A stretch of DNA of 64,000 nt, taken from Litchfieldia sinesaloumensis (GTDB taxonomy: Bacteria > Bacillota > Bacilli > Bacillales > Bacillaceae_L). Positions 1-64,000 of the stretch are shown in pieces. The translations under genes and the position numbers were made by a program. The notes beneath the pieces were generated by a model. It searched no databases, was not told where the DNA came from, and was given only the letters and a program-made list of their open reading frames with translations. The stretch lies in NCBI RefSeq assembly GCF_900156865.1, contig NZ_LT732529.1, forward strand, positions 3,260,057-3,324,056. Direction: 5' to 3'. Positions within the stretch are counted from its first letter, which is position 1. Each line of letters begins with the position of its first letter.

Positions 1-3000
1 TTGTGTAGTCATATGAGCCATGCCAGCCGGCCGTCCAACCATTCGGATTCGCCGCAACCGCTACCGACACTTCCTTATTAGGCGGAATTTTTTCACGCAG
101 CAACCTCACAAATTCCGTATAGTTCTCACGGTCAACATCTGAGACATTTTCAATATCCACATTTACCCCATCCAAGTTATATCGTGCGATGGCATCGGCA
201 ATTTGCTGAGCCGCAAGCTCTTTGTTAGCAAGCATGGCACGGCCAACATCGCGGTTCCAGTGATTACTTAAAAACGGAACGACGCGAATTCCTTGCCTGT
301 GCATCGTATCGATAAAGTTCTGGTCAACCTGGTAGGTGAGTTTCAGCGTGCCATCTGCATTTATGTCAAAATAACTTGGTGATACGATGTTTACGGCATG
401 TCCTGTTGAATTTACCGTATTAACGAACTGCTTCGTGCTACCAAAGTACATATAACCAAGGTTAACAACCTCGCTTGCCGTTATTGGCAGGCGTAAGATT
501 TGTCCCTGTGTTAGCACATCACTACGTAAATTATTCAGCGACATCAATGAATCGACTGTTGTGTTGTAGCGCTTTGCGACCGAATACAAGGTGTCACCCT
601 GCGCAACTGTGTAGGCGCTAAACGAAACATTCGTCACATCGCTTTTATTTCCAGCCTCATCCGTTTGGGTAACAGTCGCTGATGCAACCCTTGAGGCATT
701 ATCGACATACACATCGACTGAATAAAAACCACTATTATCTGCTTTTGCAATTCGCGTTACGAGTACATTTCTAGTGGAATCAAAAAGCGAAACCTCAATT
801 CTCGCATTTGCCTCAGCCTTACCGATAACCGTGTAAATGTACTGCAGGTTCTCATAACGGAAACCATTTTTCGTTGCGACCGCACTTTCAATCACTGTAT
901 CTTTTACAATTGTTGTTGCTTCAGCGATGCTTCTGTTTCCAAATCGATCGGTTTGACGCGCTTCAAAGGTTAGTGGCCCGTCCTTCAAGCCCGACAAATT
1001 AAGGTTTGCTCCAAAAGCACCGTTAACAACCTTGGTCGTTTCCCGCACTGTATTCGTGCCATCACTGATAACCATCTCAACCGTTGCGCCTTCTTCAACG
1101 CTCGAGCCCGTAATGGTAAAATTGGTCTGGTTCTCGTTGTTCACAAATGGAGGTTGATTTGTCACCACTCCTGCTGGTGCAGTTGTATCTTTTTCAAGCA
1201 TAAATTCTTGGGATTCTCCGATGTTTCCAGCATTATCAGTGCCTGTAAACGCCGCTGTTAATTCACCATCTCTTAATGTACTTAAGTCGAATATCTCCTC
1301 AAATCGACCATCGTCACCTGTCTGAACGGTTTTGGAGATCACGTTGGCCCCGTCTGTAATCTCAATCACTATAGTAGCATGTGGCTCAACTGTCCCTCGA
1401 ATTGGATACACCAACACATTATTCGAAAAAATCGGCAGTGGCGTTTCCATTCGGATCTCTGACGGGCCAACCGTATCTTTTAGTAACGTTTTCGTAACTG
1501 CTTCACTCACATTGCCGGCACGGTCAACCTGAGTCAATTCAAAGGACAACTCTCCATCTGAAAAGGAGGTAAGATTGACCGGCACTCGGTATTCACCGTT
1601 TGCATTTGTCGTAGTAGTGGTGGTCGTTTCCTGTCCATTCGGATTATAAATACGAATTTGGACCTCCGTGTTTGCCTCCGCTTTTCCAACTATCTCGTAT
1701 TCTGCTTGATTTTGACTCGTAATAAATTCATCATTTGTAAAAATCGGTGCAATTGGTGCCTGCGTATCTTTTTCGACTGTACTATTGCTTACGTTACTTG
1801 TAATTCCTGATGGGCTCGTTTGGAATGCCGTTATGGTTAGACTTGTGTCGAGCATTGTGCTCACATCAACTACAACATGGTATTCACCGTTCTCATTCGT
1901 CGTCGTTGAGGTGATGATATCAGGATTTACTCCGTCAGATACAGTAATATCTACCGTTGTACCTGGCTGTGCCGATCCAAAAATAGGATAGCTCTCCGCA
2001 TTGGTAGCATTGATAATCTCTGTATTGCTAATCACGGGAGGAGCAAGGGTTGTTTCCTTCATCAGCGTGGCCTGCTCGAGCTCACTGCGGTTTCCATGCT
2101 CGTCGATGGCACTTGCTGTGACAAAGATCTCCCCGTCGTTCAGATTACGTAGGTCAACATTTGCTGTGAACTCGCCATTTTCATTCGCAACCACATCGGC
2201 TGTTTGTTCGGGATTGACGCCATCTGAAAAAACTAGGTGTACAGTCGAACCAGAGTCCGCCATTCCTACCAGCGTGTAGTCGTTGGCATTAGCTGTCGTG
2301 ATTCGTTGGTTGGTATTAAAAACTGGCTCAGCAACGAATGTATCCTTTGATACGGTTATAGTCTGTGGTTCGGAACGGTTTTCGGCTGCGTCCGTTGTGG
2401 TGGCGGTAATTGTGACGGCTCCGTCTCTTAAACCTGTTAAATTAAGAGCACTTTGGAAACTGCCATCTTCACCTGTTCGCACAGTCGCTTCCACCGCCGG
2501 ATTAACACCATCTGTCGCCCGGACTGTAATTGTCGCATTCGGTTCAGCAATTCCTGCTATCGTATATTCAGCTACATTAGCTCCAGTAATCTCTAGTAAC
2601 TCTTGAAAACGTGGTGCTTCAACTGTGGTGTCTTTTTTTACCGTTAGCTTGGTCGTGCCACTTTCGTTTCCAGATGAGTTTACGGCTTTTGTTGTAATCG
2701 CTATTGATCCATCACGCAAACCAGCGAGGTTCACAAATCCACTATACTCTCCGGCCTCATTCGCTAGCACCTCTGTCGTGATTGGTGCATTAACTCCATC
2801 CGAAAAAGATAGATGAACGCGTGAACCGGGATCTGCATTTCCTTTTATCGGGTAGGCTGTGGCAGATTGACGATTGATGATTTGTGTACTCACCACGGTC
2901 GGTTCTGTCGGTGGAGTTGTGATTACCGGAGATACCACATCGTCTTGCCCTGGAAGAGTCAATACCTGTCCAATTGTTAAATTTGTTGATGATAGATTAT

Positions 3001-3988
3001 TGGCACTCCTTATGGAATCGACTGGTATCCCAAAACGTTGTGAAATACTATATAATGTATCGCCCGCTGCAACTGTATATGTTGTAGGTGCTTGATTTTC
3101 CTCTGGCGCCGGGCTTGGAGCGACTTCCGGTGTTGGAGGTGGAGTTGTAATCTCCGGTGTCGGCTCTGTTGGCGCAGCAACGTTTGTCCCCGGAACCTTC
3201 AACACTTGTCCAATGCTTAAGACATTTGTTGATAGATTATTTAGTAACCTTAAATTGTCAACTGTTGTCCCAAACTTTACAGAAATTCCATACAACGTAT
3301 CGCCGGCAACAACCGTGTAAGTTGTGGTTTCTGGTGTTTCCTGTACGGGCGTTGGTGCGGGAGGTTTCACAGGCTCAACTACTGGTGTAGTGGTTGTATT
3401 TTCTACCTGGCTCCCTGTCTGGAGAGGTATCCTTAGTTTCTGCCCAATGCTTAGCATGTCTGTTTTTAATTGGTTTGTGGTACGAATTTGGTCGACCGTG
3501 ACGTTATAGCGTCTTGCAATACTATAAAGCGTATCACCCGAACTTACGCTATATGTGTAAAATGGCAGTCTCAATTGTTGACCAACAAATAACATATTCG
3601 ATGAGAGTCCATTCACATTTTTAATCGAGTCTACTGAAACATTGTATTTCTTTGCGATGGAGTACAGAGTATCGCCTGCTCTCACCGTATATATGTCATT
3701 GATCGTTTGCGTTTGTCCGCTGATGGCCTGTGCTCCTGCATTCGGAACAGTGGCTCCCAGATAAAAAGTCGTAATTAGCACTGAACCCGCTAATACTTTT
3801 GCCATTCTAACCGGTATATGTGGAAATCTTTCTTTCACAAGTTGGCGAATCTGTGTATTTAAGTTCTTATTTTCATGAGTAGCATTTTCGCCTAATTCCG
3901 AAGCAAATTCTGTCATATCGGACTCCACATAGACAACTAACGTGTAATCATCCTTATTTTTCACAAGCTTATAGCCTTGAATTTCCAA
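1..3988 (-). CDS. LysM / Ig-like repeat / GH18 cell-wall protein (3' end outside window)
   Basis: The reading frame is open from a TTG start at 3988, preceded by AGGAGG, to the window edge, giving about 1329 residues. In order it has a 60-residue charged N-terminal region, a hydrophobic segment (about residues 63-80) followed by an AGA-like cleavage site, four LysM modules (cores YTVRAGDTLYS, SSGDTLYSIA, VVAGDTLYGI, AAGDTLYSI; about 3695-2945), eight Ig-like repeats of 90-95 residues ending in forms of KDT (about 2890-650), a fifth LysM (about 620-490) and the start of a GH18 domain. The GH18 signature reads DGVNVDIE, with Asn at the second Asp position, as I recall for YaaH/SleL-type spore-cortex glucosaminidases; the catalytic Glu and the Asp two residues before it are kept. 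I infer peptidoglycan or spore-cortex binding and hydrolysis. The 60 residues ahead of the hydrophobic segment are unusual for a secreted enzyme. The C-terminus cannot be judged. Confidence 0.9.
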   Translation of the reverse strand, partial: MEIQGYKLVKNKDDYTLVVYVESDMTEFASELGENATHENKNLNTQIRQLVKERFPHIPVRMAKVLAGSVLITTFYLGATVPNAGAQAISGQTQTINDIYTVRAGDTLYSIAKKYNVSVDSIKNVNGLSSNMLFVGQQLRLPFYTYSVSSGDTLYSIARRYNVTVDQIRTTNQLKTDMLSIGQKLRIPLQTGSQVENTTTTPVVEPVKPPAPTPVQETPETTTYTVVAGDTLYGISVKFGTTVDNLRLLNNLSTNVLSIGQVLKVPGTNVAAPTEPTPEITTPPPTPEVAPSPAPEENQAPTTYTVAAGDTLYSISQRFGIPVDSIRSANNLSSTNLTIGQVLTLPGQDDVVSPVITTPPTEPTVVSTQIINRQSATAYPIKGNADPGSRVHLSFSDGVNAPITTEVLANEAGEYSGFVNLAGLRDGSIAITTKAVNSSGNESGTTKLTVKKDTTVEAPRFQELLEITGANVAEYTIAGIAEPNATITVRATDGVNPAVEATVRTGEDGSFQSALNLTGLRDGAVTITATTTDAAENRSEPQTITVSKDTFVAEPVFNTNQRITTANANDYTLVGMADSGSTVHLVFSDGVNPEQTADVVANENGEFTANVDLRNLNDGEIFVTASAIDEHGNRSELEQATLMKETTLAPPVISNTEIINATNAESYPIFGSAQPGTTVDITVSDGVNPDIITSTTTNENGEYHVVVDVSTMLDTSLTITAFQTSPSGITSNVSNSTVEKDTQAPIAPIFTNDEFITSQNQAEYEIVGKAEANTEVQIRIYNPNGQETTTTTTTNANGEYRVPVNLTSFSDGELSFELTQVDRAGNVSEAVTKTLLKDTVGPSEIRMETPLPIFSNNVLVYPIRGTVEPHATIVIEITDGANVISKTVQTGDDGRFEEIFDLSTLRDGELTAAFTGTDNAGNIGESQEFMLEKDTTAPAGVVTNQPPFVNNENQTNFTITGSSVEEGATVEMVISDGTNTVRETTKVVNGAFGANLNLSGLKDGPLTFEARQTDRFGNRSIAEATTIVKDTVIESAVATKNGFRYENLQYIYTVIGKAEANARIEVSLFDSTRNVLVTRIAKADNSGFYSVDVYVDNASRVASATVTQTDEAGNKSDVTNVSFSAYTVAQGDTLYSVAKRYNTTVDSLMSLNNLRSDVLTQGQILRLPITASEVVNLGYMYFGSTKQFVNTVNSTGHAVNIVSPSYFDINADGTLKLTYQVDQNFIDTMHRQGIRVVPFLSNHWNRDVGRAMLANKELAAQQIADAIARYNLDGVNVDIENVSDVDRENYTEFVRLLREKIPPNKEVSVAVAANPNGWTAGWHGSYDYT

Positions 3989-4077
3989 TAAGAACACCTC
4001 CTCATTCGATCTTCTTGTCTTAGTTTCTCAACATCTTCCTTATTCATTCCTTATTTGGGTAATTCAACTAACACTCA

Positions 4078-4110
4078 TAAAAAAACACCCAACTACTAAA
4101 AGTCAGGTGC
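4078..4110 (-). terminator. Rho-independent terminator
   Basis: Read on the minus strand, an 8-bp stem CACCTGAC/GTTGGGTG with G-T pairs is followed by seven T. It lies downstream of the DUF1659-DUF2922 pair, after three other palindromes, and most likely ends that transcript. Confidence 0.6.
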
Positions 4111-4204
4111 TTCATTTTAAGATCTATGTTTATTTTTCATTAGTAGGATAGCCTTTATACATTGGGATAGGGTTTGCGCATTTTGACTTGTGTTATCCAC
4201 GCGG

Positions 4205-4340
4205 TATACACCTTAATGCCGTTTATGAAGAGGAGTTGAAACTCATTTCTCAGCGGTTTTCCCTTTCATACCTCTTATGAAAGAGATATACGATGAAACC
4301 CACACGAAAATCCCCTTCATACCACTCATGAAGGGGATGT
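4205..4340. repeat. Three palindromes of the CTTCAT-N7-ATGAAG family at 52/51-bp spacing
   Basis: Three stem-loops share a 7-nt loop. The arms are CTTAAT/ATGAAG (right arm at 4225), CTTTCAT/ATGAAAG (right arm at 4277) and CCCCTTCAT/ATGAAGGGG (right arm at 4328). Right-arm spacings are 52 and 51 bp. The sequence between palindromes is not conserved. The architecture matches the large array at 47673-48972. No open frame runs through them. Confidence 0.75.
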
Positions 4341-4353
4341 TGACTTATTCTAC

Positions 4354-4569
4354 TTAAAGTTGCACTTCTTCAACATTACGTTCCACTACGCGTGCTCCTT
4401 TTATTGCTACAAGCGGTCCACCAACCGTTAAAAAGGCATTAGATGCAACGATTGTATCCATTGCAGCTGAAACTGCTCCTGTATCAACAGGTTCCTTTGG
4501 ATTTTCAATTGAAACGGTTGTTGTTTTTCCATCCTCATTCGTAAATTGCATTTCGAGTGTCTTTGCCAT
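4354..4569 (-). CDS. DUF2922 family small protein
   Basis: This 71-residue protein begins MAKTLEMQF and has the family layout: a short beta-rich start (LEMQFTNEDGKTTTVSI), a central DTGAVSAAMDTIV segment and a C-terminal LVAIKGARVVER segment. It has no signal peptide or membrane segment. It follows the DUF1659 gene by about 40 bp with its own ribosome binding site (GAAAGGGGGAAT). DUF1659 and DUF2922 genes usually sit side by side in Bacillaceae, and their function is unknown. Downstream come the three palindromes and a terminator. Confidence 0.85.
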   Translation of the reverse strand: MAKTLEMQFTNEDGKTTTVSIENPKEPVDTGAVSAAMDTIVASNAFLTVGGPLVAIKGARVVERNVEEVQL

Positions 4570-4608
4570 TCGTTATTCCCCCTTTCTCCAATATATCTTT
4601 AAAAACGA

Positions 4609-4836
4609 CTAGATTTCTTCTGATAACATAAAGCTGTCATTACGCTCGATGTTGTATAGCTGTAGGTCTTGAAGACCAACGATTGCAACAGCAACTGAAT
4701 AAAGCTGATCAGCTGTTGCAGCAGGGTTAATATTGTTGTAGTTTTTGTTTTTGAAGATTTCTTTCCCCTTTTCATCAACACCGGCATCAAATACTAAACG
4801 TAACTGTGAACGTTGGATGTCTTGAATGGCTGCCAT
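4609..4836 (-). CDS. DUF1659 family small protein
   Basis: A 75-residue cytoplasmic protein (MAAIQDIQRSQLRLVFD...) containing the DUF1659 pattern of an N-terminal strand pair, a GVDEKGKEIFKNKNYNNI turn and a helix DQLYSVAVAIVGLQ. The frame can open at GTG 4845, but AGGAGG abuts that codon. ATG 4836 has correct spacing and gives the usual MA- start. It is first of a two-gene unit with the DUF2922 gene. Function unknown. Confidence 0.85.
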   Translation of the reverse strand: MAAIQDIQRSQLRLVFDAGVDEKGKEIFKNKNYNNINPAATADQLYSVAVAIVGLQDLQLYNIERNDSFMLSEEI

Positions 4837-4907
4837 GTCCATCACCTCCTTTACACCTTTGTTATAGAGAGGTGAGAGGGAAAAAGGGGCATCCCTTTAA
4901 AAAAAGG

Positions 4908-4936
4908 CAAAAAAAATACCTCCACATGGGAGGTCC
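4908..4936 (-). terminator. Rho-independent terminator upstream of the DUF1659 gene
   Basis: On the minus strand the stem ACCTCC-CATGT-GGAGGT is followed by A and eight T. It would stop minus-strand transcripts entering from about 5050, where the only candidate is a 23-codon frame, or serve as a leader element of the DUF1659 gene. Confidence 0.6.
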
Positions 4937-4982
4937 AAAAAATATATAACAAAGGGGGGGGAATACACTATACATGATGTCC

Positions 4983-5054
4983 TCATTTCTCCCAACTTAT
5001 ACATTCAAATGAAAAAATATCCACATCCTCAATAATTTCTTCAGATTGGCTCAT
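4983..5054 (-). CDS. Possible 23-residue peptide
   Basis: ATG at 5054 is preceded by AGGGATAGT and opens 23 codons (MSQSEEIIEDVDIF...) ending in TGA, about 50 bp before the minus-strand terminator at 4908-4936. The peptide is acidic and ends FECISWEK. Ribosome binding site, short frame and terminator together suggest a small transcription unit, but the length is within chance expectation and any promoter would have to overlap the divergent gene at 5091. I recognise no family. Confidence 0.25.
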   Translation of the reverse strand: MSQSEEIIEDVDIFSFECISWEK

Positions 5055-5090
5055 ACTATCCCTACATATGCATTTGTCTGAGGTGTACGT

Positions 5091-7451
5091 ATGATTTCTC
5101 TTTTTATGTCAAATCACAATATAATCTACGCCCTTTTTTCAATACTCATTGCCCTTACTGCTAGTATTGTTTGCATTGATATTGTGTTGAATCTCATTCC
5201 TAAATTACCTAAACGAGCTGGTACACTTTGGACCATTATCGCCGCAGTTACCATTAGCCTTGGAATCAAAACTGCTTATATCATTGGATTCACTGGACTC
5301 TTAGATTCAGATTCCCTACCTTTTCATATTCATGGGCTTGTCGTCTCTTTTGTGATAATCCTTATCACGAGTTTTCTTGGATTAAACCTACTCTTAAATC
5401 GAAATATCTCGTATTTTGAATCAGGTATTTTCATTACTCTTGGGAGCTGTGCAACATACTTTATACTTATCATAACTAATAAAATGCTTACCCTATCTCT
5501 CAACAACCTCTGGGTTATACTTGGGGTACTGGCGTGTCTTATTTTTAATATAGTGGGTAGCTTCCTCGTAAAAAGGGAGCTGGAAATGAGGAGTTCATCG
5601 AAAAAGAGCTGGATTGGTGTGATGTTTGGACTTTCCATCATCAGCCTCCTACTTCTTTCATTAATCGGGTTATACCAAGTTTCCCCTCATGAAATTCACT
5701 TTCATAGAGGAACGAGGTTTGCCCCGTTTCTACTATTAAACGTATTTATGTTTATGTTAATTGCTTTTGTCGGTAATTGGTACCAGAAAAAGCTACAGGC
5801 AGAACAGAGCAAATTAAAAAATCAGGAACATTATTATCGCTCCCTATATGAGTTAAATCCAAATGCCATCATTATACTGGATGTAAATGGGATTATTATC
5901 AACTTGAATCAGTCTGTGGAAAGATTAGCGCTCATGAAAGAAGCTGACATTATTGGTACTCACTATAAAAACTTCGTACCTGATCATGCTCTCTCCTTTT
6001 TGAATCAGCAGCTTGAGCGAGCCTTTTTAGGGGAGGTTGTTGAGTTTGAAACTCAAATCTACAATTCTGCTGGTGAAGTAATTGACGTGGAGATACGAAA
6101 TATTCCGATAGCGCTAGAAAACGGAATTCAGGGGATATACTGTGTCATTAAAGATGTCACAAATGAAAAAAGATATATGGAAAAGATCCAATTCATGGCC
6201 TACCATGCACCACTTACAAACTTACCAAACAAACGAAAACTCTATGATGATGTCATTGAAAATGTAAAGAAACAAATTCCTTTTAGCCTTGTCTATCTCG
6301 ACTTGAATGAATTTAAGAAGACAAATGATCTGTACGGACATTTGGCAGGTGATGCTGTGCTCATAGAGGTAGCGAATCGACTTAAAGAAAGTGACAACGA
6401 TGGAGTTGCTTATCATATTGGAGGCGATGAGTTCGCTGTTACACTTCCAGTGGTTACTCATGAACCAATATTAAAAATTGTCCAGAGAATTGCATATGAA
6501 GTTCGGCGACCAATCAACTATCATGAATTCACGCTGAAGGTTTATGCAAGCTTTGGAATTGCACGTTTTCCGTATGATACTAATAGTATCGAGGAGTTAT
6601 TACAGAAGGCAGACCTTGCGATGTACGCTTCCAAGGAACAGGAAGGACTTGATTTTGTTTTTTATAACGAGACACTGTTAAAAAAGGTTGAGGAACGCTT
6701 CCAGCTTGAGCAGGACTTAAAGAAAGCCCTCGAAAATCAAGAGTTTGAAGTGTATTATCAGCCCCAAATTGAAATCAGTACTGGAAAATTACATGGTGCT
6801 GAGGCCCTGCTGCGCTGGAATCACCCTGAAAAAGGAATGATTAGCCCGGCCTTCTTTATCCAGACACTAGAGGAAACGGGTCTGATTGTCGATGTCAGTG
6901 AGTGGGTAATTGCTCAGGCTTTGGAATCGATATGTACGTGGGTGAGGGCCGGGTATGACTTTCAACATATCTCGGTGAATGTCTCTGCAAAACACCTTGA
7001 AAAGCAGAACTTGTACCATACCATTCGGGATGCGACCAACGGTGATGATACGTTGCTTAGTCGATTAGATATTGAAATAACTGAAAGTGCTTTACTCAAT
7101 ATAGAAAAGTCAATTGAAACCGTTCAACAATTGAAGAAGCTCGGTATTAATATCAGCCTTGATGATTTTGGGACAGGCTACAGCTCCCTAAGTGTTCTAC
7201 ACCAACTACCTATCGATTGTTTAAAAATAGATCGTTCATTTATTCTCAACCTTACTGAGGAATCGAAAGTGTTAATTCGATTGATCATTCAGATGTCTAA
7301 TTACCTAAACGTTAAAGTTGTCGCCGAAGGCATTGAAACAAAGGAACAACTCGCCTTCCTGCAGGCTGAAGGTTGCGCCTACGGCCAGGGTTTCTACTTC
7401 AGCAAACCTATACCCAAAGCTGAATTCGAAGAAAAGTGGTTAAAGAAGTGA
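5091..7451 (+). CDS. Membrane PAS-GGDEF-EAL protein (cyclic-di-GMP turnover)
   Basis: This 786-residue protein has about seven hydrophobic segments in residues 8-230, resembling a divergent MHYT-type sensor (FHIHG near 78-82), then a PAS domain (about 245-355), GGDEF domain (about 365-520; GGDEF intact at 444-448) and EAL domain (about 535-775). The EAL catalytic set looks complete: EALLRW at 571, NVSAKHL, EITESAL, DDFGTGYSSL, LKIDRSF, EGIET. I infer an active phosphodiesterase. The start of GGDEF reads YHAPLTNLPNK instead of the usual HDxLTGLPNR, and the position of the inhibitory RxxD site reads KESD, so cyclase activity and feedback binding are less certain. The start is supported by GAGGTG before ATG 5091. 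The gene stands alone. Confidence 0.95.
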   Translation: MISLFMSNHNIIYALFSILIALTASIVCIDIVLNLIPKLPKRAGTLWTIIAAVTISLGIKTAYIIGFTGLLDSDSLPFHIHGLVVSFVIILITSFLGLNLLLNRNISYFESGIFITLGSCATYFILIITNKMLTLSLNNLWVILGVLACLIFNIVGSFLVKRELEMRSSSKKSWIGVMFGLSIISLLLLSLIGLYQVSPHEIHFHRGTRFAPFLLLNVFMFMLIAFVGNWYQKKLQAEQSKLKNQEHYYRSLYELNPNAIIILDVNGIIINLNQSVERLALMKEADIIGTHYKNFVPDHALSFLNQQLERAFLGEVVEFETQIYNSAGEVIDVEIRNIPIALENGIQGIYCVIKDVTNEKRYMEKIQFMAYHAPLTNLPNKRKLYDDVIENVKKQIPFSLVYLDLNEFKKTNDLYGHLAGDAVLIEVANRLKESDNDGVAYHIGGDEFAVTLPVVTHEPILKIVQRIAYEVRRPINYHEFTLKVYASFGIARFPYDTNSIEELLQKADLAMYASKEQEGLDFVFYNETLLKKVEERFQLEQDLKKALENQEFEVYYQPQIEISTGKLHGAEALLRWNHPEKGMISPAFFIQTLEETGLIVDVSEWVIAQALESICTWVRAGYDFQHISVNVSAKHLEKQNLYHTIRDATNGDDTLLSRLDIEITESALLNIEKSIETVQQLKKLGINISLDDFGTGYSSLSVLHQLPIDCLKIDRSFILNLTEESKVLIRLIIQMSNYLNVKVVAEGIETKEQLAFLQAEGCAYGQGFYFSKPIPKAEFEEKWLKK

Positions 7452-7488
7452 GGGATTCTGGTGCAGTTCTCCTGTTTCCCTCTCTCCT

Positions 7489-7605
7489 TTAAACGAAAAG
7501 CTGTGATAGAAGCTTCAACCAACCAAAAAATGCAATCCAAAGTGGTATGCTCAAGGTCGTCCCCCACACCATGCCAACCGCCAATTGATTCGTATTTTCT
7601 TCCAT
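7489..7605 (-). CDS. Possible 38-residue membrane protein
   Basis: ATG at 7605 follows AGAGGGGGCGGAGTG and opens 38 codons beginning MEENTNQLAVGMVWG. One hydrophobic span (LSIPLWIAFFGWLKLL) covers the C-terminal half, and the protein ends SQLFV. It lies between the convergent ends of the GGDEF/EAL gene and glpP. I know no family for it. The strong ribosome binding site and clear membrane helix support it; its small size argues for caution. Confidence 0.45.
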   Translation of the reverse strand: MEENTNQLAVGMVWGTTLSIPLWIAFFGWLKLLSQLFV

Positions 7606-7699
7606 CACTCCGCCCCCTCTACTCATCTTGTCTTATCTATATTATAACGGAATAATGACAGCGTTTTCATAAAAAGTCATCAACAAATTCTGCTAAATT

Positions 7700-7741
7700 A
7701 CTTCAAAAAGGGGCTTACATCCACAGTTCCCTTTTTGAAGT
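7700..7741 (-). terminator. 13-bp perfect inverted repeat spanning the glpP stop codon
   Basis: ACTTCAAAAAGGG and CCCTTTTTGAAGT form a perfect 13-bp inverted repeat, with the last codons and the TAA of glpP in the arm and loop. The T-rich 3' arm could give intrinsic termination of glpP on the minus strand, although the T run lies inside the stem. Confidence 0.45.
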
Positions 7742-8251
7742 AGTAATTGCGCTTGCACCCGCATCAAGCGCACGTTGCACATCTTCCTTTGTACGAATCA
7801 GCCCACCTGCAAGTACCGGAATATTCATTCTCTCCTTCACCTCTTGAATCATCCAAGGCATCGCACCAGGCAGGACCTCAATATAGTCAGGCTTGTTTTT
7901 TTCAATTAACTTATAACTTTTTTCAAGTGCATGGGTATCAATCAAGAACATCCGCTGAATCGCACAAACTCCCTTTTGCTTTGCTTTTTGAATCACACTT
8001 GATTTTGTCGAAATTAATCCAAATGGCTGGAATTCCTGACAAATAAATTCCGTCGCATAGTCATCACTTTTGATTCCATGTACCATATCCACATGATAGA
8101 TCATCTTTTTACCATGTTGCTTTGCTATCTTATTAATATTTTTCAATTGGGCAATATGAATTTCTGTAAATACACCAATCTCATATTTACTTTTTAAAAA
8201 ATACTCAAATTCCTTTATCGTCGTTGATGCAGGTAGAATACTCTGGTCCAA
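7715..8251 (-). CDS. glpP: Glycerol-3-phosphate-responsive antiterminator GlpP
   Basis: The 178-residue protein matches the GlpP family, with LPAST near the N-terminus, KMIYHVDMVHGI, FGLISTKSS, RMFLIDTHALEKS, PDYIEVLPGAMP, and the TIM-barrel phosphate-binding end VLAGGLI...GASAITTS. In B. subtilis GlpP binds glycerol-3-phosphate and prevents termination in the leaders of glp genes. The start is TTG 8251 after GAGGGAGAG. No glpF, glpK or glpD gene is nearby, so it would act in trans. An intrinsic terminator and a promoter-like TTGTTG/TATACT pair lie just upstream, and an inverted repeat covers its stop. Confidence 0.93.
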   Translation of the reverse strand: MDQSILPASTTIKEFEYFLKSKYEIGVFTEIHIAQLKNINKIAKQHGKKMIYHVDMVHGIKSDDYATEFICQEFQPFGLISTKSSVIQKAKQKGVCAIQRMFLIDTHALEKSYKLIEKNKPDYIEVLPGAMPWMIQEVKERMNIPVLAGGLIRTKEDVQRALDAGASAITTSKRELWM

Positions 8252-8286
8252 CGTCTCTCCCTCTTTCTCTCGTAACTATTATTACT

Positions 8287-8314
8287 AGTATACACCGATT
8301 TTTCACGACAACAA
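8287..8314 (-). promoter_or_regulatory. Candidate sigma-A promoter of glpP
   Basis: On the minus strand TTGTTG (8314-8309) and TATACT (8292-8287) are 16 bp apart, about 35 bp before the glpP start. The -35 box overlaps the T run of the terminator at 8313-8340. Confidence 0.4.
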
Positions 8315-8340
8315 AAAAAGACCTGCTCAACTAGAGCAGG
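8313..8340 (-). terminator. Intrinsic terminator upstream of glpP
   Basis: On the minus strand CCTGCTC-TAGTT-GAGCAGG is followed by TC and a run of seven T. No recognised minus-strand gene precedes it: the stretch 8341-8690 is AT-rich with frequent stops. It either ends an unrecognised short transcript or is part of a regulated glpP leader. Confidence 0.7.
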
Positions 8341-8690
8341 TAAAAGAGAAAAAAGTCTACAGGTAAATATATAGTCAAATGTAGAAAGATCATTCCCTAC
8401 ATTAACTAACAAATTCAATAAAATAACTAGTATTTTACTATAACTATATACTACCAATGTATTAGAAAAATGTATATTGGGAAAATCGATGTATTTTAAT
8501 AGCGATATTTGGTGTTTTTTTGGGGTGACTTTCCTAAAAGTGTCCCTTTTTGATGTTTTTTGTCTAAAAATGCACAAAATATTTAAATTTCTTTCTACAC
8601 CATTCTCCATTTTCCGCAACTTGGACATGCTATCATCATAGAAATAGATTCAAAAAATTCAAAATAAAAGAGATACCATGCTTGCGATTG
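8341..8690. other. AT-rich intergenic stretch, no gene seen
   Basis: Between the terminator upstream of glpP and the small gene at 8708 I see no convincing coding region. A minus-strand frame crossing the area has no ribosome binding site and a composition typical of translated AT-rich spacer. The divergent genes at both ends imply that promoters lie here. Confidence 0.5.
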
Positions 8691-8707
8691 GGGGAGGAGT
8701 GCTAAAC

Positions 8708-8848
8708 GTGCCATATTATACATTTAAAGAAATCTGGACACCATTAAGTATCGTTGGAATTCGTTTTTATAAACGACTCCAAGATCGTATCTACTTTATG
8801 AAACTAGGAAAAGGGCCCCGCCGTCCGATCCTGACTCGATTTAATTAA
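8708..8848 (+). CDS. 46-residue basic protein, unknown function
   Basis: GTG 8708 has a strong ribosome binding site (GGGGGAGGAG, 8 bp upstream) and opens 46 codons: MPYYTFKEIWTPLSIVG..., ending ILTRFN. An in-frame ATG at 8678 lies upstream of the ribosome binding site and is unlikely. The product is basic and aromatic-rich, with a possible amphipathic helix and the motif KGPRRP near the end. An intrinsic terminator starts 5 bp after the stop, which marks it as a complete single-gene unit. I do not recognise the family. Confidence 0.65.
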   Translation: MPYYTFKEIWTPLSIVGIRFYKRLQDRIYFMKLGKGPRRPILTRFN

Positions 8849-8852
8849 CTCA

Positions 8853-8881
8853 AGCGAGAGCCTATGCTCTGGCTTTTTTTG
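8853..8881 (+). terminator. Intrinsic terminator of the 46-codon gene
   Basis: GCGAGAGC-CTAT-GCTCTGGC (one mismatch) is followed by seven T on the plus strand. Confidence 0.75.
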
Positions 8882-8906
8882 GTTGTGGATTTGGACGGGT
8901 TAGTGC

Positions 8907-8938
8907 TGGGTCACAGAGACAGGTCCCTCGTCACAGAG
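8907..8938. repeat. Degenerate copy of the GGGACA/TGTCCC palindrome
   Basis: Read on the minus strand, GACGAGGGACCTGTC and the flanking GTGAC are nearly the same as the copy at 19904-19934. The outer arm has decayed to GTGAC/GTCAC. Confidence 0.5.
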
Positions 8939-9017
8939 GATTCTTGTACTAGGACAACTCTTAGAGGGCATATCCATATTAGTAAACAAGCTAGCGTAAG
9001 GGGGCTTATGTTTACTT

Positions 9018-9479
9018 ATGAGACGACGACGCGGAATACCGATTAAGCCGATAGTTGTATTAGCTGGTGCAATACTACTCTTTATTTTGATTCTCTCCTT
9101 GTTTCGCTCATCACCAGAGGACGAAGCGAGAGACCTAGTTGACTCTTTTTATAAATATGAACAAGATGCGGATTTCGGGAGTTCATGGGAATTATTCCAC
9201 CCCCTGATGCAGGAGCGATTTGATAAAGCGGATTATATTCAGCAGCGCAATCATGTATTTGTTGGCCACTTCGGGACCGATACCTTCAAATACACCGTGG
9301 AAACTCCAGAAAAAATCAAATCGTGGCAAATGACCAAAAACACAGCAACACTTCACGACGTCTACAAAGTGCCGATCACCCAAACCTATAAAAGCACATA
9401 CGGCACCTTCACCATCCACCAGGATGTCTTCGTGACCGAAGAAGATGGAGAACTAACTTTATTGTGGTCGTATCAATGA
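9018..9479 (+). CDS. Membrane-anchored NTF2-like protein, unknown function
   Basis: The 153-residue protein starts MRRRRGIPIKP, has one membrane segment (about 11-31, VVLAGAILLFILILSLF), then an extracytoplasmic domain. That part (DEARDLVDSFYKYEQDADFGSSWELFHPLMQERF..., ending ELTLLWSYQ) has the helix-then-sheet pattern of NTF2-like/SnoaL folds, where a helix with WELFHP packs on a curved sheet. The membrane topology is clear; the fold is inferred from pattern only. GGGGG lies 13 bp before the ATG, a little far. It is a single gene facing the repeat array. Confidence 0.8.
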   Translation: MRRRRGIPIKPIVVLAGAILLFILILSLFRSSPEDEARDLVDSFYKYEQDADFGSSWELFHPLMQERFDKADYIQQRNHVFVGHFGTDTFKYTVETPEKIKSWQMTKNTATLHDVYKVPITQTYKSTYGTFTIHQDVFVTEEDGELTLLWSYQ

Positions 9480-9579
9480 GGTGGTGGTACGGGATTGGGG
9501 TAGATTCTTGCTTGGGGCGGAAATGCTGTTTTTTTCTTTTCCCGGATATTGTGCATGGTTTGATGTTGGCTATCCGTAT

Positions 9580-10537
9580 GGAATCATGCGCTTTTTTATT
9601 TGCGCATGGTTTCTTCACCGTTCCAACGAGGAAACGATGCGCATCTGTAAATACTTGTAATTATACTCCAATTCTAGTACTCTTTTTCCCACTTATTGGA
9701 TTATGCGCATGTTTTTTCTCATTTTCAATCATGAAAGCATGCGCATTTCTATTTGCGCATGCTTTCTGCTTCATTCCAACGTGGAAATGATGCACATCTG
9801 TAAATAATTGTAATTAAACTCCAATTCTAGTACTCTTTTTCCCACTTATTGGATTATGCGCATGTTTTTTCTCATTTTCAATCATGAAAGCATGCGCATT
9901 TCTATTTGCGCATGCTTTCTGCTTCATTCCAACTAGGAACTGATGTGGAACTGTAAATACTTGTAATTAAACTCCAATTCTAGTACTCTTTTTCCCACTT
10001 ATTGGATTATGCGCATGATTTTATCTCATCTTCAAACATGAAAGCATGCGGATTTCTATTTGCCCATGCTTTCTGCTTCATTCCAACGAGGAAATGATGC
10101 GCATCTGTAAATACTTGTAATTAAACTTCAATTCTAGTCCTCTTTTTTCCATTTATTGGATTAAGCACATGACTTTAACTCATCTTCAAACATAAAAGCA
10201 TGCGCATTTCTATTTGCGCATGCTTTCTTCTTCCTCCCATCTAAAAAACGATGCGCATCTGTAAATACTTGTATTAAACTTCAATTCTAGTACTCTTTTT
10301 CCCACTTATTGGTTTTTGCGCATGATTTTATCTCACCTACAAGTATTAAAGCATGCGCATTTCTATTTGCGCATGCTTTCTGCTTCCTTCCGACGAGGAA
10401 ACGATGCGAAACTGTAAATACTTGTAATTAAACTCCAATTCTAGTACTTTTTTCCCACTTATTGGGTTATGCGCATGGTTTTTTCTCACATATAAAGCAA
10501 GAAAGCATGCGCATTTCTTATTTGCGCATGCTTTTTT
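9580..10537. repeat. Tandem array of seven ~153-bp units, each with a GCATGCGCA hairpin
   Basis: The GCATGCGCA hairpin recurs at 9585 (degenerate), 9737, 9890, 10044, 10198, 10351 and 10505, giving periods of 152-154 bp. Each unit has AAAGCATGCGCA-N8-TGCGCATGCTTT, then a conserved segment with GATGCGCATC, TAAATACTTGTAATTAAAC, CTAGTACTC and TTTTTCCCACTTATTGG, then a second TATGCGCATG. Differences are mostly point changes. The array fills the space between the convergent NTF2-like and response-regulator genes, and no frame stays open across units. Confidence 0.9.
10502..10537. terminator. Last array hairpin, terminator-like
   Basis: AAAGCATGCGCA pairs with TGCGCATGCTTT and is followed by a T-rich stretch on the plus strand; on the minus strand it lies about 45 bp after the response-regulator stop. 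It may be the ancestral terminator from which the repeat unit spread. Confidence 0.5.
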
Positions 10538-10582
10538 CTCTTTTTCACTTAGAAATAGGGCTCAAGTCGTGATAATCCTAAC

Positions 10583-11215
10583 TCACATCGGTACGAGTTT
10601 GTTTTGAACAGCGTAGATGACGACTTGAGAGCGGCTTTTGACGTCGAACTTTTTAAAGATTTTACTAACATGAATCTTTACGGTTTTGTCGCTAATGAAG
10701 AGACGATCAGCGATTTCCTTGTTGCTTAGGCCCTCAACCAAACATTGCAGCACTTCCATTTCCCGCTCGGTTAGTGCGTTATCCCTTGGTTGCTCCTGTT
10801 GTTGGTGGAAATTGAGGAGCTTTTTTGTCATCGAAGGATGGATAACCGATTCACCACCGGCTACTGTACGAATCGCTTCCACGACCTGCTCGGACGGCGC
10901 GTCCTTTAACAAATATCCGTCGGCTCCTTCACGAATGGCTGCCATAAAATACTCGTCATGATTGTGCATCGTGAGCACAAGCACTTTAATCGACGGGTAT
11001 TTTTTCTTTAGGATTCCAGTCACTTCGACCCCGTTTTTCTGAGGCATGTTGATGTCCATTAGAATTACATCTGGCTCACAAATTGGTACCTTCTTCAGGG
11101 CATCATCACCGGAAACAGCCTCTCCAACAACGCGAATATCATCTTCTAATTCTAATATATTTCTAAGTCCGTCACGTAACACAGCATGATCATCCACCAG
11201 CATAAGCTTGATCAA
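10583..11215 (-). CDS. NarL/LuxR-family response regulator
   Basis: The protein has about 210 residues. The receiver domain carries LVDDHAVLRDG, the phospho-acceptor in VILMDINMPQKNG, LVLTMHN and LKDAPS. The C-terminal LuxR-type helix-turn-helix reads LTEREMEVLQCLVEGLSNKEIADRLF (in parts) and VKIHVSKIFKKF. The start chosen is TTG 11215, 8 bp after GGAGG; the frame can be read from 11233, but the Shine-Dalgarno lies inside that extension. It overlaps the end of the histidine kinase gene by 26 bp, so the two are translationally coupled. The target genes cannot be read from the sequence. Confidence 0.95.
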   Translation of the reverse strand: MIKLMLVDDHAVLRDGLRNILELEDDIRVVGEAVSGDDALKKVPICEPDVILMDINMPQKNGVEVTGILKKKYPSIKVLVLTMHNHDEYFMAAIREGADGYLLKDAPSEQVVEAIRTVAGGESVIHPSMTKKLLNFHQQQEQPRDNALTEREMEVLQCLVEGLSNKEIADRLFISDKTVKIHVSKIFKKFDVKSRSQVVIYAVQNKLVPM

Positions 11216-13046
11216 CAGTACTACCTCCTTCAAGTCCCATTTTGGGAACAGTTAATGTAATATCAGTACCTTGGCCCTCTTTTGAGTCTATTTGGAGCGT
11301 TGCATTGATTTTTTCCGCTGCGTCATTCATATTTAATATGCCAAAATGAGGGTTATTTTGCGCCTTGACCATTGCCTGGAACAATGAAAAACCTACCCCA
11401 TTGTCCTTTATTTTTAAAATAATATGCTCTTTCTGATAGCTTAACAGAACATCAATCTTTGTTGCCTTCGCATGCTTAACTGTGTTTTGCAGGCTTTCTT
11501 GAAAAATATCAAACAGTTCTTTTTCGACCATGGAGCTAAGTGGGACCTCTTGCCCTCTAATATCAAATGAAAACGAAATATCATACTCGCTTTTTATCAT
11601 TTTAATTCGTTTACTAATCGCAGCAGACAATCCTACCCGTTCAGTTGGATATGGCCGCAACTCGTAGATTGACTCACGAACCTCGCGTAAACTGAGTCGT
11701 AATTTTTCCATACTTTCATGGATGAGTTTTCTCGTTTCCTCCCGGTTTCGATCGAACTTTCTCTCTGCCGTTTCAAGATTCATAACCGCTCCAGCAAGCG
11801 TTTGAGCAACACCATCATGAATCCCGCGGGCAATCCGGTTACGCTCCTCCAGGATAATTCGTTTTTCCTTCTCTTCTATTAAATATCTCGTCTTAACCGC
11901 GACTGCAAGCTGATTTGAAAGTGTAGCAATCGAGTGAATTTCGTCTTCCTCAAAGCTTCGCGAGCGACTTTTTGCCACAACGAGCATTCCAATCGTTTCA
12001 TCCTCGACAACCATCGGAGAATACACAAAGGCCTTCATATCCTTTTTAAAAAACTCATCAATCGGACCGAGCTTTTTCACTCTGTCCTGATAGACAATCG
12101 GTTCCTTTTTACCATCAAAACGGGCCAACGCTTCTCCTGTTAGTTCTTCCTTTGGCGTCACTCTTCCATCATAATATAGAATTTTCCACACATCATTTTC
12201 TTTGACCCAAAGCATAATCGCTTGCACATCGACAATTTGGGTAAAGATGGTTTTAAACGTCTCAATCCAATCCGTTGAATGGATGTTCTTATTGACTACG
12301 GTTGTTATCGAAAACAGTGCATTTAATCGTTTCTTTTCATTTTCAAGTGTGGAGATAACCGAATACAACAGCGATACTGCCACTAATGGTGAGAAGAAGA
12401 AAAACATGGAGAACACGTCAACCGTTCTACCGTTTAGGTATACCATCATCACTCCGTATAGCAATGAAATCGCTGCACTACCCACTTCTGTGAACGTTTT
12501 TGTTTTAAACATGAAAAATGGATAAGGCTGTGGACGAATCAGCAATACAAAATCTACAATTAAATTATTCACTATAAAAAAGAATGCTAGAAAGAGTCCA
12601 TATGTAAGAATTCCATTAAGTAACTCATTGTTCGTCGCGAGTACCTGGGTACCGTTCAAATAAGTTAAAATGAAATCTGCAGTAAATACGCTTATTGCCA
12701 ACTGTGCAGGGTTAAACAGGATGATTCTCAGCGGTCGCTCGTGAAGAATGTTAATGACTAAGACGATAACCGCATAAATAATAATGGGATATGAAATCCC
12801 AAAAAGACCTTGCATGATAAAGATAAACGGAAACGTAATCGTCGTTGATCCTCTCATGAGCGGAATTGGAAAATACTCCGTTACCGCTAGAAAAGCTGTG
12901 AGTAAAAGGAGAATCGCGATTTCATCGGTTGGTTCAATCTGAAAAAAGGAATATCCCACTATCGTCCAACCGATTAAGGCTATTAAAATCATATAGAACT
13001 TTGCGTAATTCTCCCGCTTATGGGAGGATACCATTGGAAGCTTCAC
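11190..13046 (-). CDS. Membrane histidine kinase, GAF plus HisKA_3/HATPase
   Basis: This sensor kinase has six to seven membrane segments in its first 240 residues, a GAF-like domain (about 245-390), a HisKA_3 dimerisation helix with phospho-acceptor His in RGIHDGVAQTLAG (about residue 410), and an HATPase_c domain (N-box QESLQNTVKHAKA, G1 DNGVGF, G2 GILNM). This is the NarX/DegS class. The frame opens at 13064, but that ATG lacks a ribosome binding site. GTG 13046 is 7 bp after AAGGGG; ATG 13034 is the other option. It forms a pair with the response regulator downstream. The ligand is unknown. Confidence 0.93.
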   Translation of the reverse strand: MKLPMVSSHKRENYAKFYMILIALIGWTIVGYSFFQIEPTDEIAILLLLTAFLAVTEYFPIPLMRGSTTITFPFIFIMQGLFGISYPIIIYAVIVLVINILHERPLRIILFNPAQLAISVFTADFILTYLNGTQVLATNNELLNGILTYGLFLAFFFIVNNLIVDFVLLIRPQPYPFFMFKTKTFTEVGSAAISLLYGVMMVYLNGRTVDVFSMFFFFSPLVAVSLLYSVISTLENEKKRLNALFSITTVVNKNIHSTDWIETFKTIFTQIVDVQAIMLWVKENDVWKILYYDGRVTPKEELTGEALARFDGKKEPIVYQDRVKKLGPIDEFFKKDMKAFVYSPMVVEDETIGMLVVAKSRSRSFEEDEIHSIATLSNQLAVAVKTRYLIEEKEKRIILEERNRIARGIHDGVAQTLAGAVMNLETAERKFDRNREETRKLIHESMEKLRLSLREVRESIYELRPYPTERVGLSAAISKRIKMIKSEYDISFSFDIRGQEVPLSSMVEKELFDIFQESLQNTVKHAKATKIDVLLSYQKEHIILKIKDNGVGFSLFQAMVKAQNNPHFGILNMNDAAEKINATLQIDSKEGQGTDITLTVPKMGLEGGSTVDQAYAGG

Positions 13047-13162
13047 ACCTCTACCCCTTATCATAACATTCAGTTAATTGTATTCCCTCACTACTATCAT
13101 ATATGTACACGAAAAAAATAACAAATCATACCATTGAAACCGAATTCACTTCTATCGTATAA

Positions 13163-13240
13163 AAACCCAGACTAGTCGAATGGCTTGAAAACCACTGACC
13201 AATACTGGGTAACCACAAACACCCTAAATGTTTGTGGGAT
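13163..13240 (-). other. Two hairpins upstream of the kinase gene, possible attenuator
   Basis: On the minus strand a perfect 9-bp stem CCACAAACA/TGTTTGTGG (13237-13213) is followed at once by a long hairpin closed by ACCCAG/CTGGGT (13210-13165) and five T. The pair sits about 115 bp before the kinase start. It can be a terminator for the upstream gene, although that gene has its own terminator at 13327-13357, or an attenuator. The rest of 13047-13326 holds nothing else I recognise. Confidence 0.45.
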
Positions 13241-13326
13241 TAATTATGTCAAAAAAGTACATCTTTTTCTATGACCCAAATTTATTATTTTTATACACCA
13301 AAAGTAGTATGCCTTGTCCACCCACA

Positions 13327-13357
13327 TAAAAAAACTGCCTCCACACCGAAGACAGTT
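13327..13357 (-). terminator. Intrinsic terminator of the 53-codon gene
   Basis: On the minus strand AACTGTCTTC/GGAGGCAGTT pairs with wobbles and is followed by seven T, about 20 bp after the stop at 13378. Confidence 0.75.
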
Positions 13358-13377
13358 ACTAACACTAGATCTCATTT

Positions 13378-13539
13378 TTAGGTTGTCCGAGACCCCTTAA
13401 TATCATTGGCTAAATCTTTTATAAATTGTTTTGTATCAATTTCTGTACTTCTTTCGCCTTTCATGTATGCACGAATTAACGCTTTTCTTACACGATTCAC
13501 ATCGATTGAAATATCGTTATCTACGTGTTTATGTTCCAA
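13378..13539 (-). CDS. 53-residue protein, unknown function
   Basis: TTG 13539 is preceded by AGGAGTG at good spacing and opens 53 codons: MEHKHVDNDISIDVNRVRKAL..., with RAYMKGERSTEIDTKQFIKDL following. It is hydrophilic and probably all-helical, with no membrane segment. A terminator follows directly, so this is a complete one-gene unit, divergent from the ywqB-like gene. I do not recognise the family. Confidence 0.6.
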   Translation of the reverse strand: MEHKHVDNDISIDVNRVRKALIRAYMKGERSTEIDTKQFIKDLANDIKGSRTT

Positions 13540-13558
13540 GTGAGTTCACTCCTAGATG

Positions 13559-13692
13559 AAAAGTGTCCAGGGTCGAACATGACACGAGTCAAGGATGGAG
13601 AACCTCCGCTCGTTAATAGGTTCGAATGGGCCCTGGCACTTTGGGAGAAAATGGTCTTGGGGAGTTGGATGGAGAAACCAAATCCACCAAGG
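13559..13692. other. Long multi-helix inverted repeat, candidate structured RNA or palindromic element
   Basis: The outer arms AAAGTG/CACTTT, CCAGGG/CCCTGG and TCGAAC/GTTCGA (13560-13578 with 13620-13642) enclose ACGAG/CTCGT and GGAG/CTCC, giving one long stem-loop of about 84 nt with small bulges. A second stem closed by CTTGG/CCAAG follows (13656-13691). It lies in the spacer between two divergent genes, so it could be transcribed from either side. Confidence 0.55.
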
Positions 13693-13836
13693 ATTACTAT
13701 ACATGTACGCAAGAGGACTCTGTTTTGCGACTGTCTACCTTAAAAATTTCTACATGTGCTTAGAATCCCAATTAAAACCATATTGAGGTATAATAAAGAG
13801 ATATGACAATTTTTTATATAGTAGGAGTGAGACCAC

Positions 13837-15435
13837 TTGCTTCAAAATGAAATTCCTAGGGATGCGGTTATGCATTTTTCAAAAGAGCTTCGTGATATGT
13901 TTTCGTTTGACAATGAGGCTGACCGTACGTTAATTAACAAAGGACTCAATCTCTACCGTCAGGGTAGTGTTTATAATGTCAGGTACAGTGGACAGAAAGT
14001 CGAGGGGCGTGTGCAGGATGTCACCCCTGTTGATGTATCCCTTGACCTTAACCATCTTATCGTAAGCAGTTGCTCATGCCCAACTGGTTCCTTTTGTAGG
14101 CATCAGATGGCTCTGTTTTTTTATATGTATGCGAGTGTTGATCGGGTGGGGTCCCTCCTTCAGCAATGGAAAGAGGGCGATAAACCAAAGCCCTCGTTAG
14201 CATCGATTCCTGTTAAAAAAGGAAGCACCTTACAGCGTGTGGAAAACAAACAAAACTCGCTTGAATTCTGGATTACCTTTTTCGAGAAGGAATTTGAACG
14301 GTTCGAATCCAACCATCCAGAAAAATCGATTTACTTTTTCGCTACGATGTACCATTCGTTTTTTCAACTATTAAAAAGGAGTGCACCTTATTCGGAAGAG
14401 TACAAACGATTATTTCATATTCATGCAGCCCTATTTTGTATACGCAAAACGATTGATTTGCTTGAGCAAATGGAGGTGCGAAATTATCAGATAGACAGCT
14501 ATATTAAGCCATATTTTCATAATTACACAGATACCGTGCTTGATGAATCGCTTGAGATGAAGAAGGTGTCTCTCCCTTTTTCAATCGACGGTATGCTTGA
14601 GGAAAGCATCGAGATTGTTAGAGAGACATTACTCCGTCAATCGGTATTTCAGTTTGAGCGATTGCAAATGTACCGTTTGCTTTGGGTGACCTTTTTTAAT
14701 CGTAAAAAGTGGATTGAACTTGAAGAAAACGCCCTTGATTTAGAAAATCCGGTGCATGTAATTGCATATGCTCATTTACGCTTTTTACAGAATGATGATG
14801 AATCTGCTATTGCAATGATGAAGAAACTTGGTCGTGAATCGTCAGCCTACAGCTTTTGGTGGATTTCCTATTTGTCTGAGTCAAAAAAGTGGGACCGAGT
14901 TCGTCCCTGGATTAACCATGCGACCGAGGGTATCCGAGAATATATCTTTGCGATTCAAAGCTATGAAGGTCGCCGCCACATGACGAGATTGTATTTACAA
15001 AACATCTCGCCATATACAGAGGAGCATGATGAAACCGTATATTTCGAAGCATTGGAGCAGCTTCTTCCATATAGTTATGTTGAGTACACCGACTTTTTAT
15101 TGGAAACGGAAGATTATCGAAAATGGGTCGAACTACAGATTTTTGCTGGCTATGATATCGATGAGATTGACCGCCATGTTTTAAAAGAGATTGAAAAGGT
15201 AGATCGTACTGTGTTACTCCCTCTCTATCATCAAGCTGTCGCCAAAGCGATTGAGGGAAAAAATCGACCGAGCTATAAAAAAGCCGTCAAATATTTACGC
15301 AAAATCCGAACGTATTACAAAAAAATGAAACAAGAAGACATCTGGGATGATTATATTACCAAGGTTGCTACTGTGAATAAGCGTTTACGCGCCTTCCAGC
15401 AGGAACTCACCCGGGCTTCCATGATTTCAGATTAA
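13837..15435 (+). CDS. ywqB: SWIM zinc-finger protein, YwqB-like
   Basis: The 532-residue protein carries a SWIM motif near residue 85 (SCSCPTGSFCRHQMAL; CxC...CxH), a zinc-binding fold thought to contact DNA or protein. The rest is alpha-helical without membrane segments, consistent with a repeat scaffold. The start is TTG 13837 after AGGAGTG. It precedes the SNF2 helicase by 12 bp, with that gene's GGGGGTG between, as ywqB and ywqA are adjacent in B. subtilis. SWIM proteins beside SNF2 enzymes probably act together on DNA; the actual role is not established. Confidence 0.9.
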   Translation: MLQNEIPRDAVMHFSKELRDMFSFDNEADRTLINKGLNLYRQGSVYNVRYSGQKVEGRVQDVTPVDVSLDLNHLIVSSCSCPTGSFCRHQMALFFYMYASVDRVGSLLQQWKEGDKPKPSLASIPVKKGSTLQRVENKQNSLEFWITFFEKEFERFESNHPEKSIYFFATMYHSFFQLLKRSAPYSEEYKRLFHIHAALFCIRKTIDLLEQMEVRNYQIDSYIKPYFHNYTDTVLDESLEMKKVSLPFSIDGMLEESIEIVRETLLRQSVFQFERLQMYRLLWVTFFNRKKWIELEENALDLENPVHVIAYAHLRFLQNDDESAIAMMKKLGRESSAYSFWWISYLSESKKWDRVRPWINHATEGIREYIFAIQSYEGRRHMTRLYLQNISPYTEEHDETVYFEALEQLLPYSYVEYTDFLLETEDYRKWVELQIFAGYDIDEIDRHVLKEIEKVDRTVLLPLYHQAVAKAIEGKNRPSYKKAVKYLRKIRTYYKKMKQEDIWDDYITKVATVNKRLRAFQQELTRASMISD

Positions 15436-15447
15436 GGGGGTGAAAGA

Positions 15448-18201
15448 ATGTTAACTGCAAACACGGTACTCATACATGCTGAATGGGTGGCGGAAAAAGG
15501 CTTTTATGTCTGGTGCACAACCGACGATGGATTCAAGCTTGATGCAAAGGTATGGAAACAAAATCTATTCGTCTGGCACGATGCTTCATTTTATGGGAGC
15601 TTTTTAGAGGAGACGACCTTTGAGGACAACAGCGCCGTTCTTCTTTCACCCTGGCAGGCGTTTACCTTTTTCGGTGAATCAGCTATAAATTCATTTGTAA
15701 AAGTACTCGAGAGTGAGAATGTTGAGCATTATCGAGAAATGTCTCAAGATCTATTGCCGCTTATTAGGGAAGGCGATTTTATGCCTGATTTTGACTATTG
15801 GCGTGATGTTGAACGGTTTGGCTGGAAGCCGATTGGTACCCAGCTTACTGGATTTGTAGCAGAGTGGTTTTCTGAAGCAGTGACTGACATGATTCAGTCT
15901 GATTCTACCCTTCGAGAGGCATGGGAAGAAATTGCCTCAACCTTTCCGCTTGTAAAAAGCACCACTGGCTCCGAGTTTGTTGTCGACGAAAACAACTGGC
16001 TTGAACGAATTGGCTGGAAAGAGGATCACACACCATTTGACGTGATGCTTCAGATTGAGGAACCCGAAATGGACAATGGCACATGGACACTACATACTGT
16101 GCTACGCAGCAAAGAAAAACCATATAAAATGCATACTGTTCTTCCGAAAAAATGGGCTCCTTTTGAGGAAAAAATTGCAAGCGACCAAGCGATGTGGTCG
16201 AAGCTTGTACCATGGCTTCAGAATGAGGATGGCATCGTTCATGAGCTAACCGAGCGCCAGGCCTGGGACTTTTTAACGGAAGCAAGTACAAAGCTAGTCG
16301 AGGCTGGAGTCGGCATTCTATTACCAGCGTGGTGGCAAGCGATAAAGGATGCTCAACTAGCGATTAAAGCAAAGGTGAAGCCAAAAACAGGTGGTGGCCG
16401 CCAATCCTTCGTTGGCTTACAATCCATCATCAATTTTGACTGGCGCTTTTCAACGAATGGCATTGAGCTATCTGAGGATGAATTCATGTCGCTTGTTAAT
16501 GAGCAAAGACGTTTGGTGAATATCCGTGGGAAATGGATTAAGCTAGATCCTGCGTTTATCAAGCAGGTGCAATCCATTCTTGCACGAGCAAATAAAGAAG
16601 GGCTTCATGTCCGTGACGTGCTCGAGCAGGAGCTACTCTCCCTCTCAGAACAAGCAGAGCGTGAAGAACAAGAAGCAGAACGAGCATTTGCTGGTATCCA
16701 AATTGAACTGAATCGTCACTTGTCTCAAATGATTACGCAGCTTACGGATATTAAAGAGATTCCAACGGCAACGATTCCAGACACCTTCAAAGGCGAGCTT
16801 CGCCCTTATCAGCAGCAAGGTGTGGATTGGCTCTTATTTTTACGTCGTTTCGGTTTCGGAGCCTGTCTTGCCGATGATATGGGATTAGGAAAGACGATCC
16901 AAATGATTGCTTACTTTTTAGCTGTAAAAGAAAGTGGTGCAAAGCCGGCGCTCATCATCTGTCCAACGTCCGTGCTTGGTAACTGGCAAAAAGAGCTTGA
17001 AAAATTCGGACCCGATTTGCGCGTCCATCTTCATTACGGTTCGAACCGCTTGAAGGGCGAAGAGTTTGCCTCACAGGTAAACGAGGCTGATATCGTGTTG
17101 ACCTCATACGGGTTGTCTCATTTAGATGAGGAGGAAATCTCGGCATACGATTGGGGAACGATTTGTCTGGATGAGGCACAAAATATTAAAAATGCGCAAA
17201 CCAAGCAGTCGCGAGCGATTCGCAAGCTAAAAAGCGACCATAATATTGCCTTGACGGGTACGCCAATGGAAAACCGTTTGACTGAGCTTTGGTCCATTTT
17301 TGATTTTATTAATCGCGGCTATTTGGGCAGTCTTGGCGGGTTCCAAAAACGTTATGTTGCACCGATTGAAAAGGATCATGACGAGGAAACGATTGCTCAG
17401 TTGCAGCGCTTAATCAAGCCATTTTTACTGCGACGTACAAAAAATGATGAAGCCGTTGCATTGAATTTGCCGGACAAGCTTGAGCAAAAAGAATACTGCC
17501 CGCTAACAGTTGAGCAAGCATCGATTTACGAGCAGTTGGTGAAGGACACACTAGAACAGGTCGAACAACTTGCGGGCATGCAGCGTAAAGGCCTTATTTT
17601 AAAAATGCTTGGACAGCTGAAACAAGTATGTGACCACCCTGCTCTCTATTTGAAAGAGCCAAATCCGAAAAATGTGGATGACCGCTCTGCAAAAATGGAG
17701 AAGCTGCTTGAATTGGTGGATCATATTCGTGACCAAGGCGAGAGCTGTTTGATTTTCACACAATATATTCATATGGGTGAAATGATTCAAGATGTGCTGC
17801 AAAAACGGTTCAATGAATCGGTGCACTTCTTGAACGGAAGCCTGGCGAAGGCACAGCGCGACAAAATGATCGATGGCTTCCAAAACCGGGAGTTCAATAT
17901 TTTGATTCTTTCATTGAAAGCTGGTGGAACGGGACTGAACTTAACTGAAGCCAATCACGTCATTCACTATGACCGATGGTGGAACCCGGCCGTTGAAAAC
18001 CAAGCCACCGACCGCGCCTACCGAATTGGTCAAAAACGATTCGTGCACGTGCACAAGCTAATCGCAACCGGTACTCTCGAAGAAAAAATCGACGAAATGC
18101 TCGAGAAAAAGCAATCACTCAACGACGAAATCATCACCAGCGAAAACTGGATCACCGAACTCTCAACCGGTGAGCTGAAAGAACTATTGGGTGTGTTTTA
18201 A
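15448..18201 (+). CDS. ywqA: SNF2-family helicase, YwqA-like
   Basis: This 917-residue protein has an N-terminal region of about 440 residues specific to bacterial SNF2 proteins, then the ATPase core: Q-like FKGELRPYQQQGVDWL, Walker A DDMGLGKT, motif II DEAQNIKN (DEAQ), motif III LTGTPMENR, and in the second lobe FTQYIHMGEM, LKAGGTGLNLTEA, HYDRWWNPAVE and RAYRIGQ. It should be an ATP-driven DNA translocase. ATG 15448 follows AAGGGGGTGAAAGA. A GGGACA palindrome lies just after the stop. No terminator with a clear T run was seen. Confidence 0.95.
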   Translation: MLTANTVLIHAEWVAEKGFYVWCTTDDGFKLDAKVWKQNLFVWHDASFYGSFLEETTFEDNSAVLLSPWQAFTFFGESAINSFVKVLESENVEHYREMSQDLLPLIREGDFMPDFDYWRDVERFGWKPIGTQLTGFVAEWFSEAVTDMIQSDSTLREAWEEIASTFPLVKSTTGSEFVVDENNWLERIGWKEDHTPFDVMLQIEEPEMDNGTWTLHTVLRSKEKPYKMHTVLPKKWAPFEEKIASDQAMWSKLVPWLQNEDGIVHELTERQAWDFLTEASTKLVEAGVGILLPAWWQAIKDAQLAIKAKVKPKTGGGRQSFVGLQSIINFDWRFSTNGIELSEDEFMSLVNEQRRLVNIRGKWIKLDPAFIKQVQSILARANKEGLHVRDVLEQELLSLSEQAEREEQEAERAFAGIQIELNRHLSQMITQLTDIKEIPTATIPDTFKGELRPYQQQGVDWLLFLRRFGFGACLADDMGLGKTIQMIAYFLAVKESGAKPALIICPTSVLGNWQKELEKFGPDLRVHLHYGSNRLKGEEFASQVNEADIVLTSYGLSHLDEEEISAYDWGTICLDEAQNIKNAQTKQSRAIRKLKSDHNIALTGTPMENRLTELWSIFDFINRGYLGSLGGFQKRYVAPIEKDHDEETIAQLQRLIKPFLLRRTKNDEAVALNLPDKLEQKEYCPLTVEQASIYEQLVKDTLEQVEQLAGMQRKGLILKMLGQLKQVCDHPALYLKEPNPKNVDDRSAKMEKLLELVDHIRDQGESCLIFTQYIHMGEMIQDVLQKRFNESVHFLNGSLAKAQRDKMIDGFQNREFNILILSLKAGGTGLNLTEANHVIHYDRWWNPAVENQATDRAYRIGQKRFVHVHKLIATGTLEEKIDEMLEKKQSLNDEIITSENWITELSTGELKELLGVF

Positions 18202-18205
18202 GGTC

Positions 18206-18236
18206 TTGGGACAGGGGGGACAGGTTCCTTGTCCCT
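18206..18236. repeat. GGGACA/TGTCCC palindrome, copy
   Basis: GGGACA and TGTCCC arms enclose a G-rich centre with an internal GGACAGG. It is related to the copies at 8907, 19904 and 45975. Confidence 0.6.
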
Positions 18237-18451
18237 GCAGCACTCGCGGGGGGTGTGGGTTGAGGTATGGGGATTAGGGTAAACGATATACAAGAGGCTT
18301 GTATCCTCTGGCCTACTATCCCGTTTACGCGCTAATCGGTATACGAGACGTAACATATTCCTAACTTGATATATCATTTAAGCCCTAATCACTATATTAG
18401 ACGCTTAAATCTTATAGCTTGATAAACCAATATCCAAAGGAGCTGATTCTT

Positions 18452-18577
18452 TTGGCTGAGAAGACAACCAAACCAAAGAGAAAGACGAAGAAGTTTGTGC
18501 CAAGTGAAAAGCACAAGGACAAAACTGAACCTTGGCAAAGGTTTTACCATTTGGTAGAGGAAAAACTGAAGAAATAA
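18452..18577 (+). CDS. 41-residue lysine-rich protein, unknown function
   Basis: TTG 18452 lies 9 bp after AAAGGAG and opens 41 codons: MAEKTTKPKRKTKKFVPSEK..., ending VEEKLKK. It is highly basic with one short amphipathic stretch (PWQRFYHLVEEKL). The ribosome binding site and biased composition support it. No family recognised; nucleic-acid binding would be only a guess. Confidence 0.5.
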   Translation: MAEKTTKPKRKTKKFVPSEKHKDKTEPWQRFYHLVEEKLKK

Positions 18578-18614
18578 TCTACGGGTGGGGACGTTGGTCA
18601 ACACCCTTATTTAA

Positions 18615-18650
18615 TTAAAAAGAGGAGCACCTCAACTGAGATCATCCTCA
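18615..18650 (-). terminator. Probable terminator after the 18648-19271 gene
   Basis: On the minus strand GAGGA and TCCTC flank a loop containing a second small stem, followed by five T, directly after the stop codon. Confidence 0.5.
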
Positions 18651-19271
18651 ACCCACCTTCAAATCAGACTCATACTGTTTATAAATAATATATCGCTGCA
18701 GTCCCCGTGAATTCTCGAACGCTTTTTGGATTTCGGTGACGTACTTGTCGTGGCTTCCTGCCTTTTTTGAGACTCCTGCTGCTAACGCATGCTTCATCCA
18801 TTCGGTTTTTACCTGGTCAGCAAATTCAGAAGCCTGCTCCATTTTACCCTCTTCAATTGCAACAATTGCCTGGTAGTAGGCTTTGTATTGCTGTGGTTGA
18901 ATATCTTCAATATCCGACTTCGCGCGGAGAATATCCTCCTCGTATAACGCAAGTAACGTCTTAAACATCGCCTGACGTGCTGGTTGCTTATATTTTCGAA
19001 GCAAAACCTCTGTCGCTTCCTTTACATCTTCATCAATCCGATTACCCATCCCATAATACAGCTTGAATAAAGGGTTCTTCCTTCTTTTTGCAAGATAAGT
19101 CTCTATCTTTCTTACATTCTTCTCCAAATAGATCGGATATACAAACAAATAGAGTGAAAAACTAAAAATAATAAATATACTGCTTACCACGCTGATAGGC
19201 TCGCTCACATCGAAGGCTGCCAAGACAATTCCCAATAGGAACGCAACGAGTAATAAAACTAACAATCTCAT
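18648..19271 (-). CDS. Membrane protein with helical-repeat cytoplasmic part, unknown
   Basis: The product is about 207 residues. ATG 19271 follows GGGGAG at 7 bp; the frame extends further upstream only by running through the terminator of the sigma-factor gene. Two membrane segments lie in the first 60 residues (MRLLVLLLVAFLLGIVLA and VVSSIFIIFSFSLYLFV). The remainder is soluble, helical and TPR-like in pattern (ARQAMFKTLLALYEEDIL, YKAYYQAIVAIEEGKMEQASEFA in parts). A terminator separates it from the upstream operon. Function unknown. Confidence 0.75.
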   Translation of the reverse strand: MRLLVLLLVAFLLGIVLAAFDVSEPISVVSSIFIIFSFSLYLFVYPIYLEKNVRKIETYLAKRRKNPLFKLYYGMGNRIDEDVKEATEVLLRKYKQPARQAMFKTLLALYEEDILRAKSDIEDIQPQQYKAYYQAIVAIEEGKMEQASEFADQVKTEWMKHALAAGVSKKAGSHDKYVTEIQKAFENSRGLQRYIIYKQYESDLKVG

Positions 19272-19339
19272 ACTCTTTCTCCCCACTATTCTGATTGAAT
19301 AATTGTACCTTATTCCTACAAAAAGTGGAAGAACCATAC

Positions 19340-19367
19340 AAAAAAAGCCAATCACGTTTGATTGGCT
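19340..19367 (-). terminator. Intrinsic terminator of the sigma-factor gene
   Basis: On the minus strand AGCCAATCA-AACG-TGATTGGCT is a perfect 9-bp stem followed by six more T, a few bases after the sigma-factor stop. Confidence 0.9.
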
Positions 19368-19373
19368 CATAAC

Positions 19374-19886
19374 CTACACTGGTAATCCACTTTTCTCATA
19401 GACTTGCTTCAACATCCGTTTTCCACGAAACAATTTGTTCTTCACAAATGAAATATCCTTACTCAATTGTTGGCATATTTCGTTATAGGTATAATCGTCA
19501 AAATAATAGAGAGATAATGTTTGTTTGTAATCCTTGGGTAATGAATTAATATGCTCGCGTAGCCTTTCGTTGTCAAACTTTTCAAGCACCTCATTTTCGA
19601 CTACCTCATTGGTCGAGTATCGTAAATCCTCCATCTCATCGACTAATACGGTGGCTTTAACCACCTTACTGCGAAGGTAGTCGATACATTGATTCCTTGT
19701 GATTCGATAGAGCCAGGATTTCAATTTCGATTCTTCCCGAAATGAGTCAAACTTCAAAAAGATCTTCAAGTATACTTCTTGCATGATATCATCGACAACA
19801 ACCCAATTCCGCACATATTGAAACGCTACATATCTTAACTCATTTCCGAAATTAGTAATAATCTCCTCAATTTCATGTTCCGCCAT
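19374..19886 (-). CDS. ECF-type RNA polymerase sigma factor
   Basis: The product has about 170 residues with sigma region 2 (LRYVAFQYVRNWVVVDDIMQEVYL in parts, then FREESKLKSWLYRITRNQCIDYLR in parts) and region 4 (INSLPKDYKQTLSLYYFDDYTYNEICQQL in parts). ATG 19886 is preceded by AGGGTGAG; a longer frame to 19934 runs through a GGGACA palindrome and is not used. The gene follows the exported-protein gene of the ABC operon and ends at a strong terminator. No anti-sigma gene lies next to it, unless the membrane protein upstream (19935-21113) has that role. Confidence 0.9.
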   Translation of the reverse strand: MAEHEIEEIITNFGNELRYVAFQYVRNWVVVDDIMQEVYLKIFLKFDSFREESKLKSWLYRITRNQCIDYLRSKVVKATVLVDEMEDLRYSTNEVVENEVLEKFDNERLREHINSLPKDYKQTLSLYYFDDYTYNEICQQLSKDISFVKNKLFRGKRMLKQVYEKSGLPV

Positions 19887-19903
19887 TTTTCTCACCCTAT
19901 TGT

Positions 19904-19934
19904 GTGGGACGAGGGACCTGTCCCCGTGTCCCAT
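19904..19934. repeat. GGGACA/TGTCCC palindrome, copy
   Basis: GGGAC...GTCCC arms enclose a nested GGGAC-CT-GTCCC. The element lies between the exported-protein gene and the sigma-factor gene. Confidence 0.6.
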
Positions 19935-21113
19935 CTATTGTTCTTTTATATTGTTAAAGTAGATTTTGTAGTCTTTTGTATCGTTGTTTTTTACAATTAT
20001 TTTTCCTTCGTATAATGTTTCGCCTGAGTTTATGTCACCAATTGATAAGTGATGACCTTCTTTTGTTGCTTCAACGATATAGATTTTTTCGTTCAATATG
20101 TTGATAAAAGGTGCATTTTCGTCGCTCTCCATATTGACTATATCAATTGTCTGTTTCTCTTCCCATTGCCCCGTTTCAATTTCATATTGCATGAGTTTTA
20201 TTCCATCTGGGGAATAATTCGGTACAATAAGTGTGGAATTTACAATCGATAATTTATCAAAATCCACAGTAAAATCTTCAGGTACTTCCAATTTTAAAAG
20301 TTTATTGTTCTGAATATCGTATATCATTCTATCTTTGGCAAGCTCTGTACCCATTCCGCTCTCATCATGTTCATAGGCTTCAGATAGAAAAACAAAATAT
20401 TGTTCAGGCTCAGTAGAATAAAAGTCACTAAATACTCTAAATCCCGACCATCCATTCTTTACTTGCGGAGAAGAATAAACAACTTCCTCGTTTTCAATCT
20501 TCTTGTCCTTTAGATCTATTGTGTATACCAATAAATCCTCGCCACTATTAATTCCAGATCCCCGCGCGATTACCTTTAACTCATTATTCAAGATTTGAAT
20601 ATCATTAATATCAACCCAATGATATTTTTCTTTATTAGGTAAATCAAGTGTCATTGAAACGGATTCTTCCGATTTTTTATCTAAAATATCTATTTCAAAA
20701 CTCGAATCAAAATTAGAAGAGTTTATACTGTTACCCTCAACATTGACGTAAATAACCATATTTTTATCTTCAAAGAAACTATTGGGATTTAAATGCTTCC
20801 CTCGCATAAAACCTTTGTATTCCTTAATTAATTGATCAATCGAGTCCCACGTGTGGACGCTAGTCAATTGTTCGAAAAGCGACCGATCCGTTAGATTAAC
20901 AGTTCCCTCCTGAGAAACTCGTAAGTCTTGGTACATGTCATCAACCACATAGCTTACGTTCATTTCTAGATTATCAACTTCACCCTCATCACCACTTACC
21001 GTTTCAAATTCAATTTGGATATTTTGACTAGCTAAACTAGATTGTATATAAAACGTTCCAAGCACGATAACCGTGATGAAACTAAGCGTAAGGATTTTCC
21101 AATAACGTTTCAC
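19935..21113 (-). CDS. Exported or single-pass membrane protein of the ABC operon
   Basis: This 392-residue protein starts MKRYWKILTLSFITVIVLG, an uncleaved or cleaved signal segment (about 5-25), followed by an entirely extracytoplasmic part rich in beta strands. It has acidic stretches and repeated short sheets such as HWVDINDIQILNNELKVIARG, suggesting a beta-propeller-like fold. The start is GTG 21113 after GAGG. It follows the permease gene by 15 bp. In related ytr-type operons an extracytoplasmic partner protein is encoded with the transporter. No known domain is recognisable. Confidence 0.75.
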   Translation of the reverse strand: MKRYWKILTLSFITVIVLGTFYIQSSLASQNIQIEFETVSGDEGEVDNLEMNVSYVVDDMYQDLRVSQEGTVNLTDRSLFEQLTSVHTWDSIDQLIKEYKGFMRGKHLNPNSFFEDKNMVIYVNVEGNSINSSNFDSSFEIDILDKKSEESVSMTLDLPNKEKYHWVDINDIQILNNELKVIARGSGINSGEDLLVYTIDLKDKKIENEEVVYSSPQVKNGWSGFRVFSDFYSTEPEQYFVFLSEAYEHDESGMGTELAKDRMIYDIQNNKLLKLEVPEDFTVDFDKLSIVNSTLIVPNYSPDGIKLMQYEIETGQWEEKQTIDIVNMESDENAPFINILNEKIYIVEATKEGHHLSIGDINSGETLYEGKIIVKNNDTKDYKIYFNNIKEQ

Positions 21114-21128
21114 TCATGTAACCTCCTA

Positions 21129-21959
21129 TCAGACCCTGATTTTCTTATTTAATAGATAGTTGCCGATCCAAATGGCACCAACCCATGTGAGTAATCCTGT
21201 TGCAATGACCATATAAAACAGTTCATTCTCATAAAAATAATTCCCTAATAAAAATTCATCAATAAGCAATGGTCCAATAGCAACTAAAAGGGACAGACCC
21301 ACATAGAGAACGCCAAGGAAAATTCCTTTTATACGGTAGGATCTTTCAAATAATACAGCCGTAAACGCTACACAAACCGCTGCCATTCCGGTGCCATAGT
21401 AAAGGATAAAATCCACAAATGAATTTGGAAATAGTATTTCTAGATAATAGAGATTCGTAATTTCCTGCAATGTTAAAGTCTGAAGAAACTCCTCTGGTAC
21501 CAACCACTGTAAAACCTTTTGTTCAACAGGAATTAATAATAATTGCAGTGCAAGTAAACCTAAAATGAACAGTAAAATCGTTGTCGCTTTCGCCAAGTAT
21601 ATATTTAATCTTGCAGTCGGCAACACGAGTAAGCGATAACTAAACGTATTCTTTCCAAACCAATCACGATACCAGATAAAGAACACATAAATCAGTAGTA
21701 CAGCCCCGCAAAACATCATGGATCCGATAAACCAGCCTGTTGACGCAAAATGATAAAAGGACATCTTCCCATATTGGGAGATAAAATCACTCACTGTTAG
21801 TAAATCCTCATAAATCGCTTTATTCGCGCGACCTACATAGATTCGTGAATCAACAATAATGCCAACCACCTGTAAAAAGATTGTGATTCCAATTAAAACA
21901 AGATATAACTTAAAAAAACGGGTGAATTCAAAATTCACTAATTTTAAATATCGATTCAT
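21129..21959 (-). CDS. ABC transporter permease
   Basis: The 276-residue protein has six membrane segments, with a first hydrophobic span after MNRYLKLVNFEFTRFFK and a last one before NYLLNKKIRV. It is the membrane partner of the ATPase encoded upstream, whose stop overlaps its ATG (ATGA). The large loop between segments 1 and 2 resembles YtrC/YtrD-type permeases. Substrate unknown. Confidence 0.85.
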   Translation of the reverse strand: MNRYLKLVNFEFTRFFKLYLVLIGITIFLQVVGIIVDSRIYVGRANKAIYEDLLTVSDFISQYGKMSFYHFASTGWFIGSMMFCGAVLLIYVFFIWYRDWFGKNTFSYRLLVLPTARLNIYLAKATTILLFILGLLALQLLLIPVEQKVLQWLVPEEFLQTLTLQEITNLYYLEILFPNSFVDFILYYGTGMAAVCVAFTAVLFERSYRIKGIFLGVLYVGLSLLVAIGPLLIDEFLLGNYFYENELFYMVIATGLLTWVGAIWIGNYLLNKKIRV

Positions 21960-22645
21960 CCCCGATACACCTCTCTCATCACATCGATTACCGATTTCCC
22001 CTCAACTTCTCGTACTTCCTCGGTATCGAATTCTCGTAACACAACGCCATCATCTAGCAGGACAACTTTATCAATTAAATGTTCAATGTCATTAATCTCA
22101 TGCGTCGTGATGATAACACCTCGGTCTTCAATTAAATGACTTGTAAATACTTCTGCTATCTGTTCACGACTAAAGATATCAATCCCTGAAAATGGCTCAT
22201 CCATTAAGATATAGTCGACATCTAATGCCAGTCCTAGGATCAAGTTCACTTTTGCCGTATTTCCCTTTGATAGATCAGAAATCCGATCGGTTTCTTTTAA
22301 TCTAAAAAACTCAAGTAGTTCATCGGCGCGTTTCTGATTCCAGCTGTCATAGAAATCAGCCATAAAAGTAAATGCCTCTTTTATTTTCATTTGCGGCAAC
22401 ATTGTAATCGTGTCAGGGATAAACGTGATTTTTTCATAGCTACCTTTATGAATCTTTTCACCGTTGATTAAAATCTCACCGCCATCAATAGGGGTTAATG
22501 CCATAATCGCCTTCATAACCGTTGTTTTTCCGACTCCATTTATGCCAATTAGACACGTAATCTTCCCTTTTTCAGCTGTAAAATTAATGCCCTTTAAGAC
22601 CGTTTTTCTACCAAACTTCTTTGTTACGTCCTTTACTTCAATCAC
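21956..22645 (-). CDS. ABC transporter ATP-binding protein, YtrB-like
   Basis: At 229 residues it has Walker A GINGVGKTT, a signature region LSKGNTAKVNLILGLA that departs from the classic LSGGQ, Walker B YILMDEPFSGID and a switch His in IITTHEIND. A divergent signature (SKGN) is usual in YtrB/YhcG-type export ATPases. The start is GTG 22645 after AGGGGGGAT. It sits between the GntR regulator and the permease. Confidence 0.9.
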   Translation of the reverse strand: MIEVKDVTKKFGRKTVLKGINFTAEKGKITCLIGINGVGKTTVMKAIMALTPIDGGEILINGEKIHKGSYEKITFIPDTITMLPQMKIKEAFTFMADFYDSWNQKRADELLEFFRLKETDRISDLSKGNTAKVNLILGLALDVDYILMDEPFSGIDIFSREQIAEVFTSHLIEDRGVIITTHEINDIEHLIDKVVLLDDGVVLREFDTEEVREVEGKSVIDVMREVYRG

Positions 22646-22656
22646 AAAGATCCCCC

Positions 22657-23022
22657 CTATTCCTTTTTGTACTCTTTTTCAACTAAATCCAATGCTTCTT
22701 CTAGTGGTACATTAATTGACTTCACTGAATGAATAAAGACACTAACAGCGTCCAAGATTAATTCCTCACGAACCGTTTTCAATACGAGTTCATCCTTTGT
22801 AATACGACTAGGTAAATTGCCTTCCGTAAAAATCAACCTCTGTTCCTCCATTTCTTTATACGCGCGCTGAGCCGTATTGGGATTTATCTTCAATCGATTT
22901 GCTAATTCTCTTCTTGACGGAATTTCCTGTCCTGGTTCAAAAATGCCTTTCGCTATTTGTTCCTTAAAATACTGAATGACTTGAACATAGACAGGATCCC
23001 GATTATTAAACTTTATATCCAT
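22657..23022 (-). CDS. GntR-family regulator, YtrA subfamily
   Basis: The 121-residue protein has an N-terminal winged helix (DPVYVQVIQYFKEQI, IPSRRELANRLKINPNTAQRAYKEME in parts) and the short C-terminal dimerisation tail typical of the YtrA subfamily. It lacks a large effector domain. It is first gene of the ABC operon. Three copies of TTAATACAC lie upstream, one inside the spacer of a consensus promoter, so autorepression is likely. Confidence 0.92.
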   Translation of the reverse strand: MDIKFNNRDPVYVQVIQYFKEQIAKGIFEPGQEIPSRRELANRLKINPNTAQRAYKEMEEQRLIFTEGNLPSRITKDELVLKTVREELILDAVSVFIHSVKSINVPLEEALDLVEKEYKKE

Positions 23023-23061
23023 AGACCCAACTCCTATAAATTCATCTACCCTGTATGAAGG

Positions 23062-23072
23062 GGTTAATACAC
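23062..23072. promoter_or_regulatory. Third copy of GGTTAATACAC, candidate operator
   Basis: The 11-bp sequence is the same as that in the promoter spacer at 23306-23316. It lies 40 bp before the GntR start codon. Confidence 0.45.
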
Positions 23073-23140
23073 GATGATTAAAAATAAGTTATTTCTTAAA
23101 GATTTGTTGCTTTTATAACTTGGGTGATTTTTCGCTCCTG

Positions 23141-23180
23141 GCACTCGCTTTCCGCGGGAGTCGCCACCTTCCGCTACAAT
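23141..23180. repeat. Fragment resembling a dispersed Bacillus repeat
   Basis: The sequence CACTCGCTTTCCGCGGGAG followed by a GC-rich stretch contrasts with the AT-rich surroundings. It resembles the start of a repeat common in Bacillus genomes; this rests on memory, not a search. Confidence 0.3.
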
Positions 23181-23263
23181 CAACAAAGTTGCATGTTATT
23201 TAATCTTTTATAAAAAATAACAACTGTATTAAGCACACCATACAGCATTGTTAAAAATAATGT

Positions 23264-23287
23264 GGTGTATCAATCAGTTAATACACC
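23264..23287. promoter_or_regulatory. Palindromic operator GGTGTAT-N10-ATACACC
   Basis: Perfect 7-bp arms separated by 10 bp lie just downstream of the predicted transcription start of the GntR operon. The right half includes AGTTAATACAC. Confidence 0.6.
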
Positions 23288-23298
23288 GTTCTGTTTGT

Positions 23299-23328
23299 AT
23301 TATATGGTTAATACACTTAGCGTGTCAA
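23299..23328 (-). promoter_or_regulatory. Sigma-A promoter of the GntR/ABC operon
   Basis: On the minus strand consensus TTGACA (23328-23323) and TATAAT (23304-23299) are 18 bp apart. The spacer contains GTGTATTAACC, the operator sequence. The leader to the GntR start is about 270 nt. Confidence 0.8.
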
Positions 23329-23355
23329 CACCTTATCAAAACTTTTTATTTTATA

Positions 23356-23384
23356 TTGACTATTTAGAACAAGTGTTCTATTAT
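23356..23384 (+). promoter_or_regulatory. Plus-strand promoter with SOS-box-like palindrome in its spacer
   Basis: TTGACT (23356-23361) and TATTAT (23379-23384) are 17 bp apart. A perfect palindrome TAGAAC-AAGT-GTTCTA (23365-23380) fills the spacer. It fits the B. subtilis LexA/DinR consensus CGAACRNRYGTTYC except at the outermost positions. No recognised gene follows on this strand before 24416. Confidence 0.55.
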
Positions 23385-23392
23385 AAAGGTAT

Positions 23393-23427
23393 GAAAAAGG
23401 CCAACCATGTTGTGACCATGATTGGCG
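23393..23427 (-). terminator. Intrinsic terminator for the ssb unit
   Basis: On the minus strand GCCAATCATG and CATGGTTGGC form a 10-bp stem (one mismatch) followed by C and five T, 140 bp after the small gene downstream of ssb. Confidence 0.7.
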
Positions 23428-23567
23428 AAACGTTGAGGATTCATTGAAGTATTCCATTATCTCTAGAGGAACTTTTTTTTCGAAAAGGCGTCTGAGGTTT
23501 CTTGGTGCGGGGTACGTGGAGAGTGGACTAGTAAGAGCTGGTTCAGATTCTAAATCTTTTTTTCATA

Positions 23568-23744
23568 TCATGATCGCTTCCCTTCTAACATTCGATTAAG
23601 CTGTAGGAGGCGTTCATTATAGTGTTGATCAATTTGATCCATACGTTCGCCTATTTGACCTTGTAATGTTTCTAAATGGAGTGCAATTCCCATCGCAAGT
23701 TTGTTTAGCTTTTCATTAATAGCCTTGAATTCATCATTGTTCAT
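23568..23744 (-). CDS. 58-residue coiled-coil protein, unknown function
   Basis: ATG 23744 is 8 bp after GGAGG; a start at 23759 would place the Shine-Dalgarno inside the gene. The product is helical with heptad-like spacing (FKAINEKLNKLAMGIAL, LQGQIGERMDQIDQHY, LLQLNRMLEG). It follows ssb by 33 bp and shares its terminator. No family recognised. Confidence 0.65.
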   Translation of the reverse strand: MNNDEFKAINEKLNKLAMGIALHLETLQGQIGERMDQIDQHYNERLLQLNRMLEGKRS

Positions 23745-23777
23745 ACTCTTATCCTCCATTGGCTTATCACCAAGAAC

Positions 23778-24119
23778 CTAGTTCTCAACTAGCTCTCTCG
23801 GTTTTCCACCAAGAAATTTCACGGAGTCTGCTAACACCTCAGTCACATATACTCTTTTTCCTTCGTTGTTCTGGTAATTTCTTGTTTGAATGCGCCCTGT
23901 CACACCAAGAATAGATCCCTTTTTACAATAGTTTGCTGTGTTTTCTGCTGTCTTTTGCCAAAGCGTGCAATTGACAAAGTCTGTTTCAATAGACCCGGCA
24001 GCACTTTTAAAATTTCGGCTTACCGCAAGTGTCACATGAGCTACCGCTTTACCTTCTTGGGTGTAACGCAAATCGGGATCCTTTGTTAGTCTTCCGACTA
24101 AAATTACTTGATTCATCAT
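23778..24119 (-). CDS. ssbB: Single-stranded DNA-binding protein, SsbB type
   Basis: The product is 113 residues: an OB fold ([62 protein letters not shown]) without the acidic C-terminal tail of SsbA. That length matches B. subtilis SsbB (YwpH), used in natural transformation. ATG 24119 lies 8 bp after GGAGG; upstream codons in the frame are ignored. It stands next to ywpF, as in B. subtilis, and not between rpsF and rpsR. Confidence 0.92.
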
Positions 24120-24153
24120 TATTTTTACCTCCTCAGTTAAATGTAACAAGGCC

Positions 24154-24182
24154 ATCATACTTCACGATTCGACAACTGTAAA
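24154..24182 (-). promoter_or_regulatory. Promoter of ssbB, possible ComK box upstream
   Basis: On the minus strand TTTACA (24182-24177) and TATGAT (24159-24154) are 17 bp apart. Six bp upstream lies the palindrome GAAAATGGATTTTC, close to but one base shorter than the ComK half-site AAAA-N5-TTTT. Competence control is inferred. Confidence 0.5.
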
Positions 24183-24415
24183 ATCAAGGAAAATCCATTT
24201 TCATTGTGCTGTTTTCCATAAAAATTAAGTATCCATGTGTTGCTTTTCAGTTTTAAAATAAAAGTTTCAAACATCTCATTTTTATCTACAATTCTGCATT
24301 TTTTTCAGATAAGGAATCTGATTCATTTTCACAACTACTCCATATAATATATAGGATATATGCTATAATTTAACTATCTCTTGTAGTACGAATGGAATAT
24401 AAGGAGGTCAGATGT

Positions 24416-24853
24416 TTGAAAACGTTTAAGCTGGTATCACTTGTGGTTCTTCACGATGATGAACAACCGGGTCGTGTTGAGGAAATTCCGTTAATGGATG
24501 GACTGATTATCAATAGGGAAGATGGGGAAAATCGTTGGATCGTAGAGGCTTTTATTGAAAAACCATATAAGGATATTTTTGAAAAAGCACATCAATCCAA
24601 TGAGGAAATAAATCTCCAAGTCACCATTTCAAAGAAATCAAATGAGCCTGCCTCCTTATTGGGTACCGTTAAAATCATCAAAGAGATGGAGAATAGTGTA
24701 AGTGTCTTAATGGACGGAAAAATAGTGACAAACAGACTAAATATGGCCGAGGTTGTACTTACCGACCTTATTAAACAAGGCTTACAAGGTGACAACCTTC
24801 TTTCTGCCTTTAAAACGAGACTAGAAGACAAGAAAAAACCTATACAGAATTAA
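24416..24853 (+). CDS. ywpF: YwpF-like protein
   Basis: The 145-residue protein starts MKTFKLVSLVVLHDDEQPG at TTG 24416, 8 bp after AAGGAGG. The longer frame from 24392 places the Shine-Dalgarno within the coding region. The protein is soluble: a beta-rich first half (EIPLMDGLIINRED, WIVEAFIEKPY), then LQVTISKKSNEPASLLGTV and a helical end. It matches YwpF of B. subtilis, of unknown role, in sequence feel and location. Confidence 0.85.
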   Translation: MKTFKLVSLVVLHDDEQPGRVEEIPLMDGLIINREDGENRWIVEAFIEKPYKDIFEKAHQSNEEINLQVTISKKSNEPASLLGTVKIIKEMENSVSVLMDGKIVTNRLNMAEVVLTDLIKQGLQGDNLLSAFKTRLEDKKKPIQN

Positions 24854-24883
24854 AAAAGGCAGGATTATCTCCCGCCTTTTTTA
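24851..24883. terminator. Bidirectional terminator between ywpF and the lipoprotein gene
   Basis: AAAAAAGGC.GGA pairs with TCC.GCCTTTTTT (one mismatch), serving both convergent genes. Confidence 0.85.
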
Positions 24884-24895
24884 AATGGCTGAGGC

Positions 24896-25240
24896 TTACT
24901 GGCCTCCACCAGCACCGCCAGTGCCACCGTTATCTCCACCTGTGCCACCGCCAGGGTTTGTTTCGTCATCATTGTTGCCTAACTCGTCATTGTCGTCAGT
25001 GCCCATATCAAGGTCACCATCTTTATTGTCGTCTCCGATAATGTTTCCGTTACCGTCATCGCCTGGCACGACATCTTCTTCAGGAGTCACATCGTTATCC
25101 ATGTTTTCGTTGAAATCCTCACCGGGAGTTTCTAATCCATCATCTTCTGGAGGAGGATCTTGGTCATCAGCATTACAGCCTGTTACTAAAAACACGGCAA
25201 GGAGTGCTCCCACTAGCTTTAAGAACCATTTTTTGTTCAT
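24896..25240 (-). CDS. Small acidic lipoprotein
   Basis: The 114-residue product has a lipoprotein signal (MNKKWFLKLVGALLAVFLVTGC; lipobox VTGC, Cys 22). The mature part is disordered and acidic, with many Asp/Glu/Asn/Gly, and a C-terminal Gly-rich tail (NPGGGTGGDNGGTGGAGG). The ribosome binding site GAAAGGAG precedes the ATG. Asp-rich segments resemble cation-binding linkers, but no domain is recognised. It should be anchored outside the membrane. Confidence 0.85.
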   Translation of the reverse strand: MNKKWFLKLVGALLAVFLVTGCNADDQDPPPEDDGLETPGEDFNENMDNDVTPEEDVVPGDDGNGNIIGDDNKDGDLDMGTDDNDELGNNDDETNPGGGTGGDNGGTGGAGGGQ

Positions 25241-25350
25241 TGCATATTCTCCTTTCTGCTTTCTTCTAAGTATTGTTTCGACCTACTCGGTCTTTGCTTA
25301 GCATTCCCCGAAGATTACAAATGTATCAAAAAAATTACAAATTAGAGAAT

Positions 25351-25383
25351 AAAAAAACCAGATGGGTTTCTCCATCCGGTTTA
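25351..25383 (-). terminator. Intrinsic terminator of fabZ
   Basis: On the minus strand AAACCGGATGG and CCCATCTGGTTT form a stem followed by a T run, directly after the fabZ stop. Confidence 0.85.
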
Positions 25384-25391
25384 GACTTTCG

Positions 25392-25826
25392 TTATTCCGT
25401 TTTTTCACCTAGTGCAAACATAATTTCCGTTTCACACACAAGTTCCCCGTCAACGGTTGCAGTTCCTTTTCCTTTTCCAATTGACCCTCGTAGGCGTGTG
25501 ATTTCCACTTCCAGGCGAAGTTGGTCACCAGGGACGACTTGTTTTTTAAAGCGGCAGTTATCAATTCCAGCAAAGAAAGCAAGTCTACCCTTGTTCTCTT
25601 CCTTAGATAACATCGCAACGGCACCAACCTGAGCCAATGCTTCAACAATTAACACACCCGGCATTACTGGGTAGTCAGGGAAGTGTCCATTGAAGAACTC
25701 TTCATTTGCTGTCACATTTTTAATGCCAAGCGCGCGCTTGCCCTCTTCCATTTCTAAAATTCGATCAACCAATAAAAACGGATAACGATGCGGAATAATT
25801 TCCTTTATTTGATTAATATCGTACAT
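25392..25826 (-). CDS. fabZ: 3-hydroxyacyl-[acyl-carrier-protein] dehydratase FabZ
   Basis: The 144-residue hot-dog enzyme dehydrates 3-hydroxyacyl-ACP in fatty-acid elongation. The catalytic His is in [13 protein letters not shown] and the Glu in [25 protein letters not shown] is the conserved loop between. ATG 25826 follows AGAGGAGGAATTTG. It has its own terminator. Its place near flhP-flhO-mbl is the same as in B. subtilis. Confidence 0.97.
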
Positions 25827-25933
25827 CTTTTACAAATTCCTCCTCTATGTATAAGTGGAACAACTAATGCCTATTATAATACAAGTATTAGTGGAATTGT
25901 AAACATCGCCTTAATTCGCCCGTTTATATAAAT

Positions 25934-25958
25934 AAAAAAAGAAGGCATTCGCCCTCTA
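25934..25958 (-). terminator. Intrinsic terminator of the 98-codon gene
   Basis: On the minus strand AGAGGGC-GAAT-GCCTTCT is followed by six to seven T. Confidence 0.75.
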
Positions 25959-26252
25959 TTTTTCAGCATCTTTATTTACAATATCAATAATATGCTGCCA
26001 TGTTTCTTTTTTCAAGGCATCGCCCGGCTCACCATCTCCAATGACTCCGTAACCTACAACCAAACCAATCAAAATACTGGCAGCAAAAAGAACAACGACG
26101 AGTAGAAGTCGTATCCAAATCGGAATTAAACGAATTCGAATTTTTCCTTCGCGTTTCTTTTTAGGTTCTTTTTCTGTATTCTTTTGTTCATCGCGCGATT
26201 TACGGAAGTCTTCACGCGATTTTACTTGTGTATTGTTAAGTTCACTAGTCAC
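25956..26252 (-). CDS. EpuA/'RpoE-like beta' family small membrane protein
   Basis: The 98-residue product has a charged Lys/Glu-rich N-terminus (about 1-43), the motif IRLIPIWIRLLLVVVLF leading into one membrane segment (about 47-70), and GYGVIGDGEPGDALKKETWQHI outside in parts. This pattern is that of EpuA-type proteins, often annotated in Bacillus as 'DNA-directed RNA polymerase subunit beta' for historical reasons. There is no polymerase domain here. The start is GTG 26252 after GGAGTAAT. It lies just downstream of flhP. Function unknown. Confidence 0.85.
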   Translation of the reverse strand: MTSELNNTQVKSREDFRKSRDEQKNTEKEPKKKREGKIRIRLIPIWIRLLLVVVLFAASILIGLVVGYGVIGDGEPGDALKKETWQHIIDIVNKDAEK

Positions 26253-26356
26253 TGAGATTACTCCTTATCCTTTGGGGTGTACCGAAGTCTGCCTACTCTT
26301 TTATTTTATAGTATCCCGTAGGTTTGTCATTTTATCAATTGTTAACATGCACTTTT

Positions 26357-27199
26357 CTATCGTATCCCATTTACAAGACCCATCATTTGGTCTGAAATGG
26401 AGATTGATTTTGCGTTAAACTGGTATGACCTTTGGGTTAACATGAGGTCTGACATTTCGGTTGATAAGTCAACATTGGACTGTTCGAGCGCTCTTTGTTG
26501 AATACTTACCTGTTCGCGCAAGTCACCTTGAAGGGCAACAAACACATCCTCTTCAGCAATATTAAGTGCAGCTAAATCAGGCAAAGCAAATTGATTTTGG
26601 CCAACTGCCTGTAGAAGCTGTGGCTTATTAATCTGAACAACGGATAATGTAAACAGTTGAGGAGCACCAGCCTCAGGTACTACCGACAACTCTCCATTTG
26701 CTGAGATTTGTATCTCCTTAATATCATCAACGAACACGATGGGTTCTCCATCCTGATCTAAGACAGGATTTCCACCACTTGTCACAAGTGAGACTCGATT
26801 CGTTCCATCGTTAGTAGGTGATAAGTAGAGAGCACCATCCCTTGTAAAACGTGGAACCTGTACGCCATCCTCATCCACTAGCACTTGCAAAAATTGATTT
26901 TCCTTCGTAAAGGCAATATCAAGTTCACGGTCCGTTGTTTTGATCGCACCTTGAGTCATCATCATATTTGTAGATCCGAGCTTCGCACCAACTCCGACAC
27001 GAATTCCATTTGGGGTTAGACGACCTTCTTCTTGCGCATTAACAGGTTGGTTATTAAATTGTTGGGATAATAGCTCACTAAAGTTGACCTGGCGTTTTTT
27101 GTAGCCGGTCGTATCTACATTCGCTAAATTATGCCCTATTGTATCAATCTGCTTTTGCAGCTGACTCATCGTATTTGTAGCTGTAATCATCGAACGCAT
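26357..27199 (-). CDS. flhP: Flagellar hook-basal body protein FlhP (FlgG/FlgF family)
   Basis: The 280-residue rod-type protein has the N-terminal signature IDTIGHNLANVDTTGYKKR, a central beta domain, and the C-terminal flagellar motif NVDLSTEMSDLMLTQRSYQFNAKSI in parts. It is assembled outside the membrane into the rod or distal rod. It follows flhO by 67 bp; in between is a short fragment of a dispersed repeat. The mbl-flhO-flhP order matches B. subtilis. Confidence 0.93.
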   Translation of the reverse strand: MRSMITATNTMSQLQKQIDTIGHNLANVDTTGYKKRQVNFSELLSQQFNNQPVNAQEEGRLTPNGIRVGVGAKLGSTNMMMTQGAIKTTDRELDIAFTKENQFLQVLVDEDGVQVPRFTRDGALYLSPTNDGTNRVSLVTSGGNPVLDQDGEPIVFVDDIKEIQISANGELSVVPEAGAPQLFTLSVVQINKPQLLQAVGQNQFALPDLAALNIAEEDVFVALQGDLREQVSIQQRALEQSNVDLSTEMSDLMLTQRSYQFNAKSISISDQMMGLVNGIR

Positions 27200-27225
27200 C
27201 TATGTTCACCCCAACTTTTCTTTTT

Positions 27226-27252
27226 CAATGTCTAGCTCCAGGCGCCATCGGC
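27226..27252. repeat. Short fragment of a dispersed Bacillus repeat
   Basis: TGTCTAGCTCCAGGCGCC lies between flhO and flhP. It resembles the start of a repeat seen often in Bacillus intergenic DNA; recognised from memory. Confidence 0.4.
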
Positions 27253-27266
27253 ACGAGTACCATTTC

Positions 27267-28103
27267 TTATAATCTTCCAATCTCGTTAACCGCTTTGTCC
27301 ATACTCTTATCGTAGGCCTGAAGCACCTTTTGGTTAGCCTCGAATGCACGGTATGCTGTCATCATTTCTGTCATTGCTTGAGCAACATCAACATTAGAAC
27401 CTTCGAGAAATCCTTGTTTTAATGTATAAGAAACCTCTGGATTTGCATCTGCATTTGGCAGTTGGGCACCATCGTTCGTGCGATATAAACCATTTCCTTC
27501 TTTGATTAGGTTCAATGGATTTTCTGAGAAGGCAATTCCTAGTCTTGTTTCAGCTTGACCACCGATAAGAACACTACCATCCGCATTCACTTCAAACTGA
27601 TCTCCACCAACCAGAATTCGATTTCCAGCCTCATTGAGAACATGGAATCCTTCATTTGTTGTTAGGTAACCAGCTGGATCGACTGTGAAGTTTCCGTTTC
27701 GCGTGTATCGGATATCACCATTTGCATTTTGGACACTAAAAAATAAAGAACCCGGTCTGTTGGTTTCAGGATTGATCGGCAGATAGCCATCTACCAATGC
27801 TACATCTGTAGCAAGTCCAGTTTCGCGAATGTCTCCTTGCTTAAACAGCGGCGTCATTTCCTGCATGTATACACCTGTATTTAGACCACCTATGCCATTT
27901 GCAGTACGAAGAGTGCCTCCATTTTTAGCTGGACTCTTCTCACCTTCTAAACGCTGCATTAGCATTTCAGGAAAGGCACGTAAAGAACCTTGGTCCACTT
28001 TGTAGCCAGGTGTATTAGCATTTGCTATATTGTTGGTTAACATTTCTGTACGACGTTGCTGCGAGAGCATTCCAGCTGCTGCAGAATAAAATCCACGTAA
28101 CAT
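27267..28103 (-). CDS. flhO: Flagellar hook-basal body protein FlhO (FlgG/FlgF family)
   Basis: The 278-residue product begins MLRGFYSAAAGMLSQQRR and has the rod signature LTNNIANANTPGYKVDQ and the C-terminal NVDVAQAMTEMMTAYRAFEANQK in parts. It is a paralogue of the adjacent flhP product; both should be rod proteins exported by the flagellar type III system. It lies downstream of mbl with about 150 bp between. Confidence 0.93.
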   Translation of the reverse strand: MLRGFYSAAAGMLSQQRRTEMLTNNIANANTPGYKVDQGSLRAFPEMLMQRLEGEKSPAKNGGTLRTANGIGGLNTGVYMQEMTPLFKQGDIRETGLATDVALVDGYLPINPETNRPGSLFFSVQNANGDIRYTRNGNFTVDPAGYLTTNEGFHVLNEAGNRILVGGDQFEVNADGSVLIGGQAETRLGIAFSENPLNLIKEGNGLYRTNDGAQLPNADANPEVSYTLKQGFLEGSNVDVAQAMTEMMTAYRAFEANQKVLQAYDKSMDKAVNEIGRL

Positions 28104-28256
28104 GAACTCACCTCATTTTTTCCGAATCCAAACATATCTACTTTTAATTATAGTAGGAATTACCCATTTCTTCATCTGTAAATTTTAGCCACATTCAAAA
28201 AAATTTGTGAAAGTGGGAAAGGACCTACCATTTTGGAGAGGTCCTCATTTGTATAT

Positions 28257-29258
28257 TTAGACTAATTTCCTACGTGGAAGCTTGTCCAGATTTTCAAGCA
28301 TAACGCCTGTTCCGATTGCTACGCACTCCATTGGGTTTTCAGCAATTAACACCGGTACGCGTAATTCTTCAGCTAATAGCTGATCGATTCCGTGTAGAAG
28401 TGCACCACCACCCGTTAATATGACCCCACGGTCAATGATATCCGCAGAAAGTTCAGGCGGAGTTCTTTCAAGTACACTTTTCGCAGCTTGTACAATTGCT
28501 GAAACCGGTTCGCGCAATGCTTTTTCAATTTCAGCAGATTTGATGGTAAGTGTACGTGGTAAGCCCGTAACCATATCACGACCACGAATATCGATTTCCT
28601 CATGACGCGAGTCTTGGAAAACAGTCGCCACTTGAATCTTAATGTTTTCAGCTGTTCTTTCACCAATTAAAAGCTTGTACTCTCGCTTAATGTAGCTTAG
28701 GATTTCGGCATCAAAAGTGTCTCCAGCCATTTTAATTGAAGAGGCGGTGACGATATCACCCATTGATAATACAGCTACATCTGTAGTACCACCGCCAATA
28801 TCAACTACCATATTTCCGCTTGGTTGGAAAATGTCCATACCTGCTCCAATCGCAGCCACTTTAGGTTCTTCTTCAAGATAAATTTTCTTACCACCGCTTT
28901 TTTCAGCAGCTTCCTTGATTGCTTTCTGTTCAACAGATGTGATATTTGTTGGACAACAAATCAGGATTCTTGGCTTAGAAAGGAATCCTTTTACATTTAA
29001 CTTATTGATAAAATGCTTAAGCATTGCCTCTGTAACATCAAAGTCTGCAATAACTCCGTCTTTTAACGGTCGAATCGCAACGATGTTTCCAGGTGTACGC
29101 CCTACCATGCGTCTGGCTTCTTCACCTACTGCTAAGACCTTGCCTGTGTTTTTATCTAACGCCACAACAGATGGCTCATTCAATACAATTCCTTTACCTT
29201 TTACGTGAATAAGTACGTTCGCAGTTCCTAGATCGATACCGATATCTCTAGCTAACAT
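28257..29258 (-). CDS. mbl: MreB-like cell-shape protein Mbl
   Basis: The 333-residue actin homologue directs lateral wall synthesis. Visible motifs are phosphate 1 IGIDLGTANVLIH, phosphate 2 VVDIGGGTTDVAVLS and the adenosine motif VILTGGGALLHGID. The sequence MLARDIGIDLGTANVL at the start and the end LDKLPRRKLV are those of Mbl, not MreB or MreBH. It lies downstream of spoIIID, as in B. subtilis. ATG 29258 follows GGAGGAAAG. Confidence 0.96.
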   Translation of the reverse strand: MLARDIGIDLGTANVLIHVKGKGIVLNEPSVVALDKNTGKVLAVGEEARRMVGRTPGNIVAIRPLKDGVIADFDVTEAMLKHFINKLNVKGFLSKPRILICCPTNITSVEQKAIKEAAEKSGGKKIYLEEEPKVAAIGAGMDIFQPSGNMVVDIGGGTTDVAVLSMGDIVTASSIKMAGDTFDAEILSYIKREYKLLIGERTAENIKIQVATVFQDSRHEEIDIRGRDMVTGLPRTLTIKSAEIEKALREPVSAIVQAAKSVLERTPPELSADIIDRGVILTGGGALLHGIDQLLAEELRVPVLIAENPMECVAIGTGVMLENLDKLPRRKLV

Positions 29259-29406
29259 TTGAGTAACTTTCCTCCTTGCATTTTAGACACAAATGCACAT
29301 ATTTTCCTAATAATATATTGTATCACAAAATGACATTTAAAATAGTATTTTTGTAATTTTTTTGTAGGAAAATGTCGTTATTTATAGGAGGAAAGTCACA
29401 TTCATG

Positions 29407-29682
29407 TTATTTCACTGGTTCTTCTTGTAATTCTTCTTCTTTTCGATACTTAAGTTTTGTAGCTTCTCCACCCCGTAAATGTCGAATTGATTTATGGTAA
29501 TCAAGGATTTCTTTTACTTCATTTGCCAGTTCGGGATTGATTTCAGGTAGCCTTTCAGTTAAATCTTTATGGACAGTACTTTTGGAAACGCCAAATTCCT
29601 TCGCAATGACGCGAACTGTTTTTCTTGTCTCCACGATATACTTTCCAATCTTGATAGTTCGTTCTTTGATGTAATCGTGCAC
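29407..29682 (-). CDS. spoIIID: Sporulation transcription factor SpoIIID
   Basis: The 91-residue DNA-binding protein acts in the mother cell during sporulation, downstream of sigma-E. The helix-turn-helix is in TVRVIAKEFGVSKSTVHKDL, followed by LPEINPELANEVKEILDYHK and RHLRGGEATKLKYR. GTG 29682 follows GGGAGG. It is followed by mbl. Confidence 0.97.
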   Translation of the reverse strand: MHDYIKERTIKIGKYIVETRKTVRVIAKEFGVSKSTVHKDLTERLPEINPELANEVKEILDYHKSIRHLRGGEATKLKYRKEEELQEEPVK

Positions 29683-29973
29683 ACTACTCGCCCTCCCTAT
29701 GTGGATGTGAGAAGTGTGAAATGAGACGCGTTATTGCTTCAACGAAGAAGTAGTAATATTATTTGAACACTATTCGTCATATGAATTGCTGGAACTTCGA
29801 AGACGGTTATACGCCCCCTCACCTCAAACACTCTCTTTGTTAGGTTTGTAACCATTTTATTAGCTTGGTTGAGGGATTATGCTATAAATGTCAAGAGGGA
29901 CAAGGCTTTTATCAAAATATTTTAAAAAATGGCTTGTTTTTCGTGCTTGGACAAGCAGAAAATCAGTTTTTCC

Positions 29974-30648
29974 TTAAAAAATTCGATTTTGATTCTCTGT
30001 GGCATGTAGGAGATCTCCCCATGTTCGTTTTCCACGGTTTAGGAATTGGTGGAGGAGCTCGACGAAAAGATGCGCGGTAGTTAGAGCATCTCCTGTCGCA
30101 GAATGCCGTTCGTATATCCGGGTTCCAAAGTTCATTGCGTACCTATGCAAATCTCTCATATCATATGACGGTGAAATACAGCCAATCAAATCCAATGTAT
30201 CGATAGTTGGCATTCGCACCAAGCGATAATTACTACGTTTCAGTTCACTCTTTAATGTTATTAGATCAAAAGAGACATAATGCCCAACAAGGCAGTTGCT
30301 ATTTTGACTTTTTATAAAATTGAAAAGTTCTGTGATTCCTTCAATTGATGGTGGTGCGTTTTCGACTTTTTCATCCGTAATTCCTGTCAATTCGATTATT
30401 TCCTGAGAAATTTGTCGGTTTGGGTTAACAAATGTATGAAATTGTTCCTTTTCGCAAACCTTTAAACCTTTTACTTGGACTGCTGCGATTTCAAGTAGAC
30501 GATCTACAGTTTTCACTTGGAATCCAGTCGTTTCTGTATCAAAAACTGTAAATGTAACCTCCTCTATTGGCGTTGACAACGGAATTTCCTGATGGAGCTG
30601 TTGGAACAGTGTTTTTTTTCCAAAGAACACGAACTCTACTCCTTTCAA
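29974..30648 (-). CDS. DnaQ-like 3'-5' exonuclease
   Basis: The 224-residue protein has the DEDDh exonuclease motifs: FTVFDTETTGF (Exo I), LVGHYVSFDLITLK (Exo II) and HSATGDALTTAHL (Exo III, His and Asp). It resembles the epsilon subunit of DNA polymerase III but is a stand-alone exonuclease. Its ATG overlaps the stop of the upstream cNMP/CBS/nucleotidyltransferase gene, so the two are coupled and linked to the symporter genes. The same pairing is seen near sodium/solute symporters in other bacteria. The physiological substrate is unknown. Confidence 0.92.
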   Translation of the reverse strand: MKGVEFVFFGKKTLFQQLHQEIPLSTPIEEVTFTVFDTETTGFQVKTVDRLLEIAAVQVKGLKVCEKEQFHTFVNPNRQISQEIIELTGITDEKVENAPPSIEGITELFNFIKSQNSNCLVGHYVSFDLITLKSELKRSNYRLVRMPTIDTLDLIGCISPSYDMRDLHRYAMNFGTRIYERHSATGDALTTAHLFVELLHQFLNRGKRTWGDLLHATENQNRIF

Positions 30649-32525
30649 ACTGCGAAATGCGCTTTTACTAGAGTTTGAATCTCTCTCAAAATTTTCACAC
30701 TAAGAATGAGTTCTTCTTTTTCCTTTGTCGATAAGTGTGAAAAATGAAGGATAGAAGTCAACTCCTCCTTATTTTTATGCTGTCGCCATCTTTGCTTCAC
30801 ATAAACACGTATCACCTCTGAAGCAGCAGACTTTATATCTTTTCCGAAATTCGGATTGAAGGCATTTTTCTCTACTAATCTATCAATCCTTTCAAAAGGA
30901 GTTCCAGAGATGATTCCATATTCCAATGAAAGGATTTGTAGACAATGATGGTACGGAAATAGAATTTCCTTTTTTATATCTAGTTGCTTACGGTCTAATT
31001 TAAACAAGGCACGAATTGGATGGTCTAACGAAGGAATTGATTTTTCGATTTCATGCAAACGGTATAGAAGGATTTTTGTTTGCTCTACTTCTTCATTAAG
31101 CCTCTCTTCAAATGTAACGTTTAGCCTTTCATCTCCATATAAGAATCGGAAGGAAAAGAAATTCTGTGCTAGTAGCATATTTTGATTTGTTGCCTTTACA
31201 CTCCATGTTCGAACCCGCCCCATCCATGTATCTAATGAGCCACGCCAGTCGGGATTACTCGCCATCATATCTCCTAAACAACGTGCAAATCCGGCCTCTT
31301 CTAATAAGTGAACGATTTCTTCTCCTAACTTTGAGAAATAATCATCTGCCTCAGAGGTACTAGCTTCATAGACCAGAAAATGATCTTGATCTGTTATTAG
31401 GAATTGCTCAGCACGCCCTGCGCTCCCCATTTGGTAAAAACAGAAAGCGCTAGGTGGCAGAAGATTATCCCGTTTTGAAATCTTCTCAATTGCCATATCA
31501 ATACATCTTTTGACAAGTCTGTCATACAGTTTCGTCACACTTCCGAGTACTTTAAAAATCGGTACGTCATCCTGCAACAATGCATCTACTACTTCGTAAA
31601 TGGCTGTTCTAATAGCCGGCAACGTAGAGAGAGTGGCACTTTCAATTGTTTTAATTGTTCGCATCATATTGTCCTTATTTTGGCGCAATACATCTGAAAG
31701 AGTGATAATCCCAACAACTTCGTCATTTTCAATGACTGGTAAATGCTTAACACCTTGTAAAATAAAGACTGAGAGTGCCTCATAACAATAGGCATATTTT
31801 GAAATCGTAACAGGGTTTACGGTCATTATCTCAGCGGCATGTAGGTTTCCACTTTTCTGTTCAGAGATGACTCTGGAAACAAAATCACGCTCTGTTATAA
31901 TTCCGAGAAACTTCTTTTCTTCCAAAACGAGAACGGAACTTGTATTGTTCTCTGTCATCTTTTTTGCTGCGGTGCTGATCGAGTCATTATACTCAACTGA
32001 GACAAGCTTTTTTGACATGAGTTCTTGAACTCTTCGAATGAGAGCACCATTTTTGTTTCCTTTTCTGGAGATTGAAACCTGTTCTGCTATGGTACTATAG
32101 ACTTCTCGTAACCGTATCGCGAGTTGAGTGAAGAGGTAGTGATGGAAGTTTGAATCATGAAGTCTCTCTTTAATCGCATGGTTTGGGATTATTAGACATT
32201 CTCCATCTTCTGTAGCAATTACACCAACCCGGTACTCAAAGTTCTGTTTTTGTTCTAAAAATAATTCTGCGATACTAGAAAGCCCGATTAACTCGCCTGG
32301 TTTTAAGATTTCAAGCACCTCTCGACTTTCAGCAGGACCAACAAATACTTCCGCAACGCCAGAAAGCAGCAGAAGTATCCCCTTCCGCTGCTCATTCGCC
32401 TGAAACAGTAAATCCGATTCAGTAAATGTTATTTCTTTACATAGGGATAGGAATTCCATACCTTCCTTCCTCGACAGCCCTTGAAAAAATGGATGTTCCT
32501 TCACCATTTCATATAGGCGCTCCAT
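30645..32525 (-). CDS. cNMP-binding / two CBS / DUF294 nucleotidyltransferase protein
   Basis: The 626-residue soluble protein has a cyclic-nucleotide-binding-like domain (about 10-130), two CBS domains (about 165-290; MTENNTSSVLVLEEKKFLGIITERDF and VKHLPVIENDEVVGIITLSDVL in parts), a DUF294 nucleotidyltransferase (about 310-450; GSAGRAEQFLITDQDHFLVYE in parts, with GSxGR and TDQD) and a C-terminal DUF294_C helical domain. This resembles GlnD-like nucleotidyltransferases. The ATG follows AGGAGGGG. Two-subunit VC_2705-type symporters are often encoded next to such a protein, so I infer control of symporter activity, possibly by ligand sensing or nucleotidylation. Confidence 0.92.
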   Translation of the reverse strand: MERLYEMVKEHPFFQGLSRKEGMEFLSLCKEITFTESDLLFQANEQRKGILLLLSGVAEVFVGPAESREVLEILKPGELIGLSSIAELFLEQKQNFEYRVGVIATEDGECLIIPNHAIKERLHDSNFHHYLFTQLAIRLREVYSTIAEQVSISRKGNKNGALIRRVQELMSKKLVSVEYNDSISTAAKKMTENNTSSVLVLEEKKFLGIITERDFVSRVISEQKSGNLHAAEIMTVNPVTISKYAYCYEALSVFILQGVKHLPVIENDEVVGIITLSDVLRQNKDNMMRTIKTIESATLSTLPAIRTAIYEVVDALLQDDVPIFKVLGSVTKLYDRLVKRCIDMAIEKISKRDNLLPPSAFCFYQMGSAGRAEQFLITDQDHFLVYEASTSEADDYFSKLGEEIVHLLEEAGFARCLGDMMASNPDWRGSLDTWMGRVRTWSVKATNQNMLLAQNFFSFRFLYGDERLNVTFEERLNEEVEQTKILLYRLHEIEKSIPSLDHPIRALFKLDRKQLDIKKEILFPYHHCLQILSLEYGIISGTPFERIDRLVEKNAFNPNFGKDIKSAASEVIRVYVKQRWRQHKNKEELTSILHFSHLSTKEKEELILSVKILREIQTLVKAHFAV

Positions 32526-32543
32526 GTTTTCCCCTCCTAATCA

Positions 32544-32676
32544 AATACGCTTTGGCGTATTTGCGCCCGATTTTTTTCGAGCATGTCTCGAAAAATTTCC
32601 GCTGAAAAATCGTGGCATCCGCCTGGGGCTTTAACGATAAAGTGCAGAAGCCTTGCTTCTGTACTCTATTGTTAAA
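32544..32676. other. Three successive hairpins between symporter and regulator genes
   Basis: The spacer holds AATACGC-TTTG-GCGTATT, then TTTTTCGAG-CATGT-CTCGAAAAA, then a 22-bp stem (32631-32676) that includes CAGAAGC-CTT-GCTTCTG, with only a few wobbles or mismatches. No T run gives a clear terminator. It could be a processing or attenuation region, or an inserted palindromic repeat. Confidence 0.6.
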
Positions 32677-32718
32677 CGGTCCTACAGGATATCCCCATAG
32701 AACCGTTAATCATTTATT

Positions 32719-34377
32719 TTATAACTCGTCTTTAATCCAAACTTCACCATCTTTATAAACCATTTGTTCTGGGTAGCGCATATCGACTACCTCATCCTGC
32801 TTGGCTTGAGATGGAGCCTCTGTCATAAGAGATACAATGATATTCCCTAAGAAACCTGCTGTTGCTCCAAAGATTCCTGCCCCAGTATCGATGATGCCAA
32901 GGATCGTGAAGCCACCGTATTTTGCCGCAAAGATGTACGTTAATACGACAACCAATCCTGTAATCATACCTGCGATCGCACCTTTTCCATTTGAACGCTT
33001 CCACCAAACACCGAGTACAAGTGCCGGGAAGAAAGTACTAGATGCAATTGCAAAGGCCCATGCCACAATCTGCGTGATTGCACCTGGAGGGTTTAATGCA
33101 ACCAATCCTGCAATCAAAGTAGCAATGGCAATTGACCAACGTGCCACACTCAAGCGATTCTTTTCTGTCGCGTCAGGTTTTAACACGCGATAGTAAATAT
33201 CGTGTGCAAATGAGGACGATAGTGAAATCATTAATCCACCTGCAGTCGATAACGCCGCTGCCATGGCTCCGGCCGCCATTAATCCGATAACAAATACCCC
33301 AAGATTCGCAATTTCAGGCGTTGCCATAACGACGATATCATTGGCAATCGTCATTTCCTGCCATTGTAAGATTCCGTCATTATTCGTATCCGCAAGTTTT
33401 AATAGACCTGTATCAATCCAGCTTTGCGTCCACGCAGGGAGCTCTGACATTTTTTGACCGGCTACTTGTGTCATTAGGATGAAACGTGAAAACGCGGCAT
33501 ATGCAGGTGCTGATAAATACAATAACCCGATGAATAATAGAGCCCAAGCACCTGACCAACGGGCTGCTTTCATCGTAGATACGGTATAGAAACGGACAAT
33601 AACATGCGGTAATCCTGCTGTACCACACATTAACGTAAACATTAATGCAAGAAACTGCCAATCAGGACCCGATTCTTTCGGCGCAAAGTATTCAGTGAAG
33701 CCAAGTTGACGATCTAATTCTCCAATTTCCTCTACAATTTTACCGTAGGAAAGCCACGGTATTGGATTGCTTGTTAATTGTAAGGAAATAAAAATAACAG
33801 GGATTAAGTACGCAACGATTAACACGATGTATTGTGCAACCTGTGTCCACGTAATCCCCTTCATTCCACCCATCGCAGCGTAGAAAGCAATTAACACAAC
33901 TCCAATCATCGTTCCGATTGCTGCATCAATTTCAAAAAGGCGTCCGATAACAACCCCGGAACCAGATAACTGACCGATGGAGTATGTAAAGGAAATGATG
34001 ATTGTACAGATTGCCGCTACAATTCGAGCTGTGTGACTATCGAAACGATCCCCAATAAACTCAGGCACCGTATAACGACCGTATTTTCGAAGCTGCGGTG
34101 CGAGAAGGAAGGTTAATAATAAATAACCACCTGTCCATCCCATGATATAGGCAAGACCACCATATCCTAGTGCCATAACAGTTCCAGCCATTCCAATGAA
34201 TGACGCCGCACTCATCCAGTCCGCCCCGATGGCCATTCCGTTATAAACCGGAGGTACTCCCCGTCCAGCTACATAAAAGTCTGACGTCGCACTTACTCGA
34301 TTGAAAATCGCGATTCCAATATATAGAGCAAATGACGCTAAAATAATTATCAATGAGACCAGAAATTGTGTATCCAA
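32719..34377 (-). CDS. Sodium:solute symporter, large subunit (VC_2705 subfamily)
   Basis: The 552-residue protein has about 13 membrane segments and SSS-family motifs: SFIGMAGTVMALGYGGLAYIMGW in parts, GQLSGSGVVIGRLFEI, GLPHVIVRFYTVSTMKAARWS in parts and GAMAAALSTAGGLMISLSSSFAHD in parts. A soluble insert with DTNNDGILQWQE looks like an EF-hand-like loop and may bind calcium. Substrate could be acetate or another small carboxylate, judging by ActP-like relatives. The small subunit is encoded about 190 bp upstream. Confidence 0.92.
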   Translation of the reverse strand: MDTQFLVSLIIILASFALYIGIAIFNRVSATSDFYVAGRGVPPVYNGMAIGADWMSAASFIGMAGTVMALGYGGLAYIMGWTGGYLLLTFLLAPQLRKYGRYTVPEFIGDRFDSHTARIVAAICTIIISFTYSIGQLSGSGVVIGRLFEIDAAIGTMIGVVLIAFYAAMGGMKGITWTQVAQYIVLIVAYLIPVIFISLQLTSNPIPWLSYGKIVEEIGELDRQLGFTEYFAPKESGPDWQFLALMFTLMCGTAGLPHVIVRFYTVSTMKAARWSGAWALLFIGLLYLSAPAYAAFSRFILMTQVAGQKMSELPAWTQSWIDTGLLKLADTNNDGILQWQEMTIANDIVVMATPEIANLGVFVIGLMAAGAMAAALSTAGGLMISLSSSFAHDIYYRVLKPDATEKNRLSVARWSIAIATLIAGLVALNPPGAITQIVAWAFAIASSTFFPALVLGVWWKRSNGKGAIAGMITGLVVVLTYIFAAKYGGFTILGIIDTGAGIFGATAGFLGNIIVSLMTEAPSQAKQDEVVDMRYPEQMVYKDGEVWIKDEL

Positions 34378-34570
34378 ATTTCCTCCCCCTTTAGGTTCAA
34401 GTGTAGGTACTACAATTCAGTAGGAAATCTTGCATTTTTTTAGGTTTTTTTAGGTTTTAGACATGTTGTGTGGGATGGTTATTACTATGTCTAGTCATTT
34501 ACATCATCCAAGATGTAGGGGTTCATTTTGTTAGTAGGTTCTAAGATTCAAGAGTGTTTTGTAGGTAGGT

Positions 34571-34873
34571 TTAATGATCAAGTGCTTTTCCAGAGCTAAT
34601 CTGTTCGTTTTTGCTTTCGTCAATGCCATACTTTTCGTCAATTTTGTCACTTAATTTAGCATTCACAAACAGGATAATAATGAACGTCGCAACAGCTCCC
34701 TGTGCCCCCATGAAATAATGGAACGGTAGCCCATTTACCGTAAAGGATGATAGCGGTTCAGCAAACATGACAACACCAAAGGAAACAAGAAATCCAATAA
34801 TGAGATAGATAATGATATTTCGCGTTTTCTCACGAAAGTATCCATCGGCAATCTTCTTATCAACTTTTTTCAA
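34571..34873 (-). CDS. DUF4212 sodium symporter small subunit
   Basis: The 100-residue protein has two membrane segments (about 20-40 and 60-80) and the family pattern KKIADGYFREKTRNIIIYL, SFGVVMFAEPL, LPFHYFMGAQGAVATFI, VNAKLSDKIDEKYGI. TTG 34873 lies 6 bp after GGAGGTG; the ATG at 34888 forms part of that ribosome binding site. It pairs with the large subunit downstream. Confidence 0.9.
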   Translation of the reverse strand: MKKVDKKIADGYFREKTRNIIIYLIIGFLVSFGVVMFAEPLSSFTVNGLPFHYFMGAQGAVATFIIILFVNAKLSDKIDEKYGIDESKNEQISSGKALDH

Positions 34874-34975
34874 TACTAGCACCTCCATAGAAATAAAATC
34901 GAAATCCGTATTTTGGTTGCGCTCTTGTTGGTTTCTATCACCCCCTTTAAGCTTTTTTAGTAATCTCCTAGTCTT

Positions 34976-35155
34976 TTAGCCTAGGTTAAAAATGAACCGT
35001 ACCGTCTCTCCAAGTGGCGCAGGGAAACGGATGATTTCAAAAACAAAATACGCAAAGATGGATGCAAACGGAAGAAGTAAAAAGAGAGGGCGCTTTCGCT
35101 TAAACGCCATAAATAGGCTAAACCCAACAACAAATAGCATCAAATATAAGATCAT
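34976..35155 (-). CDS. 59-residue membrane protein upstream of the symporter genes
   Basis: ATG 35155 lies 7 bp after GTGGAG and opens 59 codons: MILYLMLFVVGFSLFMAF..., two hydrophobic spans separated by KRKRP, ending VRFIFNLG. The second span reads LFLLLPFASIFAYFVFEII. Clear two-helix topology and ribosome binding site support it. It sits about 100 bp before the small symporter subunit and may be co-transcribed. No family recognised. Confidence 0.6.
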   Translation of the reverse strand: MILYLMLFVVGFSLFMAFKRKRPLFLLLPFASIFAYFVFEIIRFPAPLGETVRFIFNLG

Positions 35156-35431
35156 AAGTAAGCTCCACTCCTTGTTATGAAAGCGTTGTCAAGTATTGCG
35201 ATAATCCAATGCTTATGGTTTGTTTTATTTTTATATACTATTTTGTAATATTATGAAAATTAGTACATTTTTATTATCAATTTTTTCTTAAAGCTCGTCA
35301 AGAAAAATTTTTGCCGAAATTTGGAAAAATAGTTCTATGGATGAGGGGTAGGTATGAGGGATTATGCTAAAAGTAGGGGGCATTTGCGCTGTAGGGGAAG
35401 TACTCTATTTTGCTTCTTCATTGGACAACCC

Positions 35432-35959
35432 CTACAACAACACGGCCCCATACAGAAGAGAACCCACAATCACATACGCGGGGTGGACTTTCCATTTTTC
35501 GAGTAGCAAAAAACTCACTACTACTAAAATGAGCGTATGTAACAAACCAGCGTCAACATACGATTCTTCAAAAAAGCGGTACGCCATCGCTCCTAGTAGG
35601 ACGGCAATGGTCGGCCGAATGTAATTCGTCATCCGCTTCACTTTTGGGGAATGCTTAAATTTTTTCAATATACTAAGAAGACCAATCATTAAAATCAATG
35701 AGGGTGCAACCGTTGCGAAGACAGCGACCACCGCACCCAGTACTCCTGCTTGCTGATAGCCGATATAGCCAGCCATTTTGGTAGCGATTGGGCCCGGTAG
35801 CGCATTTCCAATTGCAATGACCTCACTAAATTCATGAACGGATAGCCAATGAAAACGATGGACCACTTCATTTTCCACAAGTGGTATGGAGGCAGGTCCT
35901 CCACCATATCCTAAAATACCTGGAATGAAAAAGGCAATAAAGAGCTGTACATAAATCAT
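35432..35959 (-). CDS. Short-chain chromate transporter (ChrA family), second of pair 2
   Basis: At 175 residues this is a half-length CHR protein with six predicted membrane segments and the family motifs GYGGGPASIPLVENEVV, EVIAIGNALPGPIATKMAGYIGYQQAG in parts. Its ATG overlaps the stop of the upstream half (ATGA). Short-chain CHR proteins work in pairs with opposite topology, as ywrB/ywrA of B. subtilis do in chromate export. It is closest to the copy at 37286. Confidence 0.9.
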   Translation of the reverse strand: MIYVQLFIAFFIPGILGYGGGPASIPLVENEVVHRFHWLSVHEFSEVIAIGNALPGPIATKMAGYIGYQQAGVLGAVVAVFATVAPSLILMIGLLSILKKFKHSPKVKRMTNYIRPTIAVLLGAMAYRFFEESYVDAGLLHTLILVVVSFLLLEKWKVHPAYVIVGSLLYGAVLL

Positions 35960-36507
35960 TCTTGTTTCGCCTCCTGTTTGTCCTTTTTTAATAGAGCAAT
36001 TGCCAGTAAGACACCGACTACAATGCCAGGGTGCACACCGAACACGTCTAACGCCAGCACACTAATCACAACCAATAAAATAGCTTTGATCCACCCGAGG
36101 CCTTTTTTAGCATTCACCAAAAACTCCCATGTTAATTGAGCGAGCATCACCCCAACTACTGCGAGAACCGCTTTTGTCATGCCTTGCACCCAACTGAGGT
36201 CTTTAAATGAAGTTAACGAAGTGAGCAAAATAATCATTAAGATAATGGTAGGAATGGTGGTCGCCAACACAGCATTTATCATGCCGAGCCAACCTCCAAC
36301 GCGGTAGCCAATATAGCCGGCCATTTTGGTCGCAATTGGCCCAGGCAATGTGTTTCCAAGTGCCAGAATGTCACCAAAATCATCATCTGTAAGCCATTTA
36401 TAGCGGTCCACCGCTTCTTTGTGGACAAGTGGTATAGATGACGGACCACCGCCATAACCAAGTATGCCAACTTTAAAAAACGCATAAAAAATATATAGCT
36501 GCTTCAT
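35956..36507 (-). CDS. Short-chain chromate transporter (ChrA family), first of pair 2
   Basis: The start is ATG 36507 after AAAGGAAC; the longer frame to 36603 runs through the terminator of pcp. The product is 183 residues with GYGGGPSSIPLVHKEAVDRY and LALGNTLPGPIATKMAGYIG, six membrane segments and a Lys-rich end. It pairs with the gene it overlaps downstream. It is closest to the copy at 37813. Confidence 0.9.
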   Translation of the reverse strand: MKQLYIFYAFFKVGILGYGGGPSSIPLVHKEAVDRYKWLTDDDFGDILALGNTLPGPIATKMAGYIGYRVGGWLGMINAVLATTIPTIILMIILLTSLTSFKDLSWVQGMTKAVLAVVGVMLAQLTWEFLVNAKKGLGWIKAILLVVISVLALDVFGVHPGIVVGVLLAIALLKKDKQEAKQE

Positions 36508-36542
36508 GTTTGAAGTTCCTTTCTGAAGCTTTTTTTCAATGC

Positions 36543-36569
36543 AAAAAAGGAAGCCCCATTCAGGCTTCC
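36543..36569 (-). terminator. Intrinsic terminator of pcp
   Basis: On the minus strand GGAAGCC-TGAATGG-GGCTTCC is followed by six T. It separates the pcp operon from chromate transporter pair 2. Confidence 0.85.
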
Positions 36570-36666
36570 TCTTAGTGTTTTCAATTCTTTCACTTGTATT
36601 CAAAATGGCTATTGGACCAAAGTTAAGTTAATAGTTCTATTTCAATGTTAACAACAATAAATCTTT

Positions 36667-37275
36667 TTACTCACCGAGCTCCTCAATCATCGCACGAATC
36701 GCAGCCGTTAGATCGGCTAACGACCAACTTGGGATACCCGACTTTTGTAGCGCGAGCTCATGTGAGGCTGGAATATGTATAAATCCAGCTCGCATTGGAA
36801 GTTGCTCTTGCTCGATTTTATGAAGCACTGAATACATCACATTGTTACACAGGTAGGTACCCGCTGTGTTTGAAATAGCAGCTGGGTAGCCTTTTTCAAT
36901 GGAGGCATTAACAAACTCCCGAATCGGCAATGTTGAAAAATAACCCGCTGGCCCGTTTTCATCAATTGGTGCATCTTGCAACCTCACACCGCTATTATCC
37001 GGCTCACCATCACGGCAGTTGATTGCGATTCGTTCCGGTGTAATTTTACTTCTTCCGGCTGCAAGTCCTAATGAAATCACTACATCAGGACTCACTTCAT
37101 CCACATGCTTTAGGCATTGTGTAGCTGATTCTGCAAAATCAACCGGTAATACTCTCCCAACAACATCGAATCCAGCAATTATTTGTCCTTCCAGAGCTTT
37201 CACAATTTCCTCGGTTGGATTGATTGGATTATCTAAAAAAGGGACAAATCCCGTAAGTAGTAATTTTTTCATCAT
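36667..37275 (-). CDS. pcp: Pyrrolidone-carboxylate peptidase
   Basis: This 202-residue cysteine peptidase removes N-terminal pyroglutamate. The catalytic triad is visible: Glu in KITPERIAIN, Cys in NTAGTYLCNNVMY, His in AGFIHIPA. The N-terminus LLLTGFVPFLDNPINPTEE is typical. GGAGATGTAA precedes ATGATG. It follows the first chromate transporter pair by 11 bp, so one operon with ggt-chr-chr-pcp is likely. Confidence 0.95.
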   Translation of the reverse strand: MMKKLLLTGFVPFLDNPINPTEEIVKALEGQIIAGFDVVGRVLPVDFAESATQCLKHVDEVSPDVVISLGLAAGRSKITPERIAINCRDGEPDNSGVRLQDAPIDENGPAGYFSTLPIREFVNASIEKGYPAAISNTAGTYLCNNVMYSVLHKIEQEQLPMRAGFIHIPASHELALQKSGIPSWSLADLTAAIRAMIEELGE

Positions 37276-37285
37276 TTACATCTCC

Positions 37286-37816
37286 TTATGCGAGAAAAAT
37301 AGCTCCATATCCTAGCGCGCCAATGATAACATAGGCTGGATGAACCTTCAGTTTTTCCAATAACACAAAGCTAACAACAATAATCAGGATTGTTTGGAGC
37401 CAACCTGCATCTACATAAGATGTTGTGAAAAAGCTAATTGTCATCGTTCCTAGTAAAACAGCTATCGCCGGACGAACATAGCTAGACATGCGTTTTACCT
37501 TTGGAGAATCCTTGTGTTTGTATAAAAAGCCTAATAATACCACCATTAAAATGAGTGATGGTGCTACAGTTGCAAAAATGCCAACAAGTGCACCTGGAAC
37601 TCCCGCTACCTCGTACCCAATATAGCCCGCCATTTTGGTAGCAATTGGACCTGGAAGTGAATTACCAAGCGCTAGCACTTCACTAAATTCAGTAACAGAT
37701 AACCAACCGTAACGTCCTACGACTTCATTTTCAACAAGTGGAATTGAAGCCGGGCCACCACCGTATCCGACAATACCTGGTATAAAAAAGGCTAAGAAAA
37801 TTTGCAAATAAATCAC
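37286..37816 (-). CDS. Short-chain chromate transporter (ChrA family), second of pair 1
   Basis: The 176-residue half CHR protein has GYGGGPASIPLVENEVVGRYG and LALGNSLPGPIATKMAGYIGY, with six membrane segments. ATG overlaps the stop of the first half (ATGA). It corresponds to B. subtilis YwrA or YwrB. Confidence 0.9.
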   Translation of the reverse strand: MIYLQIFLAFFIPGIVGYGGGPASIPLVENEVVGRYGWLSVTEFSEVLALGNSLPGPIATKMAGYIGYEVAGVPGALVGIFATVAPSLILMVVLLGFLYKHKDSPKVKRMSSYVRPAIAVLLGTMTISFFTTSYVDAGWLQTILIIVVSFVLLEKLKVHPAYVIIGALGYGAIFLA

Positions 37817-38397
37817 ATGCCAACACCCTTTTCTGTCTTATGCTGTACTTCTTTTGCTTTATCTTTTTTGACGAGTGCTGCAAGTAACAGAACTCCAATG
37901 ATGATTCCTGGGTGGATGGAGACAAATTCAATCAATAAGAAACTCACCACAATGATTCCTACTGCGAAACCCCAGCCTAAGGAGTCCTTTGATTTTTTAA
38001 AGAAATCCCACGTTAACGTTGCTAGCATGACGCAAACAACCGGCACAACGGCCTTTGTCATCCCTTGCACCCATGGTTGGTCTTTGATCGATGATAAAAA
38101 CGTTAACAAGATAATCATCATGATGATGGTAGGAACAATAGTTGCTAATACGGCATTGATCATACCTACCACACCTGCAACACGGTAGCCAATATAGCCG
38201 GCCATTTTTGTCGCAATTGGCCCTGGCAATGTGTTTCCGAGCGCAAGTACATCCGAAAACTCATCATCATTCATCCATTTGTACTTCTCAACTACCTCTT
38301 TATGAACGAGTGGAATGGAGGAAGGACCGCCCCCATACCCCAACAGCCCCACTCGCAAAAACGCTAAAAACAAATCACGCTGTTTCATATAATCCAC
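37813..38397 (-). CDS. Short-chain chromate transporter (ChrA family), first of pair 1
   Basis: The 194-residue half CHR protein has GYGGGPSSIPLVHKEVVEKYK and LALGNTLPGPIATKMAGYIGYR in parts, six membrane segments, and a charged C-terminal tail (KKDKAKEVQHKTEKG). It lies 16 bp after the gamma-glutamyltransferase gene. Paired export of chromate is known for the B. subtilis homologues; sulfate or another oxyanion is possible. Confidence 0.9.
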   Translation of the reverse strand: MDYMKQRDLFLAFLRVGLLGYGGGPSSIPLVHKEVVEKYKWMNDDEFSDVLALGNTLPGPIATKMAGYIGYRVAGVVGMINAVLATIVPTIIMMIILLTFLSSIKDQPWVQGMTKAVVPVVCVMLATLTWDFFKKSKDSLGWGFAVGIIVVSFLLIEFVSIHPGIIIGVLLLAALVKKDKAKEVQHKTEKGVGM

Positions 38398-38412
38398 TAC
38401 TTTCTGTTTGAA

Positions 38413-40023
38413 TTACCAAGATGCAATACTACCATCCGTTCGCGCCTCCGTGCCTCCGGAAAGTACGCCCGTCTTTGGATTTCTCCAAATAATTTGGCCG
38501 CGTCCAAAGCTACCACCATCAAGTGCCACTTGGATTTGGTGACCACGTCTTGCAAGTGCTTGGGCAACATGTGTTGGGAAAGTAGGCTCCACTAACACTT
38601 TCTTATCCTCAATCCACTGCCATCTTGGTGAATCAAGGGCTGCCTGCGGGTTCAGATGGAAGTCAATTGTGTTCATGATGACCTGTGCATGGCCTTGAGG
38701 CTGCATGTAGCCACCCATAACACCAAATGGACCTACTGCTTCGCCATCCTTTGTTAAGAATCCTGGGATAATTGTGTGGTATGTCTTTTTCCCTGGCTCT
38801 AACGCATTTTCATGAGTAGGATCTAATGAAAAATCATGACCACGGTTTTGGAGAGCGATCCCCGTACCTGGAATGACAATCCCAGAACCAAAGCCCATAT
38901 AGTTACTTTGAATATACGAAATCATATTCCCTTCAGAGTCAGCTGCTGCTAGATATACAGTCCCACCACTTGGCGGTGTTCCCGGTTCAGGAGTAAGAGC
39001 CTCGTCTCCAATTAAACTTCTTCTCTCGGCAGCAAATTCTTCTGATAAAAGCTGTGCTGCAGTCACTGACATTTTTTCCGGGTCAGTTACATATTTCTTT
39101 CCGTCTGAGAATGCAAGTTTCATAGCTTCAATTTGCTTATGATAGGTATCGACTGATTCTTTTTCGTTTATCTCAAAGCCGTTCAGAATATTAAGTGCCA
39201 TTAACGCAACAATCCCTTGCCCGTTCGGTGGAATCTCCCAAACGTCATAGCCACGGTAGTTCACCGAAATTGGCTGCACCCACTCCGGTTGATAATCTGC
39301 GAGGTCTTCTTTTGAAAGAAAGCCACCATGCTCTTTGAAGAAGGCGTCGATTTTATCAGCAAGATCGCCTTTATAAAAGCTTTCTGCATTGGTTTTAGCA
39401 ATTGAACGTAGAGTACTCGCATGACCTTCAGATTTCCACACCTCGCCAATTTCCGGTGCGCGTCCTTCAGGTGCAAAAGTGTCAAACCAGTTCTTGTATT
39501 CAGGACTTTTAAAAATCTCTTGGTATCTTTTATAAGCACCCTTCCAATATTTTGAGAGAACTGGAGACAATGGGTAGCCTTCTTCAGCATATTTGATTGC
39601 TGGCTCTAATACTTCAGTCAAAGGCAGTTTGCCAAAACGACGCGAAAGCTCTGCCCATGCGGAAGGAACGCCTGGTACTGTAACAGGTAGCAAACCAAAG
39701 GTTGGCATTTCTTCATGTCCTTTTGATTTCACCGCATCAATTGAAATGCTCTTTGGCGCTGGTCCACTTGCGTTTAGACCATGTAGTTCACCCTTTACCC
39801 ACACAAGTGCAAAGGCATCCCCGCCAATTCCGTTCGAAGTAGGCTCTACGACCGTTAGCGTTGCTGCTGTTGCAATTGCAGCGTCAATTGCATTTCCGCC
39901 TTTTTTCAAAATATCTAATCCTGCTTGTGCAGCTAATGGCTGAGACGTAGCAACCATCCCATTTTTCGCAAACGTCGCCATTCTCTGTGAAGCATACGGG
40001 TAATTCAAGTAATCCAAGTTCAT
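38413..40023 (-). CDS. ywrD: Gamma-glutamyltransferase family, YwrD-like
   Basis: The 536-residue Ntn-hydrolase has no signal peptide, unlike secreted Ggt. It has the GGT pattern: LDILKKGGNAIDAAIATAATL, VVEPTSNGIGGDAFALVW (substrate-binding GIGGD) in parts, and a self-processing site in SGGTVYLAAADSEGNM where the Thr becomes the new N-terminus. The end PRWQWIEDKKVLVE is family-typical. YwrD of B. subtilis lies next to ywrABC, as here. The substrate is inferred to be a gamma-glutamyl compound in the cytoplasm. Confidence 0.92.
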   Translation of the reverse strand: MNLDYLNYPYASQRMATFAKNGMVATSQPLAAQAGLDILKKGGNAIDAAIATAATLTVVEPTSNGIGGDAFALVWVKGELHGLNASGPAPKSISIDAVKSKGHEEMPTFGLLPVTVPGVPSAWAELSRRFGKLPLTEVLEPAIKYAEEGYPLSPVLSKYWKGAYKRYQEIFKSPEYKNWFDTFAPEGRAPEIGEVWKSEGHASTLRSIAKTNAESFYKGDLADKIDAFFKEHGGFLSKEDLADYQPEWVQPISVNYRGYDVWEIPPNGQGIVALMALNILNGFEINEKESVDTYHKQIEAMKLAFSDGKKYVTDPEKMSVTAAQLLSEEFAAERRSLIGDEALTPEPGTPPSGGTVYLAAADSEGNMISYIQSNYMGFGSGIVIPGTGIALQNRGHDFSLDPTHENALEPGKKTYHTIIPGFLTKDGEAVGPFGVMGGYMQPQGHAQVIMNTIDFHLNPQAALDSPRWQWIEDKKVLVEPTFPTHVAQALARRGHQIQVALDGGSFGRGQIIWRNPKTGVLSGGTEARTDGSIASW

Positions 40024-40061
40024 GTTAAAAATCCCCCTTCTATGTATCCCCTTTTTGACAA

Positions 40062-40093
40062 TTGTTAGTTATTTTTCCAAAATCAATTAACAA
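40062..40093. promoter_or_regulatory. Palindrome between ywrD and ywrC, candidate Lrp-type operator
   Basis: TTGTTAGTT and AATTAACAA arms (8 of 9 match) enclose 14 bp that itself has TTTT/AAAA symmetry. It lies about 40 bp upstream of the ywrD start, in the divergent region shared with the Lrp-family gene. Confidence 0.5.
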
Positions 40094-40255
40094 ACGGAAT
40101 TTTTTATTTATAATAATGATTATAGTTGAAATTAAAAGTATATTCTATATTTTTATGTGAAAAATTGGATTTACATTTCGTAAGCATGTCCACATCATGC
40201 CTAACCGATGGTAAAATAAAGATACTCAAGTAAACCGTTGAAAAGTGGTGTTCGA

Positions 40256-40705
40256 ATGAAAATCGATGAGATTGATAAAAGAATCTTAGAATTGTTAACG
40301 ATAAATGGGAGAATGTCCTACGTGGATATTGGAAAGGAACTTGGCCTTTCGAGGGTGTCGATTCGCGAGCGCGTTAATCAGCTGATTGAAAAAGGCGTGA
40401 TTGAAAAATTTTCGGTTGTGATTAATTCTGAAAAGGTAGGTAAAGGGGTATCCGCCTTTTTCGAGGTCGACTGTGAACCAGCTTCTCTTGTAAAGGTGGC
40501 AGAAACACTTGCGAACAATCCAAGTGTTGCAAGCTGCTATCAGATGACAGGACCAAGCACCTTGCATATGCATGTCCTAGTTGAGGACTTCGTCAAACTT
40601 GAAAACTTTATTAATGAAGAGCTTTATAGTTTGGACGGGATCACAAGAGTGGAAAGTCATATCTTGTTGAGACGATTTAAGAGTCGGACGGGGCTTAAGT
40701 TATAG
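40256..40705 (+). CDS. ywrC: Lrp/AsnC-family regulator, YwrC-like
   Basis: The 149-residue protein starts MKIDEIDKRILELLTING at ATG 40256 (AGTGGTG upstream); the frame to TTG 40238 is not needed. The N-terminal helix-turn-helix reads MSYVDIGKELGLSRVSIRERVNQL in parts; the C-terminal RAM domain has FEVDCEPASLVKVAETLA and VLVEDFVKLENFI. It is divergent from the ywrD-chr operon. The B. subtilis homologue is linked to chromate-transporter control, so I infer it acts on this cluster. Confidence 0.92.
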   Translation: MKIDEIDKRILELLTINGRMSYVDIGKELGLSRVSIRERVNQLIEKGVIEKFSVVINSEKVGKGVSAFFEVDCEPASLVKVAETLANNPSVASCYQMTGPSTLHMHVLVEDFVKLENFINEELYSLDGITRVESHILLRRFKSRTGLKL

Positions 40706-40823
40706 TCATTTCCTAAAGCTCATTTATCTCGTTGTAATTAAAGGGCTTCCTCATCCTTTCTTCATCTCTCTGATAATAATTGATGAATTAGAAAAAGATA
40801 GTGATAAGAAAGGAGGGATTTGA

Positions 40824-41189
40824 ATGTCTGCGATTAAATGGATAACAGGTTGGATGGTTGTACTTACGTTGTTGGTTGGTGGTTCGATTGTTGCATTTGC
40901 TGAAACACAGCCTTTAGAGCCGATTCAAAAAATTGAGGTTCAAATGAACGATAATTCTTTTAACCCAAAATCGATTACGATTCCCCAAGGAAAGCCAATT
41001 GTATTGGTTTTGAAAAACAATGGCGTTAAGGAACACACCTTCACAGTAGAAAAGCTCGGAATCGACTATGAAGTCAAACCAAAACAAATCAAAATTGTGA
41101 CTGTGGAACCAAAAACAAGCGGTACATATGAATTGATTTGTCGGTACCATGTCAAAGAAGGTATGGTAGGCGAGGTTATTGTAAAATAA
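40824..41189 (+). CDS. Exported cupredoxin-domain protein
   Basis: The 121-residue product has a signal segment (about 5-27) and a cupredoxin domain with copper ligands His in KEHTFTVE and Cys, His and Met in CRYHVKEGM. This is the type-1 copper set (H...C..H....M), so it can bind copper and may carry electrons or buffer copper outside the membrane. GAAAGGAGG precedes the ATG. A terminator follows. It is a single gene. Confidence 0.88.
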   Translation: MSAIKWITGWMVVLTLLVGGSIVAFAETQPLEPIQKIEVQMNDNSFNPKSITIPQGKPIVLVLKNNGVKEHTFTVEKLGIDYEVKPKQIKIVTVEPKTSGTYELICRYHVKEGMVGEVIVK

Positions 41190-41211
41190 CAAGGCAGGAT
41201 TGTAACAAAGG

Positions 41212-41252
41212 TAAAATGGTGTCGAGGCAAATGAGCCTGACACCATTTTTTT
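41212..41252. terminator. Bidirectional terminator between the cupredoxin and subtilase genes
   Basis: AAATGGTGTC.AGGC and GCCTGACACCATTT pair around a short loop, with T runs on both strands. The GGTGTC/GACACC core resembles a terminator type common in Bacillus. Confidence 0.85.
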
Positions 41253-41256
41253 GATT

Positions 41257-43677
41257 TTAGTATCGGAAGTTTGTTCCGGCTAAGTCGGTTTGACCTTTGT
41301 ATGTTGCGTACGCATAGACGTTGTAGTAGCTACCTTTTGGTAATTTAGAGCCATCTGATAACGTCCCATCCCAGTCAAAGTATTGATAGCCTGCTGGAAC
41401 ATCTTCATAGACTGCAATATCACCAAGGTATTTTACAGCCTGACCATCAGCATTAGATTGATACACAAAGAATTCAACATTTTCCGCTCCACCCGGGAAG
41501 AAGCCGCCAACCTGCGTTAAGTTACCATTTTCTAACGATACAAAGACTGCTTCAGCACGCGGGTAATCAGGTTCTTGGACAAATAGGATCGTTGGAACAT
41601 CGAATGTTTCCTTCCCGTCACTAATCATGATTGTTCCTTCATAGTAGCCTGGTTCAAGCTTGCTAGCATCTACTTGAACGTTCAGGTTTACCTTTTGTGA
41701 CTTACCAGGGTTTACTTTTAAATTGTTACTTGGCATTACTTTAATGCCTGCTGGATTGTCTTTGAATGAAACGTCAAAGCTATATGTTTTTCTTTCACTT
41801 GAAAGATTTTTCAGTGTAAAATGTTGCTTTTCTACTTGCTTTCCTTTTTCCTTAGCGAAGACGCCAAATGAGTGGCTACCAGGTGTAGCAAGTGTTTTTG
41901 TATTAATTGCGTCAAGTGGTCGGATACTACCAGCACCTTGGGTATTGTGTGGATATACATTTCCATCCGCATCCGTTAACTCTACCGCCGTATTCATTAA
42001 TGCTGCTTTCACGTCTTCTACAGACCATTCAGGATGTGCTTGTAAAACTAGTGCAGCCGCACCCGCCACATGTGGTGATGCCATACTTGTACCTTGCTTC
42101 GCACCGTAACCACCTGGGATCGTACTTGTAATATTAACACCTGGTGCTGATACATCTGGCTTGATCATCCAAGTGCCTGTAACAGGTCCACGGGATGAGA
42201 AGTCAGCTACTAACTCTCCTACACCGTGCGAAAATTGGATATTGAAGCTTACTGTGTTATTGCCTTCTGCTAATTCAGATAGTAATTTCTGGCCATCTTC
42301 CTGGGAAACTTTAATGGTCGGAACTGCCATTCCAGGTACATCTGGTTGTTCACCAGCTGCGTTGTTATAGATAATTGCACCCACTGCACCTGCTGCTTTT
42401 GCTGCAGAGGCCTTATCCACGAATGGAATGCCAGCACCACGACTTATTAACGCGATTTTACCTTCTAAATCTTTACCAACAAAATCCGCTGGCGCACCAA
42501 ACCCAACATGTACAAACTCAAATTCATTCCCATTCAGAGCAAGCAACTCCTCATCACTTGGGAATCCTTGTACTTTTGCAGATGGATAATCAATTCCTTC
42601 AGAAGTTGAAATCGACGCATTATATACATTGTATGGTAGCTGTGTTGCTCCTACAGAAATGGCATCACGAGATGTTCCTGGTGATCCAACTGTCCAATTA
42701 GCTGGACCTGCGTTTCCATTTGATGTAACAGCGACTACACCTTCAGCCATTGCCCAATCGAGCGCAATACTCGTTGCGTAGTCTGGGTCATTTAATGAGT
42801 TACCTAATGAAAGGTTCATGACGTCTGCCCCATCTTGAACAGCCTTCTCAATTCCAGCAATTACGTTTTCTGTTGTTCCACTTCCACCAGGGCCAAGAAC
42901 ACGATACGCTAAAAGGGTCGCTTCTGGCGCTACTCCTTTAATTCCGCCATTTGCCGCAACCGTACCCGCTACGTGAGTACCATGGTCTGTCTTAGCACCA
43001 CGCGGGTCACCTGCTGGCGTTTCCTGTGGGTCTGCATCGTTATCTACGAAGTCATACCCTTTGTACTCACCAAATGCATGTGCTAAATCAGGGTGAGTAT
43101 AATCTGTACCAGTATCGATTACTGCAACCGTCACTCCTTCACCTGTATAACCAGCCTCCCATGCTTCACCAGCGCCGATAAATGGAGCACTATCCGCCAT
43201 TTGCGGGCTAAATACCTCTTCTGAAATAGCCTTACCAGTATCTCCTGTTACCGTATATTCCACATCAGGATAAACTGCTTTTACCCCAGGCACTGCTAAC
43301 AATGCAGGGATTTCATTTGCTTTTAATTCGACTGAGAATCCAGAAAATACGTAGTCGTATTCTCGATTCACCTTACTAGACTTCGCTGCTTGTTTCACAG
43401 CATCTTTTACTTTTTTCCGTTCATTTGCTAGATTTGCTTTTGATTGTGACTTTCCAGAATGCTTTGCTTCTACGATTGAACTTTCCGTCATCTCCACAAT
43501 CACTGTAGTAGATTTCGAGGATTTGAGATCGATGTTCCCATGCAATTCTGCTAATTGTTTAGGAGCAGAGGATTGTGAATCTTTTGATTGCGCGAATACC
43601 CCCATTCCGAATGAAGAAAATACCAATAAAAATGCTAATAAAAGTAGTATTGATTTAAGAGTTCTTTTTTTACCCAT
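41257..43677 (-). CDS. vpr: Subtilisin-family serine protease, Vpr-like
   Basis: The 806-residue secreted protease has a signal peptide (about 1-30), an I9 propeptide (about 55-145), an S8 catalytic domain with Asp 188 (VIDTGTDYTHPDL), His 232 (DHGTHVAGT) and Ser 531 (GTSMASPHVAGA), an inserted PA domain (about 375-475) and a C-terminal beta-rich region ending in an FlgD-Ig-like segment. Length and domain order match minor extracellular protease Vpr. It should act outside the cell or at the wall. The upstream spacer 43678-43963 shows no gene. Confidence 0.95.
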   Translation of the reverse strand: MGKKRTLKSILLLLAFLLVFSSFGMGVFAQSKDSQSSAPKQLAELHGNIDLKSSKSTTVIVEMTESSIVEAKHSGKSQSKANLANERKKVKDAVKQAAKSSKVNREYDYVFSGFSVELKANEIPALLAVPGVKAVYPDVEYTVTGDTGKAISEEVFSPQMADSAPFIGAGEAWEAGYTGEGVTVAVIDTGTDYTHPDLAHAFGEYKGYDFVDNDADPQETPAGDPRGAKTDHGTHVAGTVAANGGIKGVAPEATLLAYRVLGPGGSGTTENVIAGIEKAVQDGADVMNLSLGNSLNDPDYATSIALDWAMAEGVVAVTSNGNAGPANWTVGSPGTSRDAISVGATQLPYNVYNASISTSEGIDYPSAKVQGFPSDEELLALNGNEFEFVHVGFGAPADFVGKDLEGKIALISRGAGIPFVDKASAAKAAGAVGAIIYNNAAGEQPDVPGMAVPTIKVSQEDGQKLLSELAEGNNTVSFNIQFSHGVGELVADFSSRGPVTGTWMIKPDVSAPGVNITSTIPGGYGAKQGTSMASPHVAGAAALVLQAHPEWSVEDVKAALMNTAVELTDADGNVYPHNTQGAGSIRPLDAINTKTLATPGSHSFGVFAKEKGKQVEKQHFTLKNLSSERKTYSFDVSFKDNPAGIKVMPSNNLKVNPGKSQKVNLNVQVDASKLEPGYYEGTIMISDGKETFDVPTILFVQEPDYPRAEAVFVSLENGNLTQVGGFFPGGAENVEFFVYQSNADGQAVKYLGDIAVYEDVPAGYQYFDWDGTLSDGSKLPKGSYYNVYAYATYKGQTDLAGTNFRY

Positions 43678-43963
43678 GACTAAGCTTCATCTCCTACTAA
43701 ATAGATATTACCGGGTACGCCCATCCCCTTTGTACCATTTCCCTCCTATTTCTATTTTTTAAGGGCTTTCCCAATGCTAGTAAGATTCTATTTATTTTCT
43801 GTCGTATCCTTGAGTAAAACGTCTTATTGTTTTGACAACGGGGGCTGCTACGAAAAGACTATTTTTACTAGAATCCAGTCGAGGATTGTAAAATTTGCAT
43901 ATTAAATACAAAAAGGAGAGTAGTACCTTTAGTCCCTTGAGGTCAGACTTTTACCGTATAATA

Positions 43964-43994
43964 GAAAAACCAGAGCGGAAACACCCACTCTGGC
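43964..43994 (-). terminator. Intrinsic terminator of the YxlEFG-like operon
   Basis: On the minus strand CCAGAGTGG-GTGTTT-CCGCTCTGG is followed by five T, just after the permease stop. Confidence 0.8.
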
Positions 43995-44003
43995 ACATTT
44001 TTG

Positions 44004-44783
44004 CTATGCTGCTCTTTCCTTTTTCGTAAAGAAGAAGATGGAACTAACTAGCAATACTACAATCAATAGAATTGTAATGGTAAAGGATAAAGCAAAATGC
44101 TTTCCAGGGCTTCCCGTTAGCAGGAGCTCACTTGCGTGGTTGGAAAGTCTTGCTGGACTCCATGTCATCCATTTTGACAATAGCGATGTGATCGCTGACA
44201 ACCCGATTGCTACAAGTAATGACATAAACGCTACAAACATCGTACTTTTAAAAAGCGAACTTAGTAATAGGGTGACTGTCACAAGGAACAAAAGCCAGGT
44301 TCCATATACAAGTGAGCCTTTCAGTAATTCACCGAATTCAATGTCTCCAATTAAAATCCCCGTATAGTACCAAGACGCTACGATTCCTAGTAAAAATGAA
44401 CCTAGTGTCATAATCGCGATACTTACCCATTTTGCTGTAATATAATTTGCGAATGAAACAGGTTTTACTAGAATGATGTCGGAAACACCACTGTTCTTTT
44501 CCGCTGCAACGATCCCCATGAATGCTAATACAAGTACGAGCACGCCGATTTGGCTGAACTGTCCTAGGGTTTGAACAATTACCTCTTGTGGTGATGGAAT
44601 AGGTATTTCAAACACCGATCCCTCCGGTAATTCGCCTGCTGCTTTGATGATTTCTGGCAAATAGTACGAAGTTACCGGCTGCATAATGCCAAGTAAAATA
44701 AAGACCAGCGGAATCCACATAATTTTAAAATTCCGTGTCATTTCAATCCATTCTTTTTTAAACAAAATCGACCATTGCCTCAT
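44004..44783 (-). CDS. ABC transporter permease, YxlG-like
   Basis: The 259-residue protein has six membrane segments and an ABC-2-type layout: first segment near IMWIPLVFILLGIMQP, then an extracellular loop, then VLVLVLAFMGIVAAEKNSGVSDIILVKPV in parts. Its ATG overlaps the stop of the ATPase gene (ATGA). It is the membrane part of the exporter encoded with the two genes upstream. Substrate unknown. Confidence 0.88.
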   Translation of the reverse strand: MRQWSILFKKEWIEMTRNFKIMWIPLVFILLGIMQPVTSYYLPEIIKAAGELPEGSVFEIPIPSPQEVIVQTLGQFSQIGVLVLVLAFMGIVAAEKNSGVSDIILVKPVSFANYITAKWVSIAIMTLGSFLLGIVASWYYTGILIGDIEFGELLKGSLVYGTWLLFLVTVTLLLSSLFKSTMFVAFMSLLVAIGLSAITSLLSKWMTWSPARLSNHASELLLTGSPGKHFALSFTITILLIVVLLVSSIFFFTKKERAA

Positions 44784-45691
44784 GACCTCACCACTTTCAT
44801 AAATACATCTTCAAGGGACGATTGCCCGATTTTAAACGTCGAGACAGGTACCTTTTTTTGTACAATATCTTGCAGAATAGCAATTCTTGCAGCCTCGAGC
44901 TCTGTAACAATGATTGTTGCTGTAGTTCCCGCTATTGTCACGTCTTGAACTGTAGGGATCGTTGTTAAGCTATTTGCCCAGTCTGTGAGATTACTTTCTG
45001 ACTCTATGATTATCACATCATGCTGGTGCTTTTTTCGCAGACCCACTAACGAATCACTTAGTGCCAGCTCCCCTTTTCGGATAATGACAATGTCATCACA
45101 TACTTCTTCTGCATCATGAAGTACATGCGTGGAGAAAAGAATGGTCGTTTTCTTTTTTAATTCCCGCATCATTTCAATGACTTCGCGGCGACCAACAGGA
45201 TCTAGCGCTGAAACGGGTTCATCAAGCATCACTAACTTCGGTTCATGAATCATCGCCTGCGCAATTCCAAGGCGCTGCTTCATCCCTCCTGAAAAACCAC
45301 CAATCTTCTTTTTCTTTGCATCTGCTAGCCCCACTAATTCTAGTAATTCATCTGCCTTCTGCTGAGATTCCTTTTTCGATAAATGGGCAAGCTCCCCAAC
45401 ATAGACTAAAAATTCACTTGCCGACATCCAATTATAGAAAACAGGGTGCTGCGGAAGGTAGCCAATGTATTTCCGATTATCGCCGTTTTCCAAACCATCA
45501 AATGAAATTTTTCCAGAGGTCGGATGAAGGAGACCTGCAAGCATCCGTAGTGTCGTCGTTTTCCCCGCACCGTTCGGACCTAGTAGTGCCGTACAACTGC
45601 CTTTTTTTATCTCAAACGAAAGGTTATTTACCGCTGTTTCCGCTCCAAATCGTTTTACTAACTTATCAATTGAAACCAAAGACTCCGTCAT
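44780..45691 (-). CDS. ABC transporter ATP-binding protein, YxlF-like
   Basis: The product is 303 residues with Walker A GPNGAGKTTT, signature FSGGMKQRLGIA, Walker B LVMLDEPVSALD and switch His in ILFSTHVLHDAEE. A C-terminal domain of about 80 residues follows. ATG 45691 (GGAAGGA upstream) is preferred to the TTG at 45709, which lies inside the upstream gene. The stop of the PLDc_N gene is 2 bp from its start, so translation is coupled. Confidence 0.92.
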   Translation of the reverse strand: MTESLVSIDKLVKRFGAETAVNNLSFEIKKGSCTALLGPNGAGKTTTLRMLAGLLHPTSGKISFDGLENGDNRKYIGYLPQHPVFYNWMSASEFLVYVGELAHLSKKESQQKADELLELVGLADAKKKKIGGFSGGMKQRLGIAQAMIHEPKLVMLDEPVSALDPVGRREVIEMMRELKKKTTILFSTHVLHDAEEVCDDIVIIRKGELALSDSLVGLRKKHQHDVIIIESESNLTDWANSLTTIPTVQDVTIAGTTATIIVTELEAARIAILQDIVQKKVPVSTFKIGQSSLEDVFMKVVRS

Positions 45692-45692
45692 C

Positions 45693-45890
45693 CTATCTCT
45701 TCCTTCCAATTACAAAATATAGAATGGGCCCAATCATACTGATAAAAAGAATGACAAACACCCACACTATTTTTGGTCCGTTTGTTTCTTCACTTCTAGC
45801 GAGGTCGATTAAAGCTGTCACCATTAAAATCAGCTGAATCACAATTACCGGTGCGATAAGTCCCCAATTAATCCCTTCAAGTCCAGTCAT
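45693..45890 (-). CDS. PLDc_N-domain small membrane protein, YxlE-like
   Basis: The 65-residue protein has two membrane segments joined by DLARSEETNGPKIVWVFVI in parts, and ends PILYFVIGRKR; this is the PLDc_N pattern. In B. subtilis the same domain (YxlE) is encoded just before yxlF-yxlG in the sigY operon. Here sigY, yxlC and yxlD are absent. AAAGGGGACG precedes the ATG. Confidence 0.9.
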   Translation of the reverse strand: MTGLEGINWGLIAPVIVIQLILMVTALIDLARSEETNGPKIVWVFVILFISMIGPILYFVIGRKR

Positions 45891-45974
45891 GATTGATCAC
45901 GTCCCCTTTAAATGTTTTTGGCGAAGATAATACGTTTGAACTATAGAAATAGTTCACTAGAAAATTATTTATTT

Positions 45975-46005
45975 TTGGGACAGAGGGACTGGTACGTTGT
46001 CCCAA
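45975..46005. repeat. GGGACA/TGTCCC palindrome, copy
   Basis: TTGGGACA and TGTCCCAA arms enclose GAGGGACTGG. It lies beside the terminator of the downstream-facing small gene. Confidence 0.6.
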
Positions 46006-46007
46006 CT

Positions 46008-46036
46008 AAAAAAGCAACCATTTCTCCATGGTTGCC
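46008..46036 (-). terminator. Intrinsic terminator of the DUF4375-like gene
   Basis: On the minus strand GCAACCAT-GGAGAA-ATGGTTGC is followed by six T, right after the stop. Confidence 0.9.
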
Positions 46037-46042
46037 GTCGGT

Positions 46043-46468
46043 TTAAATTTCATTATGTATACTTACAAAATAAGACTCTAGTAGTTGTTGAAGCTTATCA
46101 TTAAGGCTGTAATATCCTTCGTCTGCTTTTTCAATCACTTGATAAAAAGGACCCTCATCGATTTCTCCATTTTCTAGTGCCATAAATGTATTCCACATTT
46201 CTTCTCCGTATTTTTGTAAAATAAAAGCGTAGTCTTGAGCTCCAATTTTGTTAAAAATCGTTGTTAACTCGTTGATGTATGTTGCTATGCCCACCTCAGA
46301 AATATACTCGTTCCACCAGTTGAGCAAGGCTTCATGCCCACCACTTTCAAGCTCTGAGTAGTATTGAAAAACGAGAAAACCTTCATTAAGAGTTTGGTTT
46401 TCCGATGGAAAATCAATTTCAGATAGTTTGTGAATGACCTCATTCCAAATTTCATCGGTACTTTTCAA
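46043..46468 (-). CDS. DMP19/DUF4375-like protein
   Basis: The product has about 141 residues. TTG 46468, 8 bp after GAGG, is preferred because the longer frame to 46522 runs into the spoIIQ terminator. It is soluble and helical, with the pattern EGFLVFQYYSELESGGHEALLNWW in parts, then YINELTTIFNKIGAQDYA, resembling DUF4375/DMP19 proteins, in which GGH/GGF lies near a Trp- or Tyr-rich helix. It may be an immunity-like or DNA-mimic protein; the family role is uncertain. Confidence 0.7.
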   Translation of the reverse strand: MKSTDEIWNEVIHKLSEIDFPSENQTLNEGFLVFQYYSELESGGHEALLNWWNEYISEVGIATYINELTTIFNKIGAQDYAFILQKYGEEMWNTFMALENGEIDEGPFYQVIEKADEGYYSLNDKLQQLLESYFVSIHNEI

Positions 46469-46503
46469 CTGTTTGTCCTCGTCTCTTTTTTTCCTATTAT
46501 ACC

Positions 46504-46536
46504 AAAAAAACCGACTACTCAATTGAGTAATCGGTT
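46504..46536 (-). terminator. Intrinsic terminator of spoIIQ
   Basis: On the minus strand ACCGATTACTC-AATT-GAGTAGTCGGT (one wobble) is followed by seven T. Confidence 0.9.
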
Positions 46537-46588
46537 TGAAATATTAGCTAAAGTTGCCACCACAGGTTAGACTACTGTTTCTCCTGGC

Positions 46589-47476
46589 TTAGGCTTTTGC
46601 CATTCCGATTGAAGCATCAGTTGAACTTGCATTTTCCTCTTCGTCTGATTCTTCATCGTCAGCAGGAGTGCCTTCTTCATCTGCTGGCTTTTTATTGTCT
46701 TCTGGTTTCTCTTCTTCTTTTGGCTCTTCATCTTTTGCAGGCTGCTCATCTTCTTCTTTTGTTGCAGCTTCTTTGTCTTCTGCACTCTTCTCAAGTGAAG
46801 TTACAGATTGACCAAAGTGCTCAAGTGGATTTACAGCTACACCGTTGTTACGAATTTCAAAGTGAACGTGAATTCCTGCTTCTTGATCAAACTGATTTTC
46901 ACCAGCATTTCCAAGAACTTCACCTTGTTCTACAACGTCACCTTTTGCCACTTTTAAGTCTGCAAGAGATTGATACATTGTCACAACACCATCAGAATGC
47001 TCAATTTCTACAACATTTCCGTGTAATGGATCTTTTTCAGCACGTGTTACTGTTCCAGCTAATGATGCAACTACTTCAAATGCTTCGCCATTTTTAGCGA
47101 CGATGTCAATTCCTTTGTTCGGGGAATAAATATTGTTATAGACTACAAGAGCTGCTTCTTGCTTTTCTGCTGAAGCCTCTGCATCATAGAACTCCCTGAA
47201 TACTTGGATTGCATCTTCGTCAATTACAGGCATCTTAAAGTTTCCTGCTCCTTGGTTTACTGGTACAGTTGGCTCATCACCAGTAGCTGTTCCCGGTTGA
47301 TTCTCACCATATTTCAAATCATCCTCGGCTACCTCGTTATTGTTTGTGAACCATAAAACCGCGGTTAAGATTAGTGCTGCACTTACTAAATAGATTGCTG
47401 GAAATACCCAACGCTTTCTAAATAAACGTTGTAAACTTGTTTTTTGAGAAGTACGTTTCTTTTCTTCCTCTCTCAT
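46589..47476 (-). CDS. spoIIQ: Stage II sporulation protein Q
   Basis: The 295-residue forespore membrane protein forms the channel with SpoIIIAH during engulfment. ATG 47476 follows TGAGGTGATAAAC; the upstream frame to 47560 has no ribosome binding site. One membrane segment (about 24-45) leads to a LytM/M23-like domain (about 105-225). The HxH pair is kept (GIHVHFEIRNN), while the usual first His ligand position reads PNKGIDI, so endopeptidase activity is unlikely, as is known for Bacillus SpoIIQ. The last 65 residues are an acidic, Pro-containing tail (EEDEQPAKDEEPKEEEKPED in part). It lies between the 52-bp array and its own terminator. Confidence 0.95.
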   Translation of the reverse strand: MREEEKKRTSQKTSLQRLFRKRWVFPAIYLVSAALILTAVLWFTNNNEVAEDDLKYGENQPGTATGDEPTVPVNQGAGNFKMPVIDEDAIQVFREFYDAEASAEKQEAALVVYNNIYSPNKGIDIVAKNGEAFEVVASLAGTVTRAEKDPLHGNVVEIEHSDGVVTMYQSLADLKVAKGDVVEQGEVLGNAGENQFDQEAGIHVHFEIRNNGVAVNPLEHFGQSVTSLEKSAEDKEAATKEEDEQPAKDEEPKEEEKPEDNKKPADEEGTPADDEESDEEENASSTDASIGMAKA

Positions 47477-47672
47477 GTTTATCACCTCAGCAACCATTCT
47501 GAACAGATTCGCGGAATTATATACATTTTCAAAAAATTTTTTTCGATTATTTTTCGACAAAGGTATAAATATTATTCATAGTTTCGAATTTTTTTCAAAA
47601 AAGGGGTACAGTTGGACGTTGTGTTTTAAGGTTGGATATGGGTGTGGGTTGTGTTTCTGTAAGTAGTTTGTT

Positions 47673-48972
47673 TATGAAGACCTCTTTCTTTGCGGTGGGA
47701 GTGCTTTCGAGTATTCATTACCTTGATGAAGACCTCTTTCTTTGCGGAGGGAGTGCTTTCGGGTCTTCATATGCTTGATGAAGACCTCTTTCTTCGCGGT
47801 GGACCTGCTTTCGGGTCTTCATTACCTTGATGAGGACATCTTTCTTTGCGGAGGGAGTGCTTTCGGGTCTTCATATGCTTGATGAAGACCTCTTTCTTCG
47901 CGGTGGACCTGCTTTCGGGTCTTCATATGCTTGATGAAGACCTCATTATTTGCGGAGGGAGTGCTTTCGAGTCTTCATATGCTTGATGAAGACCTCTTTC
48001 TTCGCGGTGAACTTGCTTTCGGGTCTTCATATGCTTGATGAAGACCTCTTTCTTCGCGGTGGACCTACTTTCGGGTCTTCATTACCTTGATGAAGACCTC
48101 TTTCTTCGCGGTGGATCTGCTTTCGGGTCTTCATATGCTTGATGAAGACCTCTTTCTTCGCGGTGGACCTGCTTTCGGGTCTTCATTACCTTGATGAGGA
48201 CCTCTTTCTTTGCGGAGGGATCTCTTTCAGGTCTTCATATGCTGGATGATGACCTCTTTCTTTACGGCGGACCTGCTTTCGAGTCTTCATTACCTTGATG
48301 AGGACATCTTTCTTTGCGGCGGACTTGCTTTCGGGTCTTCATAAGCTGGATGATGCCCTCTTTCTTTGCAGCGGACCTGCTTTCGAGTCTTCATTACCTT
48401 GATGAGGACATCTTTCTTTGCGGTGGACTTGTTTTCGGGTCTTCATTACCTTGATGAGGACATCTTTCTTTGCGGTGGACCTGCCTTCGAGTCTTCATTA
48501 CCTTGATGAAGACCTCTTTCTTTACGGCGGACTTGCTTTCGAGTCTTAATAAGCTGGATGATGGCCTCTTTCTTTGCGGTGGACTTGCTTTCGGGTCTTC
48601 ATTACCTTGATGATGACCTCTTTCTTTGCGGTGGACTTGCTTTCGGGTCTTCATTACCTTGATGATGACCTCTTTCTTTACGGCGGACTTGCTTTCGGGT
48701 CTTCAGTACCTTGATGAAGACCCTTTCTATGTAGTTGGCTCTCATTTAAGTCTTCATCAGCCCGATGAAGAGCATTCACATCGTCAACTCCTCTCCTTTT
48801 CCCCTTCATAACCACCATGAAGTGGATCCGCAACGCCTGCCTCTCTCCTTTTCTCCCTCATAACCTCCATGAAGAGGATTCACATCGTCTTCCTCTCTCC
48901 TTTTCCCCTTCATCACCCCCATGAAAAGGATTTACACCGCCATCACCTCACGCTCCCTTTCATAAACTCCCC
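47673..48972. repeat. 52-bp tandem array with CTTCAT-N7-ATGAAG palindromes, ~25 units
   Basis: ATGAAG or its variants begin at 47674, then every 52 bp to 48714, then at 48765, 48817, 48869 and 48921. At the junctions GGTCTTCAT-N7-ATGAAGACC forms a 9-bp stem with a 7-nt loop. The first 21 units share a spacer (CTCTTTCTTTGCGGTGGACC, then TGCTTTCG); the last four have a different spacer (ATTCACATCG ... CTCCTTTTCCC) but keep palindrome, loop length and spacing. Some units carry ATGAGGAC or ATGATGAC in one arm without a matching change in the other. Fifty-two is not divisible by three, so it does not encode a repeat protein. It fills the divergent spacer of spoIIQ and the vanZ-like gene. Confidence 0.95.
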
Positions 48973-49092
48973 CGGTCACTTTACTGCCAGACTTAACTCG
49001 CTAATCACCCAAAAACACAAACTACTTATCCCCCGCACATTCCCCAATGAATGCTATACTATGTGAGTACATTTCAAAAAGGAGAATCTTGC

Positions 49093-49539
49093 ATGAAAGC
49101 TTTTTTACGGTTTCTACTATTAATCGCGCCATTTTTATATATGATGTTAATTTTTATTTTATCTAGTCTTCCCGCGGATGCGATAGTGAATACTCCGTAC
49201 TCTTGGGATAGTGCTTTTAAAGAATCCCTACATTTAATCGAGTTCGGTATTCTTTATGGATTGTGGGTGTTGTTTTTCCTTGTTCGAGGTACGTTCACGG
49301 CCAAAACAAGTACTCTTGCCGCAATTCTTTCAATCGCTTATGGATTTAGTGACGAGCTTCATCAATACTTTGTTCCTTATCGTTCCGCTACTGTCATTGA
49401 TTTGGTGAAAGACACGATCGGTGTGATCGTACTCTTTTATATCGTAAAAATCAGTTATTTTGGTGAGAAGCTTCCACGATTCAAAAAGTTGCTCCTTTGG
49501 GTGGAAAGGCTAAACAGCAAAAAAGCAGAGGGAAATTAA
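49093..49539 (+). CDS. VanZ-family membrane protein
   Basis: The 148-residue protein has four membrane segments and the VanZ motifs IFILSSLP, DSAFKESLHLIEFGILYG, SIAYGFSDELHQYFVPYRSATVIDLVKDTIG (in parts). ATG 49093 follows AAAAAGGAG; a start at 49051 would lack a ribosome binding site. VanZ-like proteins are named after a teicoplanin-resistance factor, but most have unknown roles. It shares a bidirectional terminator with spoIID. Confidence 0.9.
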   Translation: MKAFLRFLLLIAPFLYMMLIFILSSLPADAIVNTPYSWDSAFKESLHLIEFGILYGLWVLFFLVRGTFTAKTSTLAAILSIAYGFSDELHQYFVPYRSATVIDLVKDTIGVIVLFYIVKISYFGEKLPRFKKLLLWVERLNSKKAEGN

Positions 49540-49558
49540 TCCCTCTGCCTTATTTTTT
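49519..49558. terminator. Bidirectional terminator between the vanZ-like gene and spoIID
   Basis: GCAGAGGG and CCCTCTGC pair around AAATTAAT, with a T-rich stretch on both strands. Confidence 0.88.
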
Positions 49559-50569
49559 CACCGTTAATTTATTTAAGAAGTTCTCTGTGGATGATATTTC
49601 GATGCCTTGGTAATAGTGTTTTACAATCTCCTTATAGTCCTTACCTTCTTTTGCCATACCGTCGGCTCCGAATTGGCTCATCCCAACTCCGTGGCCGAAG
49701 CCTTTCGTTTGAATGACGATAAGATCACCTTTACGTTCCCAGGTAAAGTCGCTAGAACGGAGACCTAGCTTTTCACGAACTTCTCTCCCTGTGAAGGTTT
49801 TTCCTCCAACTTCAACCGTAGCAACACGATTGGATTTTGTTCGTGCTGTAACTTTGCCAACATCTGGCGTTTCACTGAGTTTTATCCCTAACTTTTGTTC
49901 AAAGTCTGCGACTGGAATTTGAGTTTGCTGTAAGAATTTTTCTGTATTAACATCCCATGGACTTGGGACGCTTTTTAAATAAGGGTATTCATTTTTATAG
50001 TAATCCTCGGAATTTTCCGTATAGCCATTACTTGTTGAGAAAAATTGAGCATCAATCGGTGCATCATTATAGGTTAAAATTTGACCCTGTGTTTCTTTTA
50101 CGGCTTGCGTAATTTTTTCGATTTTCCAGCTATAATCGCCTTTCCACTCTGCCTTTAATTCCTCAATGCTTTTATACACCTGATGACTTGTCGTGTCTGA
50201 CACGTCTGCACCCTTAGGAACGCCTATTTTTTGTTCACTTAACATATGTCTCACTACATACGTTCTCGCTGCCAAGGCTTGTGCTTTCAAAGCCTCTAGC
50301 TCAAACTCTGCAGGCATTTCCTTTGCTAACACACCGACAACATATTCCTCAAGCGGCACATTCTCGATTTTCTGAGCACTTACGCGATGAACAGCAACCT
50401 CAACGGTTGGTCCTGAGGCAATTTGAGGTGGCTCTGGATTTGATTGTCGCTCTTCCGCTAGCTTCCCAGCATCCTTATTGGAGAACGGAATGACGAGCAT
50501 TGATGGAATCAGTAGAATTAAGACAAAAAGGACGGAAACTAGTACAATGATTGGTCTAATTTGTTTCAT
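49550..50569 (-). CDS. spoIID: Stage II sporulation protein D (lytic transglycosylase)
   Basis: The 339-residue membrane-anchored enzyme cleaves glycan strands during engulfment. It has one membrane segment (about 7-30) and conserved segments LEEYVVGVLAKEMPAEFELEALKAQALAARTYVV in parts (with the catalytic Glu in KEMPAEF), FSTSNGYTENSED, and FGHGVGMSQFGADGMA. A sigma-E-like -10 sequence CATACATT lies at 50597-50590 on the minus strand, about 20 bp before the ATG; its -35 partner is weak. Confidence 0.96.
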   Translation of the reverse strand: MKQIRPIIVLVSVLFVLILLIPSMLVIPFSNKDAGKLAEERQSNPEPPQIASGPTVEVAVHRVSAQKIENVPLEEYVVGVLAKEMPAEFELEALKAQALAARTYVVRHMLSEQKIGVPKGADVSDTTSHQVYKSIEELKAEWKGDYSWKIEKITQAVKETQGQILTYNDAPIDAQFFSTSNGYTENSEDYYKNEYPYLKSVPSPWDVNTEKFLQQTQIPVADFEQKLGIKLSETPDVGKVTARTKSNRVATVEVGGKTFTGREVREKLGLRSSDFTWERKGDLIVIQTKGFGHGVGMSQFGADGMAKEGKDYKEIVKHYYQGIEISSTENFLNKLTVKK

Positions 50570-50762
50570 GAATGCAAGCCTCCACTTTGAATGTATGCAT
50601 GATCAAATAAAGTTAAACATGCACCTATATACCAATATCTATGGTAGTGGACAAGCTTTTATGACTCAAAATATATAAAAAATATCAGTATTCTATCATC
50701 TACCACATATAGTATAATTTTCCTAGATTGACCATCTTACTATTAAAGGGGAAACGAGAAGG

Positions 50763-50927
50763 ATGAGCAAAAGTTTTATAAGTCGGATATGTCTTGCACT
50801 TGCGTTATTAATTACGGTTTACAATTTCTTTATTACGGATAACCCAGACTCGCGTGCGACAGGCGTCATTTTGTTACTTCTTATTATTTCGAACATCATT
50901 CCTGTGTTAAAGAAAGAAAATGTATAA
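50763..50927 (+). CDS. 54-residue membrane protein, unknown function
   Basis: ATG 50763 opens 54 codons: MSKSFISRICLALALLITVYN..., two hydrophobic spans joined by FITDNPDSRATG, ending PVLKKENV. AAAGGGG lies 11 bp upstream and GAAGG abuts the start. A strong bidirectional terminator follows 6 bp after the stop. It is divergent from spoIID. No family recognised. Confidence 0.6.
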   Translation: MSKSFISRICLALALLITVYNFFITDNPDSRATGVILLLLIISNIIPVLKKENV

Positions 50928-50932
50928 AAATA

Positions 50933-50980
50933 AAAAAGCTAGAGATATTACCATTGTATGGGTAATGTCCCTAGCTTTTC
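50933..50980. terminator. Bidirectional terminator before murA's 3' end
   Basis: AAAAGCTAG and CTAGCTTTT close a long stem with a central GATATTACC/GGGTAATGTC, serving the 54-codon gene and murA. Confidence 0.9.
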
Positions 50981-50989
50981 TGTGGTTAA

Positions 50990-52291
50990 TCAAAAGTTTA
51001 CCTTTGCTTCTTCCACTAGGCTTTCAGTTGTTGCTTCATTAATGCGTTCAATGTCAGCACCTAATGCCGCAAGCTTTTGGTGGAAATCCACATAACCACG
51101 GTCTAAGTGCTTAAGTTCTGTTACACGAGTATAGCCATCTGCTACCAAACCGGAAAGAATAAGTGCCGCTGCAGCACGTAAGTCTGTTGCCGCTACTTCA
51201 GCTCCTTGAAGCTGAGATTCTCCGTTAATAATAACTGAACGGCCTTCAATTTTAATGTCACCATTCATGCGTCGGAATTCTTCGACATGCATGAAGCGAT
51301 TTTCAAATACCGTTTCCGTGATCATACTTGTGCCTTGCGCACGAAGTAATAATGCCATCATTTGTGATTGCATATCGGTTGGGAAACCTGGGTGTGGCAT
51401 CGTTTTGATATCCACAGCCTTTAATTTATCCGGACCAATAACACGTAAACCATCTTGTTCCTCAATGATGGTAACGCCCATTTCTTCCATTTTTGCAATT
51501 AGTGAACTAAGGTGTTCAGGTACTGCACCTCGAACGAGAACATTACCGCCTGTAATTGCACTAGCCACCATGAATGTTCCAGCTTCAATACGATCTGGAA
51601 TAATATTGTGGTGTGCTCCATGTAGTTCTTTTACACCTTCAATACGAATGGTTCCTGTTCCTGCGCCTCTTACTTTTGCTCCCATCGCATTTAGGAAGTT
51701 GGCAAGATCTACAATCTCAGGTTCTTTCGCACAGTTTTCCATAGTGGTTATTCCGTCAGCTAGGGTAGCAGCCATCATGATGTTCTCAGTAGCTCCTACG
51801 CTCGGGAAGTCCATATATACCTTTGCTCCACGAAGTCTTCCTTTGACTTCTGCATCAATATATCCATTTCCAACTTTCACAACTGCGCCCATTGCTTCGA
51901 ATCCTTTTAAGTGCTGATCAATCGGTCTTGAACCAATTGCACAACCACCTGGAAGAGCAACTCTCGCATGACCGTTACGTGCTAGCAACGATCCCATCAC
52001 AAGTACAGATGCGCGCATTTTTCGTACATACTCAAAAGGTGCTTCCGTTTTTAGCTCTCTTGATGCATCGACAACGATTTGATTATTTGCAAAGGTAACA
52101 TCTGCATTTAAAAAGCGCAATACCTCATTAATCGTATATACATCTGAGAGCGTGGGTACTTCATTTATCACACTTTTTCCATTGCTTGCTAATAAGGATG
52201 CAGCGATAACTGGCAAAACGGCATTTTTTGCGCCTTCTACTTTAACTGTGCCGTTTAGCTTACGACCGCCGCGGACGATGATTTTTTCCAA
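50990..52291 (-). CDS. murA: UDP-N-acetylglucosamine 1-carboxyvinyltransferase MurA
   Basis: The 433-residue enzyme commits UDP-GlcNAc to peptidoglycan synthesis and is the fosfomycin target. The start [24 protein letters not shown] carries the Lys-Asn pair. The catalytic Cys lies in [17 protein letters not shown], and the C-terminal half has [19 protein letters not shown] 52291 follows CGGAGGGG. In B. subtilis the murAA copy lies beside spoIID, so this is the main enzyme. A promoter about 280 bp upstream leaves a long leader. Confidence 0.97.
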
Positions 52292-52573
52292 GGTATTCCC
52301 CTCCGCGTCCCATTTTCTATATATTCATATTCATTCAATACAATTGGTGTTCCATATCGACTGCGTTTAACGAACCCAATCTTGTTTATTTTCGTACTTT
52401 TAGTGGGAAACTTCATTCACACTGATGTAGTATATGCAATCACCCGGGCAAATGTCTCTATTTGGGGTGTAGTTGCATAATTACTTAACTATTGTAAAAA
52501 TTGCATGCACCGCTATATGGCGCGCATATCAACTTTGTTTTTTAACCTCAAAAATTAAACAAAACCAATTTAC

Positions 52574-52602
52574 ATCATATCACTGAGCATTAATTGGCAC
52601 AA
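52574..52602 (-). promoter_or_regulatory. Candidate sigma-A promoter of murA
   Basis: On the minus strand TTGTGC (52602-52597) and TATGAT (52579-52574) are 17 bp apart. The leader to the start codon is about 275 nt. The stretch 52603-53010 upstream shows no gene; no ywmB, which lies here in B. subtilis, was found. Confidence 0.5.
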
Positions 52603-53010
52603 GTGAAAATTGTGGGAATTTCGCACTATTTGTCGAAAAAATAGGTTAGTGAAAACTGCACATAATTCACATAGTACATGAGTACGAAAGGAACAACTTC
52701 TTTATGAGGGTTTGTCTTCTTTTTAAGACAGTTTTATAATTGCGGTAAACCATCTTACATAGTATGGATGACAATGACTTAATGGTTCCTTCATACCCTT
52801 TCCAATAAGCACCAATTTATTTCTCTTAAAGGATTGGAATACTACTACATGTTTTATTAAAAGCCATTCATTCACGATTTTAGATGACTTCCTCTCCTTA
52901 CTAACATTTTTTCCAGTACGCTACTAGCAAATACGTGGAAAGTAGTGGAGAGCCTTAGTGTTAACTGACCTCGAAACTTCACTTCCAGATACTTCTTGAA
53001 TAGATTTATG

Positions 53011-53244
53011 TTAAAGAATACTTGGTAATTGTTGTGACCAGAGGAGATAATCTAAGAAGAAATTGCTGACAGTCGATCCAATCGCAATTGTAATCAACAC
53101 GAGTAGAACACGCACTTGAAATACATGATTCGGTTTCACCAAATGCTCGTACCGAATACTTTGTAGTGCCCACCACGTAACCGCAATAAAAATGAGATGA
53201 GAAATAATGCTGATAAGTGCTTGATACCCAAAACCAGCTAACAT
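53011..53244 (-). CDS. ywzB: YwzB-like membrane protein (DUF1146)
   Basis: The product is 77 residues. ATG 53244 lies 8 bp after GGGAGTG; the longer frame to 53304 has no ribosome binding site. Two membrane segments (about 8-27 and 47-68) and the DUF1146 pattern YQALISIISHLIFIAVTWWALQSI in parts, then VRVLLVLITIAIGSTVSNFFLDYL in parts, are clear. In B. subtilis ywzB lies downstream of the atp operon; here the nuo operon is directly upstream. Function unknown. Confidence 0.9.
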   Translation of the reverse strand: MLAGFGYQALISIISHLIFIAVTWWALQSIRYEHLVKPNHVFQVRVLLVLITIAIGSTVSNFFLDYLLWSQQLPSIL

Positions 53245-53375
53245 AAACCAATCACTCCCTACAAAAAAGGATATTTCAAAAATCACACCACTCCATTTTA
53301 CCACTTCCCATGGTAGAAGTCCTCATAAACAAGTTGGAAAAAGGGTTTTTAATGTCTCGGCATGATTTTCCCCGC

Positions 53376-53433
53376 AAAAAAAGGACCATTCTTGAGTTCT
53401 CCACATTGATGGAGAACTGCAAGAACCGTCCCT
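53376..53433 (-). terminator. Intrinsic terminator of the nuo operon
   Basis: On the minus strand a stem of about 22 bp (GGACGGTTCTTGCAGTTCTC pairing with GAGAACTCAAGAATGGTCC, small bulges) is followed by seven T. Confidence 0.92.
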
Positions 53434-53445
53434 TGGTACCTTACA

Positions 53446-54954
53446 TTAACTAATAAAATCAGCGAAGCTATCGAATTGTTGAATGAATTCGAACGCGACT
53501 CCTGGAAAAATTCCGAAACCGATTGTTCCTATCACGGCCACAATTACTACAATTAATACCCCAATTGGTAGCTTAATTTTACTTTCATCCACTGCAGGTC
53601 TAAAAAACATCTGAGTCAAAATTCCAAAGTAATAAAAATACGATACCACTGTTGTCGCAATCATGACAGATGCTAGTACATAATGCGACGGAGTCATCAT
53701 AAACGCTCCGATGAAAATCTCCAGCTTTCCAATGAAGCCTGCTGTCCCCGGGATTCCCGCTAACGATAGGATAAACACACCCAGTGCGACCGCTAAAATG
53801 GGTGAACGTTTATAGAGTCCAGCGAATTCACTAATATCTTCTGAGCCAGATCGGTGCGAGATTACTTGAAGAATCGCAAAGAATCCAAGACTCATGAAGA
53901 GATAAGCGACTAAATAGAACCAAATCGCATCTAACATAAAATAGGAGAAAGCGACAAATGCTACTAATACATATCCAGCGTGAGCGATACTTGAATATGC
54001 CATCATTCGCTTAATATTACGTTGTCTAAGCGCGATTGTGTTACCGATAATCATCGTTGCACCTGCTATAATCGCTAACAGGTCCTGCAGGTGGAATATG
54101 AGATACGGTGTTTCTCCATTGCCCGATGGGGCTTGCATAAACGCTGTTGCAACAATTCGTAAAATAATAACAAACCCCGCTGTCTTTGAGACAACACTCA
54201 AAAACGCTGTAACAGGAGTTGGTGCTCCTTGGTATACATCTGGTGCCCACATGTGGAATGGTGCCGCTGCAATTTTAAAAGAAAGCCCAACAACAATCAT
54301 AAACAGTGCCAGAGCAACAAGGTAAATATGTTGCGGGTCCTGCAATCCACCAAAGGTCATAAAGATTTCTCTTAGATTGGAGGTTCCTGTTAGTCCGTAC
54401 ACATAACTGACCCCAAATAAGAAAATGGCGGTAGAAACCGTTCCGTTAATCACATATTTCATTGCGGATTCATTTGAAAGCTTATTGCGCTTGCGAAGTC
54501 CGGCTAAAATATAGGACGAAATCGAGAGCAGTTCCAAACCAACAAATAATGTAATCAAGTCAGAACTTGATGTCATAAACATCGTACCTAGCAGTGCCGT
54601 TAAGAGTAAATAATAAAACTCCCCACGATACCCGGTTACATCATTTGATTCATAGCTGATCGCAAGCAACAAAACAAGTCCTGTTCCTACTAATAAAATG
54701 AGTTTAAACGCGATTGCAAAAGAATCCAGTCGGAATGTATCGTACAAAATGGAGGTGACGTCAGTTCCAACTAAAGAAACCGTAAACCCAATTGCAATCA
54801 GGATCCCAACAATCCCAATCCAACCTAGAAGGCGTCGGTCCTTGTCTTTCCCCATAAATAAATCAAGTAACGAGAGAAGGGTTGCAACACCGAGGATGAT
54901 AAATTCTGGTGCCATTACTCCCCAATTAAAGCTTAGTAACGTTTCTATATCCAT
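53446..54954 (-). CDS. nuoN: NADH-quinone oxidoreductase subunit N
   Basis: The 502-residue antiporter-like membrane subunit has about 14 membrane segments; it includes FVGLELLSISSYILAGLRKRN, FKIAAAPFHMWAPDVYQGAPTPVTAFL in parts and RMMAYSSIAHAGYVLVAF. Conserved Lys and Glu in these segments form part of the proton path. It is last gene of the operon. AGGGTGAGCC precedes the ATG. Confidence 0.95.
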   Translation of the reverse strand: MDIETLLSFNWGVMAPEFIILGVATLLSLLDLFMGKDKDRRLLGWIGIVGILIAIGFTVSLVGTDVTSILYDTFRLDSFAIAFKLILLVGTGLVLLLAISYESNDVTGYRGEFYYLLLTALLGTMFMTSSSDLITLFVGLELLSISSYILAGLRKRNKLSNESAMKYVINGTVSTAIFLFGVSYVYGLTGTSNLREIFMTFGGLQDPQHIYLVALALFMIVVGLSFKIAAAPFHMWAPDVYQGAPTPVTAFLSVVSKTAGFVIILRIVATAFMQAPSGNGETPYLIFHLQDLLAIIAGATMIIGNTIALRQRNIKRMMAYSSIAHAGYVLVAFVAFSYFMLDAIWFYLVAYLFMSLGFFAILQVISHRSGSEDISEFAGLYKRSPILAVALGVFILSLAGIPGTAGFIGKLEIFIGAFMMTPSHYVLASVMIATTVVSYFYYFGILTQMFFRPAVDESKIKLPIGVLIVVIVAVIGTIGFGIFPGVAFEFIQQFDSFADFIS

Positions 54955-54958
54955 CGGC

Positions 54959-56470
54959 TCACCCTCCTAACCCTAGCATGATAGTTTCCAGTGCAACCTG
55001 TAATGGCTGTGTAAGAACGTTCGGATAAACACCAATGACGACGATAAACGCAAGTAACACAGTTACCGGTACCATTTCAATTGGTCGTAAATCAAATGCC
55101 CCCTCATATGAATGGTTCGCCTTACCGTACGTCACATTTAATACGGCGCGAAGTAAATACACAGCTGTCATGATAATACCGATGGCTCCAACTGCTGCGA
55201 GAACTGGCATTTCCTTAAATAAACCAAGGAAGGCCATGAATTCACTAACAAACCCTGACATTCCAGGTAAACCAAGTGAAGCCAGCGCACCCGCTAGTAA
55301 AAATCCAGCTGTAAGTGGCATTACCTTGGCAAGTCCACCGAGTTTGTTTATATAGGATGTTCCCGTACGTTCATACATCACTCCGATTAAGAAGAATAAG
55401 AAAGCTGAAATTAAGCCGTGTGATACAACTTGGAATACCGCACCTTGAACTCCCGCTTCGTTCATGGCTCCAAGGCCAATTAACACAATCCCCATATGCG
55501 AAATACTTGAGTAGGCTAATACCATTTTCAAGTCTTTTTGGACAAAAGCTAAAAACGCTCCATATAAAAGGTTGATTACCCCAAGTACCGCAATAATTGG
55601 TGCAAGTGTGCTAAATTCAGTTGGGAAAAAGCCCATTCCAAAACGAATCAACCCGTATGCTCCAATTTTCAACAGGATTCCAGAGTGAATCATAACGATG
55701 GATGGAGGTGCTTGTACGTGAACCTTCAACATCCATGTATGCAGTGGAAAAATCGGTAATTTAATTCCAAAGCCAATGATGATGGCAATCAATAATCCTA
55801 GACGGAGGTCTTCAGAAAATTGACCAGGTATCGGCAAACTATCGGACGGAGCCGAAAAGATAGCCGTTAACGCCCCAATATTGGTTGTTCCAGCATTTGC
55901 AAATATAATCATGATGACGATTAACAAAATGGCGGAACCGATTCCGTTATAGATTAAAAAACTAAATGCTGCTTTTTCTTTTTCAAAGTAGCCCCATTTT
56001 CCAATCAGGAAGAAGGTTGAAATAAGTGTCATTTCAAAGAACACGAAGAATAAAATCAAGTTTCCTGCTGTGAACACTCCGAGCATGCCAAGTTCTAGTA
56101 AAAGGAATAGCATGAAATAGCCCTTTACTTCCTTTTTAATGTGAACAGAAGCAATCGCAGCGAGCGTTGAAATCACAGTTGTTAACAGGATCAGAACCAA
56201 GGTTAATCCATTAAGGTTCATTTCGTAATTAACTTCCCACGGGTTACCCTTCGGTAAAAAACCAAACCAATAGACAGATTCCTTAAACCTATCTAGGTCA
56301 CCACCGCCTGTATAAAACCCATACACATAAAGGGCTAAGACGAGTGACGGAAGCGTAGCTAAGACTCCAACAAGCTTGATTGTTTTTTCCTCCGTTTTTG
56401 GTACAAAAGCAAGAACAGCAATACCTAAAATCGGGAAGAATACTAAAAGTGAAAGAAGGATTGAATTCAT
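54959..56470 (-). CDS. nuoM: NADH-quinone oxidoreductase subunit M
   Basis: The 503-residue antiporter-like subunit has about 14 membrane segments, with FFVFFEMTLISTFFLIGKWGY, IKLPIFPLHTWMLKVHVQAPPSIVMIHSG in parts, and KMVLAYSSISHMGIVLIGL. Its ATG overlaps the nuoL stop (ATGA). It contributes to proton translocation. Confidence 0.95.
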   Translation of the reverse strand: MNSILLSLLVFFPILGIAVLAFVPKTEEKTIKLVGVLATLPSLVLALYVYGFYTGGGDLDRFKESVYWFGFLPKGNPWEVNYEMNLNGLTLVLILLTTVISTLAAIASVHIKKEVKGYFMLFLLLELGMLGVFTAGNLILFFVFFEMTLISTFFLIGKWGYFEKEKAAFSFLIYNGIGSAILLIVIMIIFANAGTTNIGALTAIFSAPSDSLPIPGQFSEDLRLGLLIAIIIGFGIKLPIFPLHTWMLKVHVQAPPSIVMIHSGILLKIGAYGLIRFGMGFFPTEFSTLAPIIAVLGVINLLYGAFLAFVQKDLKMVLAYSSISHMGIVLIGLGAMNEAGVQGAVFQVVSHGLISAFLFFLIGVMYERTGTSYINKLGGLAKVMPLTAGFLLAGALASLGLPGMSGFVSEFMAFLGLFKEMPVLAAVGAIGIIMTAVYLLRAVLNVTYGKANHSYEGAFDLRPIEMVPVTVLLAFIVVIGVYPNVLTQPLQVALETIMLGLGG

Positions 56471-58335
56471 CTTAAGTACCCCCCTGTCAATGCCACAACA
56501 AGAAGTAAGATTGCTAATCCTACGAAAGCAACGGACGTGTACATTTGGACCTGGCCATTTTGAAGCTTAGCCCCCATCTTTCCGATTCCTTGTGTCGCCT
56601 GTGCAACTCCTTTTGCTATGCCCTCTACTAAAAATTCATCGACGTAACGTAGGAATAAGCTAAACACCTTTGTCACATAGACAACAGTCATTTTATAGAA
56701 TTCATCGATAAAATACTTGTTATAGACAATGCTATACATGATTGGTGCTCTTGAACTGAAGAAGTCTCTTGAAATTGACTTCCTTTGATACATTGCATAC
56801 GCAAGTAGTAGACCAAATAAGGAAGCAAATGTGGCAACAGCTACAATCCAACCCGGCCCTTCAAGATGACCTGGACCATAAAGATTTGTACCTTCTGTTA
56901 ACCAATCCCCTAAAAAGGTCCCAAACCAAGGTGTGTTCACATATCCTGCTACAACGGCAAGAACCCCTAGAACAATCATTGGAATTGTCATCATACGTGG
57001 CGATTCCTGTACATTCGTTTGCTTTCCTCTTGATTTTCCAGTGAAAACCATGAAGAACAAGCGGAACATATAAAATGCTGTAAAGAATGCTGTAATAATT
57101 GCCAACCAGAACAAGACGTAATTACCTTGTACCCAAGTCGCAATTAAGATTTCATCCTTACTGAAAAAGCCTGAGAACAAAGGTACACCACTAATGGCAA
57201 GCGTTCCGATTAGGAACAATGGACCTGTGATACGGAGCTTTTTCCATAAGCCGCCCATTTCTTCAATGTTTTGAGTATGAACAGCATGAATCACACTACC
57301 GGCTGCTAAAAACAACAAGGCTTTAAAAAAGGCATGTGTCATTAAGTGGAAGACTCCTGCTACATAACCTGCCGATCCTAATGCAAGCATCATATAACCT
57401 AGCTGACTCACCGTTGAGTAGGCAAGAACCCGCTTAATGTCTTTTTGCGCTAGACCAATCGTAGCTGCAAAGATGGCGGTAATTCCACCGACAACGGCAA
57501 CTGTCATCATCGCTGCACTACTTGCTGCAAACAACGGGAAAGTCGTTGCCACTAAGTAAACCCCAGCCGCAACCATCGTAGCTGCGTGGATTAAAGCCGA
57601 AACAGGTGTTGGACCTTCCATCGCATCCGGCAACCAGGTATGAAGTGGGAATTGACCTGATTTTCCGATGGCTCCCACAAAAATTAAAATAGCTGTTAAT
57701 GTTATCATCGTGGATGAAATTTCCCCAGCTCCAACAGCATTAAAAATTTCGTCATACTCAAAACTGCCAACCTGCCAGAATAATAGAATCATCCCAATTA
57801 GTAAGCCAACATCCCCAATACGCGTCATGATAAACGCCTTTTTCGCTGCGGCTTTTGCTTCTTCTTTGTAAAAGTAGAATCCAATCAATAGGAACGAGCC
57901 GACCCCAACAAGCTCCCAAAAAATATACGTTTGCAGAAGGTTAGGCGAAATCACCAAGCCTAGCATCGCAAAGGTAAATAGTCCAAGGTACGCATAGAAG
58001 ACCGGAAAGCGCTCATCACCATGCATGTACCCTTTGGAATACATATGTACTAAAAAGCTAACAAGTGATACTACCACTAGCATCAGTGCATTTAACTGAT
58101 TGACTTCAAACCCCGCTGTTAAGTGAACATCCCCAATTGATAACCACGTGCTCTCATATTTGTATGTTGGATTCCCGAGTCGACTAATGAGAACCAACAC
58201 CGAGTAGACGAATGATACAAACGTAAGCAGAATGCCGATATATGCACTCGACTCCTTCATTCGCTTACCGAATATAAGAAGGAACAAAAAAGAGATAAGC
58301 GGGAAAAGCGGTATGATCCATGCATTTTCCATCAT
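56467..58335 (-). CDS. nuoL: NADH-quinone oxidoreductase subunit L
   Basis: The 622-residue subunit has about 16 membrane segments including the C-terminal lateral helix region. Motifs: YIFWELVGVGSFLLIGFY, GQFPLHTWLPDAMEGPTPVSALIHAATMVAAG in parts, and KRVLAYSTVSQLGYMMLAL. AAGGGGATTG precedes ATGATG. A 94-bp gap separates it from nuoK. Confidence 0.95.
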   Translation of the reverse strand: MMENAWIIPLFPLISFLFLLIFGKRMKESSAYIGILLTFVSFVYSVLVLISRLGNPTYKYESTWLSIGDVHLTAGFEVNQLNALMLVVVSLVSFLVHMYSKGYMHGDERFPVFYAYLGLFTFAMLGLVISPNLLQTYIFWELVGVGSFLLIGFYFYKEEAKAAAKKAFIMTRIGDVGLLIGMILLFWQVGSFEYDEIFNAVGAGEISSTMITLTAILIFVGAIGKSGQFPLHTWLPDAMEGPTPVSALIHAATMVAAGVYLVATTFPLFAASSAAMMTVAVVGGITAIFAATIGLAQKDIKRVLAYSTVSQLGYMMLALGSAGYVAGVFHLMTHAFFKALLFLAAGSVIHAVHTQNIEEMGGLWKKLRITGPLFLIGTLAISGVPLFSGFFSKDEILIATWVQGNYVLFWLAIITAFFTAFYMFRLFFMVFTGKSRGKQTNVQESPRMMTIPMIVLGVLAVVAGYVNTPWFGTFLGDWLTEGTNLYGPGHLEGPGWIVAVATFASLFGLLLAYAMYQRKSISRDFFSSRAPIMYSIVYNKYFIDEFYKMTVVYVTKVFSLFLRYVDEFLVEGIAKGVAQATQGIGKMGAKLQNGQVQMYTSVAFVGLAILLLVVALTGGYLR

Positions 58336-58429
58336 CGTATCACAATCCCCTTCTTTGACTTACGGTTAAAACAAGCAGAATATCTGGTTCCACTCACCTT
58401 TACCGTGCTTAATCCAGTACGTTTTTTAT

Positions 58430-58744
58430 CTAATGCTTCATCGTATTCATTTCATCAATGTTAACTGTGCGTCTATTCCGATACAACGCCATCAGGATAG
58501 CCAAACCAACCGCAAATTCCGCAGCAGCTATGGCAATCGTAAATAGCGCAAAGATTTGCCCTGTTATCCCCGGAACGACTCCGTACTTACTGAATGCTAC
58601 AAAATTGATATTGACAGCATTCAGCATCAATTCAACAGAGATTAACACGATAACTGTATTTCTTTTTGTGAATGCGCCATAAAGACCAATGCAAAACAAA
58701 ATGAGGGCTAGGATAAGGTAGGCTGCTAATGGAACTGAACTCAT
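58430..58744 (-). CDS. nuoK: NADH-quinone oxidoreductase subunit K
   Basis: The 104-residue subunit has three membrane segments with the conserved Glu residues in [19 protein letters not shown] and [17 protein letters not shown]. Its ATG overlaps the nuoJ stop (ATGA). Confidence 0.95.
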
Positions 58745-59256
58745 TCCTCATTCGCCCCCTCTTCTTTATCTTTTTTCGCTAAAATAATGGCACCGATTAA
58801 CGCTACTAGTAACACAACAGATGTTAATTCAAATGGAATAACATACTTCGCATAAAGCTCAATTCCAATCTGTTCTGTATTATTCACATGAAGGTCAGTA
58901 GCCTGCTGGCCAAAGTCTAAGTCGTATATGCCGAGATAAACGGCAGTACCAAAAGCTAAAATTCCCCCGAGAACCATAAAAGTATGTCCGCGACTTACTT
59001 TTGGCTCGCTTGTATCATTATGTTTGGTCAGCATGATTCCGAAGAGCATTAAGATAGTGATGGCACCCGAGTATATCAAGACTTGCACAGCAGCAACGAA
59101 TTCCGCATGAAGCAAGACGTACAAACCTGCGATACTAATGAAGGTGAATACTAGTGCGATAACCATGTGGATAACCTTTTGGAGGTTCAGCATTAACATA
59201 CCGCCGCCAATCGCACTAATTGCTAGGACTATGAATGCTAAAAATTCCCCAGTCAC
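58741..59256 (-). CDS. nuoJ: NADH-quinone oxidoreductase subunit J
   Basis: The 171-residue subunit has five membrane segments; the pattern [28 protein letters not shown] (in parts) is the conserved helix 3. GTG 59256 overlaps the nuoI stop. It ends in a charged tail [11 protein letters not shown]. Confidence 0.94.
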
Positions 59257-59672
59257 GCCTTATTCTCCTTTCGCACGTTTGTATCGTTTTCGTCTAACCA
59301 CTCAAGGTTCTTAAACAGGTCATCACGGCTGTATTCCGCAAGTTCAAAGTTGTTCGTCATGACAATGGCTTCAGTTGGACAAACCTCTGTGCACAGATCA
59401 CATAGGATACAAATTTCAAAGTTTATGTCATAGGTATCAATGATTTTTCCTTTTTTAGTTGGGTCAGGATGTTTTTTCCCAGTTAACTGGATACAATCGG
59501 TTGGACAAATGTTGGCACATTGATTACATACGATACATTTTTCCGGATAAAACTTTTGAATACCACGAAAGCGATCAGGTAGTGGTAATGGTTCATTCGG
59601 ATAATCATATGTGACTTTCTTATAGGTTAATTGACTAAGAGTGTATTTCATCCCTTTCAGTAAGCCAAACAT
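59253..59672 (-). CDS. nuoI: NADH-quinone oxidoreductase subunit I (two 4Fe-4S clusters)
   Basis: The 139-residue protein carries two ferredoxin motifs, CIVCNQCANICPTDCIQL and CILCDLCTEVCPTEAIVM, for the clusters N6a and N6b, and a short N-terminal amphipathic helix. It passes electrons to NuoB. ATG 59672 follows AGGGGTGAC. It is shorter than the E. coli subunit (180) but has the full core. Confidence 0.95.
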   Translation of the reverse strand: MFGLLKGMKYTLSQLTYKKVTYDYPNEPLPLPDRFRGIQKFYPEKCIVCNQCANICPTDCIQLTGKKHPDPTKKGKIIDTYDINFEICILCDLCTEVCPTEAIVMTNNFELAEYSRDDLFKNLEWLDENDTNVRKENKA

Positions 59673-59758
59673 ATATTTGTCACCCCTTTATTTCAAAATT
59701 GGAACAATCTTGTTATAGGTGTATTCGTAATTTCCAGTCGTACATGTGAGTAAACGTA

Positions 59759-60760
59759 TTAATAAAATAGTTCTTTGATTAAGGCTGATAAGAAGATGTT
59801 TGCTAGTGCGATTGGAAGTAGTACTTTCCAACCGAATTCCATCAATCTGTCCGCACGTAAACGCGGGAATGTAGAACGGAACCAGATTAATACAAAGATC
59901 ACAAGGCTAAATTTCAAGGAGAACCAAACGGCACCTGGAATGAAGTCTAAGAAGAAAACAGGTTTCCAACCACCTAAGAAAAGAACGGTTGTTAAGGCTG
60001 CCATCGCAAACATATACACATACTCTGCGAGCATAAAAAAGGCCCATCTAAATCCTGAATACTCAATATGGAAACCAGCGACAATTTCTGATTCTGCTTC
60101 AGGTAAATCAAATGGAACACGGTTAAGCTCTGCAACAGATGCTATAAAAAAGACTATAAAGGCAATCGGCTGTGCAAAAATAAACCAAACCTTGTCCTGT
60201 GCTTCGACAATTTCAGAAAGATTTAAGCTTCCTGATAGTAAAATAACTCCGATGACGGACATCACCAGTGGAATCTCATAAGAAATCATTTGTGCTGCTG
60301 CACGCATTCCTCCCATAAGGGCATATTTGTTATTGGACGCCCAACCACCAGCTGCGATACCAATCGTTGTAAGTCCAGACACGGCAATGTAATAAAGTAA
60401 CCCCACTCCAATATCTGCAAATTTATAGCTTTCCGTAAACGGTAATGCTGCCACCACCATGAAGGCCGGCGCAAATGCAAGCACTGGTGCTAGAATAAAC
60501 AATGGACGATCGGCAACTTTCGGGATTACATCTTCTTTTATCAACAGTTTTAGGACGTCTGCTACAGTTTGTAACAATCCCCACCTGCCTCCAGTCTGAT
60601 TTGGACCTTGACGCGCTTGCATAAATCCCATTACCTTACGTTCTGCAAGGATTGCATAGGTTACGAAGCCCAGAATGACAAACAGTAAGACGGTTGCTAG
60701 TAAAAAGAAAATACCAAAATTCAGCCAACTCGGAGGTGAACTTAGTAGGTTTTCCATCAT
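59759..60760 (-). CDS. nuoH: NADH-quinone oxidoreductase subunit H
   Basis: The 333-residue subunit has eight membrane segments and forms part of the quinone chamber. Motifs: AERKVMGFMQARQGPNQTGG, LLQTVADVLKLLIKED, ELNRVPFDLPEAESEIVAGFHIEYSG in parts, and WFRSTFPRLRADRLMEFGWK. Its start overlaps the nuoD stop. Confidence 0.96.
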   Translation of the reverse strand: MMENLLSSPPSWLNFGIFFLLATVLLFVILGFVTYAILAERKVMGFMQARQGPNQTGGRWGLLQTVADVLKLLIKEDVIPKVADRPLFILAPVLAFAPAFMVVAALPFTESYKFADIGVGLLYYIAVSGLTTIGIAAGGWASNNKYALMGGMRAAAQMISYEIPLVMSVIGVILLSGSLNLSEIVEAQDKVWFIFAQPIAFIVFFIASVAELNRVPFDLPEAESEIVAGFHIEYSGFRWAFFMLAEYVYMFAMAALTTVLFLGGWKPVFFLDFIPGAVWFSLKFSLVIFVLIWFRSTFPRLRADRLMEFGWKVLLPIALANIFLSALIKELFY

Positions 60761-61860
60761 TAGCCGTCAACCTCCCCGAGGACAATGTCGATTGCACCTA
60801 AGATTGCAATTAAGTTCGCCATATTTTCACCCTTCAATAATTTCGGGAGGATTTGGAGATTGTAGAATGAAGGACGTCTGAATTTCAAACGATAAGGTTC
60901 TTTTTTTCCATCACTCGAAATATAGCAGCCAATTTCTCCTCGCGGTGATTCTATCCTTACGTATGCTTCACCCTTTGGTGCTTTAATAATTTTTGGAACC
61001 TTCGCAAGTACCGGTCCCTCCTCTGGAAATTGTTCCACAGCTTGCTCGACAATTTTTAAAGATTCTTCAATCTCTTCCATGCGGCAGTGATAACGTGCCC
61101 ATGCATCTCCACCATCTCTAGTTGGTACGTCAAAATCAAATCGATCGTAGATGGAGTAGGGTTCATCTTTTCTAAGGTCCCATTTTATACCTGTACACCG
61201 AAGATTCGTTCCACTTAAGGAGTAATTTAGTGCATCTTCCTTCGTATATTTACCAACGCCAATAACACGATCACGGAAGATCTCGTTGCCTGTTACAAGT
61301 TGATGATAGCCAGGAAGTTGGGATCTCATATAAGGAACAAACTCTTTTACCTTCTCAATCCAACCTTCAGGCGCATCCCATTTCACTCCGCCAACCCTCA
61401 TATAGTTGAAGGTAAGCCTCGCTCCAGAAAGCTCATTTAGTAGATTAATAATCATTTCTCTTTCTCTAAACGCATAGAGAAACGGTGTTGTTGCTCCAAT
61501 ATCGAGTAAATACGTTCCCCACCAAACGAGGTGACTCGCAATTCGGCCTAGTTCCATTGCAAGAATTCGTAAATATTCAGCCCGTTCCGGAATTTCAATA
61601 TCCATCATTGTTTCAACTGCGTGGCATAGCACATAGTTATTGGTCATTGCGGATAAATAATCCATGCGGTCTGTATATGGAATAATCTGTGTATATTGCA
61701 GATCCTCTGCAAGTTTTTCGGTACCACGATGCAAGTATCCAATTACGGGTGTAGCTTCTGTGATGACTTCTCCATCTATTTTTACAACGAGACGGAATAC
61801 TCCGTGCGTACTTGGATGCTGTGGCCCTACATTTAGGAGCATTTCTTCTGTACGAATCAT
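60760..61860 (-). CDS. nuoD: NADH-quinone oxidoreductase subunit D
   Basis: The 366-residue peripheral-arm subunit forms the quinone site with NuoB. Motifs: NVGPQHPSTHGVFRLVVKIDGE in parts, GYLHRGTEKLAE, DRMDYLSAMTNNYVLCHAVE, and IESPRGEIGCYISSDG. The HPSTHG loop carries the His that meets the quinone. It follows nuoC by 3 bp. Confidence 0.96.
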   Translation of the reverse strand: MIRTEEMLLNVGPQHPSTHGVFRLVVKIDGEVITEATPVIGYLHRGTEKLAEDLQYTQIIPYTDRMDYLSAMTNNYVLCHAVETMMDIEIPERAEYLRILAMELGRIASHLVWWGTYLLDIGATTPFLYAFREREMIINLLNELSGARLTFNYMRVGGVKWDAPEGWIEKVKEFVPYMRSQLPGYHQLVTGNEIFRDRVIGVGKYTKEDALNYSLSGTNLRCTGIKWDLRKDEPYSIYDRFDFDVPTRDGGDAWARYHCRMEEIEESLKIVEQAVEQFPEEGPVLAKVPKIIKAPKGEAYVRIESPRGEIGCYISSDGKKEPYRLKFRRPSFYNLQILPKLLKGENMANLIAILGAIDIVLGEVDG

Positions 61861-61863
61861 ATG

Positions 61864-63249
61864 CTACACCTCCACATCAAACGGTTCATAGTCTTTTCTA
61901 AGTGGATGTCCTACCCAGTCATCTGGTAATAGAATTCGTGTTAGATTTGGGTGTCCTTCAAATTTTATTCCGAGTAAATCATAAGCTTCTCGCTCAGGCC
62001 AATTTGCCCCTTCCCATAAAGGCTGCAATGATGCGATTGTTGGCTCATCACGCTCAATTATTACTTTTAGCGCTACGGATTGACGTTTTTTATAGGAGAA
62101 TAAATGAACATATACCTCCATATGCGTCTGGAAGTCTGTGCCATGCAATTCGGAAAGATAATCGAATCCAAGCTGTTCATTGTATTTTAAAAACTGTGCT
62201 ACTTTAAAATATGTATCTGGCTTTGCAACTAGGGTTGGTACGTCCTTTGAAAGTGTATTAATATATGAATCTACCAAAACGTCATCACCTAAATGTTTAG
62301 TGATAACATCAACGTATTTATCCAAATAGGGTTGGTTTTGTGAAGGCTTTACTTCTTCTACTTCTTCCGTTGCCCCACCAGCACCAGCTGCTTTCGCCCT
62401 CGCTGCTGCCGCGGCCTTGGCCTTTGCCGCTGCGATTGCTTTTGCCTTTTCTTTGGCTGGATCGTCTGAACCTCCGCCAGCTTCCGCTTTTGCTTTTGCC
62501 GCTGCCGCCGCTTTTGCCTTAGCTGCTGCTACTGCCTTCGCTTTGGCTTTTGCTAGTTCATCATCGTCTGATCCCGCACCAGCCTTTTCTGCCGCCTTTT
62601 GCTTTGCCAACGCCGCTGCCTTGGCTTTCGCTGCTGCTACTGCTTTGGCCTTCGCCTTTGCTAGGTCATCGTCTCCAGCTTCTCCAGCAGCCTTTTGCTT
62701 CGCTAATGCGGCAGCCTTGGCTTTCGCTGCCGCTGCTGCTTTTGCCTTTGCCGCCGCTGTTGCTTTGGCTTTCGCTGTTGCTTTATCATCCGTATCTAAT
62801 GATTCCGCAGATGCCGACTCCGATGCCTTTTGCTTCGCTATTGCGGCAGCCTTTGCCTTTGCCGCCGCTGCTGCTTTGGCTTTCGCTGTTGCTTTATCAT
62901 CCGTATCTGATGTTTCAGCTGATGCCGACTCCGATGCCTTTTGCTTCGCTATTGCGACAGCCTTTGCCTTTGCCGCTGCTGCTGCTTTGGCTTTCGCTGT
63001 TGCTTTATCATCCGTATCTGATGTTTCAGTCGATGCGGACTCCGATGCCTTTTGCTTCGCTATTGCGGCCGCTTTCGCTTTCGCCGCCGCTGCTGCCTTG
63101 GCCTTCGCAATATCGATATTCTCTTCCTTGGATTCACCTTCACTTTTCGTTTCAGCCGCTTGTTTTTCAGCTAACCTCTTTTTCGCGGCTTCTTTCGCCC
63201 TCTCAGCCGCCTCTCGCTTAAGTTGTTCCAGGTCCTTCTCATCGCTCAC
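61864..63249 (-). CDS. nuoC: NADH-quinone oxidoreductase subunit C with long Ala/Lys-rich extension
   Basis: The 461-residue protein has a conserved C-terminal core (about 310-461; FDYLSELHGTDF, WPEREAYDLLGIKFEGHP, RILLPDDWVGHPLRKDYEP in parts). Residues about 45-305 are low-complexity helix, with AKAKAAAAAKAKA blocks separated by acidic SDTDDKAT or GSDDDELAK linkers. At DNA level three units repeat every 111 bp (around 62831, 62942, 63053). Such extensions are known in Bacillus NuoC. GTG 63249 follows AAGGTGATT. The extension looks like a long single helix or surface spacer; its role is unknown. Confidence 0.93.
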   Translation of the reverse strand: MSDEKDLEQLKREAAERAKEAAKKRLAEKQAAETKSEGESKEENIDIAKAKAAAAAKAKAAAIAKQKASESASTETSDTDDKATAKAKAAAAAKAKAVAIAKQKASESASAETSDTDDKATAKAKAAAAAKAKAAAIAKQKASESASAESLDTDDKATAKAKATAAAKAKAAAAAKAKAAALAKQKAAGEAGDDDLAKAKAKAVAAAKAKAAALAKQKAAEKAGAGSDDDELAKAKAKAVAAAKAKAAAAAKAKAEAGGGSDDPAKEKAKAIAAAKAKAAAAARAKAAGAGGATEEVEEVKPSQNQPYLDKYVDVITKHLGDDVLVDSYINTLSKDVPTLVAKPDTYFKVAQFLKYNEQLGFDYLSELHGTDFQTHMEVYVHLFSYKKRQSVALKVIIERDEPTIASLQPLWEGANWPEREAYDLLGIKFEGHPNLTRILLPDDWVGHPLRKDYEPFDVEV

Positions 63250-63250
63250 G

Positions 63251-63763
63251 CTAAATCACCTTCTTCCCCGTTTTAGCCTCATAGCGAATCTTCTCTTTCA
63301 ATTTATTAATCCCATAAATAAGCGCAGCTGGATTCGGCGGACAACCAGGGATGTACACATCAACCGGTACAATCTGATCAACACCTTTCACAACTGAATA
63401 TGACTTCACATAAGGGCCCCCTGCCGTTGCACAAGAACCCATTGCAATTACCCATTTAGGCTCAGGCATCTGTTCATATAAACGCTTTAAAACCGGAGCC
63501 ATCTTCTTCGTTACCGTACCTGACACAATCATACAATCCGACTGACGTGGAGACGTACGGAAAAAAGAACCAAAACGATCTAAATCATAGTGCGAAGAAC
63601 CTGTCCCCATCATTTCAATCGCACAACAAGCCAGACCAAATGTAAGAGGCCACAACGAATTACTACGTGCCCAACCCTTCACTTGCTCCAGCGTCGTAAA
63701 AAATACATTTCTCTTTAACTCTTCCAACTCTAAATCTGAAATACCATCAATTTTTAAATCCAT
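63251..63763 (-). CDS. nuoB: NADH-quinone oxidoreductase subunit B
   Basis: The 170-residue subunit holds cluster N2. Cys ligands appear in [48 protein letters not shown] (in parts) and [20 protein letters not shown] 63763 overlaps the end of nuoA by 10 bp; the longer frame to 63784 is inside nuoA. Confidence 0.96.
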
Positions 63764-64000
63764 TTCAACACGCCCTTCTTCCAAGCATATACTAAGCCGA
63801 TAACGAGCATAACAACGAAAATCAACATCTCAACTAATGCGAAAATTCCGAGTTTTTCGTAGGCAACAGCCCATGGATATAAAAATACAGTCTCAACATC
63901 AAAAATAACAAACAATAGCGCAAAAATATAATAGCGTACATTAAACTGTACACGAGAATCATGGAATGGCTCAATCCCACTCTCATACGTAGTAGCCTTC
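63754..64000 (-). CDS. nuoA: NADH-quinone oxidoreductase subunit A (5' end outside window)
   Basis: The visible 81 residues begin [20 protein letters not shown] and continue [24 protein letters not shown] (in parts), the typical NuoA loop with conserved Glu and Asp, then a third membrane segment and KKGVLKWI at the end. The start lies beyond the right edge. It should be the first gene of the operon. Confidence 0.95.

Follow-up and report, generated by a model that had tools for sequence, protein, structure and literature searches.

Dispersed intergenic palindromes of the REP type occur in bacteria together with RAYT genes, which are nuclease-type genes lying beside their own palindromes and encoding HUH (Y1) enzymes. 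In type III toxin-antitoxin systems a repeat array lies upstream of the toxin gene. Tandem repeats of 52 nt and of 20-21 nt, constant in size and variable in sequence, were described in Bacillus by Subirana and Messeguer (PMC8161180). They found the sequences not to be conserved from one species to another, saw no sign of a Cas-like protein that might interact with the repeats, and named a protein polymerising on the repeats, or small RNAs, as possible roles. A figure legend in PMC10910872 lists NERD among putative CRISPR auxiliary genes, and the passages concerned draw no tie to repeats of the 52-bp type. Constant-size bacterial satellites have so far been without a known function or partner; a gene located at its own array opens that question to experiment.

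The array described here lies in a stretch of 64,000 nucleotides from Litchfieldia sinesaloumensis (the window) and belongs to the published, unexplained class of 52-nt Bacillus tandem repeats. The first-pass annotation of the window knew of no described element of this form, which is wrong in view of the published 52-nt Bacillus repeats (PMC8161180).

The array between spoIIQ and vanZ

The array and its two neighbours are as follows.

46592-47476, reverse strand: spoIIQ, left neighbour of the array (NF053738, 337 bits, cut-off 250)
47674-48728, no strand assigned: main sub-array, a half-palindrome at 47674 and then 20 palindromes (47713-48719) of the form GGTCTTCAT-N7-ATGAAGACC in 52-bp steps
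48752-48936, no strand assigned: second sub-array, 4 palindromes with a different spacer and with outer arms near TCCCCTTCAT / ATGAAGAGGA, following the main sub-array at a step of 51 bp
49096-49539, forward strand: VanZ-family gene, right neighbour of the array (NF037970, 67 bits, cut-off 20)

The array is real. Allowing up to two mismatches, we found 35 matches to CTTCAT-N7-ATGAAG in the window versus 4.5 expected (sd 2.1; maximum of 9 in 100 shuffles). The array accounts for 24 of these, 20 of them at 47713-48719 and the others at 48752, 48804, 48856 and 48908, the last of which ends at 48926. Together with the half-palindrome ATGAAGACC at 47674 that precedes the 24 full sites, this agrees with the earlier figure of about 25 palindromes, and the intervals reported as 52 bp with a single exception proved to be 22 of 52 bp and one of 51 bp. 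Since Tandem Repeats Finder reports two separate 52-bp arrays, 47674-48728 (20.3 copies) and 48752-48936 (3.6 copies), the switch of spacer that had been placed after unit 21 is confirmed at about unit 20/21. The location given to the array, between spoIIQ and a vanZ-like gene, was also correct, the two genes being divergent and identified by their NF053738 and NF037970 matches.

An array is present in the spoIIQ-vanZ gap of eight of the nine genomes of the genus, with 5 to 24 sites; the gap of the remaining genome, G008, has no array. Comparison of the eight consensus units from this gap (28 pairs) gave an identity of 76% in the arms, 63% in the loop and 45% in the spacer. At 47 loci searched with a free gap between palindromes, successive spacings were 52 bp in 232 of 242 cases, 51 bp in six, 53 bp in three and 48 bp in one. 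The first-pass annotation had argued that the spacing is constrained beyond what recent duplication would leave, and the occupied gaps, the uniform spacings and arms that outlast the spacer all bear this out. It had also proposed searching the genome and its relatives for the palindrome and comparing array length between relatives. CTTCAT-N7-ATGAAG does recur throughout the genome, at 54 exact sites per strand versus 1 for the reversed control, as it does in the occupied gaps of the genus, where array length varies over the range given above. The spoIIQ-vanZ arrays give the impression of long residence rather than of high mobility.

Palindrome core and distribution

The core of the repeat is a 27-bp palindrome of the form 10-N7-10, in which array-consensus pairing spans ten positions on either side of a 7-bp loop. 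This was derived from 148 arrays comprising 1054 sites, after arrays with fewer than 3 sites, overlapping loci and 4 duplicates among 152 arrays had been left out; many of the 148 were retrieved with a fixed 52-bp pattern, and hence the set is no test of spacing. The inner six pairs are near invariant, and pairs 7, 8, 9 and 10 are paired in 72, 78, 86 and 61% of the arrays. Compensated changes are seen at pair 7 (CG in 56 arrays, TA in 49) and at pair 8 (GC in 53, TA in 47, CG in 10 and AT in 5). The earlier statement that arm changes are often uncompensated therefore stands within arrays but fails between arrays, where outer pairs such as pair 8 change by compensation. The central base of the loop is G or C in 120 of the 148 arrays, and the first and last bases of the loop are mostly non-pairing.

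Among the matches listed, 48 of the 397 genomes of the order, belonging to 23 of its 135 genera, contain exact pairs of the CTTCAT palindrome with a free gap of 18-48 bp; reversed-control pairs with the same free gap numbered 0 in every genome listed. The named hosts among the matches listed are Fredinandcohnia, Sutcliffiella, Metabacillus, Neobacillus, Mesobacillus, Peribacillus, Heyndrickxia, Ureibacillus, Lysinibacillus and Ammoniphilus.

A NERD gene family beside the arrays

The proteins flanking the arrays were clustered without a prior hypothesis. The 264 proteins fell into 227 clusters, the largest of which, with nine members (the next had four), consists of a protein of about 304 amino acids with a NERD (PD-(D/E)XK-type) domain and a zinc ribbon that recurs beside arrays. 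A partner gene was not among the observations of the first-pass annotation. At the nine clustered loci, gene and array are 34-141 bp apart and the array is 3' of the gene in eight. A larger set of 74 full-length copies gave the same picture, 69 having a 51-53-bp array that begins 3-235 bp beyond the 3' end (median 66) and two more having one on the 5' side. The three copies without a 51-53-bp array are L195, which has periodic CTTCAT-type sites, L271, which has a 155-bp array, and L213, where no array was found. The 74 copies consist of 29 of the best 30 loci, 40 stretches and 5 others, and 40 of the genes were chosen among the matches listed, blind to arrays; the count covers 99 loci, with 2 lacking an HMM match and 7 fragments counted apart. 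None of 16 distant NERD genes had units of 49-55 bp, and nine of them had 20-21- or 42-bp units within 300 bp. As a base rate, 2 of 49 ORFs in the window lie that close to any of the window's three arrays. These loci establish the adjacency of gene and array.

The association is also apparent between genomes. With the five best candidates per genome scored, the NERD family was present in 45 of 48 genomes with CTTCAT pairs versus 103 of 349 without, among the matches listed (Fisher p 2.5e-18, a value that ignores kinship). Of 56 genomes inspected, with some but not all gene copies covered, 21 of the 28 rich in arrays had a gene followed on its 3' side by a CTTCAT-type array, versus 7 of the 28 others (p 4e-4); the other 7 array-rich genomes had no such gene among the copies examined. 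Three genomes, G009 (79 pairs), G063 and G351, contain CTTCAT arrays but only distant NERD genes, the close gene having been lost, diverged or missed. Of 71 units from arrays next to a gene, only 40 contained a significant palindrome. Genes with more similar proteins also have more similar units (Mantel r 0.56, p 0.001; 49 genes). Of the 74 genes, 51 were kept and the others, with stops or open ends, were set aside. Most genes of this family have their own palindrome.

Many arrays have no such neighbour: the 2-8 kb surrounding 127 of 136 CTTCAT arrays contained no gene trace. For this reason we rejected the idea that the arrays are remnants of lost gene-array modules. In the genome G131, near-identical units are found at 1.387, 1.720 and 2.175 Mb (among the matches listed). 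Gene-less arrays and near-identical units at distant loci fit a process of spreading in trans, without proving it. In both G004 and G007, the array in the spoIIQ-vanZ gap has the same outer arms (GGGACTTCAT / ATGAAGGACTTTAC) as the NERD-adjacent array of that genome.

Other arrays in the window and gene copies in its genome

Two further arrays were identified within the window.

4212-4333, no strand assigned: small array of the same family as the spoIIQ-vanZ array, 3 palindromes at 4212, 4264 and 4315
9578-10539, no strand assigned: array of another family, period 153-154 with a weak sub-period of 51, palindrome GCATGCGCA..TGCGCATGC

The three-unit array at 4212-4333, which carries the same palindrome as the spoIIQ-vanZ array, was absent from the first-pass annotation. 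Contig C3 of the same genome contains three full-length NERD gene copies, at 4109787-4110695, 2162143-2163051 and 4025490-4026401, as well as fragments. The first copy has a 52-bp array of the form TGTCGTCAT-N7-ATGAAGACA, close to the GGTCTTCAT-N7-ATGAAGACC of the window. The third copy has a 155-bp array 3' of the gene, with 67% identity over 402 bp to window positions 9578-10539, and GCATGCGCA..TGCGCATG occurs at four places in the genome, including this gene's array and the one in the window (none for the reversed control). From these similarities to the arrays of the first and third copies, the window appears to contain dispersed arrays of two NERD gene copies.

Three other observations concern this genome. 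A 43-bp stretch of the window at 32535-32575 shares 91% identity with sequence on the 3' side of the second NERD gene (L264), past that gene's array. A broken NERD fragment (L282, near 3530029 of G000:C3) still has a 52-bp array of the TGTCCGAAG type on its 3' side and is a decaying copy. Repeats at 62484-63108 of the window have periods of 24 and 111, both multiples of three, and probably code for an alanine-rich protein.

Unit length and helical turns

Related NERD genes elsewhere, identified by a class-wide search (45 of 398 genomes at E <= 1e-30, among the matches listed), adjoin arrays of 41, 42, 62-63 and 21 bp. We assembled 133 genes that have an array no more than 300 bp away, leaving out 6 duplicate loci and arrays with fewer than 2.2 copies or a unit below 18 bp. 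Unit length was 20-21 bp in 25 of these, 40-43 bp in 13, 51-53 bp in 81 and 61-63 bp in 8, with one each of 82, 83, 93, 103, 155 and 164 bp; units of 22-39, 44-50 or 54-60 bp were absent from all 133 gene-adjacent arrays. The best-fitting step was 10.5 bp (R 0.96 over 34 family-length combinations; 0.956 at 10.4), and a conservative test on the four class means of unit length gave p 0.0034. The exceptions found by Tandem Repeats Finder belong to one family, f49, and have units of 46/93 bp (L383), 22/49/82 bp (L377) and 14/31 bp (L378 and L391, excluded from the 133 genes by their 14-bp units). Allowing for exceptions, unit lengths group around whole numbers of helical turns. The helical phasing proposed in the first-pass annotation thus finds support from an unexpected side, in nuclease-gene subfamilies with arrays of about 2, 4, 5 and 6 turns.

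A control survey covered 60 NERD genes chosen among the matches listed, blind to arrays. Arrays lay within 300 bp of 33 of the 39 NERD genes from Bacilli and of 0 of the 21 from other classes of the phylum; the NERD domain alone is therefore no predictor of arrays. Among the 30 loci with the best-scoring NERD domains, any repeat row was present at five, with 1.9-9.2 copies. The helical rule for unit length would take in the published 20-21-nt class. A unit length in helical turns that varies with protein subfamily would, if true, be a rare genome-wide readout of protein-DNA geometry.

The NERD protein

Four family members matched NERD (PF08378) at 51-67 bits (cut-off 22.1), and the domain was matched in all 42 sequences compared. 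D77, K92 and four cysteines are invariant in the 42 sequences; E90 is invariant in 7. The AlphaFold2 model has a mean pLDDT of 93.2 and a pTM of 0.85. Its first Foldseek matches were VC1899, R2 retrotransposon proteins, AF1548, the R.BspD6I subunit, Bax1, Card1, Nt.BspD6I and Can2, which we take to be mostly PD-(D/E)XK nucleases; TM-scores were low (about 0.2-0.3) and a single match had E <0.001. A sequence search of solved structures gave nothing convincing for this protein. The conserved catalytic D and (D/E)xK, together with a predicted restriction-type fold, place the NERD protein among the putative PD-(D/E)XK nucleases.

Two other readings were considered and set aside. The similarity of the NERD domain to PglW and MAD6 is weak (E 0.0047 to 1.1e-5), and membership of a defence system was rejected. 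Core sites of a tyrosine recombinase, with arms flanking N7, were rejected as well, a recurrent recombinase beside the arrays being absent among the clustered flanking proteins.

Proposed mechanism

Palindrome geometry, gene-array adjacency, clustered unit lengths, gene-less arrays, conserved catalytic and zinc residues and the predicted fold are the observations from which the following model starts. The spoIIQ-vanZ array would be a dispersed, gene-less copy of a two-part system: a gene and, immediately 3' of it, a palindrome array. The protein of about 304 amino acids that this gene encodes combines a NERD domain of the PD-(D/E)XK nuclease type with a zinc ribbon of four cysteines and a conserved C-terminal stretch. 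The NERD protein most likely binds its own palindrome as a symmetric dimer. Neighbouring dimers may sit on one face of the helix, which would explain units of a whole number of turns. The bound arrays might then be nicked or cut, and copying repair could expand and homogenise them and seed copies elsewhere in trans, which would account for the location of most arrays away from any NERD gene. Recognition of the cognate palindrome on one helix face by the NERD protein, with propagation and homogenisation of arrays in trans, is the explanation that we somewhat favour, recognition and spreading being steps that we infer. Counting against it are the three genomes that have arrays but only distant NERD genes, the imperfect agreement between array-rich genomes and genes with a CTTCAT-type 3' array, the gene-adjacent units lacking a significant palindrome, the aberrant unit lengths of family f49, the low Foldseek scores, the apparent longevity of the spoIIQ-vanZ arrays and the NERD genes of other classes without arrays. 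Whether the zinc-ribbon NERD proteins constitute a new nuclease-repeat system of Bacilli, assembling on one helix face with units of two, four, five or six turns according to subfamily, propagating in trans and explaining both the 20-21- and 52-nt classes, we regard as an even question.

The same phasing at whole helical turns could serve a structural platform, in which cooperative coating of the arrays by the NERD protein, or by a different one, would organise or mark the chromosome. The nuclease would then be inactive on arrays or cut other DNA, and the arrays would be retained for this purpose and spread slowly by ordinary recombination. Such a role was suggested in PMC8161180 for an unnamed protein, and occupation of the same gap in eight of nine genomes of the genus would be expected of it. 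However, the distribution is patchy (48 of 397 genomes, among the matches listed), near-identical units lie at distant loci, and the invariance of D77 and K92 in 42 sequences argues for an active enzyme. We consider a platform of this kind rather unlikely.

DNA or RNA

A transcribed array is another candidate, in which hairpin RNAs would guide, inhibit or feed the nuclease in the manner of type III toxin-antitoxin systems. A nuclease-type gene does adjoin the array, and the 52-nt arrays of B. coagulans are reported to be transcribed (PMC8625621). Purines are enriched on the same strand in loops and spacers (r 0.69; sign agreement in 85% of 148 arrays). This asymmetry at first seemed a sign of RNA, a reading that was dropped, as the strand whose loops are rich in G or purines coincides with the presumed leading strand at 62 of 77 sites on eight chromosomes with dnaA located (sites hand-chosen from genome listings, the terminus being assumed opposite dnaA) and as the arms lack a G-U preference. 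One-sided arm changes comprised 113 G-U, 164 A-C and 312 other mismatches versus 47 compensated changes, with no G-U excess, in a count that leaves out arrays with little strand asymmetry. Because the asymmetry tracks the leading strand and the arms have no such preference, RNA structure is disfavoured as the main constraint, although not conclusively, and DNA is mildly favoured, in line with the first-pass preference for DNA binding over RNA folding. The purine- or G-rich strand is also opposite to the gene in 53 of 69 NERD-adjacent arrays (L184-L253), Rfam gave 0 matches in the window at the gathering score, and most arrays are far from a NERD gene. Taken with these points, a role for array transcripts seems improbable to us. 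NERD genes were on the same strand as their neighbours in 20 cases and on the opposite strand in 20.

Neutral satellites, in which an old 52-bp unit multiplies by slippage and unequal crossing-over and the gene is a mere passenger, would suit homogenised arrays that differ in length between species and are only partially conserved between strains (PMC8161180), but are very improbable given an array at the 3' end of 69 of 74 genes, other unit lengths in other subfamilies and a palindrome more conserved than its spacer.

Comparison with known systems

The arrays themselves are not new. We found no prior description of the gene-array link or of the helical rule in a search of the open-access literature, and as far as that search shows, the gene-array system and the length rule are new. 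The published 52-nt repeats of Bacillus resemble the arrays described here in their unit of 51-53 bp, many arrays per genome, the same length with different sequence, a patchy taxonomy and hosts among Bacillus and related Firmicutes (among the matches listed). Of 27 consensus units taken from Table 1 of PMC8161180, 13 contain a palindrome that is significant against shuffles (p <= 0.005), in some cases of the form 10-N7-10. In contrast to that description, the present arrays share a palindrome, are accompanied by a family of partner genes and follow a helical rule in their unit length.

Type III toxin-antitoxin systems and CRISPR arrays also have a repeat array adjoining a nuclease-type gene. 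The NERD-associated array is, however, 3' of the gene in 69 of 74 cases and 5' in 2, unlike the arrangement in type III systems. CRISPR arrays have unique spacers, whereas spacers are near-identical within each array here and the arrays are scattered. The regular NERD-side arrays could pass for CRISPR arrays in repeat finders.

REP/RAYT is similar in that a gene adjoins its own palindromes and most copies lie elsewhere. It differs in its HUH Y1 transposase, whereas the recurrent neighbour here is a NERD protein with a zinc ribbon, and the arrays found here are regular tandem arrays of fixed unit length. If the NERD protein does spread arrays in trans, this would be a transposase-like use of a PD-(D/E)XK protein, parallel but unrelated to RAYT/REP.
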